Shown here: in pieces, positions 1 through 64,000 of the stretch
How the letters are laid out: each line of letters opens with the position of its first letter
Position numbering within the stretch: the first letter of the stretch is position 1
Assembly: GCA_004322535.1 (NCBI GenBank)
Contig: SCUZ01000048.1
Span: 1-64,000 of the forward strand
DNA: 64,000 bases
DNA from: Rugosibacter sp.
GTDB taxonomy: Bacteria; Pseudomonadota; Gammaproteobacteria; Burkholderiales; Rhodocyclaceae
Reading direction: 5' to 3'
Position numbers and translations under genes: made by a program
The notes under the pieces: model-generated
The model's input: the letters and a program-made list of their open reading frames with translations, nothing else
The model's database searches: none
What the model was told of the DNA's origin: nothing

Positions 1-309
1 CTTGGGCGCTTTGAGCGGTTCTGCCGGGTTGTGTGCAATTGCACCGCGTCGTGCAAGCCAGACGTAAAAACTGCGCCATGCCGAGAGTGTGCGCGCAATG
101 GAGCGCGGGGCCAGATTCTGTGCGTGCAACTGCATCAGGCCACGCCGCAATTGTGTGGTGGTGAGTTTGTCTGGCGAACTGTTTGGGGTAACTTCAAGTG
201 CTAGCTGGTTAAGGCGAAAAAGATCACGGCGATACGCATCCAGCGTGTGTCGGCTGGCGCGCCGTTGAATGGCCAGTTCCGACAAAAACTGTTCAGCGAT
301 GGGGTGCAT
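1..309 (-). CDS. xerC: Tyrosine recombinase XerC, N-terminal part (runs off the window)
   Basis: Reading the minus strand from an ATG at 309 gives 103 codons open to the window edge. The peptide begins MHPIAEQFLSELAIQRRAS and contains TLDAYRRDLFRL and SIARTLSAWRSFYVWL, the SAM-like core-binding domain of XerC-type tyrosine recombinases. XerC works with XerD at dif to resolve chromosome dimers. Only the DNA-clamp domain is visible; the catalytic R-H-R-Y domain lies outside. The start is 22 bp after the DUF484 stop codon, and the dapF–DUF484–xerC order is a classic proteobacterial operon, which supports the assignment. Confidence 0.85.
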   Translation of the reverse strand, partial: MHPIAEQFLSELAIQRRASRHTLDAYRRDLFRLNQLALEVTPNSSPDKLTTTQLRRGLMQLHAQNLAPRSIARTLSAWRSFYVWLARRGAIAHNPAEPLKAPK

Positions 310-331
310 TTCGTCAGGTATTATCTTCTGG

Positions 332-1012
332 CTACGCTGCAGGTGTGGTGTCCAGGATGCGCTGTAGCGCAGCGGCGATCATCTCGCCAATGCGCTCCAG
401 ATACAGCGTACCCAGCGTGGGGTAAAAGCGGTGCGCTTCTTCGCTGGCCATCACCAGCAGACCAAAACAGGTACCGTGCGCATCGGATAGTGGCACTTGC
501 GCCATTGACCGCAAATGCGCAGCCGCTTCGCCAAACCAGGTGACGGATTCTTGTTCGGCAGCAGGTCCGCAGAGTGGTATTTTCAAACTTGCGGCAAAGG
601 CCTGGGTGGTCTCTGTTCCCGCTTCCAATGAACTGCCGGGCAGGTTCCATACGCGCAGGGCCACGTGTGGCACAGAAAACGCCCCCCGCAAATGGGCGTC
701 AATCATATACATCAGCGTGGCTTCGTCCTGCGCAGCAATCAACGCCACGGCCAAGGCGTGTACCTTGTTCAAGATGGCATCGTTTTCGTTGCCAAAAGTG
801 ATGAGCTCGGCGAGCTTGGCTTCCAGCGTGCGCACTTTGTCGCGTAGCGTGAAGAGTTGTTTTTCGGTGATGGAAATGGCGCGTCCGGTATGCGGGTCGG
901 GCAAAGTCATGAGCGCTAATACATCGGTATACGCATCAAAAAACTCAGGATGATTATGCAAATAGCGTGCAACTTCTTCAGCGTTGATTTCGGCGTTCAT
1001 CGAATTGTTCAT
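332..1012 (-). CDS. DUF484 family protein (GAF-like)
   Basis: This 226-residue protein belongs to the DUF484 family. The N-terminal block has the family pattern EEVARYLHNHPEFF, followed by a helical coiled-coil stretch (about residues 45–75) and a GAF-like domain. The molecular function is unknown, but the family is nearly always encoded between dapF and xerC, as here. The ATG directly follows the dapF stop codon (stop 1013–1015, start 1012), so the genes are translationally coupled. An alternative Met lies four codons in. No catalytic motif is visible. Confidence 0.85.
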   Translation of the reverse strand: MNNSMNAEINAEEVARYLHNHPEFFDAYTDVLALMTLPDPHTGRAISITEKQLFTLRDKVRTLEAKLAELITFGNENDAILNKVHALAVALIAAQDEATLMYMIDAHLRGAFSVPHVALRVWNLPGSSLEAGTETTQAFAASLKIPLCGPAAEQESVTWFGEAAAHLRSMAQVPLSDAHGTCFGLLVMASEEAHRFYPTLGTLYLERIGEMIAAALQRILDTTPAA

Positions 1013-1855
1013 TTATTTAGAGTCCTCAGGTAGATCAATTTCACCAGTAAAAACAGTTGTCGCCGGGCCGGTTAGCAAAACAGAATCGGCGCCATTCCAG
1101 GCGATCGTTAACTCTCCCCCGCGCGTGATGACGCGCACGGGGGAAGTCAGCAGTTGGCGACGTATGCCCGCCACGACCGCAGCGCAAGCGCCTGTGCCGC
1201 AGGCCAGGGTTTCGCCTGCGCCCCGCTCATACACGCGCAAGCGCACCGTGTGCACATCCAGCACCTGCATGAAGCCGGCATTCACGCGGCGTGGAAAACG
1301 CACGTGGGATTCAATCAATGGCCCCAATTGGGCTACCGGTGCGGTATCAATGTCAGCCACTACCTGCACCGCATGCGGGTTGCCCATCGAGACGACACTG
1401 ATATCAACGGATGTATCGCCGACAACAAGCGTTTGCACAAGGGCATCGCTCTCGCTGATAAATGGAATTTCCGCTGGCAAAAAACGCGGCTGACCCATAT
1501 CGACGGTGACTTCCCCCGTGGCTTCGAGTTGCGGAGAAATGATTCCCGACAGTGTTTCCACGCGAATCTGCCGCTGGGTGGTTAATCCCTGTTCGTGCAC
1601 GAAGCGCACAAAGCATCGCGCGCCGTTGCCGCATTGCTCTACCTCGCCACCATCCGCATTGAAAATGCGATAACGAAAATCGACATCGGGCAGGGTGGTT
1701 TTTTCAACCACCAGAATTTGATCGCAGCCAATGCCAAAATGGCGATCGGCGATAAATCGTATCTGCGGTGTAGTCAGCGCAAGCGTCTGCCGGATGGCAT
1801 CCAGCACGACAAAGTCATTGCCCGCGCCCTGCATTTTGGTAAAGCGAATTTTCAT
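1013..1855 (-). CDS. dapF: Diaminopimelate epimerase
   Basis: This 280-residue enzyme converts LL- to meso-diaminopimelate for lysine and peptidoglycan synthesis in the cytoplasm. It starts [19 protein letters not shown], the DapF signature. Both catalytic cysteines are present, in [12 protein letters not shown] and in [10 protein letters not shown]. Length is normal for the family. It is first in an apparent dapF–DUF484–xerC operon on the minus strand and is separated by about 70 bp from the upstream lipid A acyltransferase gene. Confidence 0.96.
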
Positions 1856-1925
1856 GTGATAGATGGTAGTCGAGATAGCGTTGCGTAATCGGTCGAATTG
1901 AGCAGGCTAAGCAAACGTGCTTGAG

Positions 1926-2825
1926 TTAATTTCGGGCTGATCCATAAAACCCTGCCTCGCCCGGCGGGCGGGTTTTGAAGCGTTTGTGCAGCCAGTAATA
2001 TTGCGCTGGCGAGCGCAGGATTTCTGTTTCCAAAAACGCATTCATGCGTCGCGTATCAGCCACGACATTATCCGTGACTGCGTCGGCGGGATTGGCTGCA
2101 GGAAAGTCAGTCCATGGCTCGCCAACTTCTATTTCATAGTGGTTTCCCACCATGCGCGTGATGATCGGAATGACTGTTGCGCCGGTGAGTTTTGCCAGCC
2201 GTGACAGGCCGGTAATGGTGGCGGCAGGTACGCCAAAAAAAGGCACGAACACGGCGTCTTTGGCGCCATAATCCATATCGGGCAGATAGTAAAAAGGTCG
2301 CCCTTCGCGCATTGGCCGGATGACCGACTTGACCCCCTGCTGGCGCGAAAACAGCGTGGTTTTGCCAAACCGCAAACGCCCGCGACGCAATGCGGCATCG
2401 AAGGTGCGATTTTTTGCTCGCGCATAGATGGTCACCATGGCGTGATCCATGGCCAGCCGAATCCAGCCCGCATCCAGGCCCACAAAATGTGGCGCAAACA
2501 ATATCACCGGCCGACCATGACAGGCGGCTAAACGTTCGCCATGTGTGACCTTGACCAGGCGGCGAATGCGGGCGGCAGAAGCCCACCACCACAGCCCCAG
2601 CTCGAGCATGTTGCGTCCAAAATAGGCAAAGTGCCGTCTTGCCAGCGCCGACTTTTCAGCGGCTGATAATTGAGGAAAGCACAGCCCCAGATTGGTGAGC
2701 GTGATGTGCCGCCGCTCGCGCACAAAAGCATACAGCAGCCAGCCCAATCCACGTCCCAGGCGCGAGAGCAAGGGCAAAGGCAACCAGTGCAGCAGCCACA
2801 TTATCGCCAGCAACAGATGCGTCAT
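1926..2825 (-). CDS. LpxL/HtrB-family lipid A acyltransferase (second of pair)
   Basis: The protein is a Kdo-dependent lipid A late acyltransferase (LpxL/LpxM superfamily) that adds a secondary acyl chain to lipid A at the inner membrane. The HX4D catalytic motif is seen as HFVGLD, and YLPDMDYG matches the family's second block. The start chosen (ATG at 2825, MTHLLLAIMWLLHWL, about 299 aa) overlaps the stop of the upstream acyltransferase by 4 bp (ATGA), which is preferable to an earlier Met within that gene. An N-terminal membrane anchor is evident. A copy of the dispersed repeat lies inside the gene at 2631–2657, read as EKSALARR. Confidence 0.9.
   Translation of the reverse strand: MTHLLLAIMWLLHWLPLPLLSRLGRGLGWLLYAFVRERRHITLTNLGLCFPQLSAAEKSALARRHFAYFGRNMLELGLWWWASAARIRRLVKVTHGERLAACHGRPVILFAPHFVGLDAGWIRLAMDHAMVTIYARAKNRTFDAALRRGRLRFGKTTLFSRQQGVKSVIRPMREGRPFYYLPDMDYGAKDAVFVPFFGVPAATITGLSRLAKLTGATVIPIITRMVGNHYEIEVGEPWTDFPAANPADAVTDNVVADTRRMNAFLETEILRSPAQYYWLHKRFKTRPPGEAGFYGSARN
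2631..2657 (-). repeat. Dispersed repeat copy a (inside lpxL-like gene)
   Basis: On the minus strand this reads AAAAGTCGGCGCTGGC followed by AAGACGGCAC. It shares 23 identical bases (2641–2663) with 40590–40612 in prfA. Here it is read in its first forward frame. Confidence 0.75.
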
Positions 2826-3658
2826 GGGCGGCTCACTCCGGGGGGAACCTTGTAGCGGTTGTAGCCCCACAGATATTGCGCCGGACATTGGCGGATCAGG
2901 GCTTCTAGTTCAGTGTTGAGTTGTGCTGCACGGTGTACGAGATCGCCTTGCAACGGCTGCGACAGGGGAAGGAAATAAAGGTTATACCCTGCGCCATAGG
3001 GCAAGCGTTCGGCATACGTGAGTATCACCGTGGCCCCTGTTTCGGCCAGTCGTGCGGCCAATGTCATGGTGTAAGCCGGCTGGCCAAAAAATGGCACCCA
3101 CACGCCTTCGCCCATGCCGGGTACCTGATCGGGCAGCATGCCCACGGCTTTGCCCTGTTTTAATGCCTTGAGTATGATGCGTACGCCGGACATATCGGCC
3201 GGGGCAAGATTGAAATTACCCCCGCGGCCTTGAGCAATCAACGGGCCAAGCCAGGCTTGTTTGGGTTGGCGAAACATGACGGTAATCGGCTTTTGTGCCG
3301 CAATGTATTGCGCAGTGATTTCAAAGCAGCCCAGGTGGGGCGTTAAAAATAGTATTCCCCGGCCTGCGCTTGCTGCCACTTCAACCAAATCCCAGCCCGA
3401 AACCCTGGCTATTTGACCAACCACTTCTGCCTGCGGACGCAACCAGATTTTGGGTAATTCCAACAGGGCTTTGCCCGCCTCGGCAATGGCGTCTTTTTTG
3501 ATGTCGGTGAGATTTGCCAAAGCCAGATTTTCGGCCAGATGGCGGCGATAGGTGGGTGAGGATAGCCAAGTCAGCCAGCCGAGCAGCGCGCCCAGATTAT
3601 GGAGTAGAGGTAGCGGCACATAGGCCAGCAGGCGAAATAGCAATGACATGACAAGCAA
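2822..3658 (-). CDS. LpxL/HtrB-family lipid A acyltransferase (first of pair)
   Basis: A 278-residue member of the lysophospholipid/lipid A acyltransferase family with an N-terminal membrane segment (MSLLFRLLAYVPLPLL). The catalytic HX4(D/E) motif is HLGCFE, with Glu in the acidic position, and MLPDQVPG matches the conserved downstream block. It forms a tandem pair with the following acyltransferase (4 bp overlap), and the two probably add different secondary acyl chains to lipid A. Which is LpxL and which LpxM/LpxP cannot be decided from sequence alone. Confidence 0.88.
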   Translation of the reverse strand: MLVMSLLFRLLAYVPLPLLHNLGALLGWLTWLSSPTYRRHLAENLALANLTDIKKDAIAEAGKALLELPKIWLRPQAEVVGQIARVSGWDLVEVAASAGRGILFLTPHLGCFEITAQYIAAQKPITVMFRQPKQAWLGPLIAQGRGGNFNLAPADMSGVRIILKALKQGKAVGMLPDQVPGMGEGVWVPFFGQPAYTMTLAARLAETGATVILTYAERLPYGAGYNLYFLPLSQPLQGDLVHRAAQLNTELEALIRQCPAQYLWGYNRYKVPPGVSRP

Positions 3659-3744
3659 CCGGGAAGGAATACCAAAGACGAATTATCGGCGAATAATCGG
3701 CGAATTATCTCTTTTGCCCTGCTACGGTAAGTGTGGCAAACCTT

Positions 3745-3772
3745 TTGTATTTGTGGCTGACTGGACTACAAT
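3745..3772 (+). promoter_or_regulatory. Candidate sigma-70 promoter of metK
   Basis: TTGTAT (3745–3750) and TACAAT (3767–3772) are separated by 16 bp, a reasonable sigma-70 promoter. It lies in the divergent region between the lipid A genes and metK and would give an untranslated leader of roughly 170 nt. Confidence 0.5.
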
Positions 3773-3779
3773 GAAGCCC

Positions 3780-3951
3780 AGTTTGCAACAACGCACTATC
3801 TTCCGCTGGGTTAAATGACAACTTGCGAGGCGGAGAAAGTCTGGGTATAAAAAGCTTGGGCTGGAAAATAAATTTCGCTAAAGCGTCGCTTGCTCATGCC
3901 CCAGGAGCTTGCCTCGCCGGTATCGCGGGGCATTTTGTTAGGAGCAAACCC
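3780..3951 (+). promoter_or_regulatory. Structured metK 5' leader, possible SAM/SAH-responsive element
   Basis: Between the promoter and the ATG are mutually interfering complementary segments. GCGAGGC near 3827 can pair with GCCTCGC near 3911, and TGCCCC (about 3897) can pair with GGGGCA (about 3930), with the first partner lying in the loop of the second hairpin. AGGAGC occurs inside this loop and again as the ribosome binding site (about 3940). Genes of SAM metabolism often carry riboswitches, but I could not match a known class, so this is a candidate only. Confidence 0.3.
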
Positions 3952-5118
3952 ATGAGTCAGGCTTATTTTTTCACGTCAGAATCCGTTTCCGAAGGTCATC
4001 CCGACAAGGTCGCTGACCAGATTTCAGACGCCATCCTTGATGCCATTCTGGCGCAAGATCCCCACTCCCGCGTTGCGGCTGAAACCTTATGCAACACCGG
4101 CCTGGTTGTTTTGGCCGGTGAAATTACGACCAAAGCTAATGTCGATTACATCAATGTGGCACGCGATACGTTAAAGCGCATCGGTTACGACAATACCGAA
4201 TCCGGCATTGATTACAAGGGCTGCGCTGTCCTGGTGGCTTACGACAAGCAGTCGCCCGATATTGCCCAAGGCGTGAATAAAGCCTATGACGATGATCTCA
4301 ATCAAGGCGCGGGCGATCAAGGCTTGATGTTTGGTTATGCATGTAATGAAACCACCTCGCTGATGCCACTGCCTATTTACTTGTCGCACCGTCTGGTGGA
4401 GCGGCAGTCACAATTGCGTCGAGATGGACGTTTGCCCTGGCTGCGTCCGGACGCAAAATCGCAGGTAACCATTCGCTATGAAAACGGTCGCGCGCATTCG
4501 ATTGATACCGTGGTGCTGTCCACACAGCATTCACCGGATATCGAGCTGCCGCAAATTCGTGAAGCGGTGATCGAAGACATTATCAAGCCGATGCTGCCCA
4601 AGGAATTGATCAAGGGTGAAATCAAGTATCTGGTGAATCCCACGGGCAGGTTTGTGATTGGCGGTCCGCAAGGTGACTGTGGTTTGACAGGCCGCAAAAT
4701 CATTGTGGACACCTACGGTGGCGCAGCCCCCCACGGTGGCGGTGCCTTCTCCGGGAAAGATCCCTCAAAGGTTGATCGTTCAGCCGCATATGCGGGTCGT
4801 TATGTCGCCAAGAACATTGTGGCCGCTGGATTGGCGGATAAATGCCTGGTGCAGATTTCTTATGCGATTGGTGTGGCGCAGCCCACTTCGGTGTGGGTGA
4901 CGACACAAGGCACGGGCAAGATTGCTGATGAAAAAATAGCCGAGCTGGTACAGCGTCACTTTGATCTGCGCCCCAAAGGTATCGTCACGATGCTGAATTT
5001 GTTGCGGCCTATCTATGAAAAAACTGCTGCTTATGGCCACTTTGGACGCGATGAACCCGAATTCACGTGGGAAAATATCGATAAAGCAGCCGCGCTTCGC
5101 GCGGATGCCGGGTTATAG
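3952..5118 (+). CDS. metK: S-adenosylmethionine synthetase
   Basis: This 388-residue enzyme makes SAM from methionine and ATP. The start at 3952 ([20 protein letters not shown]) has a good AGGAGC ribosome binding site and matches the family N-terminus; earlier in-frame codons belong to the leader. [17 protein letters not shown] and [19 protein letters not shown] are the ATP/methionine-binding signatures. The C-terminus ends [11 protein letters not shown], and a second version of exactly this tail occurs downstream at 5219–5251. Confidence 0.97.
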
Positions 5119-5251
5119 CCCGGCCCGTAGGGCTTTATCGGTATTTCGTCGTAGGCTAACGCGAGCGCAGCAAATAGTTAGGCCCGTAGCGGCGGCCGAA
5201 GGCAAAATGTTTTGCAAGGCAGCCGCGCTGCGTGCCGATGCAGGACTTTGA
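5086..5251 (+). repeat. Duplicated metK 3' tail flanking a ~100 bp insert
   Basis: Positions 5086–5118 and 5219–5251 are 33 bp each and both encode [10 protein letters not shown] plus a stop codon. They differ at seven codons and every difference is synonymous (for example TTA/CTT, TAG/TGA). The ~100 bp between them holds no gene but has an imperfect inverted repeat (GGCTAAC … GTTAGGCC) and GGCCCGTAG twice. The pattern suggests replacement of metK by a diverged copy, or an insertion that rebuilt the gene end. Confidence 0.75.
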
Positions 5252-5280
5252 AACAAGTAGGTATAACTGAGGTTTTTCTG

Positions 5281-5664
5281 ATGCAAGATCTGGCAAAAAA
5301 TGTTCTCGGGGGCGTGCTGCGAGAATGCAGCACTGATCCCATGACGGGGTTTCTGCGCACGGGCTGTTGCCAGGTGACGGATGAAGACGTAGGCAACCAT
5401 GGCGTCTGCACCGTGATGACGGCAGATTTTCTGGCTTTTTCAGCTGCGCAAGGTAATGATCTTTCCACGCCACGGCCCGAGTTTGAGTTTCCTGGTTTGA
5501 AGCCGGGCGACCGCTGGTGTTTATGTTCTGCGCGCTGGCAAGAAGCGTTGCGCGCGGGAAAAGCACCACAGGTAGTTTTGGAGGCGACCTCAATCGCTGC
5601 GCTCGAGATTGTTCGACTGGAAGACTTGCAGCGTTATGCGGCTGACATCAACCTGGAGAAATAG
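5281..5664 (+). CDS. DUF2237 family protein
   Basis: This 127-residue protein is recognised as DUF2237: NVLGGVLRECSTDPMTGFLR, GCCQVTDEDVGNHGVCTVMT, and GDRWCLCSARWQEAL. The family has conserved cysteines but no established biochemical role. The ATG at 5281 is chosen because the conserved domain begins immediately after it; the region upstream belongs to the duplicated metK tail. Its stop codon overlaps the start of the glutathione peroxidase gene by one base. Confidence 0.85.
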   Translation: MQDLAKNVLGGVLRECSTDPMTGFLRTGCCQVTDEDVGNHGVCTVMTADFLAFSAAQGNDLSTPRPEFEFPGLKPGDRWCLCSARWQEALRAGKAPQVVLEATSIAALEIVRLEDLQRYAADINLEK

Positions 5665-6164
5665 TGGGCACATTGAGTGAATTCACCGCGCTGGATATTC
5701 ATGGCGTACAACACTCGCTGAGCGAATATCAAGGTCGGGTGTTGCTGATTGTCAATGTCGCCAGTCGCTGTGGTTTTACGCCGCAATATGCGGGGCTTGA
5801 GGCGCTATGGCGCCAGTATCGCGAGCAGGGTTTGGTGGTGCTGGGTTTTCCCTGCAACCAGTTTGGCAGTCAGGAGCCGGATGATGAAGCGGCGATTGGC
5901 GCTTTTTGCAGCAGTACATATGACGTGACGTTCCCGCTCTTTGCCAAGGTGAAAGTGAATGGTGATAGTGCACATCCCTTATGGCAGCATCTCAAGAAAT
6001 CTGCACCCGGCATTTTGGGTAGTGAAGCCATCAAGTGGAACTTCACCAAGTTTCTGGTGGATGACAAAGGTCAGGTTGTCGAGCGCTATGCCTCGACGAC
6101 CAGGCCTGCAGAACTAAATGGCGATATTGAACGACTGCTTCAATCGACCACGCCATCGACGTAA
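5664..6164 (+). CDS. Glutathione peroxidase (Cys type)
   Basis: A 166-residue thiol peroxidase of the glutathione peroxidase family that reduces hydroperoxides, with a GTG start overlapping the previous stop codon. The catalytic Cys is in [12 protein letters not shown], the Gln in [11 protein letters not shown] and the Trp in KWNFTKF, giving the usual triad with Cys instead of selenocysteine. Such bacterial enzymes usually depend on thioredoxin. The 3' end overlaps the convergent SEC-C gene by 25 bp. Confidence 0.93.
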
Positions 6165-6550
6165 TACCAGCAGCCCTCTTCGTGCACAAAGCGGCTGGTT
6201 TCATGCAGGCGCACCGCGCGGCCACTGATGCGGTAACGGGCGACGAATTCGACGCTGGCTGAATCGCCTGTGGTGTTGTGTTTTTTCACTTCCAGCCCCA
6301 GCCATTGCGTAGGGTGTGCTGTCAAATTCAGTGGCGCAGGCCGTGTTGATGCGTGCCAGGTTGCCAGCAGATACACCTCGTTATTTAGCATATAGGCGGT
6401 GTAGCGCGAACGCATGAGCGACTCTGCATCGGGTGCTACGGCTCCGGTGTGAAAGCGGCCACAGCACGCGGCGTAAGTGGCGTGCCTGCCGCAGGGGCAT
6501 GGGGCAAGAGCGCCGGCTTTTTCTTGCTGTTTTTTCACTGGGTTTACCAT
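6140..6550 (-). CDS. YchJ-like SEC-C motif protein (UPF0225)
   Basis: A 136-residue protein of the YchJ/UPF0225 family. It carries an N-terminal SEC-C zinc motif ([14 protein letters not shown]) followed by the family block [11 protein letters not shown] and an NTF2-like fold ending in [11 protein letters not shown]. The function is not established; SEC-C motifs bind zinc. It is convergent with the peroxidase gene and sits 6 bp upstream of dacB on the same strand, so the two may be cotranscribed. Confidence 0.85.
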
Positions 6551-6556
6551 CTGCGC

Positions 6557-8020
6557 TCAGCCGCCGTGTTCCCACACGGTTTGCAGTAGCGCATCCATTG
6601 CCGGACCGGCAAGCGCCGCGCGCGGGTGATTCACAAGGCAGACCACGATCCAGCGGCGGCCATGTTGATCCAGCACGTAGCCAGCCATGCTTTTCACGCC
6701 GTCGAGTGTGCCGGTTTTAACATGCGCTTGTCCGGCTACCCCTTGGCCTTGCACGCGTTTTTTCATCGTGCCATCGTTGCCGGCAATCGGCAGGGAGGCC
6801 ATAAACTCGGGCATCACGGCGCTGCGCCAGGCGGCCTGCAGCAGGCGCCCAAGGCTGGCGGCCGAAATACGTTCTTGGCGTGAGAGACCAGCGCCGTTTT
6901 CCAGCACCAGTTCGGGCATCTTCAGGCCCCGACGCATAAGCCAGGCTTGTATGGCGGCGGCGCCGTCTTCAAGTCGTGCAGGACGATGCCCCGCCTCTAG
7001 TCCCAGCGTGAGAAATATCTGCCGCGCCATGACGTTATTGCTGTACTTGTTCATGTCACGCACGATTTCACCTAAAGTCGGCGATGGTGATACGGCGAAT
7101 AAACGGGCATCCGGCGGCACGATGCCTTCCCGCATGTTGTCGTTGAAGTTCTCATCGCCATTGTCACCGAATTTGCCACCAAGTTCGGCCCACAATGAAC
7201 GGAAAACGCCCAGCACGAAACGGGAATGATCGGCCAGTGCAATGTTCCAGCGCTGCTCACCGCAGGCTAGCGGATAAGCACCGCTCAAGACCAACCGATC
7301 AACGGCACCTGACGGGAATACCTCCGCGCGCAAGTTCTCGCGCCAATCGCCGCATTCGGCATGATCCTCACTGCGCAGTTGATTCACAAGCTCCAGATTG
7401 CCCAGTGGGGGCTCAATGGCTAGCCTGGGTGCCTGTCCCGCCTGCGGCAACAATTGCACGCTGATGGCATTGAAATTGATCAGCAAGGCGTCAGGCAACA
7501 CATTGTAGGGGCGCATGATTTCCTGATCGAACTGTCCCGCATCGCTTGCCGCCAGTGCAAAAAAATGACGATCCAGCACCAGGTCGCCGCGTATTTCACG
7601 CAGCCCGCGCTGTCGCATCTCGCGCAGCCAGTGCGCAAAATGCTCATAGGTTAATTGGGGGTCGCCGCTGCCCTGCAAAAAAAGATCACCCTTGAGCACG
7701 CCATTCTCCAGCGATCCATTGATAAATGCCTGTGTTTGCCACGTGTAAGCCGGGCCGAGGATATCCAGCGCAGAAAAGGTGGTGAGCAGTTTCATGGTGG
7801 ATGCGGGGTTCATGGCGTTATCGGCGTTCATCGCCCACACGGGCCGTCGAGAGTCCACCGCTTGAACCACGACAGAGACGGCTGACCGGGGAATTCCTGC
7901 AGTTTTGAGGGCTTGGGCAACGGATAGAGGGAGCTCGCCAGCAGTGACCACGCCGGCCCAGCATAACAGCCAGGCACAGATGAGTTGTCGCAGGGGGAAC
8001 AGAAAAACCATGGTTTTCAT
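6557..8020 (-). CDS. dacB: D-alanyl-D-alanine carboxypeptidase/endopeptidase (PBP4)
   Basis: This 487-residue periplasmic serine peptidase of the S13 family trims or cleaves peptidoglycan cross-links. A signal peptide is visible (LICAWLLCWAGVVTAGE). The three active-site motifs are present: SxxK in NPASTMKLLT, SxN in YSNNVMARQ and KTG in VKTGTLDGVKS. Length is typical. It is divergently oriented from the SDR gene at 8146. Confidence 0.95.
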   Translation of the reverse strand: MKTMVFLFPLRQLICAWLLCWAGVVTAGELPLSVAQALKTAGIPRSAVSVVVQAVDSRRPVWAMNADNAMNPASTMKLLTTFSALDILGPAYTWQTQAFINGSLENGVLKGDLFLQGSGDPQLTYEHFAHWLREMRQRGLREIRGDLVLDRHFFALAASDAGQFDQEIMRPYNVLPDALLINFNAISVQLLPQAGQAPRLAIEPPLGNLELVNQLRSEDHAECGDWRENLRAEVFPSGAVDRLVLSGAYPLACGEQRWNIALADHSRFVLGVFRSLWAELGGKFGDNGDENFNDNMREGIVPPDARLFAVSPSPTLGEIVRDMNKYSNNVMARQIFLTLGLEAGHRPARLEDGAAAIQAWLMRRGLKMPELVLENGAGLSRQERISAASLGRLLQAAWRSAVMPEFMASLPIAGNDGTMKKRVQGQGVAGQAHVKTGTLDGVKSMAGYVLDQHGRRWIVVCLVNHPRAALAGPAMDALLQTVWEHGG

Positions 8021-8145
8021 CAGCTGGGATAGGCGGATTATCCTTGAACAGATCAGGGTTCGAGGATAGCATCCCGTTCTTGTGAAAAGAGAACAGGCGA
8101 CTATGCCTGATCAATAGTAACGATTTAAAAAACAAGGGGGAATAC

Positions 8146-8940
8146 ATGGAGCTGGGGCTTAAAGGTCGAGTGGCGATCGTCTGCGGCGCAAGCCAGGGGA
8201 TGGGACAGGCGATTGCCTTTGGATTGGCCAGGGAGGGTGCGCGAGTTTTGCTGGTCGCGCGTAACGCAGAAAGTTTGGCAAAAGCAGAAGCGGCCATTCT
8301 GCAGCAATACCCTGAGGCAAAACTTGCCAGCTTGGCGGTGGATCTGACGCAACCCGATAGCGCGGAGGCTGTTGTTAAAGCCGCATATGCGCGCTGGGAT
8401 CGGCTGGATGTGCTGGTGACCAATACCGGTGGGCCACCGTCGGGACAGCCGCTGGATCTTGCTGACGAGCAGTATCTTCTCGCTTACCAGCAAAATTTCA
8501 TGAACGTGGTGCGCCTGTGTCGCCATGCGGTGCCCGTGATGCGGGTGCATGGCTACGGGCGCATCATCAATATGCTGGCATTGTCGGTACGACAAATTGA
8601 AGACAACCTGGTGCTCTCCTCCACCTCGAGGCTGGGCGTGGTGGCTTATGCGCGGTATCTGGCCGAACAAGTTGCCGCAGAAGGCATCACGGTGAATAAC
8701 GTATTGCCTGGCTCGATTCACACCGAGCGCCTGGCGCAAGTGGCGCACATGCAGGCGCAGCATTTCGGGCGGGATCCAGCCGCGGAATTAGATGTGCGTG
8801 CCGAGCGCGTGCCGATGAAACGACTCGGACAACCCCAGGAAATGGCTGATCTGGTGGCATTTCTTGCGTCCGAGCGAGCGGGCTTTCTCACCGGGTTGAG
8901 TATTCCCGTGGAAGGTGGCCAATTGCGTTCTGTTTTGTGA
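8146..8940 (+). CDS. SDR family oxidoreductase lacking the usual catalytic Tyr
   Basis: A 264-residue short-chain dehydrogenase/reductase with ribosome binding site AAGGGGG. The Rossmann cofactor motif is GASQGMGQAIA and the structural NTGG block is present. At the place where YxxxK is expected the sequence is SSTSRLGVVAYARYLAEQ, which has neither Tyr nor Lys in register. This matches an atypical SDR subgroup, so activity may differ from ordinary ketoreductases. It overlaps closely with the downstream hydratase gene (7 bp gap), suggesting a shared pathway. The substrate is unknown. Confidence 0.85.
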   Translation: MELGLKGRVAIVCGASQGMGQAIAFGLAREGARVLLVARNAESLAKAEAAILQQYPEAKLASLAVDLTQPDSAEAVVKAAYARWDRLDVLVTNTGGPPSGQPLDLADEQYLLAYQQNFMNVVRLCRHAVPVMRVHGYGRIINMLALSVRQIEDNLVLSSTSRLGVVAYARYLAEQVAAEGITVNNVLPGSIHTERLAQVAHMQAQHFGRDPAAELDVRAERVPMKRLGQPQEMADLVAFLASERAGFLTGLSIPVEGGQLRSVL

Positions 8941-8947
8941 GGCAATC

Positions 8948-9718
8948 ATGGACATACAAGCTATCGTCGACGATTTTTGGGCCATGCGTGCGCAAGGCGT
9001 TTTTTACCCGTCGCAGTGGTTTGATCGGCTTACGCTGGATCAAGCCTGCTGTGTACAGCTTGGCCTGCTGGACAAATCTCTTGCCGCAGGTGAGCGGCAT
9101 ATTGGCTGGAAGGTCGGCCTGACTGCGGCGGCGATCCGTGAACAGTTTCGCGTGCATGAGCCGGTGTTTGGCTACTTGCTGGAAAGTGGCCGACTGCAAA
9201 GCGGTGCTGAAATCAATCTGGCCGATTGGCAAGGCGCGGGGTTTGAGAATGAGCTTTGCCTGCGTCTGGGCAAACCCCTGCGCGGCCCCGGGGTTGATGT
9301 GGCTGCGGCACAGGTAGCCGTGGACTCTTGCCACCCAGCCATGGAGCTGGTGGAAAACCGGGGAGACTTCACGGCGCAGCTTGCCGTTGCCGTGGCCGAT
9401 AACGTTCAGCAGCGTGCTTTTGTGGTTGGCCCTCAGGTTCCGCTAAAGGCAACCGCTGATCTCGCCGCGATTGAATGCACTGTTCGCCATAATGGGGTTG
9501 AGGTTGCAAAGGCAAAGGGGGATGCCGTCATGGGCAATCCCTACGCTTCACTCGCTTGGCTGGCCAACAAGCTGGCTGAGTTTGATCGCGGCCTGGAAGC
9601 GGGGCAATATGTCATGAGTGGCTCGTTTACCCGTCAGTTTCCGCTGGTTCCGGGTGATGTGGCAGAAACCCGGTTCAGCAGTATTGGCGAGGTGACTTTG
9701 CACATCACAGGACGTTGA
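8948..9718 (+). CDS. 2-keto-4-pentenoate hydratase / oxalocrotonate decarboxylase-like (FAH superfamily)
   Basis: A 256-residue member of the hydratase/decarboxylase branch (MhpD/DmpE/DmpH-like) of the fumarylacetoacetase superfamily. Supporting blocks are GWKVGLTAAAIREQF, EPVFGYLLESG, FENELCLRLG, HPAMELVENR and GDAVMGNPYASLAWL. Such enzymes act on 2-hydroxydienoates after aromatic ring cleavage, but no other catabolic genes are present, so the substrate is open. The ATG at 8948 follows the SDR gene by 7 bp. Confidence 0.85.
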   Translation: MDIQAIVDDFWAMRAQGVFYPSQWFDRLTLDQACCVQLGLLDKSLAAGERHIGWKVGLTAAAIREQFRVHEPVFGYLLESGRLQSGAEINLADWQGAGFENELCLRLGKPLRGPGVDVAAAQVAVDSCHPAMELVENRGDFTAQLAVAVADNVQQRAFVVGPQVPLKATADLAAIECTVRHNGVEVAKAKGDAVMGNPYASLAWLANKLAEFDRGLEAGQYVMSGSFTRQFPLVPGDVAETRFSSIGEVTLHITGR

Positions 9719-9778
9719 ATCAAGGGATATTTTCAAGGACGTGATTGCTTAAATGCTGCCTTGATTTATTAGAGGCCC

Positions 9779-9833
9779 TTGAAATATCCAACTTGAGCCC
9801 TTATCATTAGCACTCGCTTGGATAGAGTGCTAA
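9779..9833 (+). promoter_or_regulatory. groESL promoter with perfect CIRCE operator and overlapping heat-shock promoter
   Basis: TTAGCACTC (9807–9815), nine spacer bases and GAGTGCTAA (9825–9833) form a perfect CIRCE site, the HrcA repressor operator. Directly upstream, TTGAAA (9779–9784), 17 bp and TATCAT (9802–9807) form a good sigma-70 promoter. The same DNA also reads CTTGAA, 14 bp, CCCTTAT, close to the sigma-32 consensus. Dual HrcA and sigma-32 control is therefore likely. Confidence 0.9.
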
Positions 9834-9908
9834 TCGTTTCACCCCATTCCAGCTTTTCCGCAGGGCATCGCTCTGCACCCTCATTGACTAAATTTAAGGA
9901 GATTTTTA

Positions 9909-10199
9909 ATGAAAATCCGTCCCTTGCATGATCGTGTGATCGTCAAGCGTCTCGAAGAAGAGCGTAAAACTGCCTCCGGTATCGTTATTCCTGATGCCGC
10001 TGCCGAAAAACCTGATCAAGGCCAAGTAGTGGCCGTCGGTAACGGAAAAATCCAGGAAGACGGCAAAGTTCGCCCCATGTCGTTAAAGGTCGGTGAGCGT
10101 GTGCTGTTCGGCAAATACTCAGGTCAGGCCGTTAAGGTCGATGGCGAGGAATTGCTCGTCATGCGTGAAGAAGACATCATGGGCGTCGTTGAAGCCTGA
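9909..10199 (+). CDS. groES: Co-chaperonin GroES
   Basis: This 96-residue heptameric lid of the GroEL chaperonin starts [20 protein letters not shown]. It contains the mobile loop [11 protein letters not shown] and ends DIMGVVEA. It is preceded by an AAGGAG ribosome binding site and a CIRCE-controlled promoter and is followed after 36 bp by groEL. Confidence 0.98.
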
Positions 10200-10208
10200 T
10201 TGCCTTAA

Positions 10209-11891
<1,683 letters not shown>

Positions 11892-11956
11892 TTTCCCGTT
11901 TTTTCATCGGGTAAAATCAAACGACAAACGTTTTTACCCGGTAGCCTTTGTTTTAA

Positions 11957-11997
11957 GAAAAACCCGGCCTTGCTTTTATGCAAGTGCCGGGTTTTTC
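11957..11997 (+). terminator. groESL intrinsic terminator
   Basis: A hairpin with arms AAAACCCGGC and GCCGGGTTTT followed by a T-run lies about 65 bp after the groEL stop codon. Confidence 0.9.
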
Positions 11998-11999
11998 TC

Positions 12000-12249
12000 T
12001 TTTCAGAGAAAAGCAGGTATATTCGCGCCTCGTACTTTGGTTGTTACTAATTATTACAAATTATTTTTGATCAAAGTACCCTGGTTTTTTGGCAACAATT
12101 TTTCGGCAACATCGTGCCGATATCGGTAGTAAAACCCAAAGTAAAAACGGGCGGTGATAAATAGTACAGCTATCAGCCGACCGAAAAAAGCTGGGGGAGG
12201 AGAAGGGGAATACCCCACATTGAGCCGGCCCGACAGGGTCGGCTTTTTT
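12000..12249 (+). ncRNA. Candidate small RNA between groEL and actP
   Basis: No coding region is visible on the plus strand between the groEL terminator and the end of actP. Nevertheless a second strong plus-strand intrinsic terminator stands at 12223–12249 (AGCCGGCCC, GACA loop, GGGTCGGCT, then six T). Just upstream are a GGGG-AATA-CCCC hairpin (12206–12217) and purine-rich GGA motifs (GGGGGAGGAGAAGGGG). A terminator without an upstream gene implies an independent short transcript. The 5' end is unknown. Confidence 0.4.
12223..12249 (+). terminator. Orphan intrinsic terminator
   Basis: A 9 bp stem (one G-U pair) with a GACA tetraloop and TTTTTT tail on the plus strand. On the minus strand there is no T-run, so it does not serve actP. 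Confidence 0.75.
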
Positions 12250-12257
12250 ATTTGCTC

Positions 12258-12309
12258 GTCGTCTCACGAACGCGCCCCGCAGGAAGTCCCCTTGGGGTGC
12301 CGACTTTTA
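12258..12309 (-). repeat. Dispersed repeat copy n (right-arm type, at actP stop)
   Basis: The plus strand reads GTCTCAC … GGAAGTCCCCTTGGGGTGCCGACTTTTAG (positions 12261–12310). It combines the inverted core end GCCGACTTTT with the CCCTTGGGG arm found in copies d, l and m. The last bases overlap the actP stop codon. It suggests that the complete element has AAAAGTCGGC…GCCGACTTTT inverted ends. Confidence 0.65.
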
Positions 12310-13986
12310 GTGCACTGATGTACTGGATGCACCCAGCCCTGTTTCTGAACGTATCTGTTGCGCATCGAACAAAGCGCGCTCGCGCTGTGCCTGTGGGCTG
12401 TGATCAGTCAGCGATACCAGCCAGATGGTGACAAAGGCCGCAGTCATCGAGAATAGCGCAGGCGAGGCATAAGGAAACCAGGCGGACCCTTCGGGGTAGC
12501 CGAGCACTTTTTCCCACACAGCGGGTGAGAGTATCGTCAAGGTGACAGACAGTATCAAACCCACAAATCCGCCTGTTACCGCGCCACGTGTCGTGCAATT
12601 TTTCCACAGCACCGACATGAATAACACCGGAAAATTGGCTGAACAGGCTACCGCAAAAGCCAGCATCACCATAAATGCCACGTTTTGTTTTTCAAATGCA
12701 ATGCCCAGCAAAATGGCAACGACGCCAAGACAAAGCGTGGTGATTTTCGAGACACGCAACTCGGCCCAGCTATCAGCCTTGCCTTTTTTAATGACGGTGG
12801 CGTAAAGATCATGGGCTACTGCCGAAGCACCGGAGAGTGTCAGCCCCGACACCACGGCGAGGATTGTGGCAAACGCCACGGCCGAAATAAAACCCAGAAA
12901 TACATTGCCGCCAACCGCATTGGCTAAATGCACGGCCGCCATGTTGCCACCGCCTTGCAAACCTTTGGTGATGTCGCCATCGACAAAATAAGCCAACGGG
13001 TTTTGCGTTAACAACACAATGGCACCAAAGCCGATAATGAAAGTCAGGATGTAAAAATAACCAATCCAGGTGGTCGCCCAGGCAACAGATTTACGCGCTT
13101 CTTTTGCTGATGGCACAGTAAAAAAGCGCATCAGGATATGTGGCAAACCCGCTGTGCCAAACATCAACGCCATGCCTACCGATACAGCTGATAGGGGGTC
13201 TTTAATCAGCCCGCCGGGTGCCATGATGGCATCCTTTTTGGCATGCACTTCAACGGCTTTGGCAAATAGCGCCTCAGGGCTGAAATGAAATTGCCACAAC
13301 ACTGCGAATGCCATGAACGATGCACCAACGAGCAACAACACTGCTTTAATGATTTGTACCCAAGTGGTTGCCGTCATGCCGCCAAACAGTACGTAAGACA
13401 TCATCAACCCGCCTACGGAGAGGACTGCGACGAAGTAATCAAGACCAAACAGCAGCTTGATCAACTGCCCGGCGCCGACCATTTGCGCAATCATGTAAAA
13501 CAGTACCACCACGAGCGAGCCGCAGGCCGCAAAAATACGAATGGGCGTTTGCGAAAAGCGGTAGCCGGCAACATCGGCAAATGTAAACCTGCCTAGATTG
13601 CGCAACCGTTCGGCCATCAAGAAAGTGAGTACAGGCCACCCTACCAACCAGCCGATCGAAAAAATCAGCCCGTCAAAACCACTGGCAAACACCAGGCCTG
13701 AAATGCCCAGAAAAGAAGCTGCCGACATGTAGTCCCCCGCGATGGCCAGCCCGTTCTGAAACCCCGTGATGTTGCCTCCAGCAGTATAAAAATCAGCGGC
13801 TGTGCGGGTTTTTTTTGCGGCCCATCTGGTAATCGCCAATGTGATGAGAATAAAACCGATGAACATGGCAATCGCCGTCCAGTTAGTGGCTTGTTTTTGC
13901 ACCTGACCTACATCCACCCCGGCGGCAAGGGCATGGTTTGCGTTGAAAAACAATATTAAAAGCCATGGCATCTTGAGCATGTTCAT
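12307..13986 (-). CDS. actP: Cation/acetate symporter ActP
   Basis: This 559-residue sodium:solute symporter imports acetate and related short acids through the inner membrane. It has an N-terminal signal-like segment ([14 protein letters not shown]), about 13 membrane helices, [20 protein letters not shown] and [14 protein letters not shown]. The upstream DUF485 gene (YjcH-like) overlaps its start by 4 bp, the standard yjcH–actP pair. The stop codon falls in a copy of the dispersed repeat. Confidence 0.94.
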
Positions 13987-14294
13987 TCGGCAGCCTCCCG
14001 TAGGAGTTCAGCTGCCATGGCGTCAAACCGCGTATTAGCCACATGCACATAGAAGGCGGTAATGAGGATAGTCAAAACAATCACACCCAAACCCAGTGGA
14101 ATGCCGAGGGAAGTCACCCACCCAGCCCCTAGTTTTTGTGCCAGAAATGGCTTATCAAATGCCACCAGCAAGATGTAGCCAAAATAAATAACCACCACCA
14201 GCAAGGTCATCACGAGGGCGTAACGATTGCGCGTGCGCACCAGATGGTGAAATTTCGGATTGGCTAAAATCCGTTCAGCCGGTATATTTCTCAT
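13983..14294 (-). CDS. DUF485 membrane protein (YjcH-like)
   Basis: A 103-residue inner-membrane protein with two predicted helices ([20 protein letters not shown] and [20 protein letters not shown]). It belongs to the DUF485/YjcH family that is encoded immediately upstream of actP and probably assists the permease. The ATGA overlap with actP supports translational coupling. A ribosome binding site GGAGGAGA precedes the start. Confidence 0.9.
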
Positions 14295-14375
14295 ACATTC
14301 TCTCCTCCATGAAGATAAAGCATTCGTTATTTTTGACGCAATGCCTAGCTAGCCCCTATAATACCCAACCTCATT

Positions 14376-14451
14376 GGCCGGGTAGCTCAGTCGGTAGAGC
14401 AACGGATTGAAAATCCGTGTGTCGACAGTTCGATTCTGTCCCCGGCCACCA
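14376..14451 (+). tRNA. tRNA-Phe (GAA)
   Basis: A 76-nt cloverleaf with acceptor arms GGCCGGG and CCCGGCC, encoded CCA end, D-loop AGCTCAGTCGGTAGAGC, T-loop GTTCGATTC and an anticodon arm ACGGA-TTGAAAA-TCCGT whose loop gives anticodon GAA. A TATAAT box lies 14 bp upstream (14357–14362). Confidence 0.97.
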
Positions 14452-14459
14452 GTATTCAA

Positions 14460-14491
14460 GGGCAACCGTTCTCGGTTGCCCTTTCCTTTTT
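14460..14491 (+). terminator. Terminator after tRNA-Phe
   Basis: GGGCAACCG, TTCT loop, CGGTTGCCC, followed by TTTCCTTTTT, eight bases after the tRNA. Confidence 0.85.
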
Positions 14492-14740
14492 CGGCGTTCC
14501 CCCACGCTACGCGGGGTGTGAGGCCGATCTGCGTGCGCTGGCCAGTCTACAACGCCCTCCCGATTTCTGGTCGTTTCCCGCCATTTCGATTCCCTTCTGT
14601 TCTCTGTTCTCGAAAAACAGGGCAGAACTTCGACGGTACAGGCACACGCAGACTGCGATCCAGGTCAACCACTTGCACGCGCGTCGGAGAGGGAAGTTCT
14701 GGGGTCACATGGCCCCCAAAACAACCGCACAACTTCAGTA
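14492..14740. other. Intergenic stretch without recognisable gene
   Basis: No convincing gene is seen. Short open frames on both strands lack ribosome binding sites and family matches. It may be worn-out mobile DNA between tRNA-Phe and the following accessory genes, but no duplicated tRNA end was found. Confidence 0.4.
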
Positions 14741-15316
14741 TCACTTGATCCAGGTATCGACCTGTAACAAGGCCAGGACGCCCATCACTGCGAACATTGC
14801 TGCTGCGATGGAATGCACAAGCTTCATGGAGATTTTCTTGGAGAAGCGGTCCCCGACAAACACCGCTGGCACATCGGCGATCAGCATGCCAAGTGTGGTG
14901 CCAATCACGACCATCGCGGGATTCGGAAAATGCGCTGCCATGGCCACCGTGGCAATCTGAGTCTTATCGCCCATCTCCGCCAAAAAGAAGGTCACGAGCG
15001 TGGCACCGAAGACACCCAAGTGTTTCGCAACTTGAGTCTCTTCTTCTTCGATCTTGTCGGGAATCATGGTCCAAATGGCCATGCCAAGAAATGATACTCC
15101 GACAACCCATCTAAGGACCTCGGGAGTAAGCATGGACGTAATCCAGGCACCCAATGCGCCAGCGAGCCCATGATTGACAAGGGTCGCACAAAGAATCGCG
15201 GCAATGATGGGGATGGGCTTTTTGAATCGTGCGGCAAGCACGAAAGCAAGGAGTTGAGTCTTGTCGCCGATTTCGGCGAGGGCAACAACACCCATTGAGG
15301 TGAGCAGAGCTTCCAT
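14741..15316 (-). CDS. GDT1/TMEM165 family transporter (UPF0016), putative Mn2+ or Ca2+ exporter
   Basis: A 191-residue inner-membrane protein with six helices arranged as two homologous halves. Each half carries the family signature ExGDKT: ALAEIGDKTQLLAF and FLAEMGDKTQIATV. Bacterial members (MneA/MntX-like) export manganese; eukaryotic ones move Mn2+/Ca2+/H+. I looked for a yybP-ykoY manganese riboswitch in the leader (15317–15420) and could not identify one. Confidence 0.9.
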   Translation of the reverse strand: MEALLTSMGVVALAEIGDKTQLLAFVLAARFKKPIPIIAAILCATLVNHGLAGALGAWITSMLTPEVLRWVVGVSFLGMAIWTMIPDKIEEEETQVAKHLGVFGATLVTFFLAEMGDKTQIATVAMAAHFPNPAMVVIGTTLGMLIADVPAVFVGDRFSKKISMKLVHSIAAAMFAVMGVLALLQVDTWIK

Positions 15317-15384
15317 TTTTTAGGTTCCCAGGCCGGGCAAAAAGACAATTGACCACGCGCCTCCCCGGCCAAACCGGAGGCTGC

Positions 15385-15540
15385 ATGGTCAAAGGTCTTG
15401 CCAAGTCGGAAACCGCTTACGCCATGATCAGTGAGATCAAGTATGTTGACGCAAGCACCGCCAAAGATCTGACGGCCGGCTACTCCCCAGTGACGCTTGA
15501 AGTTTACCCGACAAACTCAGTGCGCGGAGAACTCAAATAG
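15385..15540 (+). CDS. Small hypothetical protein
   Basis: A 51-codon frame from ATG 15385 (MVKGLAKSETAYAMISEI) to TAG. I do not recognise a family. It may be the upstream fragment of a decayed gene that continues in another frame at about 15560. Confidence 0.3.
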   Translation: MVKGLAKSETAYAMISEIKYVDASTAKDLTAGYSPVTLEVYPTNSVRGELK

Positions 15541-15665
15541 CCTGCGCTGCTCGCCCCGATCCAGCGCCGCCGCCGAAACGAATGCCTACTTCGAAGGAGC
15601 TTACATCGAATCCACTGAGGATCCAGAGCCGCTGAAGGGTTCATCCAGTGGGGGCAATGTCGGAA

Positions 15666-15847
15666 TGGACCAGGATTTGGACAAGTCCTTCAGCGGCGAC
15701 AACATTTTGGTCAATGGGGTTGTTCGGGTCTGGAAGGCGGGCAGGGTTTGCCTCATGAACAACATGGAGCTTGATATCGGCGCCAGCATTGACGACAGCT
15801 ACTACGAGTCCGACGACGAGTCCGATGGCCACCAGATCGCGGCGTAA
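15666..15847 (+). CDS. Small acidic hypothetical protein or gene remnant
   Basis: From ATG 15666 the frame encodes about 60 residues rich in Asp, Glu and Ser, with an acidic tail (YYESDDESDGHQIAA). The frame is open further upstream to about 15560 without a clear start, which fits a 5'-damaged gene. No family is recognised. Confidence 0.3.
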
Positions 15848-15894
15848 GCTTCAATCACCTATGCATGGATAGGCTGTCGCGCCCCAGGAAAAGA

Positions 15895-15923
15895 GTACCC
15901 CGCCCCTAGAAGAGGCGGGGTAT
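15895..15923 (-). terminator. Terminator of the YjzC-like gene
   Basis: The inverted repeat TACCCCGCC … GGCGGGGTA is followed on the minus strand by CTCTTTTCC, just after the small gene ending at 15938. Confidence 0.7.
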
Positions 15924-15937
15924 CTCGGGACTTGCCT

Positions 15938-16102
15938 TTAGCGCTCGTGCTTGGTCGGATCGACCAAAACATACCCCTGACCAGGGCGTGGTGTCGGCGG
16001 CAGGGGCTTGCCCTGGACGCTGGTCACCTCGTTCCCGGTTTTGGGATTTTGGTACTGACCCGATAGCGGTGCCGGAGTACCCGGCTTCAGCGTTTTGCTC
16101 AT
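15938..16102 (-). CDS. YjzC-like small protein
   Basis: A 54-residue protein starting MSKTLKPGTPAPLSGQY with ribosome binding site AAAGGAG. It matches the YjzC pattern of lysine/proline-rich small proteins: KPG-x-x-AP-x-SGQY, LPPTPRPGQGYVLVDPTKH. The function is unknown. It has its own terminator and is monocistronic. This family is scattered among bacteria, fitting an accessory region. Confidence 0.75.
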   Translation of the reverse strand: MSKTLKPGTPAPLSGQYQNPKTGNEVTSVQGKPLPPTPRPGQGYVLVDPTKHER

Positions 16103-16240
16103 GTGAATCTCCTTTAGTAAATGAGCACTTGCCAAAACGGGGCCGATTCCTTATGACATTCGGCAGGCCTTGCGGTCTGACCGAAAATCAGCGAAACTCG
16201 CAGCTGTCTAACGGCAGCGGTCTCTTCGGAGATCGTTTTT

Positions 16241-16268
16241 CGCCTGGGTAGTTCAAGCTACCCAGGCG
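16241..16268. other. Strong inverted repeat
   Basis: CGCCTGGGTAG and CTACCCAGGCG form an 11 bp perfect stem with a 6 nt loop. There is no T-run on either outgoing side; a second short inverted repeat (GGATTG … CAATCC, about 16281–16304) follows. It may reduce read-through between the convergent ends or be an operator. Confidence 0.5.
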
Positions 16269-16312
16269 ATCCCCACCTATCTGGATTGACTTATAGGCCA
16301 ATCCAAATCCTG

Positions 16313-17437
16313 TTAACTCGTGTGTGCCTGCGACCCTCCGAGCTGATCATCAAAGTTCTTCCGTACTTCACCTTTAGCGCCTAGAAGGCCGTTCAGCAAA
16401 CGCCAATTGTCGGTTTCGTAACGGACGCGCCCGGCAACGATGGCGGGGTGAATCCGCAGTTTGTTGGCCAGCGCGATGGCATTTTCTGGCGAGTGCGTGA
16501 TCTTTGCGGCTGATTTTTCCCATTCGATTGCGGGAATCAGCGCATCTCGTGCCCCCTGATCGGCCTCATGTTCTTCCTTGCTCGACCGCGTCTTGTCGTC
16601 GAGGTTGTCCGCGATAAACATGTGCGATGCCTTTAGGTGCTTTTGCACATGTACCAATTCGTGCATCAGGGCGAACCAGAAGTTGTCCATGCGGTCGTGC
16701 CGAAGTGTCAGTGCGACGATCGGGGAATTGTCGTCAAGCATGGCTGCCCCATCAAGATAGGTCTTCTTGTAGTGCGGTTCGACGACCAGCGCGATACCGT
16801 TGTCCGCGAGAAACTCTTGCGCCAAAGATGGCCCTTTCTCGAATCTGGACAGCTTTGCTAAGTCGCGCAGCCACTCGTCTGTAATGGTCCCGTCCTTGTA
16901 TTGCGTAGTCAACTTTAGGCTACGAGCTTTCTTCAGGACGCAAATGCGCCAAATCAGTAGCGCATACTCGTCCATGACACGGGAACCACTTTGGTGTAAT
17001 CGCGCCCGCAAAAGGGCTGGACGCACCCTATCCCCGAGCTCCCCCCGCATAAACTTGCGCACCAGATCTTCGGCATACTCCTTGACCTGCTTGATCCCAC
17101 CCGTGAAATCGGCGAAGTAGCCTCGCTCCCACATTTCTTGCAGTGGGAATTTGGAGTAGTTGTACTGGGGCTCTGATGAAAGATCGACATCCTCATCCCC
17201 GGAGCCGCCGATGAGCACCTCTGCCGGGATATTTAGACCCATGTGAAGCTTTCGGATCATCGACAGACTGAGTGGCCGCTTCCGTGAAATCACTTCTGAC
17301 ACCTTGGACAGAGAACCAATATAGGGCACCAAGTCTTTCTTGCTCAGCTGCTGCTGATCCATACGGAACAGAATTGCCTCGATCGGATCCGGGCTTATTG
17401 GCTGAACCTTGCTGCGCTCGTAGGATTCAATCACCAA
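16313..17437 (-). CDS. higA: HigA-type antitoxin fused to an ImmA/IrrE metallopeptidase domain
   Basis: A 374-residue protein. The N-terminal part resembles HigA/Xre antitoxins (PDPIEAILFRMDQQQLSKKDLVPYIGS is split over residues 16–42 and is followed by a helix-turn-helix with SKVSEVISRKRPLS). The C-terminal half carries the zinc peptidase motif HELVH (residues about 262–266) with a downstream EHEAD, as in ImmA/IrrE. Such proteins repress their own operon and may be proteolytically tuned. The reading frame continues about 18 codons upstream of the GTG start (AELEFLAL) without an ATG, suggesting a lost or altered N-terminus. Confidence 0.75.
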   Translation of the reverse strand: MVIESYERSKVQPISPDPIEAILFRMDQQQLSKKDLVPYIGSLSKVSEVISRKRPLSLSMIRKLHMGLNIPAEVLIGGSGDEDVDLSSEPQYNYSKFPLQEMWERGYFADFTGGIKQVKEYAEDLVRKFMRGELGDRVRPALLRARLHQSGSRVMDEYALLIWRICVLKKARSLKLTTQYKDGTITDEWLRDLAKLSRFEKGPSLAQEFLADNGIALVVEPHYKKTYLDGAAMLDDNSPIVALTLRHDRMDNFWFALMHELVHVQKHLKASHMFIADNLDDKTRSSKEEHEADQGARDALIPAIEWEKSAAKITHSPENAIALANKLRIHPAIVAGRVRYETDNWRLLNGLLGAKGEVRKNFDDQLGGSQAHTS

Positions 17438-17510
17438 CGCGAGGAATTCCAGTTCCGCCTCCTTGCTCGAACCTGTTGTTTCATAGCCCGCTCCCTCTCA
17501 AAAATTTTGG

Positions 17511-17804
17511 TCACTTACGCCGCCCTCGAAAATTCTGCTTGTCGTACTCGGCGTGAGTACCAACCCATTCGATCAATACGATTACGTTCTGATATCTAGC
17601 TTTCACCATCAAGCGATAAGTGTTCCCCTTGGTGTTGAAGATCACCCGATTCTCTGCCAGGAAACTGGCACCTGGATAACGGTCTTTTATATCTTGAGGT
17701 CCGCTCCATTTTGTCGCTTCCACTTCTGATTGCCATGCGTCCAGTGGCCCGCGGGAGTCTGCGCGGGTTTGCCCGATACAATGACAGAACCGTTCGAGAG
17801 TTTG
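17511..17804 (-). pseudogene. higB: HigB-type toxin, 5'-truncated
   Basis: The frame encodes a RelE/HigB mRNA interferase: GPLDAWQSEVEATKW, QDIKDRYPGASFL, RVIFNTKGNTYRLMV and WVGTHAEYDKQNF. Homology continues upstream of the first usable start (GTG 17723, 70 aa) to an in-frame stop at 17805–17807, with no ATG, GTG or TTG in those 27 codons. The first few residues are thus missing, probably because the adjacent polysaccharide locus was joined here. The toxin-before-antitoxin order is typical of higBA. It may be inactive. Confidence 0.65.
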
Positions 17805-17836
17805 TTAAACTGCACCACCAATGCAAAACCGTTAAA

Positions 17837-17858
17837 GCCCGACTGTTCTCAGTCGGGC
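17837..17858. terminator. Bidirectional terminator overlapping the pglF-like stop codon
   Basis: GCCCGACT, GTTCTC loop, AGTCGGGC. On the plus strand it is followed by TTTTTCTTTT. On the minus strand it contains the stop codon of the dehydratase gene (17849–17851) and is followed by a weaker T-rich stretch. Confidence 0.75.
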
Positions 17859-19741
17859 TTTTTCTTTTCTGGCGTTTCCTTTTCTATTGTTACTGCTTCA
17901 CGGTATTCCGCAACCCGCGCCTTGAGCCCTGCCTTGGTTTCGGTTTCTGTGCGCAGCGGCGCTGCCAGCCAGGTGTCAAGATCTGTCAGCCAGGCACCAT
18001 TGGGCGCGCTGTCTGGTTTGGCAATGCGCAATTTGGGGTGTGGCGTTGGCAGGGTGACCTCATCATTGGCGAGCAATTCTTCAAAGAGTTTTTCGCCGGG
18101 CCGCAAGCCGGTGAACTCAATGTGGATATCGTTTTCGGTAAAGCCGGATAGCCGAATCATGTCTCGTGCCAGATCAACAATCTTTACCGGCCCACCCATA
18201 TCCAGCACGAAAATCTGCCCGCCCGTATCCGCGTGGCTGGCTATCAGTCCTGCCTGCAATACCAGCTGCACGGCTTCAGGGATCAGCATGAAATAGCGGA
18301 TGATCTCTGGATGCGTCACTGTTACCGGCCCGCCTTGAGCGATCTGCGCCCGAAAATGCGGAATCACACTGCCGGAAGAGCCCAGCACATTGCCAAACCG
18401 CACCATGACAAAGCGCGTTGCCGAGGTTGTTTGTTGTAAACACTGGCAAGCTAGCTCAGCCAGGCGTTTGCTGGCGCCCATCACATTGGCCGGATTTACT
18501 GCCTTGTCGGTTGAGATCAGCACAAACTCGCGCACGTCATGGGCAATGGCCGCCCGTGCCACATTCAGGGTGCCCAGTACGTTGTTTTTCACCGCTTCCC
18601 ATGCGTTGTGGTTTTCCATGAGCGGCACATGTTTGTAGGCCGCCGCATGAAATACCACCTGCGGGCGATGCTCGGCAAATACTGCGGCCAGTCGCTCCGT
18701 GTCTTTGACATCGCCGATCACGCCGGCTACGGCAAGCTGCGGAAAGCGGCTGGAAAATTCCTGTGTGATGCGGTATAGCGTGTATTCCGACTGATCAAAA
18801 AACACCAGCCGCGTCGGATTAAAACGCGCAATCTGGCGGCACAATTCAGCACCGATGGAGCCGCCCGCCCCGGTAATCAGTACCACGCACCCGCCCAGCC
18901 ACTGGGCGAGGCCGTCTGTGTCGAGCGCGATGGAATCCCGGCCCAGTAAATCTTCCAGCTCCACCCGGCGAATTTGCGAGACGGAAACACGGCCGGAGAG
19001 CAGGTCGTCCATAGTCGGCACAGTGAGCACTGTCAGGCCCGCTTGAGCTGCCAGTTCGGTAACGTGTCGGCGCACGCTGGCGCTGACCTGCGGCATGGCG
19101 ATGATGACTTGCCGCACGCCGTGCCGTTCGGCTACCCGGGCGATGTCTGCCAGTGTGCCAAGCACCGGCACATCGTGCACCAGGCGGCCAACCTTTTCTT
19201 TGTCATCATCCAGAAAACCCACCACCCGCCACTGCTGCGTACCTGCCAGTGCACGTAACAGTTGCTCGCCCGCGCTGCCTGCGCCCAGCACTAACACCGG
19301 CTCGCCACCCAAATCACCGAACGACAAAAGATGACCGTCTTTCCACGAACGATAAGCAAAGCGTGCCCCGCCCATGATCATGACCAAAAACAGGGGATGC
19401 AAAATTGGCACTGAGCGTGGCACATCGACCAGGCGCAGCACCAGGAATAGCAGCAGTGGCACGATCAAAGCCGCCAGCCCCACGGCCAGCAGAATGCGCC
19501 TCAGATCGGGCAGGCTGGCAAAGCGCCATAGGCCACGATACAGGCCAAAATAATAAAAGCTTGCGGCATGCACGATAAGCACCCAGGGCAAGGTAATGCC
19601 AATGATGTGCCAGACTGCCGCAGCGGTATCGAAATTGAAGCGCAGCAGAAATGCCGCACCCCAGGCCAGTGCAACGGCGGCCAGATCGAACAGGGCGACC
19701 GCGAGAGTGCGCAGGGATAGGTGAAATTTCACGGATGTCAT
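17849..19741 (-). CDS. Nucleoside-diphosphate-sugar 4,6-dehydratase (CapD/WbpM/PglF family)
   Basis: A 630-residue inner-membrane enzyme that forms UDP-4-keto-6-deoxy-sugars. It has four N-terminal helices, a first Rossmann-like domain (VLVLGAGSAGEQLLRAL) and a catalytic SDR domain with VLITGAGGSIGAELCRQI. The active-site segments YKHVPLMENH and STDKAVNPANVMGASKR lack the usual YxxxK, as in this family. With the aminotransferase, acetyltransferase and sugar transferase at 22.4–24.9 kb it makes a complete bacillosamine-type set. Confidence 0.92.
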   Translation of the reverse strand: MTSVKFHLSLRTLAVALFDLAAVALAWGAAFLLRFNFDTAAAVWHIIGITLPWVLIVHAASFYYFGLYRGLWRFASLPDLRRILLAVGLAALIVPLLLFLVLRLVDVPRSVPILHPLFLVMIMGGARFAYRSWKDGHLLSFGDLGGEPVLVLGAGSAGEQLLRALAGTQQWRVVGFLDDDKEKVGRLVHDVPVLGTLADIARVAERHGVRQVIIAMPQVSASVRRHVTELAAQAGLTVLTVPTMDDLLSGRVSVSQIRRVELEDLLGRDSIALDTDGLAQWLGGCVVLITGAGGSIGAELCRQIARFNPTRLVFFDQSEYTLYRITQEFSSRFPQLAVAGVIGDVKDTERLAAVFAEHRPQVVFHAAAYKHVPLMENHNAWEAVKNNVLGTLNVARAAIAHDVREFVLISTDKAVNPANVMGASKRLAELACQCLQQTTSATRFVMVRFGNVLGSSGSVIPHFRAQIAQGGPVTVTHPEIIRYFMLIPEAVQLVLQAGLIASHADTGGQIFVLDMGGPVKIVDLARDMIRLSGFTENDIHIEFTGLRPGEKLFEELLANDEVTLPTPHPKLRIAKPDSAPNGAWLTDLDTWLAAPLRTETETKAGLKARVAEYREAVTIEKETPEKKKPD

Positions 19742-19787
19742 GGTTTTTTGCCTGTTGTTATTGATCTATTCATTTTTTCAGCGCAAG

Positions 19788-20796
19788 TCATTCGTCATCT
19801 CTGCTCAACCGCCAGCGGTATTCCACAGCCAGCAGCATGCCTGCATAAATCAGCCCCCACAACGCCAAACCCGCAGTAACCCAGGGTCTGTCGGAGAAAC
19901 GCAAAACCAGCGCGCTTAGCGCACAGCCCGCCATGAGCAAATACGCTGCCAACGCCAGCCGCCGGTGCGACCAGCCGGAGCGGATGAGGTGTTGATAGGC
20001 ATGGTCATGATGCGCCTGCCACACCTTTTCGCCGCGCAAGGCGCGGCGCAGTAGTGTGACGGTAGCGTCCACAATAAAAGGTGAGAATACCAGTAGAGGA
20101 AACCACGCGGGCCAAGCCGTTGCCTGCCAGCCCCACAGCCCCAGCCAAAAAGCCGAGCGGGATGGAACCGACATCACCCAAAAACACGCGCGCAGGATCA
20201 AAGTTTAAAATCAAAAATGCCAGCGCTGCCGCGGCTACAACAAAAGCCAGTGTCGCAAGTTCTGGTTGCCCGGCCAGCGCTGCCACCGCCCCGTAAGTGC
20301 CGAAACCAAAAACCGCCATGCCACCCGCCAGTCCGTTGGTGCCGTCCATGAAGTTGTAAAGATTCATCATCCAGCCCAGGGCGAACATCAATCCCACCGG
20401 GATGAGCCAACTTGCCGTATCACCAGCGCCGACTTTTCCAGAGCTTGCGACCCACACGGCGGCAATGACTAAATGCACCGGCAAGCGCAGCGCGGCAGAC
20501 AGTCCGCGACGATCATCCACAAAGCAAAAGCCCCCCAGCAGAATCAACAGCAACAGCAGTGTCCACAGCGGTAACGATAATTCGCCACGGAGCGTCAATA
20601 TCGCCATGGCACCGCCAAGAATGCCTGCCAGCACACCCAGCCCGCCGATGCGTGGCATCGGCACGGCAGCAGCGAGCGGGTGATTCGGCTGATCCATGAC
20701 CGTCTCCGCCAGCCGCCCGCACAGCAACCAGCGCAAGAGGAAAAAGCACACTGCAAACGAAACCAGCGAGGGCACGCCTATGTTTGCTAAGTGCAT
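19788..20796 (-). pseudogene. WecA/MraY-like glycosyl-1-phosphate transferase, frameshifted
   Basis: Two overlapping frames together make one GT4-type polyprenyl-phosphate transferase. The first (from 20796) holds the Asp-rich FCFVDDRRGLS, NLYNFMDGTNGLAGG and FLGDVGSIPLGFLA. After about 20145 the family sequence continues in another frame as LGLWGWQATAWPAWFPLL and GEKVWQAHHDHAYQHLI, ending at 19788. A single-base change in a TTTTTGGCTGGGG run at about 20140–20150 explains it. It could be a pseudogene, a slippage site or a sequencing error. A dispersed-repeat copy sits in a cytoplasmic loop (KVGAGDTA, residues about 121–128). Confidence 0.8.
20411..20437 (-). repeat. Dispersed repeat copy b (in WecA-like gene)
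   Basis: The minus strand reads AAAAGTCGGCGCTGG then TGATACGGCAAG. It is read as KVGAGDTA, in the third forward frame, in a variable loop of the protein. Confidence 0.8.
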
Positions 20797-20815
20797 TTCC
20801 TGATTCCTGCTTTCT

Positions 20816-20890
20816 TCATCGTCGTGCCATCACACAGCACGCCACTGTGTCGTGCAAACCTTCGTCCAGCGCGAAAGGCGGCGACCCGTC
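20816..20890 (-). pseudogene. Remnant of a sugar epimerase C-terminus
   Basis: The minus strand encodes GSPPFALDEGLHDTV then a stop, resembling the C-terminal signature W-x-PP-F-x-L-x-EGL of NAD-dependent nucleotide-sugar epimerases. A second, better-preserved copy of the same C-terminus is at 22296–22440, on the other side of the toxin–antitoxin cassette. Confidence 0.5.
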
Positions 20891-20919
20891 GTTGATAGGG
20901 GGAGTCCATAGTCGTGTCG

Positions 20920-21321
20920 TCAGATTCCAGGCAGCGCTGAACGGAGGCCAAGATGCTTAACGAACGGATCAAAGTCCCTGTCGCTATACAGAAGAGGCAA
21001 TCCGCTCTCGATGCAGCGCGTGGCAATAACCGTGTCAATGGTCTTGCGCATCGTTATTCCGAGCGATCGCAGCACACGAAAGTTCTTGGCGGCTTGAATG
21101 GCCAAGGCCTGCCCCACCAGGTCCACAATCACCAACGAAGTCATGAGCTTCCTGGCTTGGTTAAAGTCACGGTCGCTGATAAAACCTTGAAGCACTTCGG
21201 TCAGAATAAGGTCGCCCGTTGCAATGGGCTCATTGCCAAGCAGCGAGTCCAGCTTTTCGGCTTGTGGCGTCGTGGTTCCCCGGAAATAGTCGATCCAAAC
21301 GCTGGAATCGACCAAAATCAC
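20920..21321 (-). CDS. vapC: VapC-type PIN domain toxin
   Basis: A 133-residue PIN-domain ribonuclease. The acidic active-site residues are visible: MILVDSSVWIDYF at the N-terminus, LTEVLQGF in the middle, DTVIATRC and YSDRDFDPF near the end. The start overlaps the stop codon of the upstream antitoxin gene (ATGA). VapC toxins cleave tRNA or rRNA when freed from VapB. Confidence 0.9.
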   Translation of the reverse strand: MILVDSSVWIDYFRGTTTPQAEKLDSLLGNEPIATGDLILTEVLQGFISDRDFNQARKLMTSLVIVDLVGQALAIQAAKNFRVLRSLGITMRKTIDTVIATRCIESGLPLLYSDRDFDPFVKHLGLRSALPGI

Positions 21322-21512
21322 TTGTCGGTTCTCATTGCATCAAGGTCGCCCTGCCAGTCGAGCTTCCCACGAAAGCGTTTGATTTCCTCCTGCTGCCGTA
21401 ACCGCAGCAAGGTACGGAGTCCCAACTCCACCGCTTCCCGTTTGGTCTTCAACCCAGTCGCCCGAAGAGTGCTTTCCATGAGCTTGTCGTCAATCATAAT
21501 GTTGGTACGCAT
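21318..21512 (-). CDS. vapB: VapB-type antitoxin
   Basis: A 64-residue antitoxin starting MRTNIMIDDKLMESTLRATG, an N-terminal ribbon-helix-helix motif of the type found in VapB of proteobacteria (KTKREAVELGLRTLLRL). The C-terminal part (FRGKLDWQGDLDAMR) would wrap the toxin. The start at 21512 is preferred because the conserved fold begins there. It is translationally coupled to vapC. Confidence 0.88.
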   Translation of the reverse strand: MRTNIMIDDKLMESTLRATGLKTKREAVELGLRTLLRLRQQEEIKRFRGKLDWQGDLDAMRTDK

Positions 21513-21668
21513 GGTGTGTATCCTTTCATCTATGCCTACACATTGTAGGCTGGGGTCGCTTATCTGGCAACTACTCCACTGGAAATCAGCGGATGTACGC
21601 AACATGGTATTTGCATCTTTATGGTAAAAGTAGTAATTTACTACAAGTAGTAATTAATGGAGAAAATC

Positions 21669-21896
21669 ATGGAGCTTGCACGCGTTACGGCCAAAGGTCA
21701 GGCAACAATTCCCAAACGTATCAGAGACGCCGCCCATATTCGGGAGGGCGATATGCTGGCGTTTGACATGGATAGCAACAACCGGATCATCGTCAAACGT
21801 ATTGATCCAGCCATTGATGTCGAGTTATCCGCATTGCAAGAGACGCTGTCTGAATGGAACTCACCTCAGGACGAGGCAGCCTGGCGTGATCTTTAA
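21669..21896 (+). CDS. AbrB/MazE-family antitoxin
   Basis: A 75-residue swapped-hairpin DNA-binding protein, MELARVTAKGQATIPKRIRD being the AbrB signature. A GGAG ribosome binding site precedes the ATG at 21669. It is followed by a MazF/PemK-type toxin gene that starts 11 bp before its stop codon. It is divergent from vapBC, with 156 bp between the two starts. Confidence 0.88.
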   Translation: MELARVTAKGQATIPKRIRDAAHIREGDMLAFDMDSNNRIIVKRIDPAIDVELSALQETLSEWNSPQDEAAWRDL

Positions 21897-22224
21897 AGCA
21901 TTTGATGTAGTTGCCGTTTCTTTTCCGTTCACGGATCGTGAGGCCACAAAGCGCCGCCCGGCATTGGTGATTTCCAATGAGCGTTTTAATCAGCAGCACA
22001 ATCAGCTTGTTTTGGCCATGATCACCACGGCCACTGGGGATGTTTGGCCCAGTGATATTTCATTCGCCCATTGGCAAGAAGCGGGGCTGAAAGCGGCCTG
22101 TCATTTTCGTTTGAAATTATTCACGCTGGATAAAAATCTGGTTTTGAAGACTATCGGGCATTTATCACCCCAGGATGTGAAATCCGTGCAGGCTGTCCTG
22201 ACCGAGTATGTTGATGTTGGTTAG
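21886..22224 (+). CDS. MazF/PemK-family toxin
   Basis: A 112-residue endoribonuclease-like toxin with a GTG start overlapping the antitoxin stop codon. FDVVAVSFPFTDREATKRRPALVI carries the SH3-like MazF core (KRRPALV), split over residues 4–27, followed by LVLAMITTATGDVWPSDI and HFRLKLFTLDKNL. It forms a type II pair with the AbrB-type antitoxin. No obvious damage is seen. Confidence 0.85.
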   Translation: MIFKAFDVVAVSFPFTDREATKRRPALVISNERFNQQHNQLVLAMITTATGDVWPSDISFAHWQEAGLKAACHFRLKLFTLDKNLVLKTIGHLSPQDVKSVQAVLTEYVDVG

Positions 22225-22295
22225 TTATAACGAATGAACAAAGCGAATGAACAAAGGGCAGTTTCAAGGTCAAAGTGCAACAAGTTGATGAAGGA

Positions 22296-22440
22296 TTAGG
22301 TTTTGCCTGCGGTTTTCCTGGGTGATACTTTCTGGTTTGCATACCATGCCGCTGTCTCTCGTAAGCCTTCATCCAGCGTGAACGGTGGTGACCAGTCGAG
22401 TTCGCAGCGAATTAGGCTACTGTCGATGGTCAGCAACACC
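22296..22440 (-). pseudogene. Truncated nucleotide-sugar epimerase (C-terminal fragment)
   Basis: In a minus-strand frame the sequence encodes LTIDSSLIRCELDWSPPF and LDEGLRETAAWYANQK, the standard C-terminal end of NAD-dependent UDP-sugar epimerases, ending at 22296. Its 5' part is absent: the fragment is joined to the 3' end of the aminotransferase gene at a dispersed-repeat copy (22445–22469). This looks like a deletion joint. Confidence 0.65.
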
Positions 22441-23691
22441 GCGAGCCGTGTCACCAGCGCCGACTTTTTGCGTCGCAATGCGCATTACCTTGGTCAAGGC
22501 TGCAATGGTGTCGTACATGTCGGCTTCACTTAGTGTGGGGTGTACCAGAAACGCTAGACTGGTCTGACCAAGTTCTTGCGCTACTGGTAGCGGCTGAGCC
22601 GGACCAAGACCGGTGTCAGTAAAGGCCTTTTCCCGGTAAATCTCGCTGCAACTGCCGGAAAAGCAGGTTATTCCTTCGGCATTGATTGAGTCGATGATGC
22701 GTAACTGATTCCATTCCGAATGCAATTGCTCCTGATCGAGAAAGACGTAGTACCTATAGTAGGCGTGGCCAATATGTGGTGGCGATAGGGTAAGTCGAAG
22801 GCCAGGTACGCTCGCAAACCCCTGCTCTAGGAGTGCCGCATTGTGTTGCCGCAGTTTGACCCACTGCGACAGCTTGGTCAGTTGCCGTCGGCCGATGGTC
22901 GCCTGCATTTCCGTCATGCGCCAGTTGGTGCCAAAGGACTCATGTAACCAGCGAAACCCTGGCGGATGGGAGCGACGATAAACCGCAGCATGACTCTTAC
23001 CATGATCCTTGTAAGCCCAGGCCTTTTCCCAGAGCGCTTGATCATCGGTGACCAGCATGCCGCCTTCGCCTCCAGTGGTGATGATCTTGTCCTGACAAAA
23101 TGAAAAGGCCGCCACATTGCCAAAACTGCCCACAGGCCGGCCGTTATAAGTGGCCCCGTGAGCTTGCGCACAATCCTCGATTACTTTGAGGCCGTGCTCG
23201 CGCGCCAGCGTCATGATCGAATCCATCTCGCAAGGCCAGCCCGCCAAATGAACCACGATAATTGCTTTGGTGCGGTTAGTAAGTACTGCCTTGACCGTTT
23301 CCGCTGTCAGGTTTTGGCTGACCCGATCCACATCGGCCAGCACTGGCTTCGCCCCGCACGCCACGATTGCGCTGGCGCTAGCGATAAAGGTGCGGCTGGT
23401 GGTTATGACATCATCGCCCGGACCGATGCCCAGAGCACGCAACGCCAGCTCCAGCGCCACGGTGCCGTTCATTAAGGCTAAGGCGTAGCGCACGCCAACA
23501 TGCGTGGCGTATTCCTGTTCGAAACGCCGCCCCTCCTCGCCGGTCCAGTAATTCACCTTGCCGGATGCCAGCACAGAGGTTACAGCTTCGATTTCATCCG
23601 GCGCGTAGTAAGGCCAGGGTGCAAAAGGGAGTTTGCGCACCGGAGTACCACCTTCGATGGCTAATGGCGCGATCGTGTCGGTCAATTTCAT
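22417..23691 (-). CDS. DegT/DnrJ/EryC1/StrS sugar aminotransferase (PglE-like)
   Basis: A PLP-dependent enzyme of about 424 residues that transaminates a UDP-4-keto-6-deoxy-sugar. The PLP lysine lies in FCQDKIITTGGEGGML, and VIEDCAQAHGATYNG is the conserved Asp/His region. The ATG at 23691 overlaps the stop codon of the upstream acetyltransferase. The last residues, KVGAGDTARGVADHRQ, derive from the dispersed repeat and following DNA, so the natural C-terminus was probably altered. Confidence 0.9.
   Translation of the reverse strand: MKLTDTIAPLAIEGGTPVRKLPFAPWPYYAPDEIEAVTSVLASGKVNYWTGEEGRRFEQEYATHVGVRYALALMNGTVALELALRALGIGPGDDVITTSRTFIASASAIVACGAKPVLADVDRVSQNLTAETVKAVLTNRTKAIIVVHLAGWPCEMDSIMTLAREHGLKVIEDCAQAHGATYNGRPVGSFGNVAAFSFCQDKIITTGGEGGMLVTDDQALWEKAWAYKDHGKSHAAVYRRSHPPGFRWLHESFGTNWRMTEMQATIGRRQLTKLSQWVKLRQHNAALLEQGFASVPGLRLTLSPPHIGHAYYRYYVFLDQEQLHSEWNQLRIIDSINAEGITCFSGSCSEIYREKAFTDTGLGPAQPLPVAQELGQTSLAFLVHPTLSEADMYDTIAALTKVMRIATQKVGAGDTARGVADHRQ
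22445..22469 (-). repeat. Dispersed repeat copy c (aminotransferase/epimerase junction)
   Basis: The minus strand reads AAAAAGTCGGCGCTGG then TGACACGGC. It extends the aminotransferase C-terminus as KVGAGDTA and marks the join to the truncated epimerase. Confidence 0.8.
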
Positions 23692-24320
23692 TTTAGATCC
23701 CTGCAAGGTGAGCCCGCTACCTTGGCGTCTGGGGGAATGTCGTCAATCACCGTGGAGCCGGCACCGATCAAGGCATCTGCACCAATGACGACACCTGGTA
23801 TCACTGTTACGCCCGCGCCGATTAGTGCGCCAGTATCGACGCGGACATTACCGCACAAATGGCAGCCGGGCGCGAGGTGCACCGCGTCTTCTAGTACACA
23901 GTCATGATCGACGCTGGTGGCTGTATTAATGATACAGTTCTCGCCGATGCGGACATCACTGTTAATCACGGCGCCAGCCATGATTACGCTGCCCGCACCT
24001 ATGACCACGCCTGCGGCAACGGTGGCGCGAGGATGTACTACCGTTGCCAGATGCAGCCCCGCTGTCTGTAGCCAGCGGGCAAGGTCGGCGCGGGTTTGGT
24101 TGTCGCCGATGGCAACGATGCCCATCGTCACGCCGTTCGCGCGGCACCAGGCCAGCAGTTCATCCCGCCCGCCCCGAATCAAGCAGCCCATAAGCTTGCC
24201 GCCCACGCAGGCAGGGTTGTCGTCGAACAGTGCCACGACCTCATCTCCCTGTGCATGCGCAGCATCTAGTACCACTTTGGCATGGCCACTGGCGCCGAAT
24301 ATGAAAATCTGTTTGCTCAT
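23688..24320 (-). CDS. Sugar O/N-acetyltransferase (PglD/NeuD family)
   Basis: A 210-residue left-handed beta-helix acetyltransferase. The N-terminal Rossmann-like domain (IFIFGASGHAKVVLDAA) precedes hexapeptide repeats (GAGSVIMAGAVINSDVRIGE). The catalytic His is in NTATSVDHDC. It would acetylate the 4-amino group of the sugar made by the dehydratase and aminotransferase. ATGA-type overlaps link it to both neighbours. Confidence 0.92.
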   Translation of the reverse strand: MSKQIFIFGASGHAKVVLDAAHAQGDEVVALFDDNPACVGGKLMGCLIRGGRDELLAWCRANGVTMGIVAIGDNQTRADLARWLQTAGLHLATVVHPRATVAAGVVIGAGSVIMAGAVINSDVRIGENCIINTATSVDHDCVLEDAVHLAPGCHLCGNVRVDTGALIGAGVTVIPGVVIGADALIGAGSTVIDDIPPDAKVAGSPCRDLK

Positions 24321-24925
24321 TTTTTATCCTCCATATCGGATTGGCCGGTGAATTTTGGCATGCTGGCATGTCCCGGATGGCTGACGCCATGTCGCGAGAA
24401 TACAGCGGCTATAGTCAACCAAAGGATTTTAAGGTCCAATCGGAGCGAACGATTATCCACATACCATACATCAAGCGCCAGCCGATCTTGCCACGAAAGC
24501 GCATTGCGGCCATTGACCTGTGCCCAGCCAGTGATTCCGGGTCGTACTTCATGGCGGCGCGTCTGCTGCGGCGAATACAGCGGCAGGTATTCCATCAGCA
24601 AAGGTCTTGGCCCGACTAGGCTCATCTCGCCACACAATACGTTCCACAGCTCAGGCAATTCATCCAGGCTGCTCGCACGTAGCCAGCGACCGAAGCGAGT
24701 CAGACGCAATTCATCTGGCAAAGGCTCTCCGAGATCTGAGAAGGTGTCACGCATAGTGCGGAATTTATAGAGTGTGAATGGTTGTCCTTTCAAACCAGGT
24801 CGTTGTTGTTTGAAAATTACCGGACTGCCCAGGAATAGTCGTACCAGAAGTGAAAGGGCCAGCAGCAGAGGTGCCATCAACAAAAGGGCAAAGAGAGAGA
24901 TGACGAAATCGAAAAGCCTTTTCAA
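24317..24925 (-). CDS. Initiating sugar phosphotransferase (PglC/WbaP-like)
   Basis: A 202-residue bacterial sugar transferase that moves a sugar-1-phosphate onto undecaprenyl phosphate. It has a single N-terminal membrane helix (FDFVISLFALLLMAPLLLAL), KFRTMRD, the catalytic LDELPELWNVLCGEMSLVG (Asp-Glu pair) and GPRPLLMEYLPLY. It is the committed step for the repeat unit made by this locus. Confidence 0.93.
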   Translation of the reverse strand: MKRLFDFVISLFALLLMAPLLLALSLLVRLFLGSPVIFKQQRPGLKGQPFTLYKFRTMRDTFSDLGEPLPDELRLTRFGRWLRASSLDELPELWNVLCGEMSLVGPRPLLMEYLPLYSPQQTRRHEVRPGITGWAQVNGRNALSWQDRLALDVWYVDNRSLRLDLKILWLTIAAVFSRHGVSHPGHASMPKFTGQSDMEDKK

Positions 24926-26034
24926 AGCAGTTCCATAGCTTCGAGAATAGTATGGTTGACTAGCCGTACATCGAACTTGGTAGCAGCTAATTGTCGACTG
25001 GCCGCTCCCATTTCAGCAGTTTTCTCAGGATGTTCGATGAAGAAACGCATTGCATTGGCAAGAGCTAACGTATCGCGCACTGGCACCAGCAGGCCATTTC
25101 CTCCATGTATCACGGTTTCACGACAACCTGGCACATCGGTAGTGATCACTGGCCGCCCCATACTCATCGCTTCCAGTACTGTGCGCGGCATACCTTCATG
25201 GTAAGACGGTAGCACGTAAATAGAGGCAGTTGCGATGGCGGGTCGCACATCCGGCAACGGACCAAGGTACTCGATCACCCCCTCACTTATCCAAGCATTC
25301 AACGTTTCTTTATCAACTGCCGCAGGATTGGAATCCAACCAACCTACCAGACGAAATTTCGCGTTGGGATATTGTTGTTTTACCAAGCGAGCAGCATCAA
25401 CGTATTCAACGATACCCTTATCTTTTAACAGACGTGCGATCATCAAAAAGATTGGCGTAACAGGTAGAGTTGTCGAAGCATAGTGATCGAGATCGACACC
25501 AGAGCCGTTGATTAATACGGCTTGACTTTGATCGCGCAAAAGCCCGGCTTCAGTAAAAACACGCAGATTGTCCAGGTTCTGGAAGAACACTCGTTCAGCA
25601 TGACTCAATGCTAGCTTGTAGAGACCTCGTGCCAATTTGCCAACCAGCCAGCCTTTCATCCGAGGCGCGGTGAATGTGTAGCCTAATCCAGTAATCATTG
25701 CATAGCAGGGCGACCCAACCATGCGCCCGGCTAGACAACCGTAGATGACAGGCTTGATGGTGTAAGCAAGTATGCAGTCGGGACGCATGGAACGAAAAAT
25801 ATTGCGCAAAGCAAGCACAGTGGCCAAATCTCGCCAAGGGTTAAGGCCAGTTCTGGCAAGAGGGACAGTATGAAAATGAACACCCATTTGTGTCAAAGCT
25901 GCAACCACCGCTTCGTCGGCTGTGGGTGCCACTGCATGTACTTCGTGGCCAGCGGCAATCATTGCTTGCAGCAAAGGACCGCGAAAATTGATCAATGACT
26001 CCGGCAGGCTGCCTAAGACGACTACTTTAGCCAT
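24922..26034 (-). CDS. Glycosyltransferase family 4 (PglA-like)
   Basis: A GT-B glycosyltransferase of about 370 residues, likely adding the next sugar onto the lipid-linked monosaccharide. The C-terminal nucleotide-sugar site is YHEGMPRTVLEAMSMGRPVI, and the N-terminus has GSLPESLINFRGPLLQAM. Met at 26034 (MAKVVVLGSLPESL) is the likely start, overlapping the asnB stop by 8 bp; an in-frame Met four codons earlier is possible. Confidence 0.9.
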   Translation of the reverse strand: MAKVVVLGSLPESLINFRGPLLQAMIAAGHEVHAVAPTADEAVVAALTQMGVHFHTVPLARTGLNPWRDLATVLALRNIFRSMRPDCILAYTIKPVIYGCLAGRMVGSPCYAMITGLGYTFTAPRMKGWLVGKLARGLYKLALSHAERVFFQNLDNLRVFTEAGLLRDQSQAVLINGSGVDLDHYASTTLPVTPIFLMIARLLKDKGIVEYVDAARLVKQQYPNAKFRLVGWLDSNPAAVDKETLNAWISEGVIEYLGPLPDVRPAIATASIYVLPSYHEGMPRTVLEAMSMGRPVITTDVPGCRETVIHGGNGLLVPVRDTLALANAMRFFIEHPEKTAEMGAASRQLAATKFDVRLVNHTILEAMELL

Positions 26035-28042
26035 GCCTCTTCTCATTCTCCAACCACGCCTGAAACATCAGCACATCCCACAAGTGATACGACCAGTTAC
26101 GCCGGCCGGAGAGGTGTTCAGACCACTTTTGCCGGATCGGTTCGGGGTGAAAATAACCTTCCTGCCTCAGTCGAGATTCATTCAGCAGAGCTTCTGCCCA
26201 GTCGCGCAGCGGGCCGCGCAGCCAGACATCCAGCGGGATGCCAAAGCCCATCTTGGGGCGTTCGATCAACTCACGCGGCACATAACGATAAAGCACTTGC
26301 CGCAGCAGCCACTTGGCCTGCCCGTTGCGAATTTTCATCGATAGCGGCAGTTGCCAGGCAAATTCCACCACGCGGTGGTCGATGAGCGGCACGCGCGTTT
26401 CCAGGCTCACGCCCATCGCTGCGCGGTCTACCTTGGTCAGAATGTCATCTGGCAGATAGGTCATCTGGTCCAGATACATCATGCGCGATTCAAAGTCCGG
26501 CACATCCGCCCACTGGCGGGCATCGGTCAGCGCGGTGGTGGGTTCTTTCGCGCCGATCACCACGTTTGCCGGTTGCTGCCAGTGCGACACCAACGCCAGA
26601 TAAATTTCTTCCGGCGAGCGCACAGCCAGAATGCCCGCCAGCTTATGCAGCTTGTCGCCCGGGTTGGGGTAACGCCAGCGCTGAGGTAAAAAAATCGATA
26701 GCCCGCTGAATACCCCATTCCATGCCGCAGGCGGCAAGGTGGTCAGCACGCCCGCCAAGGCTGCGCGCAAGGGTCGTGGTGCCCAACCCAAAGAGCGCCA
26801 GATTCGGCTGGCCCACACATAGCGGTTGTAGCCGCCAAACAGTTCATCCCCGCCGTCGCCCGATAAGCTTACCGTCACATGGCGGCGGGCCAATTCTGAA
26901 ACCAGCAAGGTAGGAATTTGCGAAGAATCGGCAAAGGGTTCGTCGTATAAAGAGGGCAAGCGCGGAATCACTGCCATGGCTTGTTCTGCTGTGACATACA
27001 GCTCGGTGTGCTCGGTGCCCAGGTGGGCCGCCACGGCGTGGGCATGTTCGGCCTCGTTATAGCCTGCCTCATGAAAGCCGATGGTGAAGGTTTGCACTGG
27101 TCGCCCTGACTGCGCCTGCATCAAGGCCACCACGGTGGAAGAATCGATGCCGCCGGAAAGAAACGCCCCCAATGGCACGTCCGCCACCATCTGCCCGCCA
27201 ACGGCACGACGCAGCAATGTGTCGAGCTCATCAATGGCTGTTGCGTCATCCAGATCACGGCGCATGTCCGCCTGCGCAGTATCACGTGCGCGCCAGTAAA
27301 AAGTCGGCGCTGGTGAGACGCCGCGAAGCAAGTACCCTTGGGGTGCGGCGACCGGGGCATCCGCTGTCAGCGTTAGCCAGCTTCCCGGCGGCAATTTGGC
27401 GATGCCGCGATAAATTGAGTATGGTGCCGGCACATAGTTATGCCGCAAATACAGCGCCAGCACGTCGCGATTAATTTCACCGCGAAAAGCCGGATGCGCG
27501 CGCAACGTCTTGAGTTCCGAGCCGAACAGAAACACATCGCCCTGCCAGCCGTAATACAACGGCTTTTCGCCCATGCGGTCGCGCGCCAGCGTGAGTGAGC
27601 GAGTTTCACGATCCCACAACGCCAAGGCAAACATGCCCACACATTTTTTTAGCGTTGCCTCAATACCCCAGGCTTCGAACGCGGCGAGTAGCGTTTCCGT
27701 GTCGGAATGCCCACGCCACCCACATTGTTCCCTCGCCCCCTTGGGGAGAGGGTGAGGGGCCAGTACCTCCAATTCCCGTCGCAATTCGAGATGGTTGTAA
27801 ATCTCGCCGTTGAGCACGATGACATAACGCCCGCTTGGTGAGACCATCGGCTGATGCCCGGCGGGGGAAAGGTCGAGAATGGACAAACGCCGGTGTGCCA
27901 ATACAACACCTACTGCCTCATCTACCCACACCCCGCTATCATCCGGACCACGGTGGGTGATCGCCTCGCTCATGCGATGCACGACTTCAGCGGCATCTGC
28001 CGCTAGGTTAGCGGGGGAAAAGAAACCGGTTAGTCCGCACAT
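26027..28042 (-). CDS. asnB: Asparagine synthetase B-type amidotransferase with two repeat-derived insertions
   Basis: A 671-residue glutamine-dependent amidotransferase; in glycan loci such enzymes often amidate sugar acids. Cys2 nucleophile (MCGLTGFF), HRGPDDSG, and the ATP motif LSGGIDSS are intact. Two in-frame insertions are seen relative to the family: LAPHPLPKGAREQCGW before the SDTETL motif, and [13 protein letters not shown] before the synthetase domain. Each matches a dispersed DNA repeat. The gene probably remains functional since the insertions fall in surface loops. Confidence 0.93.
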   Translation of the reverse strand: MCGLTGFFSPANLAADAAEVVHRMSEAITHRGPDDSGVWVDEAVGVVLAHRRLSILDLSPAGHQPMVSPSGRYVIVLNGEIYNHLELRRELEVLAPHPLPKGAREQCGWRGHSDTETLLAAFEAWGIEATLKKCVGMFALALWDRETRSLTLARDRMGEKPLYYGWQGDVFLFGSELKTLRAHPAFRGEINRDVLALYLRHNYVPAPYSIYRGIAKLPPGSWLTLTADAPVAAPQGYLLRGVSPAPTFYWRARDTAQADMRRDLDDATAIDELDTLLRRAVGGQMVADVPLGAFLSGGIDSSTVVALMQAQSGRPVQTFTIGFHEAGYNEAEHAHAVAAHLGTEHTELYVTAEQAMAVIPRLPSLYDEPFADSSQIPTLLVSELARRHVTVSLSGDGGDELFGGYNRYVWASRIWRSLGWAPRPLRAALAGVLTTLPPAAWNGVFSGLSIFLPQRWRYPNPGDKLHKLAGILAVRSPEEIYLALVSHWQQPANVVIGAKEPTTALTDARQWADVPDFESRMMYLDQMTYLPDDILTKVDRAAMGVSLETRVPLIDHRVVEFAWQLPLSMKIRNGQAKWLLRQVLYRYVPRELIERPKMGFGIPLDVWLRGPLRDWAEALLNESRLRQEGYFHPEPIRQKWSEHLSGRRNWSYHLWDVLMFQAWLENEKRHG
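27288..27353 (+). repeat. Dispersed repeat copy d (longest, inside asnB)
   Basis: The plus strand reads GCGCGCCAGTAAAAAGTCGG from 27288, then CGCTGGTGAGACGCCGCG, then AAGCAAGTACCCTTGGGG and TGCGGCGACC. Read through the opposite strand it gives GVSPAPTFYW. The outer GTCGGCGC and GCGGCGAC are nearly complementary, so the unit could fold into a hairpin. Confidence 0.85.
27729..27765. repeat. REP-like palindromic repeat inside asnB
   Basis: The plus strand contains CCCTCGCCCCCTTGGGG followed by AGAGGGTGAGGGG, an inverted-repeat type widespread in proteobacteria. In the gene it encodes APHPLPKGARE. It is a different family from the AAAAGTCGGCG repeats. Confidence 0.75.
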
Positions 28043-28109
28043 GGCTGAACACTATTCCAGAAAAACATTTGACCAGTCTCATCTCAGCGGCACGATGCGA
28101 TCCAAGTAG

Positions 28110-30389
28110 CTACTCAAGAAGCTTCTTAGGGGCATCTTGCTTAGGCCATTTGCTAGCAGAAACCACGGTGGACGCAATAGAAGGTTGCGCCAGAAGCACA
28201 CCTAAAACTAACCAAAGGATACGCTGATAGAGCATTTCGTGAACCTGTGAAAATACAGCGAAGGCAAGCAGAACGAATAGTAGTGCGCGCTCTGGTGGCA
28301 ACTTTGGCCAACATTTCCAGCCATTAAAAGCGTGCCGCAACATCATGTAAAAGAAAGCGCCGAAAACTGTGATACCTATTAAACCAAATTCAGCCAGAAC
28401 CCAGATCGGGGTACTGTGGATGATCATCGGAAAGTTAAACCACTGCGCACTTTTTGCCGCGAAAACCCCGAGCCCTGTACCAGTGATGGGTGATTGCCAC
28501 CACATTTCGAATGCATGCCGATTGGCATCCCAGCGAGCCTGGTCACTCATCTCCGTTGAAAAAGGAGATTGAAGGTAGGTTGGTTGTTCAGTTACAACAG
28601 GTTGAACTGGTTGTTCAGTTATAAGAGATTGAGCCTTTTGAATGCCTGCCCAGAGTAGGCCGGCAACAATCATGCCCCAAAGGATAGTGCGGCGGTCAAC
28701 CAAGCGGCTAAACCAGGCCAATAACAGCATGATTAAAGTCGCACCTAGTGCGGCGCGTGAGCCGGTCAATACGATTCCTGCAACAATAATGCCCTGTGTC
28801 AGATACAAAATCGGCAAGGCAGTACCACCAGCCTTTTGAAAGCGTCGCATCCAAACCCGGGAATAACCCATGATTAAAGACAACACGATCAGCAACTGGA
28901 AAACAAAAGCGTTGCGGTTGCCGGCATAACCTTCGAAGTTCGGGGTTAGTAGTCCAAAAGGATGAATCCCGGCAGAATTCAACAGCCGCAGAAATACTTG
29001 CAGCACAATGATCACACAGGCTACCGATGCCAATGTTTCTGTGAAGCGTCTCATGCCATGTGCGCCATGGCTTTCCACGATGAGATATCCGGCGGATAGA
29101 TAACCGAGTAACACTAGCCAACCGAACAATCGATTATTTACAGCCCATGAGGTGACACCAATTTTCTCGTAACCCCAAACAAAACCAAACAGCAAAAGGA
29201 GACTGATTGCCAATAGCATCCATTGGAATTGCGGAAAACGCCACAATGGCCATCTGCGTTCAAATACAGCTTGTAAACTCAAAGCGCCAAGCGCGAGAAT
29301 GGCAAAGGGATCAGCCAGGTTGAGGTTGACCACAGTTTCAGACCAGGCGACATGTAGTTGAAAAAACACAGACAACGCCGCGCTGAATCCAATGATCCAC
29401 GCTGCCTTCTTTTTGAGAGCGATCATTATCTCTGCCTCATCTGTCGAAACCCCCAACCTATCTACTGAATCACCAGAATAACGGCCTATCGACAGTGCTA
29501 CCCCTGCCACGAGGATAGTTGTAAACATCGAGCCCATGCCAATAACTACCGAAGCTGCCAAGGCATCCGCAGGAGCGACACCTAATTGGCCTAGAACATA
29601 CACAGTCGTAAGCTCCCTTGGCCCCCAGCCCCCAAAGCTTATTGGCAAACTTGCGGCGAAACTGATCACTGCAGCTGCGGCAAGCAATTTAGTCAGATCA
29701 ATCTGCGGTGCAACGGTGACAAATACGACGACGAAACCAGAAAGCATTGCTGCTAACGCAGCGAAGGTAATAAAAACATCCTGCAAGAGGTTTGCTGCAT
29801 TCTTCCACGCTAATACATCACGAAACAGATTTTTCTCAAAATGCCCTCTGCCTAGGCATAAGCTCAGCGCTGCACCAGAACAAACAGCAAGGGCCACCTG
29901 ACCAAAAGCAAGCCGATCCATGAATTGTCTAACCACGTTATCCCCTAATAAATGGAGTGCTCCAACAGCGGCTAATCCCCCACTCATAAGTGTCAATAGT
30001 GCGCGCTCATAAGCCACCAGACCGGAATTCACGGCAGGCGGCACACCTACCTTTTGAAATATGGCCTGGCGGCCAGCCACTTGCGCTAGCAGCGGAATGA
30101 AGAACAATCCCGCGGCATAACCCGCCATATTGGCCCGCACTGTCATGATAAATGGAAGATGGATACCGAAATGCGTTGTGATCCGCCAAGAACGGAGCAG
30201 GACAAAGAAAAGATTCATCACGAGCAACGTCAGCAACGCGGTCAGCGTGGGTATTGAAAACCGACCGAGGCGAGCAGCTACCTCACTGGGGTTGGCCCAC
30301 CAAAGGAGCAGGCCGAGTAGGGTGAAGGATGTGACAAGAGTCAGCTTGCGTTTATTTAGCAGGGGGGTGACAAGATATTTTTTTATCAT
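28110..30389 (-). CDS. Fusion of a YbhN/AglD-type flippase-like domain and an O-antigen ligase/polymerase domain
   Basis: A 759-residue inner-membrane protein. Residues about 1–310 resemble the lysylphosphatidylglycerol synthase TM / UPF0104 family (ISFAASLPISFGGWGPRE and PADALAASVVIG). Residues about 330–750 look like a Wzy/WaaL protein, with PNFEGYAGNRNAFVFQLLI, LTGSRAALGATL and the large periplasmic loop ending GTGLGVFAAKSAQW. Such a single-chain combination is unusual. The loop includes a short tandem (ITEQPVQPVVTEQPTY). The start overlaps the stop codon of the small gene upstream (ATGA). Confidence 0.8.
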   Translation of the reverse strand: MIKKYLVTPLLNKRKLTLVTSFTLLGLLLWWANPSEVAARLGRFSIPTLTALLTLLVMNLFFVLLRSWRITTHFGIHLPFIMTVRANMAGYAAGLFFIPLLAQVAGRQAIFQKVGVPPAVNSGLVAYERALLTLMSGGLAAVGALHLLGDNVVRQFMDRLAFGQVALAVCSGAALSLCLGRGHFEKNLFRDVLAWKNAANLLQDVFITFAALAAMLSGFVVVFVTVAPQIDLTKLLAAAAVISFAASLPISFGGWGPRELTTVYVLGQLGVAPADALAASVVIGMGSMFTTILVAGVALSIGRYSGDSVDRLGVSTDEAEIMIALKKKAAWIIGFSAALSVFFQLHVAWSETVVNLNLADPFAILALGALSLQAVFERRWPLWRFPQFQWMLLAISLLLLFGFVWGYEKIGVTSWAVNNRLFGWLVLLGYLSAGYLIVESHGAHGMRRFTETLASVACVIIVLQVFLRLLNSAGIHPFGLLTPNFEGYAGNRNAFVFQLLIVLSLIMGYSRVWMRRFQKAGGTALPILYLTQGIIVAGIVLTGSRAALGATLIMLLLAWFSRLVDRRTILWGMIVAGLLWAGIQKAQSLITEQPVQPVVTEQPTYLQSPFSTEMSDQARWDANRHAFEMWWQSPITGTGLGVFAAKSAQWFNFPMIIHSTPIWVLAEFGLIGITVFGAFFYMMLRHAFNGWKCWPKLPPERALLFVLLAFAVFSQVHEMLYQRILWLVLGVLLAQPSIASTVVSASKWPKQDAPKKLLE

Positions 30390-30514
30390 TTACTTTTAAT
30401 GTTCCGCAGCTTCCATTTTGTGCGCCACCATGCGTCAAGCAGGATGCCAACGCGCGCCAGTAAAAACTCGGCGTTGGTAATAAGGTGGCAAATGCTGCCG
30501 GTGGTGGGTTTCAT
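30386..30514 (-). CDS. Small 42-residue protein, function unknown
   Basis: A short gene encoding MKPTTGSICHLITNAEFLLA followed by RVGILLDAWWRTKWK and a basic end. Its ATG overlaps the stop codon of the upstream glycosyltransferase (ATGA), and its TGA overlaps the ATG of the downstream fusion gene, so it is translationally coupled on both sides. Its middle (ITNAEFLLAR) is the dispersed repeat read on the reverse strand. No family is recognised; it may be a linker peptide generated by the repeat. Confidence 0.5.
   Translation of the reverse strand: MKPTTGSICHLITNAEFLLARVGILLDAWWRTKWKLRNIKSK
30452..30480 (+). repeat. Dispersed repeat copy e
   Basis: The plus strand GCGCGCCAGTAAAAACTCGG then CGTTGGTAA matches copy d over 29 bp with three differences. 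It lies within the 42-codon gene. Confidence 0.75.
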
Positions 30515-31644
30515 GTAGCTAGTGCCATGTATTGGGCCTCGAAGCGATCGGTGGTCTGCTTAATCGAAAACTCTGCCACAGCGCGCGCGCGTGATGCCAT
30601 GCCCATCCGTTGGCGTTCGTCGGCACTCAGACCTAAAAGCGCCTCAAGCGCTTCGGCAAGTTTTGGTGGGTTGCCGGGTGGCACAACCACGCCGGTGTCG
30701 CCGACAATCCAGGCTGAATCGCCCACGTCTGTCACCACGCATGGCACACTGCAGCTCATGGCTTCGCCAATTACATTGGCGAAGCCTTCGTTGCGCGCCG
30801 AAGCAGATACTGCAATATCCAACGCCGCCGTCAGGTGCGTAATATCGTCTCTACAGCCCAGTAAATACACGTGTTCGGCCAGCTTAAGTTGTTTTACCCA
30901 TTTGTCCAGCAATGGGTTTCCCCAATCAACTCCATCGCCAGCCATGAGAAAGCGCACGTTATCTCTATGACGAACAAGCTCGGCGGCAGCTTGCAAAAAT
31001 CCGTGATGATCCTTCATTGGATGAAAGCGCCCGATCAGGCCAACCAGCAGCACCGTGTCAGGTATTTGCAGTTCAGCACGAATGGTGGCTCGCGCCATGG
31101 ATGATGGGCTAAACAGATTCGTGTCGAAACCATTGGCAATCACCAGTGATGTCTTGCCCGAAAGGCCAAGTGCCTGATGTTGTTCAAGAGAACGGTGGGC
31201 GTTGTAGACCACAGCATCCACCTGGTGAGATAAACCAGCGTTAGCCAGAATCACCCCACGGGTCAGCCATTTCTCGTTGCTGAGCCGATCCAGAGATTGC
31301 CGAATACCCCAGATGAGTGGCGGCCGTCCCGAGGCAAATTGGCGCACCAGCCAAGCCGCTAGATTGCCGTGATACATCCAACCCTGGATGATGTCAGGAC
31401 GGAGCTGTCGCGCCAAATTCCGCAGCTTGCGGATGGCTTGCCAAGTCGGTAAGCCGCGCTTGCAATCAAGTGTGTAAACTTCCATATCTTCCGTCTGCAA
31501 GCGCGCACCGATAACGCCTAGATCCATTAGCGAAATCACTACATGAATGAATTTTCCACGATCATGATGTGCTATTAGTTTGTGTAGCATTGCCTCGGCG
31601 CCACCGAGTCCAAGATCAGTAATGACATGCAGAATGCGTATCAT
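30511..31644 (-). CDS. Glycosyltransferase family 4
   Basis: A 377-residue GT-B glycosyltransferase. ITDLGLGGAEAMLHKL is the N-terminal acceptor-side motif. GRFHPMKDHHGFLQAA and the E-x7-E nucleotide-sugar region (NEGFANVIGEAMSCSVPCV) are present. Overlaps link it to the methyltransferase upstream (31641–31644) and the small gene downstream. Donor and acceptor cannot be told from sequence. Confidence 0.9.
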   Translation of the reverse strand: MIRILHVITDLGLGGAEAMLHKLIAHHDRGKFIHVVISLMDLGVIGARLQTEDMEVYTLDCKRGLPTWQAIRKLRNLARQLRPDIIQGWMYHGNLAAWLVRQFASGRPPLIWGIRQSLDRLSNEKWLTRGVILANAGLSHQVDAVVYNAHRSLEQHQALGLSGKTSLVIANGFDTNLFSPSSMARATIRAELQIPDTVLLVGLIGRFHPMKDHHGFLQAAAELVRHRDNVRFLMAGDGVDWGNPLLDKWVKQLKLAEHVYLLGCRDDITHLTAALDIAVSASARNEGFANVIGEAMSCSVPCVVTDVGDSAWIVGDTGVVVPPGNPPKLAEALEALLGLSADERQRMGMASRARAVAEFSIKQTTDRFEAQYMALAT

Positions 31645-32438
31645 CGTGATGAAGGCAACACGTTATTACTGCCAGCTGAGATAGTCGGCTTGACGATATA
31701 AATCTTGCACGCACTGCCGAGCAATCTAGCCAAAAAACTCCGCCAGGACATCGGCATGTGTGGAAACAGTGTATATCCCGTATAAAAAATCCCCGCTGGG
31801 TAGCATTGAGTAACCGTAAAACCGCCAGCATCAAAACGCTTGCGCCACGCACCCTCGCGGAAGGCAAACAACTCGGTGAGACTGCTGGCGAATTCCCCAT
31901 GCGCTGGGGGCCACAATGCGCGCTTGAGCAAACCCATCACGCCATGACGTTGGATAACAGCAGCCACGCTTGGCTGAACCATTCCCTCTCCGCTGGGGGT
32001 TCCACGTATCACGCGCAGGATGAGCCACGGGTAATGCGCCATGATCGTCCACAGCCGCCACACGGGAGTGGGCACAAGGTGCACCGCAAAACCGTTGGGG
32101 GCAAGCACGCGGCGCATTTCGGTAAACAATGCTTGCAAGGCATTCTCCGCAATGTGCTCCAGCACATTGGACGAAAAAATGACATCCACCTTGCCATCCT
32201 GAATGGGAATATTTTTTCCGTCGTAACTCACAACGTCAAAGTAATGTTTGATCCACGTGCCTTGCGTATCGACATCAATGGATATGACACGTAAGTCCCA
32301 GGATTGCAGAATGGCTGCCTGATATCCATTACCACCGCCGACTTCCAATACCGTGCAGCCTTGCGGGAACAGCGAACGCACAGCGGTGAGTTCGGTGTGG
32401 CGAATCCGTTCAAGCTGATTACTTGGATGCAGGGCCAT
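31641..32438 (-). CDS. Class I SAM-dependent methyltransferase
   Basis: A 265-residue methyltransferase with motif I TVLEVGGGNGYQAAIL and a post-II SNVLEHI. It probably modifies a sugar or lipid intermediate of the surface glycan. The start abuts the stop of the next methyltransferase gene upstream, and the end overlaps the glycosyltransferase start, indicating a tight operon. Confidence 0.85.
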   Translation of the reverse strand: MALHPSNQLERIRHTELTAVRSLFPQGCTVLEVGGGNGYQAAILQSWDLRVISIDVDTQGTWIKHYFDVVSYDGKNIPIQDGKVDVIFSSNVLEHIAENALQALFTEMRRVLAPNGFAVHLVPTPVWRLWTIMAHYPWLILRVIRGTPSGEGMVQPSVAAVIQRHGVMGLLKRALWPPAHGEFASSLTELFAFREGAWRKRFDAGGFTVTQCYPAGIFYTGYTLFPHMPMSWRSFLARLLGSACKIYIVKPTISAGSNNVLPSSR

Positions 32439-33263
32439 TTATTTTCTCGCAACACATGCGATGTAGGGGGATGTCAGCTTGTTGGGTCGAAGGCGCAAGG
32501 GACTGTGATCTTCAATCCACCAGACAAGCGCAGACATCGCCACCAGCGTGTTAAGCGCTATCTTTTTTGCGAATCGAAGGAGCCTATTGGTGGTGGGGTT
32601 GTCTATATTCACCGTGCCAAAATTCATCGAACAAATGTAGTCGGTTTGCAGGGGTGTTAAGCCCGCACTTTGATGTGCCGTTTGAAGGTCTTCTAGGCCA
32701 ATAGGCACATGAATATCAAAGACTAGTCGGTTAAGCTGTTTTTGCACCTGGCCCACCCAGCCGACCATATTGGGCACGATGGTAATCATGATGCCACCCG
32801 GCCGTAATAATTTGGCAAGCGCTGTCAGAATATGCTCGGTCGGCTCAAAGTGTTCCACCAACCCGTAAGTGAACACCACATCGAAAGTGCCCAGCAACTC
32901 CGCAGGTGCTGCCCAAACATCCCCATGAACAACTTCTCCTGTCACACCAGCGGCCGCTAAAAGCGCTTGCGCTGAAGCGCAGCCCGCTGGGCTGTAATCC
33001 AGCCCAGCGACGGAGCAGCCATGTTCAGAGGCAAAGTAAGGCAGCCATACCGAGTTGGCACAGCCCACCTCTATCAATCGTTGCCCGCGTCGTGCCGCCA
33101 TAACATCCGAAAAAAATGTGTGAAAGCAGCGCCGTACATGGTTACGCAGTCGCCTGTCACCGGATACAACAAGCCGAGGCAGAGCGGCCGCCTGCCATGC
33201 ATTGTCCCAGTAGGACTCGCCCGCCTTGTCAGTCGCTGTATTTGGATGCAACATAAGTAACAA
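32439..33263 (-). CDS. Class I SAM-dependent methyltransferase
   Basis: A 274-residue methyltransferase. Motif I is LIEVGCANSVWLPYFA and FTYGLVEHFEPTEH follows the expected beta-4 strand. The start overlaps the preceding methyltransferase by 35 bp; a Met three codons in is an alternative. Role in glycan modification is inferred from neighbours only. Confidence 0.83.
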   Translation of the reverse strand: MLLMLHPNTATDKAGESYWDNAWQAAALPRLVVSGDRRLRNHVRRCFHTFFSDVMAARRGQRLIEVGCANSVWLPYFASEHGCSVAGLDYSPAGCASAQALLAAAGVTGEVVHGDVWAAPAELLGTFDVVFTYGLVEHFEPTEHILTALAKLLRPGGIMITIVPNMVGWVGQVQKQLNRLVFDIHVPIGLEDLQTAHQSAGLTPLQTDYICSMNFGTVNIDNPTTNRLLRFAKKIALNTLVAMSALVWWIEDHSPLRLRPNKLTSPYIACVARK

Positions 33264-34191
33264 TTCCCCGGGTTAATGATTGAGGGGCAAACAGTTCAAA
33301 AAGTGGCAGTAGTAGTCGGTCTATCACTGCAAATGGATGGGTAAGCACATAAACGAGTTTAACCTTGAGGCTTCTGGAACCTATTCGTTTGAAGTAATCC
33401 CTGGGGGCTTCTGGCAAGTCGTGCCAGGTTAAATTACGCCGCAAGATTGTTTTGTAGAGATAGTGGCGCAGCCAGTTTACTGGCCGCAAACTGAATATGC
33501 GATTATTCCTGTCTATTCTTTGCAAACGAAGTCCGGCAGCTTTTAGATAGCGCTCGACGGTTGCTTCCGAAAAAAAATATAAATGACGAGGCAAGTCTTC
33601 ACGAAAAAGATGACGCGATGGAAGACTGGGGAAATCTGTTACTAGAAATACAAATCGTCCGCCTGGCTTGAGCAGTTGACTGGCTTTCAGGAAATAGGCC
33701 ATGGGATCGTGCACATGTTCTAAAACGGCCCATGCAGTGATAGCATCGTAACGTATCCCACCGTCTTTGATGTCAGGCAGATCACAGTTGTAGATGGGGA
33801 AGTCCCTTATTTCTCTCGCATTGGCACTAATTTCAACACCTTCTACGGACCACCCTTTGTTACGCATGAATCGGGCGAAGTCACCATTTGCACAGCCAAC
33901 ATCGAGCAGAGTACGCGGGGTACTACTAATTTCTGCGAGATAGGCAGCTTCTTCCGCATAGCGCTGTTGGTGACGAGGGTCATCAAATGTTTGATAAAAC
34001 TCACTGGGGTAGTACCGACCGATTTCATTCCGCGTCGGGCGAGGATTTACAAACCCCAGCCCGCAGGATTTACATTCGACAACAGTGAACCATTCGTCAG
34101 GATGGAAAAGTTCATCAGGTTGCGAATAGGCAGGTTGCAAATCAAGCGAGCCGCAAAGGTTACACGCTACGCTTTCCAGGGAATTCGGCAT
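33229..34191 (-). CDS. SAM-dependent methyltransferase with N-terminal zinc motif
   Basis: A 320-residue protein. An N-terminal CNLCG … CKSCGLGF zinc-binding segment precedes a class I methyltransferase domain (LLDVGCANGDFARF and WAVLEHVHDP). This architecture is common among sugar C-methyltransferase-like proteins in O-antigen clusters. It overlaps the MurJ-like gene by 32 bp. Confidence 0.86.
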   Translation of the reverse strand: MPNSLESVACNLCGSLDLQPAYSQPDELFHPDEWFTVVECKSCGLGFVNPRPTRNEIGRYYPSEFYQTFDDPRHQQRYAEEAAYLAEISSTPRTLLDVGCANGDFARFMRNKGWSVEGVEISANAREIRDFPIYNCDLPDIKDGGIRYDAITAWAVLEHVHDPMAYFLKASQLLKPGGRFVFLVTDFPSLPSRHLFREDLPRHLYFFSEATVERYLKAAGLRLQRIDRNNRIFSLRPVNWLRHYLYKTILRRNLTWHDLPEAPRDYFKRIGSRSLKVKLVYVLTHPFAVIDRLLLPLFELFAPQSLTRGIVTYVASKYSD

Positions 34192-35488
34192 TCAATGATC
34201 TCCAAACCATGGCACCACAAAGCAAAGAGGAAATAAACAGAACAACAGATGTGGCAAGAGCAATACCAGCCACTCCAAAGAGTTTCATAAAAATCCAGTT
34301 AAGCAGAATGTTGGCAAAGAAATTGAACATTGCCACCACAAGGATGGCGCGATTTTTGCCCAATGCTGAAAGCATGCGTACCAACAGCACGCCAATAAAC
34401 TGAAATGTTAATTGTAACGAGTAATATTTTTGCACCTCTGCCACATGTGCAGTGTCGACGGCTGTAAAAGCACCATGCTCAAAAAGCTGGGCAACCAACC
34501 AGTCAGAGAAGCCCCAAACAATAATCGTAAGGCCGAGCGCAATGCCGCCAATGATGAGCAAAGCCTGCCCCATCAAACGCCGTGCTTCAGCCCACTTTTT
34601 ATGGGCCGTCAGCGTAGAAAAGTGGATGATCGCTGGAACACCCAGTGCGCGCCCGGCAAAAGCGTTGAGATAGTTCACCAAAATACTGGCAAAGGCGAGG
34701 GTGGCAACGCTACCAGATGTCAGCCAGCCCGCCATGACTTGATCTGTTACTACAGTGCCAGTCATGAATAGGGAGCCTATCGTGACGGGCAAATATTGAT
34801 GCCAGACTGCCCGTAACTGGCTTCGCTGTGCTTGCCATGCTGGACAGAGCCATCGTGGTTCTTCCTTCAAGATAAAAGCAACGAATAGGCACTGCATCAG
34901 ATAGCCAAGCACTAAGCCTAAAGCCAGTGCGCCAGGTGTAGATGAGATTTGAATGATGATGATTCCAGTGACTGGAATCATCACTGAAGCTAGGGTTGAA
35001 AACAGCAACCGGCGTCGAATATTTAGCAGAACTGTTGCATAGGCAGCCCAGCCGGCCAAAGGTAGCAGCGGTAGTGTCATCATGAAGAGACTGCGCGTCA
35101 ATTGACGCTTTTCCGGCGGAAAGTTGTGGGCTATGGCCGAAATAATAGGTTCGGAGAAGACATACATCAACACGGAAATTGCCACCAAGCTCACTAGAAG
35201 GCGCGCTAAAACGGCGCGACACAATTTTTCCGCAATAGCTCCGCCTGAATCGACTTCAATTTGTATGGTTACCGGAATCAATGACGAAGCCAAAGAGCCG
35301 CCAATAGCTGCGGCGAGAAAAATAACAATCGAGCTCGCCAGTGCAAAAGCGTCAGTGACATCCCCGACGCCGAAGCGTGAGGCAATAATTTGTTCCCGGA
35401 AAATGACGGCAATTGCAACAATGATTGATGCTGCAATGACCACCATGGTGTCACGCGCCATGGCTGTGCTTATTGTCTGGATCTTCAA
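34160..35488 (-). CDS. MurJ/MVF-family lipid-linked glycan flippase
   Basis: A 442-residue polytopic membrane protein with about 12 helices. FREQIIASRFGVGDVTDAFALA resembles the MurJ N-terminus (residues 30–52), and FEHGAFTAVDT matches the family's conserved loop. It is shorter than housekeeping MurJ (about 510) and is embedded in glycan genes, so it more likely exports the locus-specific lipid-linked oligosaccharide than lipid II. Confidence 0.85.
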   Translation of the reverse strand: MKIQTISTAMARDTMVVIAASIIVAIAVIFREQIIASRFGVGDVTDAFALASSIVIFLAAAIGGSLASSLIPVTIQIEVDSGGAIAEKLCRAVLARLLVSLVAISVLMYVFSEPIISAIAHNFPPEKRQLTRSLFMMTLPLLPLAGWAAYATVLLNIRRRLLFSTLASVMIPVTGIIIIQISSTPGALALGLVLGYLMQCLFVAFILKEEPRWLCPAWQAQRSQLRAVWHQYLPVTIGSLFMTGTVVTDQVMAGWLTSGSVATLAFASILVNYLNAFAGRALGVPAIIHFSTLTAHKKWAEARRLMGQALLIIGGIALGLTIIVWGFSDWLVAQLFEHGAFTAVDTAHVAEVQKYYSLQLTFQFIGVLLVRMLSALGKNRAILVVAMFNFFANILLNWIFMKLFGVAGIALATSVVLFISSLLCGAMVWRSLNAEFPGKRSV

Positions 35489-35576
35489 AGCAACTTTAAT
35501 ATGTGCGTGAGATCGAAATTGCCGAATCGATGTGTAAAGCTGTCCACACGCACAATTGTGCGAGGCATGCGCACGT

Positions 35577-36869
35577 TCACAGCGTCCACACTTTTCTCGC
35601 TCCGAATGCAGCGCGCCCTAGCAGCGATTTGACGTCAATGAGGCAGCCTGCCGCGCTGAGTTGTTCGGCAATGCCAGCGGCGCCGTGCTGGCGGTAGGCG
35701 TCGTGCGCTACGGCGATAACCACTGCATCTGCGGCTGGTAAACTTTCCCAGGCGGTGAGCGTCAGCCCGTATTCGTGCATCGCCTCGTCTGCATCAGCCA
35801 GCGGGTCGTGCACGGTGACTTCAATGCCATAGCTTTGCAGTTCGGTGATGATGTCCGGCACTTTTGAATTGCGCAGGTCGGGGCAGTTTTCCTTGAAGGT
35901 GAGGCCGAGCACATTCACCTTCGCGCCTTTGATGCCGCTGCCGGATTCGAGCATCAGCTTGACGGTTTTTTCGGCGATGAACTTGCCCATGCCGTCGTTG
36001 ATGCGCCGCCCGGCGAGGATGACTTGCGGGTGATAGCCGAGCATGTCGGCCTTGTGCGTGAGGTAATACGGGTCGACGCCGATGCAGTGGCCGCCGACAA
36101 GGCCGGGGGAGAATTTGAGGAAGTTCCATTTGGTGCCGGCAGCGGCCAGCACGTCGGCGGTAGAGATGCCGATCTTGTCGAAGATGATGGCCAGCTCGTT
36201 CATCAGCGCGATGTTCAAATCGCGCTGGGTGTTCTCAATCACCTTGGCGGCTTCGGCTACCTTGATGGATGACGCACGATGCACACCGGCGGTAATCACC
36301 GATTCGTAAAGCTGCGCGACTTTTTCGAGCGTAGCCGCATCGTCGCCCGAGACAACCTTGATGATTTTGGTGAGCGTGTGTTCCTTGTCGCCGGGGTTGA
36401 TGCGCTCGGGCGAGTAGCCGACGTGAAAGTCCGTTTGCCATTGCATGCCGGAATTTTTTTCCAGCACAGGGATGCAGACTTCTTCGGTGGCACCGGGATA
36501 GACAGTGGATTCGTAGATAACTATCGCACCACGCTTCATGTGCTGGCCGACAGTAGTTGAGGCGCCGATCAGCGGGCCAAAATCCGGCTGATGTGCGGCA
36601 TCCACCGGCGTGGGCACGGCGACGATGAAAAAGTCGGCGCTGGCGAGACGGCGCGGATCGGTCGTGCATTCGAGTTTTACGGCGGCGCGCAGGTTGTCTG
36701 TCGAGACTTCACCGGTTGGATCGCGGAATTCGTTGTAGGTAGCAATCTTGGCGGCGGACAAGTCGAAGCCGATGGTTTGAAAGTGCTTGCCGAATTCAAC
36801 AGCCAGCGGCAGGCCAACATAACCGAGGCCAACGATGGCGATGGTGGGGTTTTCAGGGAGTGCATTCAT
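35577..36869 (-). CDS. UDP-sugar (GlcNAc/GalNAc-type) 6-dehydrogenase, TviB/WbpA-like
   Basis: A 430-residue NAD-dependent dehydrogenase that oxidises a UDP-hexose(amine) to the uronic acid. IAIVGLGYVGLPLAVEFG binds NAD; the catalytic Cys is in GGHCIGVDPYYLTHKA; FKENCPDLRNSKV is the C-terminal UDP-binding part. A dispersed-repeat copy is read as LASADFFIV at a normal beta-strand, leaving the fold intact. Confidence 0.92.
   Translation of the reverse strand: MNALPENPTIAIVGLGYVGLPLAVEFGKHFQTIGFDLSAAKIATYNEFRDPTGEVSTDNLRAAVKLECTTDPRRLASADFFIVAVPTPVDAAHQPDFGPLIGASTTVGQHMKRGAIVIYESTVYPGATEEVCIPVLEKNSGMQWQTDFHVGYSPERINPGDKEHTLTKIIKVVSGDDAATLEKVAQLYESVITAGVHRASSIKVAEAAKVIENTQRDLNIALMNELAIIFDKIGISTADVLAAAGTKWNFLKFSPGLVGGHCIGVDPYYLTHKADMLGYHPQVILAGRRINDGMGKFIAEKTVKLMLESGSGIKGAKVNVLGLTFKENCPDLRNSKVPDIITELQSYGIEVTVHDPLADADEAMHEYGLTLTAWESLPAADAVVIAVAHDAYRQHGAAGIAEQLSAAGCLIDVKSLLGRAAFGARKVWTL
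36624..36656 (+). repeat. Dispersed repeat copy f (in UDP-sugar dehydrogenase)
   Basis: GATGAAAAAGTCGGCGCTGG, then CGAGACGGCGCGG on the plus strand. It is read in reverse as RRLASADFFIV. It resembles copy g closely. Confidence 0.7.
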
Positions 36870-36926
36870 GGAGGGTGTCGAAGTGGTTGATGATGCCGGT
36901 AACCTGTGTGGTTTTGGCGATTTTTT

Positions 36927-37475
36927 TTACCGGACGTCGCTGGCCAGACTATTCATTACGTGCACGAAATCATCGACAAAGTGCCCGGGGTTGGGTGACA
37001 TATCCAGTGCTGTTGCGCAGTAGTTCAGAAACCTGTTGGCATCGCCATACAACGTGGGGATCAAGGTGTGCACAGAGTTGAAGTGCTCTGCTATCTCGGT
37101 ATATTCCGTTTCGGAATCGTGGGCGGCCGGATTTCTTGTGGTGCGACACAGCTGCCAGGCAGCAACCGAATCGATGACACCACCTTTTTCGTAGAACGAC
37201 AGTACCTTGAGAAAAGTTTCCCCCGGTTCGCCAGCAAGGAGGCGGGCGTGGCGCATGGCAGCGTCCATGGTGTCTTGCAGCTTGGCAAAACGCTTGTTGA
37301 CGGCGGCGAGCGTTTCAAACAGCTCAATGTTATTTTCGTTCTCATTCAGGCAGGCTGCCGTCAGTGGCCAGGTGAGCCGATGATCCGAGGCAGCCAGAAA
37401 ATAAACGCAACACTGAATGGCTTCCAGCAGGCTGGCAAGGTGCAGGCGTTCGTTTTCCAGGGCATGCGCTGTCAT
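36927..37475 (-). CDS. HEPN-domain protein (putative toxin partner of MNT)
   Basis: A 182-residue all-helical protein with the HEPN RNase-type motif R-x4–6-H, seen as RTTRNPAAHDSE (about residues 129–140). It overlaps the start of the damaged nucleotidyltransferase gene by 4 bp (37472–37475), the normal MNT–HEPN layout. The motif lacks the following Tyr that is AMPylated in HepT. With its partner broken it is either harmless, controlled elsewhere, or a fossil. Confidence 0.7.
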   Translation of the reverse strand: MTAHALENERLHLASLLEAIQCCVYFLAASDHRLTWPLTAACLNENENNIELFETLAAVNKRFAKLQDTMDAAMRHARLLAGEPGETFLKVLSFYEKGGVIDSVAAWQLCRTTRNPAAHDSETEYTEIAEHFNSVHTLIPTLYGDANRFLNYCATALDMSPNPGHFVDDFVHVMNSLASDVR

Positions 37476-37727
37476 GCGGGTTGCTCTATGAGCTTCACGG
37501 CGTTGGCGCGGGCCGGGTTCTGGAACGGGGTGGCAGGTGTTGCTCGCCCGCGCGCAAGGATGTCGACCGGCAGGCCGATCATGTTTTCCAGCGTCATTTT
37601 GATTTGTACCCGCTCATTGAGCATCAAAGGGGTTCTCGTTTCGATCAGCAAACGATGTCTCCGCCCCATGCGGCAAACGGGATACGGTTCGGGTAATAGC
37701 GTTGATCTGATTCTGGATGAATCTCAT
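37472..37727 (-). pseudogene. MNT-type nucleotidyltransferase antitoxin, disrupted
   Basis: The frame from ATG 37727 encodes MRFIQNQINAITRTVSRL, the N-terminus of a minimal nucleotidyltransferase. The middle with the catalytic GSxR is missing. A short GGDI follows, and after a one-base loss the C-terminal half continues in another frame (LLIETRTPLMLNERVQIK, GLPVDILARG). A deletion plus a frameshift therefore inactivate it. Confidence 0.75.
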
Positions 37728-37807
37728 GGTTGATGGGCAGTCTATTCAGCCGTGGGTATCTGGTCAATATGCCGTATTGGGGTAACGTGTTGTGTCGATT
37801 GTGCAGG

Positions 37808-37838
37808 GATGAAAAATCGGCGCTGGTTAGACGGCGTG
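37808..37838 (+). repeat. Dispersed repeat copy g
   Basis: GATGAAAAATCGGCGCTGG then TTAGACGGCG, intergenic, about 20 bp from the 3' end of the UDP-glucuronate epimerase gene. It lacks the G of AAAAGTCGG. Confidence 0.75.
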
Positions 37839-37858
37839 TTTGATTCGTCAATGGCATT

Positions 37859-38866
37859 TCAAACGCCGTAATGCCCGCGATACCAATCCACAAATCGCGC
37901 AATGCCTGATTCAACTGTGGTGGCAGGGGCAAAGCCGGTAGCGACGTGCAGTGCGGTGGTGTCGGCCGAGGTGGCAGGCACATCGCCATCTTGCAGCGGT
38001 AAAAAGTTTTTTTGTGCGGTTTTGCCCAGGGCGCTTTCAAGTGTGGTGATGTAGGCCATAAGCTCGACGGGATTGTGGTTGCCGATGTTGAACACGCGGT
38101 AAGGCGCCCAACTGGTGGCGGCGTCGGGCTGTTGTTTGTCGAATGCCGGGTTGGCCACGGGTGGCCGGTCGCACACGCGGATCACGCCTTCGACAATGTC
38201 GTCGATATAGGTGAAATCGCGCTGCATTTTGCCATGGTTGAAAACATCAATCGGGTGCCCTTCGAGGATTGCCTTGGTGAATAAAAACAGGGCCATATCC
38301 GGCCGGCCCCAGGGGCCGTACACGGTGAAGAAGCGCAGCCCGGTGGTGGGTATGCCAAACAGATGGCTATAGGTGTGGGCCATCAGTTCGTTGGCTTTTT
38401 TGGTGGCGGCATACAGACTCACCGGATGGTCTACCGAATCGGCCTCGCTAAACGGCATTTTGGTATTGCCGCCATACACGCTGGAGCTGCTGGCGTAGGT
38501 GAGATGTTCAACTTTGGCGTAGCGGCAACCTTCAAGAATGTTCACGAAGCCGGTCAGGTTGCTGTCCACATAAGCGTGCGGGTTTTGCAGTGAATAGCGC
38601 ACGCCGGCCTGGGCGGCGAGATGAATTACGCGCTGCGGTTTTTCTTGGGCGAAAAGTTCAGCCATGCCGGGCCGGTCGGCTACGTCAAGTTTGACGAAGC
38701 GAAATTTTGAGTCAGGCGTTAGTCGTGCCAGCCGTGCTTCTTTGAGCGTGACATCATAATAATCGTTCAGATTGTCCAGCCCGATGACTTCGTCGCCGCG
38801 TGCCAACAGACGTTCACACGCATGCATGCCGATGAATCCGGCACAACCGGTTACAAGAATTTTCAC
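37859..38866 (-). CDS. UDP-glucuronate 4-epimerase
   Basis: A 335-residue SDR-family epimerase that interconverts UDP-glucuronate and UDP-galacturonate. [19 protein letters not shown] binds NAD; the catalytic pair is in ASSSSVYGG and [28 protein letters not shown] is characteristic of the GlcA epimerase subgroup. It supplies an acidic sugar for the locus. An ATG at 38866 is used. Confidence 0.93.
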
Positions 38867-39081
38867 TAGTCAGCCACCTTTTAAAAAAGCATTTTCGCAT
38901 AGTTGGCCGCACTGCGACCTGACGTTACCTTGCTGTTGTCCTGTGTTGTCTCGTTGTTGCCGGGCTGGCAGATGCAGGCGAAAGCTTACGGTTTGGCTAA
39001 TGGGCGCTAAAATGGCAGCCATTACTTACCTTTCCGGATGGCTGTCAGCAGGCTTCCGGCACTTCTCAAGGTCCAATCAAC

Positions 39082-40335
39082 GTGCAGTTCTTTGCTCTTG
39101 GTCTTAACCACCACACAGCGCCCCTGGCGGTGCGCGAGCTGGTGACTTTTGACCCCTCGCGCTTGAGCCAGGCGCTGCATGATCTGTTGCGCGAACACCA
39201 CGTGCAGGAGGCCGCGCTGTTGTCGACCTGCAATCGCACCGAATTGTATTGCACTACCGAACACCCGCAAGCGGCGGCGGATTGGTTGGCGGCATACCAC
39301 GCGTTGCCGCCGGAAAAAATTCAGCCTTACCTGTATCAGCATCCGCAGCAATCTGCCGTGCGGCATATGTTTCGCGTGGCCTCTGGGCTGGATTCCATGG
39401 TGTTGGGTGAGCCGCAAATTTTGGGGCAGATGAAACAGGCCGCACGCATCGCCGAAGAAGCGGGCACGATGGGCACGTTGCTTGGCAAGCTGTTTCAGCG
39501 CACATTTTCTGTCGCCAAGGAAGTGCGCTCCACTACCGCGATTGGTGCGAACACGGTGTCAATGGCCGCCGCCGCTGTGCAGCTTTCCGCACGCATTTTC
39601 GAGTCCATCGCCGCACAACGCATTTTGTTTATTGGCGCGGGCGAGATGATCGAGCTTTGTGCCGCGCACTTTGCCGGGCAACAGCCCAGGCAACTCACCA
39701 TTGCCAACCGCACGCTGGAGCGAGCCGAGGCGCTGGCGCATCGCTTTTCAGGCAATGCACTACGGCTTGATGACGTGGCCGAGCGGTTGGCGAATTACGA
39801 TATTGTGGTTTCTTGCACCGCCAGCCCGCTGCCGATTATTGGCTTGGGCATGGTCGAGCGGGCACTGAAAAGCCGCCGCCATCGGCCGATGGTGATGGTG
39901 GATCTGGCAATCCCGCGTGACATCGAAAAAGAAGTCGGCGAGCTGGATGATGTGTTTCTTTACACGCTGGATGATCTCGGGCAGATTGTTGAATCCGGAT
40001 TGGAATCTCGCCAGGCAGCGGTGATCGAAGCTGAAGCAATTATCAATGAGCGGGTGCAGGGTTTTTTGCACTGGTTAGCCTCGCGCGAGACCGTGCCTAC
40101 GATCCGTGCACTGCGTGATGCCGCAGAGCGCATGCGGCGGCATGAAATTGAACATGCCCTAAAATTACTGGCGCGGGGTGATGCACCTGACAAAGTGCTT
40201 GATGCACTCTCGCATGGGCTGACCAATAAATTTTTACATGCGCCAACGCATGCCTTGAATCAAGCTGAAGACGACGAGCGTGCTGAAATTGCCGCGCTGA
40301 TTTCACGCTTGTACCATCTTTCTTCCACTGATTAG
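39082..40335 (+). CDS. hemA: Glutamyl-tRNA reductase
   Basis: This 417-residue enzyme reduces Glu-tRNA to glutamate-1-semialdehyde, the first step of haem synthesis. It has a GTG start ([20 protein letters not shown]), the catalytic Cys in [17 protein letters not shown] motif [12 protein letters not shown] and PRDIEKEV. hemA–prfA–prmC order is standard. Confidence 0.96.
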
Positions 40336-40418
40336 CTTGCCCGCGCCGATGTTGCTGATGTTGCCGTTTTTGCTGCACATTGGCTACTGCATTGGACATT
40401 GTTTGTGATCGTCTTGCC

Positions 40419-41495
40419 ATGAAAAAAAGTATCTACGACAAACTCGAACAACTCGCCGAACGTCTGACGGAACTTGATGGTCTGCTAGGCAGCGAAGATG
40501 CCACGCGCGACATGGATAGTTACCGCAAGCTCACGCGGGAGCATGCCGACATCACGCCGGTGGTCGCTTTGTTTGCGGCTTACCGCCACGCCAGCGCCGA
40601 CTTTTCAGCGGCCGGCGAGATGCTGAACGATGCGGAAATGAAAGAGCTGGCGCAGGCCGAGCAGGCGCGTGCGCTGGCGGATATGGCACGACTGGAAAAT
40701 GAATTGCAGGCCGCGCTACTGCCGCGCGACCCGAACGACGACAAGAACCTGTTTCTGGAAATCCGCGCTGGCACGGGCGGCGATGAATCGGCGCTGTTCG
40801 CCGGCGATCTGTTCCGCATGTATTCGCGTTACGCCGAGCGCCAGGGCTGGCGCGTGGAAATCATTTCGCGCAGCGAATCAGACCTCGGCGGCTTCCGCGA
40901 AATCATTGCCCGCATCGAAGGTCGCGGCGCTTATTCGCAACTCAAGTTTGAATCCGGCGGGCATCGCGTGCAGCGCGTGCCGACGACAGAAACGCAAGGC
41001 CGCATCCACACCTCCGCCTGCACGGTGGCAGTGATGCCGGAAGCCGATGCCTTGGCCGAAGTAGCGATCAATCCAGCCGATTTGCGCATCGATACCTATC
41101 GCGCGTCAGGCGCGGGGGGGCAGCATATCAACAAGACCGACTCAGCCGTGCGCATTACCCATTTGCCTACCGGCATTGTTGTCGAATGCCAGGATGACCG
41201 CTCGCAGCACCGCAATCGCGCCCAGGCGATGGCGGTGCTGGCGGCGCGCATTACCGCAGAGCAAGAGCGCGAGCAGCAACAAAAAATTGCCTCGACGCGC
41301 AAATCGCTGATCGGGTCGGGTGACCGCTCCGAGCGTATTCGCACCTACAACTTTCCACAGGGGCGCATCACCGATCATCGCATCAATCTGACGTTGTACA
41401 AGATCGACGCCATCATGGACGGCGATTTAAGCGAGCTGGTCGCAGCGCTGACGACCGAACATCAAACCGAGCTGCTGGCCGAGTTGGCGGCATGA
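40419..41495 (+). CDS. prfA: Peptide chain release factor 1
   Basis: The 358-residue RF1 terminates translation at UAA/UAG. The start at 40419 ([16 protein letters not shown]) matches the family. Stop-codon recognition PxT is in [10 protein letters not shown] and the hydrolysis motif in [15 protein letters not shown] repeat copy is read as [10 protein letters not shown] in the N-terminal helical domain. Its end overlaps prmC by 4 bp. Confidence 0.97.
40590..40612 (-). repeat. Dispersed repeat copy h (in prfA)
   Basis: The 23 bases here are identical to 2641–2663, in an unrelated gene and in a different coding frame. It is read in prfA as the reverse complement of the core (ASADFSA). Confidence 0.75.
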
Positions 41496-42394
41496 ACACC
41501 ATCGCCGCTGCGCTTGCCGCCGCGCGCGAAAAACTGCCGGGCTTTGAGGCGCGCCTGCTGCTGGGCCATGTATTACAGCAACCGCCCGTGTGGTTGCTGA
41601 CCCATGACGATGGCGTGCTGGATGAAGCTGCATTGCGCGTTTTTAATGATCTCATTGCGCGCCGTCATGCAGGCGAACCTGTGGCTTATTTGCTCGGCCG
41701 GCGCGAGTTTTTCGGTCGCGATTTTGTTACCGCGCCCGGCGTGCTGATTCCGCGCTCCGAGACTGAACTGCTGGTCGACATTGCATTGAAAAAACTCGGC
41801 GTTGATGAGACGCCGCGAAGCCTTGAGCCCGTTTCTGGAAAGTCCTCTTGGGGGACGGCGGCAGAAGCTGGAACAGCACGTAATGCTCCGCAGATTCTCG
41901 ATCTGGGCACCGGCACCGGTTGCATCGCCATCACGCTGGCGCTTGAATGCCCCTCAGCCCAAGTGACCGCGCTGGACGCCAGCCCCGATGCGCTGGCGAT
42001 CGCCGCAGAAAACGCTCGTCGGCTCAATGCCAGCGTGCATTTTTTACGCAGCGATTGGTATGCCGCCGTGCAGGGCGAAATCTTCGACGTCATCATCAGC
42101 AATCCGCCCTACATCGCTGTTGCCGATGCGCATTTAACGCAAGGCGATTTACGCTTTGAGCCGCCTGCTGCGTTAGCCAGCGGCGCAGATGGGTTGGATG
42201 CCATGCGCCACATCATCGCCACTGCGCCTGCGTATTTATCAGCGCATGGCCAGCTCTGGCTGGAACACGGCTACGATCAGGCCGAAGCCGTGCGCGCGTT
42301 ACTCATCGCCGCTGGATTCGTCGCCATTGAACAGCATCGCGATCTGGCGGGGATCGTGCGCGTGAGTGGTGGTGTGTACGCCACAGCAACATAA
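41492..42394 (+). CDS. prmC: Release factor glutamine methyltransferase with an extra loop
   Basis: A 300-residue enzyme that methylates the Gln of the GGQ motif in release factors. The catalytic NPPY is in [12 protein letters not shown], and [16 protein letters not shown] is SAM motif I. Between LVDIALKKL and motif I there are about 33 residues rather than the usual dozen or so ([20 protein letters not shown] is part). The excess coincides with a dispersed-repeat copy. The insertion is in frame and the catalytic motifs remain. Confidence 0.94.
41789..41864 (+). repeat. Dispersed repeat copy l (long form, inside prmC)
   Basis: AAAAAACTCGGCGTTGATG then AGACGCCGCGAAGC matches copy d, and the downstream GGAAAGTCCTCTTGGGGG arm resembles copy n. 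Read as [14 protein letters not shown]. Confidence 0.8.
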
Positions 42395-42482
42395 AAATGA
42401 CCTTCTCACAAGATAAGGGAAAAGGCCGTTTTCAGGATTTACAGGGGATACTTCAATTGTGCGATGGTGTTGGCGGTTGAGA

Positions 42483-42510
42483 CTTGCCGTCCCGTCAGCA
42501 CCGACTTTTG
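42483..42510 (-). repeat. Dispersed repeat copy i (at the stop of the outer-membrane protein gene)
   Basis: The minus strand reads CAAAAGTCGGTGCTGACGGG then ACGGCAAG. The TGA inside it is the stop codon of the gene ending at 42495. Confidence 0.75.
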
Positions 42511-43481
42511 CCGGATTGAGCGGAGTCCGGATGGGTGGGATCGGTATTGGCATACTGTCGTAGAGCCGCTTGAAGGAAACCATAGACGCGGGTTTGCGGT
42601 GTCAGGGCGTAGGATAGGCTGGGGCTCAAATTGATCGAATAACCGCCGGAAGGTGGGTCGGCGTTGACGCCGTGGTCACGCTGGCGGTGCTCGAGGTTGA
42701 GTTGTAAAAGGCCACTTAGTGCGCCGGACAAGATGTGATTCACGCCCAAATTGAGATTGACCCTGCTTCCCGGCCGATAGTCGTCGCGGATTTGGATGGC
42801 CGATTGCAGTTCGCCGCTGGCAAACCAGCCCCATCCGTTATCGGGTGCGTTGCTGAAATGGTAGGCACCGAGGATGGCATCTGTGCTGCCCGTTCCCGGC
42901 TGAGCCGCGCGGTCCAATGCAGGGTGGTGGCCAGGCGGCGACATGGTTTTGTCAATGGCGCCGGTAGGCAGCTTGAGGCCGAAGCGGATGCCGCCGCCGG
43001 AAAACGGGTTACCGCTGTTGAACTTGTATTTGCCGACGATACGAATGTCGCCGAGCTGGGTGAAGGTGGCTTTCTGTTCGAAGGCAGGTTGTGAATCCGA
43101 GTCGAAGGTATGGGCATGATCGCGTATCACCAGCGGGATGGAGGCCGCCACGTTCCAGCGTGAATTGATGGCGTAGTCGATGTCGGCAGTGAGTAAATGG
43201 TTGGTGGTGCGCTTGTTTTCGATCTCTTCGTCGCTGCCGCTGAGGGCGGGGGCGCTGATTCTTTTCGAGCCGGCGCGCAACCGGTCGGCCTTGGCCCACG
43301 AGTAATGCAGGTCAAGACTGAAGCCCTCGGTGTGCGTCAGTCCCTGCCCGTCCCAGTGGGTGTCGACCGAACAGAAGGCCGAGCCGCAGGAAGCGTGGGC
43401 ATTGCCCACCATGAGACCGATGAGGATGGAGAGCAGCCAGCGCAGCGCAGATGCCGTGACGATGCCATGTTTGATTTTCAT
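42495..43481 (-). CDS. Outer-membrane channel-like protein (MetA-pathway/phenol family), C-terminus altered
   Basis: A protein of about 328 residues from Met 43481 (MKIKHGIVTASALRWLL) with a signal peptide ending near NAHA. Alternating amphipathic strands (KYKFNSGNPFSGGGIRFGLK, GWGWFASGELQSAIQIR) resemble the 'MetA-pathway of phenol degradation' beta-barrel family. The end, DSAQSGKSRC, is not a barrel strand with a terminal aromatic residue; it is repeat-derived, so the last strand is probably lost. The role is unknown; it neighbours copper genes. Confidence 0.65.
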   Translation of the reverse strand: MKIKHGIVTASALRWLLSILIGLMVGNAHASCGSAFCSVDTHWDGQGLTHTEGFSLDLHYSWAKADRLRAGSKRISAPALSGSDEEIENKRTTNHLLTADIDYAINSRWNVAASIPLVIRDHAHTFDSDSQPAFEQKATFTQLGDIRIVGKYKFNSGNPFSGGGIRFGLKLPTGAIDKTMSPPGHHPALDRAAQPGTGSTDAILGAYHFSNAPDNGWGWFASGELQSAIQIRDDYRPGSRVNLNLGVNHILSGALSGLLQLNLEHRQRDHGVNADPPSGGYSINLSPSLSYALTPQTRVYGFLQAALRQYANTDPTHPDSAQSGKSRC

Positions 43482-43610
43482 GTGAACGTTCCCTTGACCA
43501 TGACCGCATATGCACGAGGGGCGCACCTATACGGAACATAAAAATTACGGGGATGTGGCACCACCCCAAGGCTCTTGCACTTGGGGAGCGAGCAGAATTT
43601 TCAGTGCAGA

Positions 43611-44120
43611 TCAGGCGCGGCCCGGCGGGCCGCGCGGGAAATACGCCGTCCAGTCGAACGTAGCCGGGCGGGCTGCGGCAAATGCAGGGAGTGAAACCGT
43701 AAAAGTCGGCGCTGGCACTACGGCGGCAACGATAACCGCCAGCGGCAGCGAGCCGCTGGCGATGCAAAGTTTGCAGCATTCACGCATGACGTGCGAGTCG
43801 GATGGCAAGCTGTCGGTTGTTGTCGTGTCCTGTACCGCCATGCTCTGCGGAGTGCAGACTTCGATGGCAAGTTTCCCGGCTGCCGTGCGCGAATGCATCA
43901 GTCCCATACCTGCCAGATTATGCAACGCGACAGCAAACATGCCGAGAGTGACAATCAGCTGTGGCGTGACAAGACAAGGCACCAGGTTGACTGAGAGGAG
44001 GCAGGACGCGACGCGAGCTGGGAGGCTAGCCTGCACATAATGCAGGCTAGCGCAAAAGACCATGCATTCGATACATGCGACATCAGGCGCAAACGCGATT
44101 GTCGCATCCGCCCATCCCAC
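43611..44120 (-). CDS. DUF2946-like protein
   Basis: Up to 169 residues; the true start may be an internal GTG/ATG. It has a hydrophobic N-terminal half (LIVTLGMFAVALHNLAG), the paired cysteines ECCKLC, a second hydrophobic segment and an end RPATFDWTAYFPRGPPGRA typical of DUF2946. Family members often lie next to copper genes, as here beside cusA. The segment PAPTFTV is a dispersed-repeat copy. Confidence 0.55.
   Translation of the reverse strand: MGWADATIAFAPDVACIECMVFCASLHYVQASLPARVASCLLSVNLVPCLVTPQLIVTLGMFAVALHNLAGMGLMHSRTAAGKLAIEVCTPQSMAVQDTTTTDSLPSDSHVMRECCKLCIASGSLPLAVIVAAVVPAPTFTVSLPAFAAARPATFDWTAYFPRGPPGRA
43700..43727 (+). repeat. Dispersed repeat copy j (in the DUF2946-like gene)
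   Basis: TAAAAGTCGGCGCTGG then CACTACGGCGGC. The opposite strand is read as VVPAPTFTV. Confidence 0.8.
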
Positions 44121-44228
44121 GCTGGCCTTGCCTGAACGTAGCGACTTGGTACGCCGTCATTGGTCGTCGCGCAATATCTTCCGATCCATCCTCGCACTCT
44201 CCAAAAAACGAGAATATGCATAGTTTTG

Positions 44229-47200
44229 TCATTTGTTAACAGATATCAGTATTTTTTCATGCCACCAAAGATAGACGACGGGAATGACGATCAATGACAG
44301 AAAGGGCGCTGTCACCATTCCGCCTATCAGGGGAGCCGCGATCCGTTTCATCACATCTGCTCCGATTGCCTGTCCGTACATCATCGGGAGTAGTCCCGCC
44401 ATGATTACGGAAACCGTCATCATTTTGGGGCGTAGTCTGAGTACTGCCCCCTGAACAATCGCCTCCCTGAGCATTTGTGGGCTGGTCAGTCGTCCAGCCT
44501 CGCGGAATGATTCGATCATTTTGTCGAGATAGAGCATCATCACCACACCGAACTCCGTGGCCACGCCAGCCAGCGCGATAAATCCCACGATAACCGCCAC
44601 CGAAACCGGGTAGCCGAGCAGATAAACGAACCATATTCCCCCGACCAGTGAAAACGGCAGGCACAACAATACCAGCGACACTTTCGCAAAATCCCTGAAA
44701 TGCAGATAGAGCAGGGCGCAAACCAGCAGTAATGTGAGCGGAATTATCCAGTAGAGGCGAGCCTTGGCATGTTCAAGTTGGGCATGCTGGCCTGCCCACG
44801 CAATTGCATAACCGGGTTTTGGTTTGACCGATTTCTTGATCTGGTTTTGGGCTTCTTCGACATAACTGCCCATGTCGCGGTTTTCGGTATTGATGTAAAC
44901 ATAACCGACGAGCCTTCCGTTTTCACTCTTGATTTCGATCGGGCCATCGTGAATACCGATGCTCGCCAGATTGCCCAAAGGAATGCTTTCCCCGCTGGGC
45001 ATCGTTACCCTGCTTTTTGACAACGCCCCGACGGAATCCCGAAATGATCTCATGTAGCGCAGATTGATCGGGAAGCGTTCACGTCCCATGGCCATCGTGG
45101 AGATATTTTCCCCGCCAACCGCGCTTTCGATAAGGCGCTCGACATCCGCCACCGTGACGCCATACCGTGCCGCCTTTTCCCGGTCAACCTCGATGTCGAG
45201 ATAATGCCCTCCTTCAATACGCTCGGCAAACACGCTGCGGGTTCCCTGAACTTTCCGCAGCACGGTTTCAATTTCTTGCGCCAGTTCGGAAATTCCTTTC
45301 GAATCGGGCCCGGTAATCTTGATTCCCAGCGGAGTGCGAATGCCCGTGGACAGCATGTCGATCCGCGTGCGTATGGGATAGCCCCATGAATTGGTCAGGC
45401 CAGGCAGGCTGACTGTCCGATCAAGCTTTTTGATGAGATCGTCGATGCTTTCTCCTGCGGGCCATGCGCTCTGCGGCTTCAGACGGATCACCGTTTCAAA
45501 CATCGAGAGCGGGGCGGGGTCAAGCGCCGTATCCGCCTTTCCTGCCTTGCCATAAACACTTTCAACTTCAGGCATCTGGCGAATCAGGCGGTTCGTGATT
45601 TGTAATATGTTGGCCGCTTCGTCTATGGAAATCCCCGGCAAGGTGGTTGGCATGTAGAGCAGATCGCCTTCATACAACGGCGGCATGAACTCGCCCCCGA
45701 TTTTGCTTGCGGGCCAGAGCGCGCTCAGCAGTAAAGCGATGACAAAAATCCCCAGAGCCGTCTTGTGTCTAAAACCATAGTTCAACAACGGTTGATATAC
45801 CGCCTGCATCATCCGGTTAAGCGGATTCTGTTTTTCCTCTTTGATTTTCCCCCTGACCAGATAACCCATCAAAACCGGTGTCAGCGTAATCGCCAGAAGG
45901 GCGGCAGCGGCCATGGCGTAAGTTTTGGTATAGGCGAGGGGCGAGAAAAGCTTTCCTTCCTGTCCTGTGAGCGCGAATACGGGAAGAAAGGAAACCGTAA
46001 TGATGAGAAGCGAGAAGAACAGCGCAGGGCCGACTTCATATGCACTTTCCCTGGCGACCTGCCAGTAATCCGCTTTCTCGCCGAGACGTTCAAGGTGCTT
46101 GTGCATGTTTTCGATCATGACGATCGCCGCATCGATCATCGCCCCGATGGCAATCGCAATCCCGCCCAGGGACATGATGTTGGCTGTTACTCCTTGTACG
46201 TTCATGATCGCAAGAGCAATCAGAATGCCGACTGGCAGAGTCATGATGGCAACCAGCGAAGAGCGGAGATGCAACAGAAAGACAAGACATACCAGTGCAA
46301 TCACAACTGACTCTTCGATCAGTTTTCTCTGCAAGGTATCAACTGCATTCCGAATCAAGCCAGAACGGTCATAGGTCACGACGATTTCGACGCCGGGAGG
46401 CAATCCGGACTTGATCTCTTCGAGATGCTTCTTGACTTTCGCTATGGTGTCCAGTGCATTGGCGCCATGGCGCATCACGACAATGCCGCCAGTCGCCTCC
46501 CCTTCGCCATCGAGGTCGGTCACGCCTCTTCTTGGTTCTGGCCCGATGCCGATATGCGCGATATCACGCAAAAAAACTGGTGTGCCGGTGCGGTCGAGTG
46601 AAACCGGAATTTTGCCAAAATCAGCCAGCGACCTGAGATAGCCCTTGTTGCGCACCATGAATTCGGAACGCCCCATTTCGATTACGGATCCGCCACTTGA
46701 TGAGTTACTTTCACGCACGGCTTTTGCCACCTGTTCCATGGTGAGACGATAGGCGGCTAGGCGGTTGGGATCGATTTCTATCTGGAATTGCCGCACCGCA
46801 CCGCCAACGCTTGCCACTTCCGCCACACCCGGCAAGCTTTGCAATTCGTATTTCAGGTAGTAATCCTGTATGGCGCGCAGTTGATCCTGATCGTAATGAT
46901 GGTTGCGATCAATCAGCGCATATTGAAAGACCCAGCCTGTCCCGGAGGCATCGGGTCCCAGTGTTGGCAGCACATTGGGTGGCAGGCGCGGGGCGATCTG
47001 ACTCAAATACTCCAGAACGCGTGAGCGTGCCCAGTAAGGATCCGTTCCATCCTTGAAAATGACATAGATGTAGGACTCGCCGTACATCGAAAACCCACGT
47101 ACGGCTGTCGAACCTGGAATCGAGAGAAATGCGGAGGTCAGCGGGTAGGTGACCTGATCTTCGACAATATCCGGAGACTGCCCCGGATAGACAGTTTTGA

Positions 47201-47363
47201 CGATCACCTGGGTATCGGAAAGATCGGGAATGGCGTCGATCGTCATCACGGTCAACGAATGGGCGCCCCATAACGCCAGCCCGAGCGAAAAAAACAAAAT
47301 GAACAGTCGATTGCGCAAAGACCAGTCAATAATCCGGTTAATCAGAAAGCCATCATTCGGCAT
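44229..47363 (-). CDS. cusA: Heavy-metal efflux RND pump CusA-like
   Basis: A 1044-residue inner-membrane RND transporter of the HME class that exports Cu(I)/Ag(I) using proton motive force. Twelve helices with two large periplasmic loops are evident. GIAIAIGAMIDAAIVMIEN and GFIALAGVATEFGVVMM are the family's TM4/TM10 blocks, and FPINLRYMRSFRD fits CusA. It overlaps cusB by 11 bp. No cusC-like outer-membrane gene is seen beside it. Confidence 0.92.
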   Translation of the reverse strand: MPNDGFLINRIIDWSLRNRLFILFFSLGLALWGAHSLTVMTIDAIPDLSDTQVIVKTVYPGQSPDIVEDQVTYPLTSAFLSIPGSTAVRGFSMYGESYIYVIFKDGTDPYWARSRVLEYLSQIAPRLPPNVLPTLGPDASGTGWVFQYALIDRNHHYDQDQLRAIQDYYLKYELQSLPGVAEVASVGGAVRQFQIEIDPNRLAAYRLTMEQVAKAVRESNSSSGGSVIEMGRSEFMVRNKGYLRSLADFGKIPVSLDRTGTPVFLRDIAHIGIGPEPRRGVTDLDGEGEATGGIVVMRHGANALDTIAKVKKHLEEIKSGLPPGVEIVVTYDRSGLIRNAVDTLQRKLIEESVVIALVCLVFLLHLRSSLVAIMTLPVGILIALAIMNVQGVTANIMSLGGIAIAIGAMIDAAIVMIENMHKHLERLGEKADYWQVARESAYEVGPALFFSLLIITVSFLPVFALTGQEGKLFSPLAYTKTYAMAAAALLAITLTPVLMGYLVRGKIKEEKQNPLNRMMQAVYQPLLNYGFRHKTALGIFVIALLLSALWPASKIGGEFMPPLYEGDLLYMPTTLPGISIDEAANILQITNRLIRQMPEVESVYGKAGKADTALDPAPLSMFETVIRLKPQSAWPAGESIDDLIKKLDRTVSLPGLTNSWGYPIRTRIDMLSTGIRTPLGIKITGPDSKGISELAQEIETVLRKVQGTRSVFAERIEGGHYLDIEVDREKAARYGVTVADVERLIESAVGGENISTMAMGRERFPINLRYMRSFRDSVGALSKSRVTMPSGESIPLGNLASIGIHDGPIEIKSENGRLVGYVYINTENRDMGSYVEEAQNQIKKSVKPKPGYAIAWAGQHAQLEHAKARLYWIIPLTLLLVCALLYLHFRDFAKVSLVLLCLPFSLVGGIWFVYLLGYPVSVAVIVGFIALAGVATEFGVVMMLYLDKMIESFREAGRLTSPQMLREAIVQGAVLRLRPKMMTVSVIMAGLLPMMYGQAIGADVMKRIAAPLIGGMVTAPFLSLIVIPVVYLWWHEKILISVNK

Positions 47364-48660
47364 CGCGCTTCCCTGACCTCATGCGTTCAACGGCGGCACT
47401 CATGGATGCCGCCGAATCGAGCAGAAACTGGCCGTTGACCGCGACTTCAGCATCCTCATGCAAACCATCGACAATTTCGACCCAATCTTCGCTTTCTATC
47501 CCGGTTTCGATGCGAACAGGAAGGAAATGTCCATCACCTCTGGACAGGATCACCATGTCTCCCTGCCCGGTCTTTATGACTGCCGAACGGGGAAGTGCGA
47601 GTGCCTCATGGGGATGTCCATGGATTTTGACATCGACGAAACTGCCTGGACGCAAATGCAGCCTGGTATTGTCAATTGCAACTCTGGCACTGACCTTGTT
47701 ATTTTCGGCAAGGGGGTTGAGAAACTCGATCCTGGTTTTGATTGTCCGGCCGTCGGGGGTGGTTATGGTTGCTTCATCCCCGTTTTTCACATGGCTGATT
47801 TGATCTGGGTACAACATGATATTAATCCATGCCGTGGAGATATTGGCCACGGTAAACAGAGGGGCGGCAGGCGTAACGAAGCTGCCTTCCCGTGCACCGA
47901 TCTGCGTCACGACGCCAGACTGTCCAGCTAATATTTGGACTACTTCGATGGCTTTTTTGTCATCCTCAAGCTTGCGAAGGGTTTCGATACTGATATCCGT
48001 GTGAAGGAATTTCGTCCTTTCACTGGAAAGTTCCTGTAACAGATTCATTGCGTATTCATTTTCCTGCAATGAAATGTCACCTATGGTTTGCAAAATTTGA
48101 TTGCGTCTCGCCACAAATCTCAAATATTCCTTTTGCCGGGTAATCAGGTCAGGCGAATAAATCTCGTAGATTACTTGCCCCTTCCTGATTACTTGCCCAA
48201 TGGAATGGATATACAACTTCTTGATCCAGCCCTCAAATTTAGTATGGACGTTATAAAGTGTACTTTCGTCAACCGTTACGTTGCCATAAGTCTGAACTTC
48301 CTCATCAAGATGAATTTTCCTTACGTTCGCCAGTCTGACGCCCAGTTTCTGGATGGATGCACTATCGACTTGAATACCATGATCGTGGGCCGCATGCTTT
48401 CCCGATTCGACCAGATTCATGCCGCAAATTGGACACGTTCCGGGGTGACTTTGCATGATTTCAGAATGCATCGGACAAACCCAGATGTTTTCCTGCTTCG
48501 TTTCGTTGATGCCGGATAAGGATAATGCAGTAATTTTAGGTGATGGGTTTCGGGCATCAAGCCACGGAATCAAAATATCCTGATTAAATAAGTACGAGGC
48601 CAGAATAATGACGCCCAACAGCACGAGGCCTGCTGCTTTTTTCTTCGTCATGTTTGTCAC
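47353..48660 (-). CDS. cusB: CusB-like periplasmic adaptor with heavy-metal-binding domain
   Basis: A 435-residue membrane-fusion protein with one N-terminal helix. Residues about 58–87 form a metal-binding module (VCPMHSEIMQSHPGTCPICG), seen in CusB-type adaptors of copper systems. The barrel-sandwich part is GWIKKLYIHSIGQVIRKGQ and DKKAIEVVQILAGQSGVV. It lies 71 bp downstream of nirK on the same strand, so it may be in the same transcription unit. Confidence 0.9.
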   Translation of the reverse strand: MTNMTKKKAAGLVLLGVIILASYLFNQDILIPWLDARNPSPKITALSLSGINETKQENIWVCPMHSEIMQSHPGTCPICGMNLVESGKHAAHDHGIQVDSASIQKLGVRLANVRKIHLDEEVQTYGNVTVDESTLYNVHTKFEGWIKKLYIHSIGQVIRKGQVIYEIYSPDLITRQKEYLRFVARRNQILQTIGDISLQENEYAMNLLQELSSERTKFLHTDISIETLRKLEDDKKAIEVVQILAGQSGVVTQIGAREGSFVTPAAPLFTVANISTAWINIMLYPDQISHVKNGDEATITTPDGRTIKTRIEFLNPLAENNKVSARVAIDNTRLHLRPGSFVDVKIHGHPHEALALPRSAVIKTGQGDMVILSRGDGHFLPVRIETGIESEDWVEIVDGLHEDAEVAVNGQFLLDSAASMSAAVERMRSGKRDAE

Positions 48661-48731
48661 TCAGTTTCTTGCTGCAAAGAGTTAAAAAGAGGGGAGGCAT
48701 GTGTTTCCCCTCAAGTACCACAACGACAGCT

Positions 48732-49676
48732 TTACCTGATGAGAATCATCTCGCCGCGCCCCAATTTTGGATCGGCATCAGGTTTGTTCATCAGGACGGT
48801 GATGGCACCGCGCAAAGCCGCCCCCATCGAATGATCAACGATCGCCACATTGGTTGGGCGGTCAGCCGGCGAAACGATGTCGAATGTATCGCCCTCGGCC
48901 ACTGCCACGTTGTATGTCTGAATTCCGTACAACGTATTCCTCGGATTACCGTTGATGTAGACGCGATCCCAGATTCCTGCGATAGGATGCAGAGCGACCG
49001 GATTATTGATGTTGGCATTTACAAAGAAAATACGCACACGCTCACCCGGTTTGGATTCCAGCACTTTTGTTGCATTGGGGTCATGCACAGGGCTGTAATT
49101 GAACATCTTGCCGTTGATGAGCGAACCTTTCCAGTCCTTATTTTCCAGTAAGGCAGAGACGGTCTCGGTGTCAGGAAAAAATTGTTGTTGAATCAGGACA
49201 TACTCACGGTCAGCCTTGGGATAGTTCTTCTTGTCTTTGGGTTCGACGATGATGATTCCGTACATGCCCTTGGCAATATGCTGAACCATGGGGCTTGCAC
49301 CACAGTGATACATGAAGACACCCGGAACCTTCGCTTCAAACTTGAAGTGTTTGGTATTGCCGGGCTTGACCTCGCTGAATTCATTTAACACGTCAACCTG
49401 GGCGGCATGGAAGTCCATCGCATGCGAGTTTTTGTTTTCCGCTGGATTGATCAACGTAAAATCAACGACGTCACCCTCATTCACGCGGACAGGTTTGCCA
49501 GGTATGGCGCCATCATAAGTCCATGTCGCCATGGTAATGTCACCTTTGTTGTTAACGGCCAAATCAACCTCCCTGGCTGTCATGGTGACTTCAACGGTTT
49601 TTGCAAAAACCTGCTGTGTGGAAAAAAGTGCAGCGGTCGCCATTACTGTAATAGCTGTTTTCTTGAAAGAATGCAT
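48732..49676 (-). CDS. nirK: Copper-containing nitrite reductase
   Basis: A 314-residue periplasmic enzyme that reduces nitrite to nitric oxide. The start at 49676 (MHSFKKTAITVMATAALF) has an AGAGGA ribosome binding site and gives a signal peptide. Type 1 copper ligands are in YHCGASPMVQH with the downstream Met, and type 2 ligands in AMDFHAAQ and ALHPIAGIWD. DHSMGAALRGA is the last His motif. It resembles the Nitrosomonas-type NirK and sits with ncgCBA. Confidence 0.93.
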   Translation of the reverse strand: MHSFKKTAITVMATAALFSTQQVFAKTVEVTMTAREVDLAVNNKGDITMATWTYDGAIPGKPVRVNEGDVVDFTLINPAENKNSHAMDFHAAQVDVLNEFSEVKPGNTKHFKFEAKVPGVFMYHCGASPMVQHIAKGMYGIIIVEPKDKKNYPKADREYVLIQQQFFPDTETVSALLENKDWKGSLINGKMFNYSPVHDPNATKVLESKPGERVRIFFVNANINNPVALHPIAGIWDRVYINGNPRNTLYGIQTYNVAVAEGDTFDIVSPADRPTNVAIVDHSMGAALRGAITVLMNKPDADPKLGRGEMILIR

Positions 49677-49752
49677 GATTATTTCCTCTTTAAAATTAAA
49701 GTTGACTGAAAACACCCTCATTACGTTATTACTTCATCTGCTTTTGCTGCTA

Positions 49753-50106
49753 TCAGGAACCGAATTTGCACTTGCATAACACGCGCAGGTGCTGCACCAG
49801 ATCCTGGATTTCTTCATCGCTTAAAGTTCCATCCCATGGCGGCATCAAGATGGATTTATCAATGGACGCTCCTCCTTCCTTGATTGCCTTGAATAGCGTT
49901 GCATCCGAGCGGCCGGACATCGACTTCGCGTCGGTATGGTCACGTGGCACAACCGGCATATCCTTGACGTTTACGCCATCTCCCTTTCCATCGCTGCCGT
50001 GACACTGGACGCAATAGGCCTTGTAGTTGTCGGCAGCGGCTTCCTTGGCTTGGATTTGTATGCAGCAAGTCGCCAGTAAAACCAGTAACAAAAATCTATT
50101 TGGCAT
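49753..50106 (-). CDS. ncgC: Monohaem cytochrome c, NcgC-like
   Basis: A 117-residue secreted class I cytochrome c with signal peptide (LLLVLLATCCIQIQA), haem motif YCVQCHGSDGKGDG and axial Met in ILMPPWDGTLS. The position next to nirK matches ncgC of Nitrosomonas, whose product takes part in nitrite/NO handling. It overlaps ncgB by 11 bp. Confidence 0.85.
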   Translation of the reverse strand: MPNRFLLLVLLATCCIQIQAKEAAADNYKAYCVQCHGSDGKGDGVNVKDMPVVPRDHTDAKSMSGRSDATLFKAIKEGGASIDKSILMPPWDGTLSDEEIQDLVQHLRVLCKCKFGS

Positions 50107-50782
50107 TTTCAGTCTCCTTGCTTAGTATTTTTAGATAATTCACCATCTTCTGGATATTGATGTCCGACAAGTGTTTATTCGGCATCCACGATTTGGGCTC
50201 CCAGGCTTGGGGACTCCGAATGTAGCTCGCCATGTATTCCGGCTGCAGACGCTTGGCTGCCGTGTAAACTTCAGGTCCCGAAAGACCGCCATATTCAGGT
50301 TCGATCAGATGGCATGCCATGCAGCCCAGGAATTTATTGAAAGCCATTTCACCCATCTGTTTGGATATCGCTCCAGTCTCGTTTTTTTCTTTGACAATCA
50401 GGTCGTCGTGCGGCTTCAACTGCATCAGTTCGGCTGCAACCGAAGAGGCGTCGGCCTTGGAAAGTGCGACATGCTCCTTGAATGTTGAAACATCAATCTC
50501 ATCGCTTTTCGCCCCAGCTTTGATGTGGTTGCCGTAATACATCCCCGCCGGGCGTATCCGCTGGGGTTTTTGCAACCAGGACACCAGCCACTCCTGTCGG
50601 TACTTGTTGCCGGCATAAAACAGGTCCGGGCCTTTTTTCTCGAATGCTTCTTTCAAAGTCTGTGCCGCTGGTCCGGTGATGTTGTGACATGTGGAACATT
50701 CGTTCTGGAGTCTCCCGCCTTCAGCAAAACCAGTTCCGGAAAATCCAAGCAGGATTAGAATTGCAAAGATCGTTTTTCTCAT
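50096..50782 (-). CDS. ncgB: Dihaem cytochrome c, NcgB-like
   Basis: A 228-residue periplasmic cytochrome c with signal peptide (IFAILILLGFSGTGFA) and two haem motifs, CSTCHN (near residue 35) and CMACHL (near residue 153). It lies between the multicopper oxidase and the monohaem cytochrome, the order of the Nitrosomonas ncgABC–nirK operon, and likely passes electrons to NirK. Confidence 0.87.
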   Translation of the reverse strand: MRKTIFAILILLGFSGTGFAEGGRLQNECSTCHNITGPAAQTLKEAFEKKGPDLFYAGNKYRQEWLVSWLQKPQRIRPAGMYYGNHIKAGAKSDEIDVSTFKEHVALSKADASSVAAELMQLKPHDDLIVKEKNETGAISKQMGEMAFNKFLGCMACHLIEPEYGGLSGPEVYTAAKRLQPEYMASYIRSPQAWEPKSWMPNKHLSDINIQKMVNYLKILSKETENAK

Positions 50783-50816
50783 TTTCGTCTCCTCTTTTTC
50801 ATGATTTGATTTATGC

Positions 50817-51869
50817 CTACCTTCTCCTTCTTCCTTGTTCGACGGGTTTCCCCATAAACTGTGCGCTATTAAAAAGCCCGTACCCTTGCGTCAGCGACAC
50901 GCTGTAATAGAAGTTAGGATCGTAAGTTTTGTTTTTCCAGGCATACCAATTACCCACCTTGATACCCTCATACTCGAAAACGAGCATCGGCCCGCCCATC
51001 GAGGCGCCATTGTTTGACATATGTTTATCCACATGGTCATGCATCACGAAATATCCGGAATTTTTCATTTCCACGATCACGTCATAACGTTCTCCCGGTC
51101 CCACCGGGACAGTATCGACGTAGTAGGGGCTGGCAAGCGGGTAACCGTCCTTGTGGGTGATCAACATGTCATGCCCATGCATGTGCATCTGGTGTATTTC
51201 ATCGCCTGCACCGTAAAGACGCATTCGCAATACATCCCCCTTCTTGACTCTGATCGGTTGGGTTAAGGGGAAAGATTTTGCGTTCACGGAAAAGTAGTCG
51301 GATACATCCTGCGGCGTTCCACCTTTGCCATAGACTCCGGCGTAGGGTGATTCCCAGGTACTCAACATCAATATGGCGTCCTTGGTGACTTTCTTCTCCA
51401 GTGCGCTTGGCGTTTTTGGATCGACGATCAGCGGCCCCCACATCCCGCGTATCGCTACATGCTCCCAGACATCGACATGGCAGTGGTACCACAAGCTGCC
51501 AGGACGATCAGCATTGAACTTATAGACAAAGGATTCGCCGGGCTGAATCGCTTCTTGCGTAACGTCTGGCACTCCGTCCATTTGCCAGCTGCCAATCTGG
51601 TTAATGCCGTGCCAGTGAATGCTATGGGGAAGGGACGTGTTATTGGTCACATGCACGGTTACGTCATCACCTTCCTTGACGTGGATGAGCGGCCCCGGAA
51701 CCTGTCCATTGAAAGCGAATACCTTATTGGTAAAACCCGGCGCTACCTCGATCGAAACTTCGTCGATGGTCAGACTGAATTCGCGTTGCGCAGCCCAAGT
51801 CAAGGTGGGCAACAACATAAAAAAGAAGAGGGAAATCACTTTGTGAATCTTTGTAGCGAAGATATTCAT
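50817..51869 (-). CDS. ncgA: Two-domain multicopper oxidase, NcgA-like
   Basis: A protein of about 350 residues from Met 51869 (MNIFATKIHKVISLFFFM; ribosome binding site AAAGGGG) with a signal peptide. Copper ligands are seen in HWHGINQ, WYHCHVDVWEH, MHMHGHD and MHDHVDKH. It is the first gene of the ncgABC–nirK operon and would be a periplasmic blue copper oxidase. It is regulated from the divergent promoter region carrying the palindromic operator. Confidence 0.88.
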   Translation of the reverse strand: MNIFATKIHKVISLFFFMLLPTLTWAAQREFSLTIDEVSIEVAPGFTNKVFAFNGQVPGPLIHVKEGDDVTVHVTNNTSLPHSIHWHGINQIGSWQMDGVPDVTQEAIQPGESFVYKFNADRPGSLWYHCHVDVWEHVAIRGMWGPLIVDPKTPSALEKKVTKDAILMLSTWESPYAGVYGKGGTPQDVSDYFSVNAKSFPLTQPIRVKKGDVLRMRLYGAGDEIHQMHMHGHDMLITHKDGYPLASPYYVDTVPVGPGERYDVIVEMKNSGYFVMHDHVDKHMSNNGASMGGPMLVFEYEGIKVGNWYAWKNKTYDPNFYYSVSLTQGYGLFNSAQFMGKPVEQGRRRR

Positions 51870-51988
51870 ATAAAACCCCTTTCTTTTGATATTAAAGAAG
51901 CGCTGAACACGTAACCGCAAAGCACAGTGGCGAACCAAAATTGAGCCGGAATCGTGACGAGAAAAGTCATTTTCTTTGCAACAGTGAT

Positions 51989-52037
51989 AACTGTAGATAT
52001 TAATATGTATTTTAAATACATATTAATATCTACAGTT
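51989..52037. promoter_or_regulatory. 49 bp near-perfect palindrome, NsrR-type operator between ncgA and nsrR
   Basis: Two 24 bp arms are perfect inverted copies around a single T (52013). The central part, ATGTATTT-T-AAATACAT, fits the NsrR consensus of 11-1-11 symmetry. On the minus strand TTGACA (52042–52047) with 16 bp to TAATAT would be the ncg–nirK promoter, placing the operator over it. On the plus strand TATAAT (52056–52061) lies just before nsrR. Confidence 0.85.
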
Positions 52038-52068
52038 TAAATGTCAAGTACTTTTTATAATGATCCGC

Positions 52069-52527
52069 ATGCAACTTACCAGCTTTACAGATTACGGCCT
52101 GCGTAGCCTTATGTATTTAGCGGCCTGCCCAGACAGACTTTCCAGCGTCAAGGAAATATCCGACTACTATGGCATTTCGCGCAATCATCTGGTCAAGGTG
52201 GTGCATCGGCTTGCGCAGCTAGGCTATATCGAAACCAGCAAAGGAAAAGGTGGTGGTATCCGGCTGGCATACGATGCCCAAAAGCTACAGTTGGGAAATT
52301 TGGTAAAAGCGCTAGAGCCGAGCATGGGCATAGCAGAATGCTTTAACCGTGAAACCAACACTTGCAAGATAACTGACAACTGCCAACTCAAACACTGTCT
52401 TTATGAGGCTAGTCAGGCTTTTATCGATGTTTTGAATAGATCTACTCTGGCAGATATTGTGAAAAATAAAGCCTTGTTCCCTGAGCGGCCTCATAATGAA
52501 TCCCGGATGAAGAATCTGCTGTCTTGA
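52069..52527 (+). CDS. nsrR: Rrf2-family NO-responsive repressor NsrR
   Basis: A 152-residue Fe–S repressor. MQLTSFTDYGLRSLMYLA is the typical NsrR start; the winged helix is IRNHLVKV-like (SRNHLVKVVHRLAQLGYI). Three cysteines for the cluster are in ECFNRETNTCKITDNC. It is divergent to ncgABC–nirK and should repress that operon until NO destroys the cluster. A Met three codons upstream is an alternative start. Confidence 0.92.
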   Translation: MQLTSFTDYGLRSLMYLAACPDRLSSVKEISDYYGISRNHLVKVVHRLAQLGYIETSKGKGGGIRLAYDAQKLQLGNLVKALEPSMGIAECFNRETNTCKITDNCQLKHCLYEASQAFIDVLNRSTLADIVKNKALFPERPHNESRMKNLLS

Positions 52528-52598
52528 TAGCCAGCACGGTACCATCATGATCATTTTGCGCGGATTATTGTGTCGTTGCGCTGATTCTTGTGACAATT

Positions 52599-52648
52599 AA
52601 TTATGTCGTCAAATTTTATGAGGCTGATTTGGAAAATACGACATAATT
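52599..52648. promoter_or_regulatory. Inverted repeat upstream of the aldehyde dehydrogenase gene
   Basis: AATTATGTCGT (52599–52609) and ACGACATAATT (52638–52648) are perfect 11 bp inverted copies separated by 28 bp. They lie in a 256 bp intergenic space upstream of the aldehyde dehydrogenase gene and could be an activator site. The rest of the space holds no visible gene. Confidence 0.6.
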
Positions 52649-52783
52649 ATTTGACTTGCCCGCTCAAGAAACCGGGAGCTGCATAGTCCGCAAGGTGTCA
52701 GGTTTCTAGCACAGCCAGACGTAGCGGGTTCTTAGTTCCCATCTGAGACGTTTTAGCTGTCAAATATAAATAAGGAGACTCAA

Positions 52784-54304
52784 ATGATCTATGCCGCACC
52801 GGGTGCCCAAGGTGCCAAAATTCAGTACAAGGCCAAGTATGACAATTTCATTGGTGGTAAGTGGATAGCTCCGGTCAAGGGCCAATATTTCGATGTGATT
52901 ACGCCGATCAACGGCAAGGTTTATACCCAGGCAGCGCGTTCTAGCGCAGAGGATATTGAATTGGCGCTCAATGTGGCTCACGCCGCAGCCGACAAATGGG
53001 GCAAGACGGCACCCGCTGAGCGCGCGAATCTGCTGCTCAAGATTGCAGATCGCATTGAAGCGAATCTCGAACTGCTGGCGTATGCCGAGACGGTGGACAA
53101 CGGCAAGCCCATCCGTGAAACTCTGAATGCCGATATTCCGCTGAGCGCCGATCACTTTCGCTACTTCGCTGGATGCGTGAGAGCGCAAGAAGGTGCGCTG
53201 AGTGATATTGACGAAAACATGGTCGCGTATCATTTTCATGAACCGTTGGGCGTTGTCGGTCAGATTATTCCGTGGAATTTTCCTATTCTGATGGCTGCCT
53301 GGAAACTTGCGCCAGCGCTGGGTGCTGGCAATTGCGTGATCTTGAAGCCGGCTGAGTCAACGCCCATCAGCATACTGATTTTGGCTGAGCTGATCGCCGA
53401 TTTGCTGCCTCCCGGTGTGCTGAATATCGTCAACGGTTATGGCCGTGAAGCGGGGTTGCCGTTGGCAACCAGTAAGCGCATCGCAAAAATTGCCTTTACC
53501 GGTTCTACTTCGACTGGCCGCGTGATTGCGCAGGCCGCTGCAAATAACCTGATTCCTGCCACGCTCGAACTTGGCGGCAAGTCGCCCAACATTTTCTTTG
53601 CGGATGTCATGGCAGCCGATGATGGATTTCTCGATAAAGCAATCGAAGGTTTAGTGCTTTTCGCCTTCAACCAGGGAGAAGTCTGCACCTGTCCCTCGCG
53701 CGCGCTGATCCAGGAGTCGATTTACGATAAATTCATGGAACGGTGCCTGGCGCGTGTCAAGGCCATCAAGCAAGGCAACCCGCTGGATACTGAAACCATG
53801 ATTGGTGCACAGGCATCAAAGGAGCAACTGACCAAGATTCTGTCTTATCTTGATCTGGGCCGGCAAGAAGGGGCCGAGGTGCTTATCGGCGGTGAACAGG
53901 CGCAAGTGGGTGGCGATTTGGCAGGTGGTTATTATGTTCAGCCGACGTTGTTCAAAGGGCATAACAAAATGCGGATATTTCAGGAAGAAATTTTTGGCCC
54001 GGTACTCGCCGTCACTACCTTCAAGGATGAAGCGAATGCCCTGACGATTGCCAACGACACGCTATATGGTCTGGGTGCCGGTGTGTGGAGCCGCAATGGC
54101 AATGTGGCTTACCGGATGGGCCGTGCCATCAAAGCCGGTCGCGTATGGGTCAATTGTTTTCATGCTTACCCGGCTCACGCCGCATTTGGTGGGTACAAGG
54201 AATCCGGCATCGGCCGCGAAACCCACAAGATTATGCTGGATCATTATCAGCAGACCAAGAATCTTCTGATCAGTTACGCTGAACAGAAACTGGGTTTCTT
54301 TTGA
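52784..54304 (+). CDS. NAD(P)-dependent aldehyde dehydrogenase (AldB/ExaC type)
   Basis: A 506-residue aldehyde dehydrogenase that oxidises acetaldehyde or similar aldehydes. The catalytic Glu is in [11 protein letters not shown] and the catalytic Cys in [12 protein letters not shown], an extra-Cys version typical of the AldB/AcoD/ExaC group. KPAESTPIS and GSTSTGR bind NAD. Ribosome binding site AAGGAG. The next gene, DUF779, is its usual companion. Confidence 0.93.
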
Positions 54305-54388
54305 CAGTCTGCCGATAGTTGTTGAGTTGCGTAAATTGCGTTGGGCCTGCAGAGCGGGAAACTGCTTCTGTATCGTGTGGAGGTGGTT

Positions 54389-54766
54389 ATGGTTGAGAGA
54401 GTCATTGCGACAGAAGCTGCTCTTGAGCTGATCGAATTTCTCAAGAACAAGTATGGCCTGGTGTTCTTTCATCAGTCGGGTGGCTGCTGTGACAACAGCG
54501 CCGCGAATTGCTATCTGCCCGGCGAGCTGACGATTGGCGCAGGCGATGTTTTTCTCGGAAATATCGGGGGCTGCCCGTTCTATATCGGCAAGTCGCAATA
54601 TGAATACTGGAAGCACACCCAGTTAATTATCGACGTGATTGAAGGCACGGGAGGGACTTTTTCACTGGAGGGGCCGGAGGGCAAAGCTTTCCATACTCGA
54701 TCGCGCGTATTCACTGATGGAGAGCGGGCTGAGTTGGATAAAGAATTTGAGCAAAGAATTGTGTGA
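54389..54766 (+). CDS. DUF779 family protein
   Basis: A 125-residue protein from ATG 54389 with GGAGG ribosome binding site. HQSGGCCDNSAANCYLPGE and IGGCPFYIGKSQYEYW are the conserved Cys-rich family blocks. DUF779 genes follow AldB-type aldehyde dehydrogenases widely; the function is unproved but a metal or aldehyde role is likely. Confidence 0.88.
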   Translation: MVERVIATEAALELIEFLKNKYGLVFFHQSGGCCDNSAANCYLPGELTIGAGDVFLGNIGGCPFYIGKSQYEYWKHTQLIIDVIEGTGGTFSLEGPEGKAFHTRSRVFTDGERAELDKEFEQRIV

Positions 54767-54796
54767 TGAAATAAGCGCTTCGGCTTTACGCCCTAC

Positions 54797-54830
54797 AAAA
54801 AAGCCATCTCATTTGAGATGGCTTTTTTTT
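54797..54830. terminator. Bidirectional terminator
   Basis: AAAAAAGCCATCTC, ATTT loop, GAGATGGCTTTTTTTT. It serves the DUF779 operon and the convergent cytochrome c4 gene. Confidence 0.9.
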
Positions 54831-54862
54831 AACACCGCGCGCAAAAATACGAGGCGTAGGTT

Positions 54863-55516
54863 TTAATGCAGCCCTGCCATGTAATCGGTAACTGCCTTGA
54901 TTTCAGGATCCGTCATTTTCAGCGCAATGGTACGCATGATCCTGGCGGGATCATTTGCGCGCGTACCTTCGCGGAAGGCCTTGAGTTGGGCTTCGGCGTA
55001 ATCCGCATGTTGGCCACTTACACGCGGATATTGCGCGGGGATGCCGGCACCCCTGGGGCCGTGGCACGAGGCGCAGGCGGGCAGGCCTTTATCACTGATG
55101 CCGCGACGATAAATCGTTTGGCCTAGCTTGACAGTAGCTTCGTTTTTCGCGGTGCCGGGTTTGGCGGTTTGTGCCGCAAAGTAGGCGGCCAGATCACGCA
55201 TCTGGCCAAGATCATACGGGGCGATCATGCCACCCATGACGGCATTGGCGCGTAGTGCGGGCTGGCCATCAATCGCTTTAAAATTGGTCATCTGTTTGAG
55301 CAGGTAATCATAACTTTGCCCGGCCAGCGTAGGGTTTATTGGAATGAGGCTATTGCCATCGACACCATGACAGGCAGCGCAAACGGTGGTTGCGATTTCC
55401 TTGCCACGTGTCGCGTCACCCATGGGAGCCTTGTGGGTAGAGGCTTTGCCCGTGCCGGCTGCATGTGCGCCGCAGGTGATAACTGCAAAAATTAATGCAA
55501 ACAGGAAACGACTCAT
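54863..55516 (-). CDS. Cytochrome c4 (dihaem)
   Basis: A 217-residue periplasmic cytochrome with signal peptide (FALIFAVITCGAHAA) and two class I haem domains, VCAACHGVDGNS and ACASCHGPRGAG. The axial Met ligands are expected after each. Cytochrome c4 feeds terminal oxidases. It is divergent from engB, the standard betaproteobacterial neighbour. Confidence 0.93.
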   Translation of the reverse strand: MSRFLFALIFAVITCGAHAAGTGKASTHKAPMGDATRGKEIATTVCAACHGVDGNSLIPINPTLAGQSYDYLLKQMTNFKAIDGQPALRANAVMGGMIAPYDLGQMRDLAAYFAAQTAKPGTAKNEATVKLGQTIYRRGISDKGLPACASCHGPRGAGIPAQYPRVSGQHADYAEAQLKAFREGTRANDPARIMRTIALKMTDPEIKAVTDYMAGLH

Positions 55517-55698
55517 GATGACAAATTCTCCGATTAACTGCCGACTGTCCGGCCCGTGAAAGCTGTTATTCTACCTTAGGCTAAAAGTAGCTTATCCATT
55601 GCTCGCCGCCATTTCATGCTTCATCACCGCTTTGTACGGTGCTCTTGAGGCAAAATTGAATCAAACTTGAATCAAATCCTCTTTTTATTCCTTTTGCC

Positions 55699-56379
55699 AT
55701 GGCCCTTTTTCGTCACGCCACTTTTGAAATTTCTGCCGCCAAGCCAAGTGGCTTGCCACCCTCTTTAGGGTCGGAGATCGCCTTTGCCGGCCGTTCCAAC
55801 GCAGGCAAATCAAGTGCTATTAATACGCTGGTTGGCCACACGCGGCTGGCTTTTGTTTCCAAAACACCCGGGCGCACGCAGTTAATCAATGTGTTCCGCA
55901 TGAAAAACGGCGCGGCGCTGGTGGATCTGCCCGGCTATGGGTATGCTCAAGTGCCCCTGGCGGTACGATTGCAATGGCAAGGCTTGCTGGAGGAATACCT
56001 GATCCGGCGGAGTAACTTGATGGGGCTGGTGCTGATTATGGATTCGCGCCGTCCGCTAACAGAACTGGACTGGAAAATGATCGGTTGGTTTGCACCCACG
56101 GGGCGCCCCATTCATTGTTTACTCACGAAGTCAGACAAGCTCACTCGCCAGGAGCAAAGCAAAACCTTGCGCGACACACGCGCCGCGCTCGCCGAGTATG
56201 GCCCGAGAGTGACTGTGCAGTTATTTTCCAGCCTGAAAAAAACCGGAATGGAAGAGGTTGAAAAAATCGTGGGTGGGTGGCTTGGAATAGAAGCGGGAGG
56301 AGATGATGCCAGCCATGATAGAGAACAAGAAAAACCCTCGGCTACCGGGGGAGGGTTAGCCGAGGGCGAAATTGCTTAA
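55699..56379 (+). CDS. engB: Ribosome biogenesis GTPase EngB/YsxC
   Basis: A 226-residue GTPase acting in large-subunit assembly. G1 is GRSNAGKSSAIN, G3 is DLPGYGYA and G4 is TKSDKL. The last 25 or so residues (EQEKPSATGGGLAEGEIA) are non-conserved and come from a palindromic DNA segment (56335–56366). Confidence 0.95.
   Translation: MALFRHATFEISAAKPSGLPPSLGSEIAFAGRSNAGKSSAINTLVGHTRLAFVSKTPGRTQLINVFRMKNGAALVDLPGYGYAQVPLAVRLQWQGLLEEYLIRRSNLMGLVLIMDSRRPLTELDWKMIGWFAPTGRPIHCLLTKSDKLTRQEQSKTLRDTRAALAEYGPRVTVQLFSSLKKTGMEEVEKIVGGWLGIEAGGDDASHDREQEKPSATGGGLAEGEIA
56335..56366. repeat. REP-like inverted repeat at the 3' end of engB
   Basis: CCCTCGGCTA and TAGCCGAGGG form a 10 bp perfect stem with a 12 nt loop, read as the non-conserved tail of EngB. 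A second hairpin, CCCCTGC … GCAGGGG, lies at about 56418–56446 in the gap before hemB. Confidence 0.7.
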
Positions 56380-56534
56380 CATGTTGTCTGGCAATTGGCC
56401 TAACAATGTGTCAAGACCCCTGCCAAGGGGGAGAAAGCAGGGGGCGCCGCACAAAGAACGTGATGAAAAGGGGGGAATCAGCACGTTGATTCTTTGCTTG
56501 GCACACGCCATGTTGGATAAGGCAAGTCCGGTAA

Positions 56535-57608
<1,074 letters not shown>

Positions 57609-57655
57609 AAAATACGAACTCAAAAGCCCGGTTTGGAGGGTGCTAGTCGGCTTTG

Positions 57656-57687
57656 AAAAGTCGGCGCTGCCGATACGGCGTCGAAGG
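57656..57687 (+). repeat. Dispersed repeat copy k (between hemB and slmA)
   Basis: AAAAGTCGGCGCTGCCGATA then CGGCGTCGAAGG, ending five bases before the slmA stop codon (57693). Confidence 0.8.
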
Positions 57688-57692
57688 CTGCG

Positions 57693-58256
57693 TTAGCGTG
57701 CCAAAAGTGGCCACTGCGTCGACCACTGCGCCAGCGGGTCTTCCTTGAAGCCGCTTTTTACAAAGCGCTGCCAGCGGCCCAGCGTGTAACAAACGAGCAA
57801 ATTGGCATGTGCACTGCAATCATGTTCAGTGCTGAGCGCACCTTGTGCCGTGGCTATTTTCAGGCATTGCTTGAGTGTGACTTCGATGCGGTCGAGCAGT
57901 TGATTGATGCGCGCCTGCAAACGCGCATTTTCATGCACCAGTGCATCGCCCACCAATACACGTGTCAAGCCGCGATTTTTTTGCGCGAAGCGCAACAGTG
58001 AGGCGACAATCGCCTCCGCCTGTTTCAAGCCGGATTCTTCCGCTGTTTCAATTTGGCCGATCACGCTGAACACCCCGCTTTCGATAAACTCAATCAGTCC
58101 TTCGTACATCTGTGCCTTGCTCGCAAAGTGGCGATACAGGGCGGCTTCAGAGACATTCAGTTGCTTTGCCAGCAGCGCTGTTGTCACTTTCTCTGCAGTC
58201 GGTCGCTCGAGCATTTCGGCGATGGTTTGCAGAATGACCAGCTTTTTTTCGCTCAT
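57693..58256 (-). CDS. slmA: Nucleoid occlusion factor SlmA (TetR family)
   Basis: A protein of about 187 residues with TetR-type helix-turn-helix (TTALLAKQLNVSEAALYRHF). SlmA binds SBS sites and blocks FtsZ ring formation over the nucleoid. The gene is downstream of argB, as is common in betaproteobacteria. The end is marked by a dispersed repeat. Confidence 0.85.
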   Translation of the reverse strand: MSEKKLVILQTIAEMLERPTAEKVTTALLAKQLNVSEAALYRHFASKAQMYEGLIEFIESGVFSVIGQIETAEESGLKQAEAIVASLLRFAQKNRGLTRVLVGDALVHENARLQARINQLLDRIEVTLKQCLKIATAQGALSTEHDCSAHANLLVCYTLGRWQRFVKSGFKEDPLAQWSTQWPLLAR

Positions 58257-58266
58257 AACCATCCCG

Positions 58267-59187
<921 letters not shown>

Positions 59188-59209
59188 CTAGCGATGTACA
59201 CAAGAAAAC

Positions 59210-59242
59210 GGGGCGCAATCACCGCGAAGGTGACTGCGCCCC
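59210..59242 (-). terminator. Terminator of the small heat-shock gene
   Basis: A long inverted repeat GGGGCGCA…TGCGCCCC with a GCGAA loop. On the minus strand it is followed by CGTTTTCTTG. Further hairpins (GTCGGCT/AGCCGAC near 59273) lie between it and the gene. Confidence 0.7.
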
Positions 59243-59354
59243 GTAGATATCATGGATGCCGTATCTCCACTGTCGGCTTTGCACAGCCGACCGGCTTCGG
59301 CGGCACGGAGCACTGCTCCGCGAAACCCCACCTACGCCCAGTGCCGACTTCCTT

Positions 59355-59768
59355 TTACTGAATGCTCAGTCGTTTGGCTTGCGCTGCCACTTTCTTCGGC
59401 AACACCAGCTCCAGCACGCCATCGTTGTATTTGGCGCTGGCCTGCGCTTCGTCAACTTCTTGTGGCAGCTGGAAGCTGCGCGAGATCTTGCCGAAATAAC
59501 GTTCGCTACGCAACACTTGTTCGCCTTCCTTGACTTCTTTCTCTTCACGGCGCTCGGCAGAAATCGAGACGACAGCGCCATCAATGGAAACGTGAATGTC
59601 CTCTTTCTTCACACCCGGAACTTCCGCATGAATGGCATAGGCATTTTCACGTTCTTTGACGTCAACTTTCAAGGCCGGTGCTTCTGTCTTTTCGCCGAAC
59701 TCAACAGGACGCACAAAAAAGCCGCGCAGCAAATCGTTCAATGGATCACGATATATCAGGTTGTTCAT
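59355..59768 (-). CDS. Small heat-shock protein (Hsp20/alpha-crystallin)
   Basis: A 137-residue holdase chaperone. The alpha-crystallin domain covers residues about 35–125: YAIHAEVPGVKKEDIHVSI, RYFGKISRSFQLPQ and the strand NDGVLELVLPKK. A sigma-32-type promoter precedes it (59826–59855), so it is heat inducible. Confidence 0.94.
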   Translation of the reverse strand: MNNLIYRDPLNDLLRGFFVRPVEFGEKTEAPALKVDVKERENAYAIHAEVPGVKKEDIHVSIDGAVVSISAERREEKEVKEGEQVLRSERYFGKISRSFQLPQEVDEAQASAKYNDGVLELVLPKKVAAQAKRLSIQ

Positions 59769-59825
59769 TTTTCTTCCTTTCTTGATTAATGGGTGACTCC
59801 CACCCCTGTGAGAGTCTTATGGCAT

Positions 59826-59855
59826 CTATATAGGCGCGCCCCGTCAGTTTTCAAG
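59826..59855 (-). promoter_or_regulatory. Sigma-32-like promoter of hsp20
   Basis: The minus strand reads CTTGAAA (59849–59855), 14 bp, CCTATATAG (59826–59834), near the heat-shock consensus. A roughly 50 nt leader follows, containing GACTC…GAGTC complementarity next to the AGGAAG ribosome binding site. Confidence 0.6.
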
Positions 59856-59876
59856 AGCATGTAACATGGGGCCGTT

Positions 59877-60446
59877 ATGACCCAGCATGAACTTTCAGGC
59901 GCTGTAAGCGCGCTGCGGCCCCGCCTGCTGCGCTTCGCCCATCTGCAATTACGCGACACCTCTGCCGCCGAAGATGTTGTGCAGGACACCCTGCTTGCTG
60001 CTACCGAGCGAGCCCACCAGTTTGCCGGCGCCGCAGCGGTATCGACATGGGTCTTTGCCATTCTGAAGAACAAAATCATCGATGAATTTCGTCGCCGCAG
60101 TCGTCAGCCGCAAGCGGATGTCGATGTTGAGCAGGAGCAGGGGCTTGAAGATGCATTGGAAGATCAATTCGATGAGCGTGGTCATTGGGTCTCGCATCCC
60201 ACGCCTTGGGCTGACCCGCAGGCTTCGCTGGAGCAAAAGCGGTTCTGGGCAGTCTTCGAGATTTGTATCAGCGGGTTACCTGAAAAAACCGCACGGGTTT
60301 TCGGCATGCGTGAATTGTTGGGCATGGAAACGGAAGAAATTTGTAAGGAACTGGGGTTGTCCACGTCGAATTGCTGGGTGCTCTTGCACCGGGCGCGTTT
60401 GGGATTGCGCGATTGCTTGTCCCGACGCTGGTTTGGAGAAAATTAA
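59877..60446 (+). CDS. ECF sigma factor of the bufferin-like operon
   Basis: A 189-residue ECF sigma-70 factor. Region 2 includes LRFAHLQLRDTSAAEDVVQDT and WVFAILKNKIIDEFRRRSR (residues 60–78); region 4 is GLPEKTARVFGMRELLG and GLSTSNCWVLLHRARLGL. It is followed immediately by a zinc-binding anti-sigma-like gene and then the Cys-rich peptide operon, suggesting that it activates that operon in response to metal or redox stress. The insert between regions 2 and 4 is acidic. Confidence 0.9.
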   Translation: MTQHELSGAVSALRPRLLRFAHLQLRDTSAAEDVVQDTLLAATERAHQFAGAAAVSTWVFAILKNKIIDEFRRRSRQPQADVDVEQEQGLEDALEDQFDERGHWVSHPTPWADPQASLEQKRFWAVFEICISGLPEKTARVFGMRELLGMETEEICKELGLSTSNCWVLLHRARLGLRDCLSRRWFGEN

Positions 60447-60644
60447 ATGCTGTCGTGTCGCGAAGAAACAGAATTGATGTCACAAAGGCTGGATCGTCCG
60501 TTGTCATTCGGCGAGCGATTCGGTCTGCGTTTTCATCTGTTATTCTGCCGTGGCTGTCGCGCGACCCAACAACATTTTGCTTTTCTGCGGACTGCTACAC
60601 GGGCTTGGCGAGAGCACCATGATGTTGATTCAATCCCGCGTTAA
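60447..60644 (+). CDS. Small zinc-finger anti-sigma-like protein
   Basis: A 65-residue soluble protein starting one base after the sigma-factor stop codon. HLLFCRGC fits the H-x3-C-x2-C zinc anti-sigma (zf-HC2) motif and the N-terminal MLSCREETELMSQRLDRPLS matches the family start. There is no membrane helix. It probably holds the ECF factor inactive until metal or oxidant releases it. Confidence 0.8.
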   Translation: MLSCREETELMSQRLDRPLSFGERFGLRFHLLFCRGCRATQQHFAFLRTATRAWREHHDVDSIPR

Positions 60645-60671
60645 TCATTTACAACTTTAAGGAGTAACACA

Positions 60672-61037
60672 ATGAAAAAGATGAATTCCCTTACCCTCGT
60701 TGTTGGGGCCGCTTTTGCAACGACCGTTTTCAGCACCGCTGCTTTTGCTGGCAGTAACCCTTTTGCCATGCAGAAGCTCGATAGCGGCTACCAGCTTGCA
60801 GCCGCTGATACCGACAAGAAAATGGATGGTTCATGCGGCGACAAGATGAAGGATGGCAAGTGTGGCGCCAAAATGAAAAAGAAAGATGGCAAATGTGGCG
60901 AAGGCAAATGCGGCGCGAACAAAAAGAAAATGCATGATGGCAAATGTGGCGCTGATAAGATGAAAGACGGCAGCTGTGGTGCCGGGAAAAAAATGGAAGA
61001 ACCGATGGAAAAACCCAAAGCTGAAGAAGCAAAGTAA
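60672..61037 (+). CDS. bufA: Bufferin/HvfA-like Cys-rich RiPP precursor (BufA-like)
   Basis: A 121-residue secreted precursor: signal peptide through STAAFA (residue 26), then a lysine-rich low-complexity core with six [D/E]GxCG motifs (Cys at 55, 64, 75, 80, 92 and 102), of which one is EGKCG. Such motifs are the modification sites in HvfA/bufferin RiPPs, in which DUF692 enzymes convert Cys to oxazolone/thioamide or thiooxazole and the product binds copper. AAGGAG ribosome binding site. It is first in a coupled operon with the DUF692 and DUF2063 genes. Confidence 0.85.
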   Translation: MKKMNSLTLVVGAAFATTVFSTAAFAGSNPFAMQKLDSGYQLAAADTDKKMDGSCGDKMKDGKCGAKMKKKDGKCGEGKCGANKKKMHDGKCGADKMKDGSCGAGKKMEEPMEKPKAEEAK

Positions 61038-61055
61038 TACAGTCAGTTTGTAGTC

Positions 61056-61913
61056 ATGAAATCCACTGTGATTTCAGGAGCGGGCCTCGGCTTCAGGCGG
61101 GAACTTATTCCCGAGCTGAAAGCCGGGGTGCCGGGCTTCGTGAGTTTTTTTGAACTGGCACCAGAAAACTGGGCTGACATGGGTGGTAGCTCAGCCAAGG
61201 ATTTACGTGCTTTTACCGAGCGCTACCCTTTTGTCTGCCACGGCTTGTCGCTTGATCTGGGCGGTCCTTCACCGCTGGATGAATCGTTACTCCATCGCAC
61301 CCGCAGTTTCATGCAACAGCAAGGCATCACGCTGTATACCGAGCATTTATCCTGGTGTGCGGATGATGGTCACTTGTACGATTTGTTACCGATTCCGTTA
61401 ACAGAAGAGGCTGTGCACTGGGTCGCAGGTCGCATCCGCCACGCGCAGGATATTCTTGGCATGCGGATTGGTGTTGAAAATGCGTCGACTTACCTCATTC
61501 CGCCGGGTGCAGAAATGACGGAACTGGAATTCATTCGCGCAGTGGTTACTGAGGCGGATTGCTTGCTGCATCTGGATATTAACAATATTGTTGTCAATAG
61601 CTTGAATCATGGTTTTAATGCCGGCGAATTTCTGCGCGCTTTGCCGCTGGAACGCATCTGTTACATGCATGTGGCCGGCCACCATGTCGAGTCGGATGGA
61701 TTGGTGATCGACACCCATGGTGCGGATGTTATCGACCCGGTGTGGCAATTGCTTGCCGAAGCATATGCGCTGTGTGGTGCTGTACCTACCTGTCTCGAGC
61801 GCGATTTTAATTTTCCTGAACTGGGAGTTCTTGGCCGAGAGGTCGAACACATCGCCACGTTGCAGGCGCAGCATGAAATGCATAAAAATAAAATTCAACG
61901 GGCCGTCGCATGA
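61056..61913 (+). CDS. bufB: DUF692 multinuclear iron oxidase (MNIO), BufB/HvfB-like
   Basis: A 285-residue TIM-barrel enzyme of the DUF692 family, related to MbnB. Probable metal ligands are in CHGLSLDLGGPSPLD, YTEHLSWCADDGH, GVENASTYLIPPG, HLDINNIVVN, MHVAGHH and DTHGADVIDPVW. It should oxidise cysteines of the upstream peptide to copper-binding heterocycles. Its stop overlaps the DUF2063 start by 4 bp. Confidence 0.92.
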   Translation: MKSTVISGAGLGFRRELIPELKAGVPGFVSFFELAPENWADMGGSSAKDLRAFTERYPFVCHGLSLDLGGPSPLDESLLHRTRSFMQQQGITLYTEHLSWCADDGHLYDLLPIPLTEEAVHWVAGRIRHAQDILGMRIGVENASTYLIPPGAEMTELEFIRAVVTEADCLLHLDINNIVVNSLNHGFNAGEFLRALPLERICYMHVAGHHVESDGLVIDTHGADVIDPVWQLLAEAYALCGAVPTCLERDFNFPELGVLGREVEHIATLQAQHEMHKNKIQRAVA

Positions 61914-62668
61914 ATGCGCGGCTTCCTTTTCAGGATTTTCAATTTGCGCTGGCCCGCCACCTGCGTCATCCACACCGTGTGCCGCGCCCCGTGGGGGTGC
62001 CAGCACGCCGCACGGATATCTATCATGGATTGGTGCGCAACAATCTTGAAGGTTTTTTGCTGGCTTGCTTCCCTATTACGCATGCATTGCTTGGCGTGCG
62101 TCGCTGGCAGCGATTGGTCGATGTTTTTTTTCGTGAAGCAGGTTGTCATACGCCTTATTTCCGTGAAATTCCGCGTGAATTTTTGCACTGGTTGCTAGAG
62201 GCGCCATCGCTACCAGTTACCTTTCCTGATTGGTTGCCAGAGTTGGCTCATTACGAGTGGGTCGAGCTGGCGGTTGATGTGATGGAAACATCGCCACCGC
62301 CTGAGTACAACCCGACAGGCAACTTGCTAAATGAACAGCCAGTGCTGGCTGCGGCGGCAATGAATCTCGCTTATGTCTGGCCGGTACACCGCATCGGCCT
62401 CGAGTGGCGGCCACGCAAACCCAGCGCGACGCATTTGCTGGTGTTTCGGGATGCGCATGAAGCAGTGCAATTTATCGCGCTGAATCCAGTCAGCGCACGT
62501 TTGGTGGTCTTGCTGCAAGCGGCCGAAAGCCAGCTTAGCGGCCGCGACGCTTGCCTGCAGATTGCCCATGAATTGCAGCATCCCGAACCGGAATTACTCC
62601 TCATGCATGGTGTACATTTGTTGAATCAACTACGCACCGCAGGTGCCATTTTAGGGAGCAGAAAATGA
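61910..62668 (+). CDS. bufC: DUF2063 partner protein (BufC/HvfC-like)
   Basis: A 252-residue protein. An N-terminal DUF2063 domain ([39 protein letters not shown]) is followed by a C-terminal variable part. DUF2063 proteins form complexes with DUF692 oxidases and present the peptide substrate, as MbnC does for MbnB. Overlaps of 4 bp at both ends link it to bufB and doxX. Confidence 0.9.
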
Positions 62669-63162
62669 CGAAGCTATGGGCAACTATTGTACGGTTGCTG
62701 GATGCTACAGGCGACTGGGTGAGTTTTTTGGGTTTGCGCTTACTTCTGGGCTGGGAGTTCTTTGAATCCGGCCTGGAAAAGTATCATGGGGATAACTGGT
62801 TTGCCGACATCCAGGATAAATTCCCTACCCCGTTTAATCTTATGCCCGTTAATGTTAGTTGGTCGATGGCGACCTGGTTCGAGTTGATCGGTGGTGTGGC
62901 ATTAGTGGCTGGATTGGGTACGCGATTTTTTGCGGTATCTCTTTTTGTGCTCACGGTCGTTGCAACCGCAGCTGTCCATTGGCCAACCGAGTGGCATACG
63001 CTGACCGAGTTGGTGAAAGGTTATGCCATCACCGATGACGGTCACGGCAATTTCAAGCTGCCGTTGATATTTCTGGCGATGCTCTTGCCATTGGTTTTTT
63101 ACGGCCCTGGAAAATTATCGCTGGATACCTGGATTTCCCGGCGTTGCCTGGGTAAGGCATGA
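62665..63162 (+). CDS. DoxX-family membrane protein
   Basis: A 165-residue inner-membrane protein of the DoxX family with four helices ([70 protein letters not shown]). DoxX genes accompany the DUF692–DUF2063 pair in bufferin/HvfABC operons. It is coupled to its neighbours by 4 bp overlaps. Confidence 0.9.
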
Positions 63163-63440
63163 CTACTGAAAAGCTCCCTAAAGGGCGCACCGCGCTGGTG
63201 ATACGCCGCGAAGCAAGTGCCCTTGGGGCGCGACAAGATGAGCAGCGGGATACACCGCAAGATGATTCATCTTGTTGTCCGCGTTGCGCGGCAAGTTTTA
63301 CCTGTGGCGTAGTCGCGGAGTGCGATACTTGCTGGTGCAAGGAATTGCCGCCGCTTAAGTCCGCCAAAAGGTCTGCTGCTGCTTGCTATTGCCCGCAATG
63401 CCTGGGTGAGCTGCTTAGCGCGCAGCCTCACCCAGCGTAA
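63159..63440 (+). CDS. Cysteine-rich CWC family protein
   Basis: A 93-residue protein. [20 protein letters not shown] and WCKELPPL are the Cys-rich CWC family signature (CPxC…CWCxxLP), followed by another pair CYCPQCLG. The N-terminal 35 residues are variable and encoded by a dispersed-repeat copy. It overlaps doxX by 4 bp, so it belongs to the operon, and its end overlaps convergent nudB by 26 bp. A metal role is likely. Confidence 0.8.
63190..63234 (+). repeat. Dispersed repeat copy m (long form, in the CWC gene)
   Basis: CGCGCTGGTGATACGCCGCG then AAGCAAGTGCCCTTGGGG, matching copy d; the AAAAGTCGG end is degenerate. It is read as [15 protein letters not shown]. Confidence 0.8.
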
Positions 63441-63855
63441 GAATTGCGTCGCGGTTGCTCCATGAAAAGCACGCTGCTGCTGCTTCTTTCCAAGGCAGCC
63501 ATTGGTAGGCCACATGCTCGTCCGGGGTAATTTTTATCAGACATTTTTCGGCGAGCATTAAGCTGAATACATGCTCGGTGTTGTGTGTGACCCCTGGCCC
63601 GTAACGATATTGCCACTCAGGAAATATTTCAAAACGATTGGTTTTCTGCCAGTCAAGGAATTGTGTAATCGGTGCTTGAATCCCTGTTTCCTCAAACACT
63701 TCACGCTGGGCGGTTAGGTTGAGCGGTTCATTATCTTCCTGGCTGCCCGTCACCGACTGCCAGAAGCCGCGGTGTTGTGTGCGTTCAAGCAGCAGCACAT
63801 CAAGCGCTGCTGTATGAATTACCACAAGCACCGAAACTGGCTTTTTGAAAACCAT
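63415..63855 (-). CDS. nudB: Dihydroneopterin triphosphate diphosphatase (Nudix)
   Basis: A protein of about 146 residues from Met 63855 (MVFKKPVSVLVVIHTAALDV). The Nudix box is GSQEDNEPLNLTAQREVFEETGI (its key residues G, E and REVFEETG are at about 36–58). NudB removes pyrophosphate from dihydroneopterin triphosphate in folate synthesis. In betaproteobacteria it follows aspS. Confidence 0.88.
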   Translation of the reverse strand: MVFKKPVSVLVVIHTAALDVLLLERTQHRGFWQSVTGSQEDNEPLNLTAQREVFEETGIQAPITQFLDWQKTNRFEIFPEWQYRYGPGVTHNTEHVFSLMLAEKCLIKITPDEHVAYQWLPWKEAAAACFSWSNRDAILTLGEAAR

Positions 63856-63953
63856 TATTTGAATTGTGTTCCGGGTTGAGATAGACAATGGGGAGGGGCG
63901 TTCGGTGAGGGTATCAGTCAAGCTCGGCTGGCTCTCGTCAATCCCCAATAAAC

Positions 63954-64000
63954 TCAGCCAACCTCGACTTGGGTCTCTACTTTCTGTCGCAGGCGAATAT
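63954..64000 (-). CDS. C-terminal end of a gene, possibly aspS
   Basis: At the window edge the minus strand encodes IRLRQKVETQVEVG then TGA. The tail resembles the C-terminus of aspartyl-tRNA synthetase, and aspS is the usual upstream neighbour of nudB, but 14 residues are too few to be certain. Confidence 0.35.
   Translation of the reverse strand, partial: IRLRQKVETQVEVG

Follow-up and report, generated by a model that had tools for sequence, protein, structure and literature searches.

In the 64,000-nucleotide stretch of a Rugosibacter sp. contig analysed here (the window), we hold with good confidence that an hvf operon is under the control of a sigmaE/MseR-type pair, that a predicted promoter within the sigma gene drives the anti-sigma and downstream genes but not sigma itself, and that the terminal CWC gene is a pre-existing neighbour of nudB that joined the operon as its last member. 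The activity of this promoter, its dependence on sigma, the inducing signal, the peptide chemistry in this species and the function of CWC are predictions.

All seven ORFs of the original prediction, in the order ECF sigma factor, ZAS anti-sigma, precursor, MNIO, DUF2063 partner, DoxX and CWC, are present and each matches its family (Table 1). The 4-bp overlaps described from the MNIO gene onward are real (61910–61913, 62665–62668 and 63159–63162), and there is zero gap between the ECF and anti-sigma genes (60446/60447). As the order ECF-ZAS-precursor-MNIO-HvfC(-DoxX) was found again in related genomes, it is not due to chance; judged by its genes, the seven-gene operon exists and largely conforms to a known type. 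The CWC gene and the convergent nudB-type NUDIX gene share 26 bp, an overlap absent from the earlier description.

Table 1 Features of the hvf locus and its flanks in the window.
Feature	Position	Strand	Basis or remark
hsp20 gene	59355..59768	-	Divergent, outside the operon; left border of the module's site
ECF sigma factor, TIGR02943 family (Neisseria sigmaE/H. influenzae RpoE2 type)	59877..60446	+	NCBIfam TIGR02943, 240 bits, above cut-off
Predicted sigmaE-type promoter inside the ECF gene	60342..60371	+	Motif score, conservation, synonymous-site bias, meningococcal consensus
ZAS anti-sigma, 65 aa, MseR/HrsE-like	60447..60644	+	zf-HC2 and NF052368, both above cut-off
HvfA-type precursor	60672..61037	+	NF050137 (HvfA family), 48 bits, above cut-off
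HvfB, MNIO/DUF692 maturase	61056..61913	+	NF003818 (HvfB family), above cut-off; alignment with 3BWW
HvfC, DUF2063 partner protein (PME1/RRE)	61910..62668	+	NF050145, above cut-off; 3DEE match
HvfX, DoxX-like membrane protein	62665..63162	+	NF050144, above cut-off
CWC protein	63159..63440	+	PF14375, above cut-off; alignments; neighbourhoods
nudB-type NUDIX gene	63415..63948	-	Convergent, outside the operon

The proposal of an HvfABC-type RiPP operon is supported by family matches above cut-off and by two further alignments. HvfB scores 390.5 bits against NF003818 (cut-off 360) and aligns with 3BWW (E = 1.6e-68), while HvfC, encoded directly 3′ of HvfB with a 4-bp overlap, aligns with 3DEE (E = 5e-15). 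Each of the six cysteines of the precursor lies within a [DE]G[KS]CG motif, its N-terminus, read by eye, is a typical signal peptide, and the NF050137 match covers it in three stretches; the stricter HvfA equivalog NF050188 reached 20 of 95 bits, under its cut-off. The precursor has no Pfam match, and so lacks the DUF2282 assignment of Buf1, and the MNIO fell under the cut-off of the MNIO_BufB model. By these sequence matches the operon is of the EGKCG/oxazolin class, HvfABC/HvfX, and not of the DUF2282 bufferin class. In related peptides of the EGKCG type, cysteines are converted to 5-thiooxazole and copper is bound, and FonA lost 8 Da across two repeats (PMC13097082); by analogy, the cysteines of the secreted peptide in this species would become copper-binding 5-thiooxazoles.

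The anti-sigma adjoins the sigma factor and is a short cytoplasmic protein carrying Cys4 and His30-x3-Cys34-x2-Cys37, with these positions identical to those of NMB2145 (MseR). By homology the two proteins are a sigmaE/MseR-type pair, in which this anti-sigma is predicted to inhibit this sigma. Control of the operon by ECF and ZAS, as originally proposed, is further supported by the gene order and the sigmaE-type promoter. The small soluble anti-sigma had also been put forward as a notable addition; it is not new, because the pair is of the Neisseria sigmaE/MseR type. Small cytoplasmic ZAS anti-sigma factors are already known from Neisseria (MseR; PMC2893595) and H. influenzae (HrsE; PMC7907618), and in each case the cognate sigma governs the same kind of operon. 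The ECF and ZAS control scheme is not novel, and the hvf core is of a known kind.

The new part of the locus is the predicted promoter inside the sigma gene. It consists of TGTAAG (60342–60347), N16 and CGTCGAAT (60364–60371), and lies in the last third of the gene, about 75 bp ahead of the anti-sigma start. We derived the motif from sites that precede precursor genes, most of them in operons arranged differently from this one; 23 of 52 loci had it, compared with 0.5 in shuffles. The window site scored 21.2, the top value on both strands of the 64 kb, with the runner-up at 15.7. Read as GTAAGGAAC-N12-CGTCGAAT, it agrees with the meningococcal sigmaE consensus, GTMAGBWTT-N12/13-CGTCTAAH (PMC2893595), apart from two mismatches in the −35 and one in the −10 element. 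Upstream of the ECF gene in the window, the best score for a sigmaE promoter was 4.5, at a site just 17 bp before the start codon. Genome-wide, the strict pattern was no commoner than its reversed control, that is, at chance level, and the rest of the regulon is therefore unreadable from it. An intragenic promoter had no place in the original prediction.

Across loci, the motif was present within the ECF gene in 25/25 sigma-first operons, 0/23 sigma-last operons and 0/17 loci without a ZAS gene behind the ECF gene. Operons of the Zoogloea or Dechloromonas type are examples of the sigma-last order. Most of the more distant ECF-ZAS pairs of the class also carry it, many without an MNIO gene in the 3-kb locus. 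On the sigma tree, a single branch separates the motif from the sigma-last state, so the 25-versus-23 contrast does not represent many independent events; for this reason the difference in motif score between gene orders was not accepted as an independent statistic, and the weight rests on conservation within the sigma-first genes.

The motif might instead be a by-product of protein or codon constraint, with the promoter located upstream of the ECF gene and sigma amplifying itself together with all other genes. The encoded peptide, ICKEL-x-[IL]-S-x-S-N, itself favours the motif, and the synonymous-codon test on the window gene alone gave p = 0.03; the protein motif ICKELxxSxSN is conserved with high average motif scores (synonymous mean 5–12), and the Neisseria operon, rpoE included, is autoregulated from one upstream promoter (PMC2893595). 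However, third-codon bias within the sigma-first set, which was defined by gene order, peaks exactly at the −35 and −10 elements, with residues 163 and 156 showing the top two biases of the whole gene. Residue 163 (−10) has G in the third position in 25/25 genes (z = 7.0), even though the residue varies among T, A, S and P, and residue 156 (−35) is encoded by TGT in 25/25 (z = 5.5); these peaks were not seen in the other gene-order sets. Among 24 distant genes, residue 163 was again the top-biased column, and the Cys codon was no longer among the top columns. Moreover, the best score upstream of the ECF gene was at most 5.9 in ten of 12 sigma-first loci, the exceptions being L221 (16.6 at −289) and L142, where the contig starts inside the ECF gene. 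We thus give the by-product explanation little credence and favour a promoter within the sigma gene.

Because this promoter lies inside sigma's own coding sequence, sigma would induce the peptide genes and the gene for its inhibitor without inducing its own gene. The anti-sigma and all downstream genes, including CWC, would be transcribed from the sigmaE-dependent site, and the sigma gene would need another promoter. When the ZAS thiols come under stress, sigma would be released, yielding more anti-sigma, secreted Cys-rich peptide, MNIO/HvfC enzymes, HvfX and CWC, with no extra sigma, and the response would be self-limiting. Negative feedback, with sigma not driving itself, is the most likely arrangement, and has been demonstrated for SigH-RshA of C. 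glutamicum. We also consider it fairly probable that, in beta- and gammaproteobacteria, the codons for the DNA-binding region 4 of TIGR02943 (sigmaE/MseR) sigma genes contain a self-recognised promoter that drives the anti-sigma and what follows (a bufferin operon or CWC), and that it is absent where sigma ends the operon. If true, one stretch of DNA would both encode part of sigma's DNA-reading domain and be a site read by sigma. Gene order would then set the sign of feedback, as sigma-last operons amplify sigma and sigma-first operons amplify the inhibitor, making the hvf/bufferin response a natural circuit pair built from the same parts in two orders. Surveys of ECF promoters confined to the region upstream of sigma would miss the site and assume positive autoregulation. 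The signature may also help to find regulated bufferin operons, including those of Buf2, for which the bufferin survey (PMC12452194) gives no link to a sigma factor.

The CWC protein scores 28.2 bits against PF14375 (cut-off 24) and has no apparent signal peptide; its relatives share eight invariant cysteines in the alignment. The mean pLDDT of its predicted structure is 60, and a sequence search against solved structures returned nothing beyond short stretches that match zinc fingers and other Cys-rich proteins. Its proposed status as a coupled last member holds in part: the gene is found repeatedly behind sigmaE-type promoters, but is usually a nudB neighbour without MNIO. In 66/88 loci of the family it is tail-to-tail with nudB, nearly always without MNIO, and in a block, argB-hsp20|CWC|nudB, hsp20 and CWC flank the hvf module. 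This synteny weakens the idea that CWC is dedicated to maturation and corrects its reading as a dedicated RiPP gene.

CWC could nonetheless have a genuine function in making bufferins, for instance as a metallochaperone that serves the iron cluster of MNIO or by accepting copper, in which case the coupling would reflect pathway function. Consistent with this, it forms the end of an hvf operon at 10 of the 80 nearest HvfB loci, it follows Buf2 operons carrying a sigmaE-type promoter, it accompanies hvf in Sulfurisoma (L126) with neither argB/hsp20 nor nudB nearby, and its eight cysteines are invariant. Yet 75/88 family loci have no MNIO just upstream, no CWC was detected at 70 of those 80 HvfB loci (some of which end at contig edges), and a genome of the same genus (G391, locus L136) has lost MNIO and HvfC while retaining CWC. 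A class-wide coupling was rejected, with no CWC-MNIO adjacency among the matches listed for the class sample. We regard a biosynthetic role as unlikely. Somewhat less unlikely is that CWC is a chance neighbour that is reached by read-through and plays no part in the sigmaE response, as suggested by the nudB synteny and by the lack of a sigmaE motif in 70 regions upstream of stand-alone CWC genes (best score 11.1). Nevertheless, ECF-ZAS-CWC arrangements that lack MNIO and carry the promoter within ECF recur (L031, L087/L234 and L250) and CWC follows two different bufferin classes, which places it beyond chance expectation. CWC is thus mainly a resident nudB neighbour that recurs behind sigmaE-type promoters in several contexts. 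In the window, it would be a pre-existing neighbour turned last operon gene, whose role probably lies in this metal/thiol stress and not in maturing the peptide.

The locus shares with the HvfABC/oxazolin and fontiphorin operons (MNIO-PME1 captophorins; PMC13097082) an EGKCG-type Cys precursor with signal peptide, MNIO, DUF2063 partner and DoxX, and differs in having sigma and anti-sigma first, a predicted promoter inside sigma and CWC last. Bufferins Buf1 (DUF2282) and Buf2 are likewise secreted Cys peptides matured by MNIO and DUF2063 proteins, but of another precursor class (PMC12452194); in that survey, sigma/NrsF genes are reported with Buf1 but not with Buf2, and CWC goes unmentioned in the main text. 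N. meningitidis NMB2140-NMB2145 combines ECF, a small ZAS (MseR; Cys4, H30-x3-C34-x2-C37), DoxX and unknown genes in one operon, and its promoter consensus matches the window site; in contrast to the window, sigma and anti-sigma come last, one promoter also amplifies sigma, and CWC is not among its six genes (PMC2893595). H. influenzae RpoE2-HrsE is also an ECF-ZAS pair (67-aa anti-sigma), and the DoxX/hvf-type genes depend on RpoE2 under HOCl, although the pair and the hvf operon occupy separate loci (PMC7907618). Finally, C. glutamicum SigH-RshA belongs to another phylum, with another consensus and no RiPP operon behind it, but there rshA is driven by a SigH-dependent promoter within sigH (PMC3489674), the arrangement predicted for the window.

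Each of the seven genes in the original prediction is real, correctly placed and above its curated family cut-off. Its description as a bufferin/HvfABC-type operon holds for the HvfA/EGKCG precursor class and not for a DUF2282 bufferin. The precursor has a signal peptide followed by six cysteines, each within a [DE]G[KS]CG motif; the window HvfB can be aligned with the solved MNIO 3BWW, and HvfC with 3DEE. The anti-sigma (ZAS) carries Cys4 and His30-x3-Cys34-x2-Cys37, the same Cys/His positions as meningococcal MseR (PMC2893595). Control of such operons by an ECF sigma and a small ZAS anti-sigma has been described in Neisseria (PMC2893595, PMC3240639) and H. influenzae (PMC7907618), and MNIO-PME1 enzymes put 5-thiooxazoles on EGKCG peptides, HvfA included (PMC13097082). 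The window operon is therefore of an already known type, and the small soluble anti-sigma, previously singled out as a notable addition, is not a new element. Of the 80 HvfB loci closest to that of the window, 72 have an ECF-like gene in the neighbourhood, in varying order, some being short matches that may belong to another sigma class. The genome of the window is near Rugosibacter, its HvfB having 87-88% identity to that of neighbourhood L142.

Coordinates of the features discussed
Feature	Position	Strand	Remark
Gap between hsp20 and ECF gene	59769-59876		short, common to both gene starts
Putative sigma32-like hsp20 promoter, within the gap	59769-59876	minus	CTTGAA...CTATATAGAT, read by eye
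Operon, ECF to CWC	59877-63440		seven genes
Predicted sigmaE-type promoter within ECF gene	60342-60371		score 21.2
Second cluster of the same genome (L137)	C48:54000-66000		Buf1-like

Upstream of operon-first precursor genes, TGTAAG-N16/17-CG[AT]C[CT]AAT occurs in 23 of 52 loci, against 0.5 expected from shuffles, and agrees with the meningococcal sigmaE consensus (GTMAGBWTT, spacer 12-13, CGTCTAAH; PMC2893595). We built a weight matrix from these 23 sites, one of which (L220) lies on a contig beginning just ahead of the precursor, so that its operon order is uncertain. The top match in the whole 64-kb window, on both strands, lies inside the ECF gene (runner-up 15.7) and ends 75 bp ahead of the anti-sigma start. 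The bare pattern matches three times in the window versus 2.6 expected; the site is thus distinguished by its score, not by the pattern.

The corresponding ECF position scores 16.7-26.4 in 12 loci ordered ECF-ZAS-precursor-MNIO. Upstream of the ECF gene, scores are ≤5.9 in 10 of these 12; L221 reaches 16.6 at -289, and L142 is untestable. Over all distinct ECF genes collected, an internal score ≥10 was found in 25/25 operons with ECF-ZAS ahead (sigma-first) and a recognised downstream gene, in 16/25 ECF-ZAS pairs followed by unknown genes, in 0/23 operons ending in the sigma gene (sigma-last) and in 0/17 genes without ZAS behind them. The majority of ECF-ZAS pairs from a class-wide search of ECF loci also have the motif. 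In the sigma tree, one branch separates sigma-first from sigma-last sigmas, so the contrast of 25/25 with 0/23, and the Fisher value calculated for it, do not represent independent events; motif and gene order perhaps switched jointly, once or twice. Some sigma-first loci (L311, L314, L316, L319 and L134) have two sigmaE-type sites, inside ECF and behind the anti-sigma region (score 22-28), and anti-sigma and peptide may therefore be driven separately there.

Selection on the DNA was assessed at codon level. Synonymous-codon resampling of 15 genes gave p values of 0.0001-0.09 (window gene, 0.03). The third-base test used sets defined by gene order alone, ignoring the motif; the other codon test, on a set chosen by motif score, is partly circular, and the gene-order version is the clean one. 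Among 176 columns in the sigma-first set, codon 163, the CG of the -10, ranked first (G in 25/25, 8.2 expected; z 7.0) and codon 156, the TGT of the -35, second (T in 25/25, 10.0 expected; z 5.5), a peak absent from the sigma-last and no-ZAS sets. Residue 163 changes among T, A, S and P while its third base is constant. Codon 163 also came top (z 5.7) among 24 more distant genes, whose median pairwise identity is 41%, and codon 156 fell outside the top eight columns there.

CWC had been proposed as a coupled last member of the operon. We compared the places of CWC and MNIO in 250, 200 and 229 genomes from the order, the family and the class, respectively, and retrieved 88 CWC neighbourhoods for the family. 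CWC does recur in sigmaE-type contexts, namely as ECF-ZAS-CWC without MNIO (L031, L087/L234, L250) and behind Buf2-type precursors with a sigmaE-type promoter motif (L129-L133); L135 has an additional CWC-like ORF after ECF-ZAS. Against tight coupling, the NUDIX gene nudB lies tail-to-tail with CWC in 66/88 loci, whereas MNIO is upstream in 13/88 (both in 10/88). Moreover, in G391, of the same genus, MNIO is unmatched genome-wide and HvfC is missing from the operon (L136), which retains ECF, ZAS, precursors, DoxX and CWC, so CWC is not just a gene for maturation. Structure prediction gave it no confident fold. The usual block is hemB-slmA-argB-hsp20, CWC, nudB, with CWC and hsp20 divergent, and in the window the ECF-to-DoxX module sits precisely between hsp20 and CWC. 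Thiobacillus (L210) and one other genome (L215) have argB-hsp20-ECF-ZAS-precursor-MNIO-HvfC without CWC; the module may therefore have been inserted ahead of a resident CWC, or an old long operon may have suffered losses.

Related loci show further arrangements. L136 and L122 (G308) carry a second Cys-rich precursor-like gene, with KCGA-type repeats and a signal peptide, between DoxX and CWC; the G391 precursors are left without a maturase. The L137 cluster comprises a KCYGVALKGKNDC-type precursor, MNIO, DUF2063 and DoxX, and is accompanied by a convergent ECF-ZAS pair of its own; no internal promoter motif was found in that ECF gene. About 140 bp ahead of the L137 precursor there is a sigmaE-like site with a weaker score, 13.6. 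Six hvf operons without ZAS upstream (L160, L166, L178, L189, L190, L197) have TGTAACC-N-CGAA-like sites ahead of the precursor, which look like those of another sigma class, presumably the sigmaF/NrsF type. L129-L133 (buf2-MNIO-DUF2063-CWC, adjoining nudB) have the sigmaE-type motif (scores 11-24) before the precursor in an operon without a sigma gene, as a published survey describes for Buf2 clusters (PMC12452194).

In the circuit we propose, stress on the ZAS thiols would release sigma, which would recognise the predicted promoter within its own gene and raise output of anti-sigma, precursor, maturation enzymes, HvfX and CWC, with no amplification of sigma itself; modified cysteines of the peptide would bind copper. 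What appears new is this control, an intragenic promoter predicted across many families of the sigma group; a search of open-licence papers found none reported for this sigma family. The same logic has been demonstrated in C. glutamicum, where rshA is driven by a SigH-dependent promoter inside sigH, thought to switch the response off (PMC3489674), and is predicted for the window operon. In Neisseria, by contrast, the sigma-last order yields positive feedback, whereas the window operon is sigma-first.
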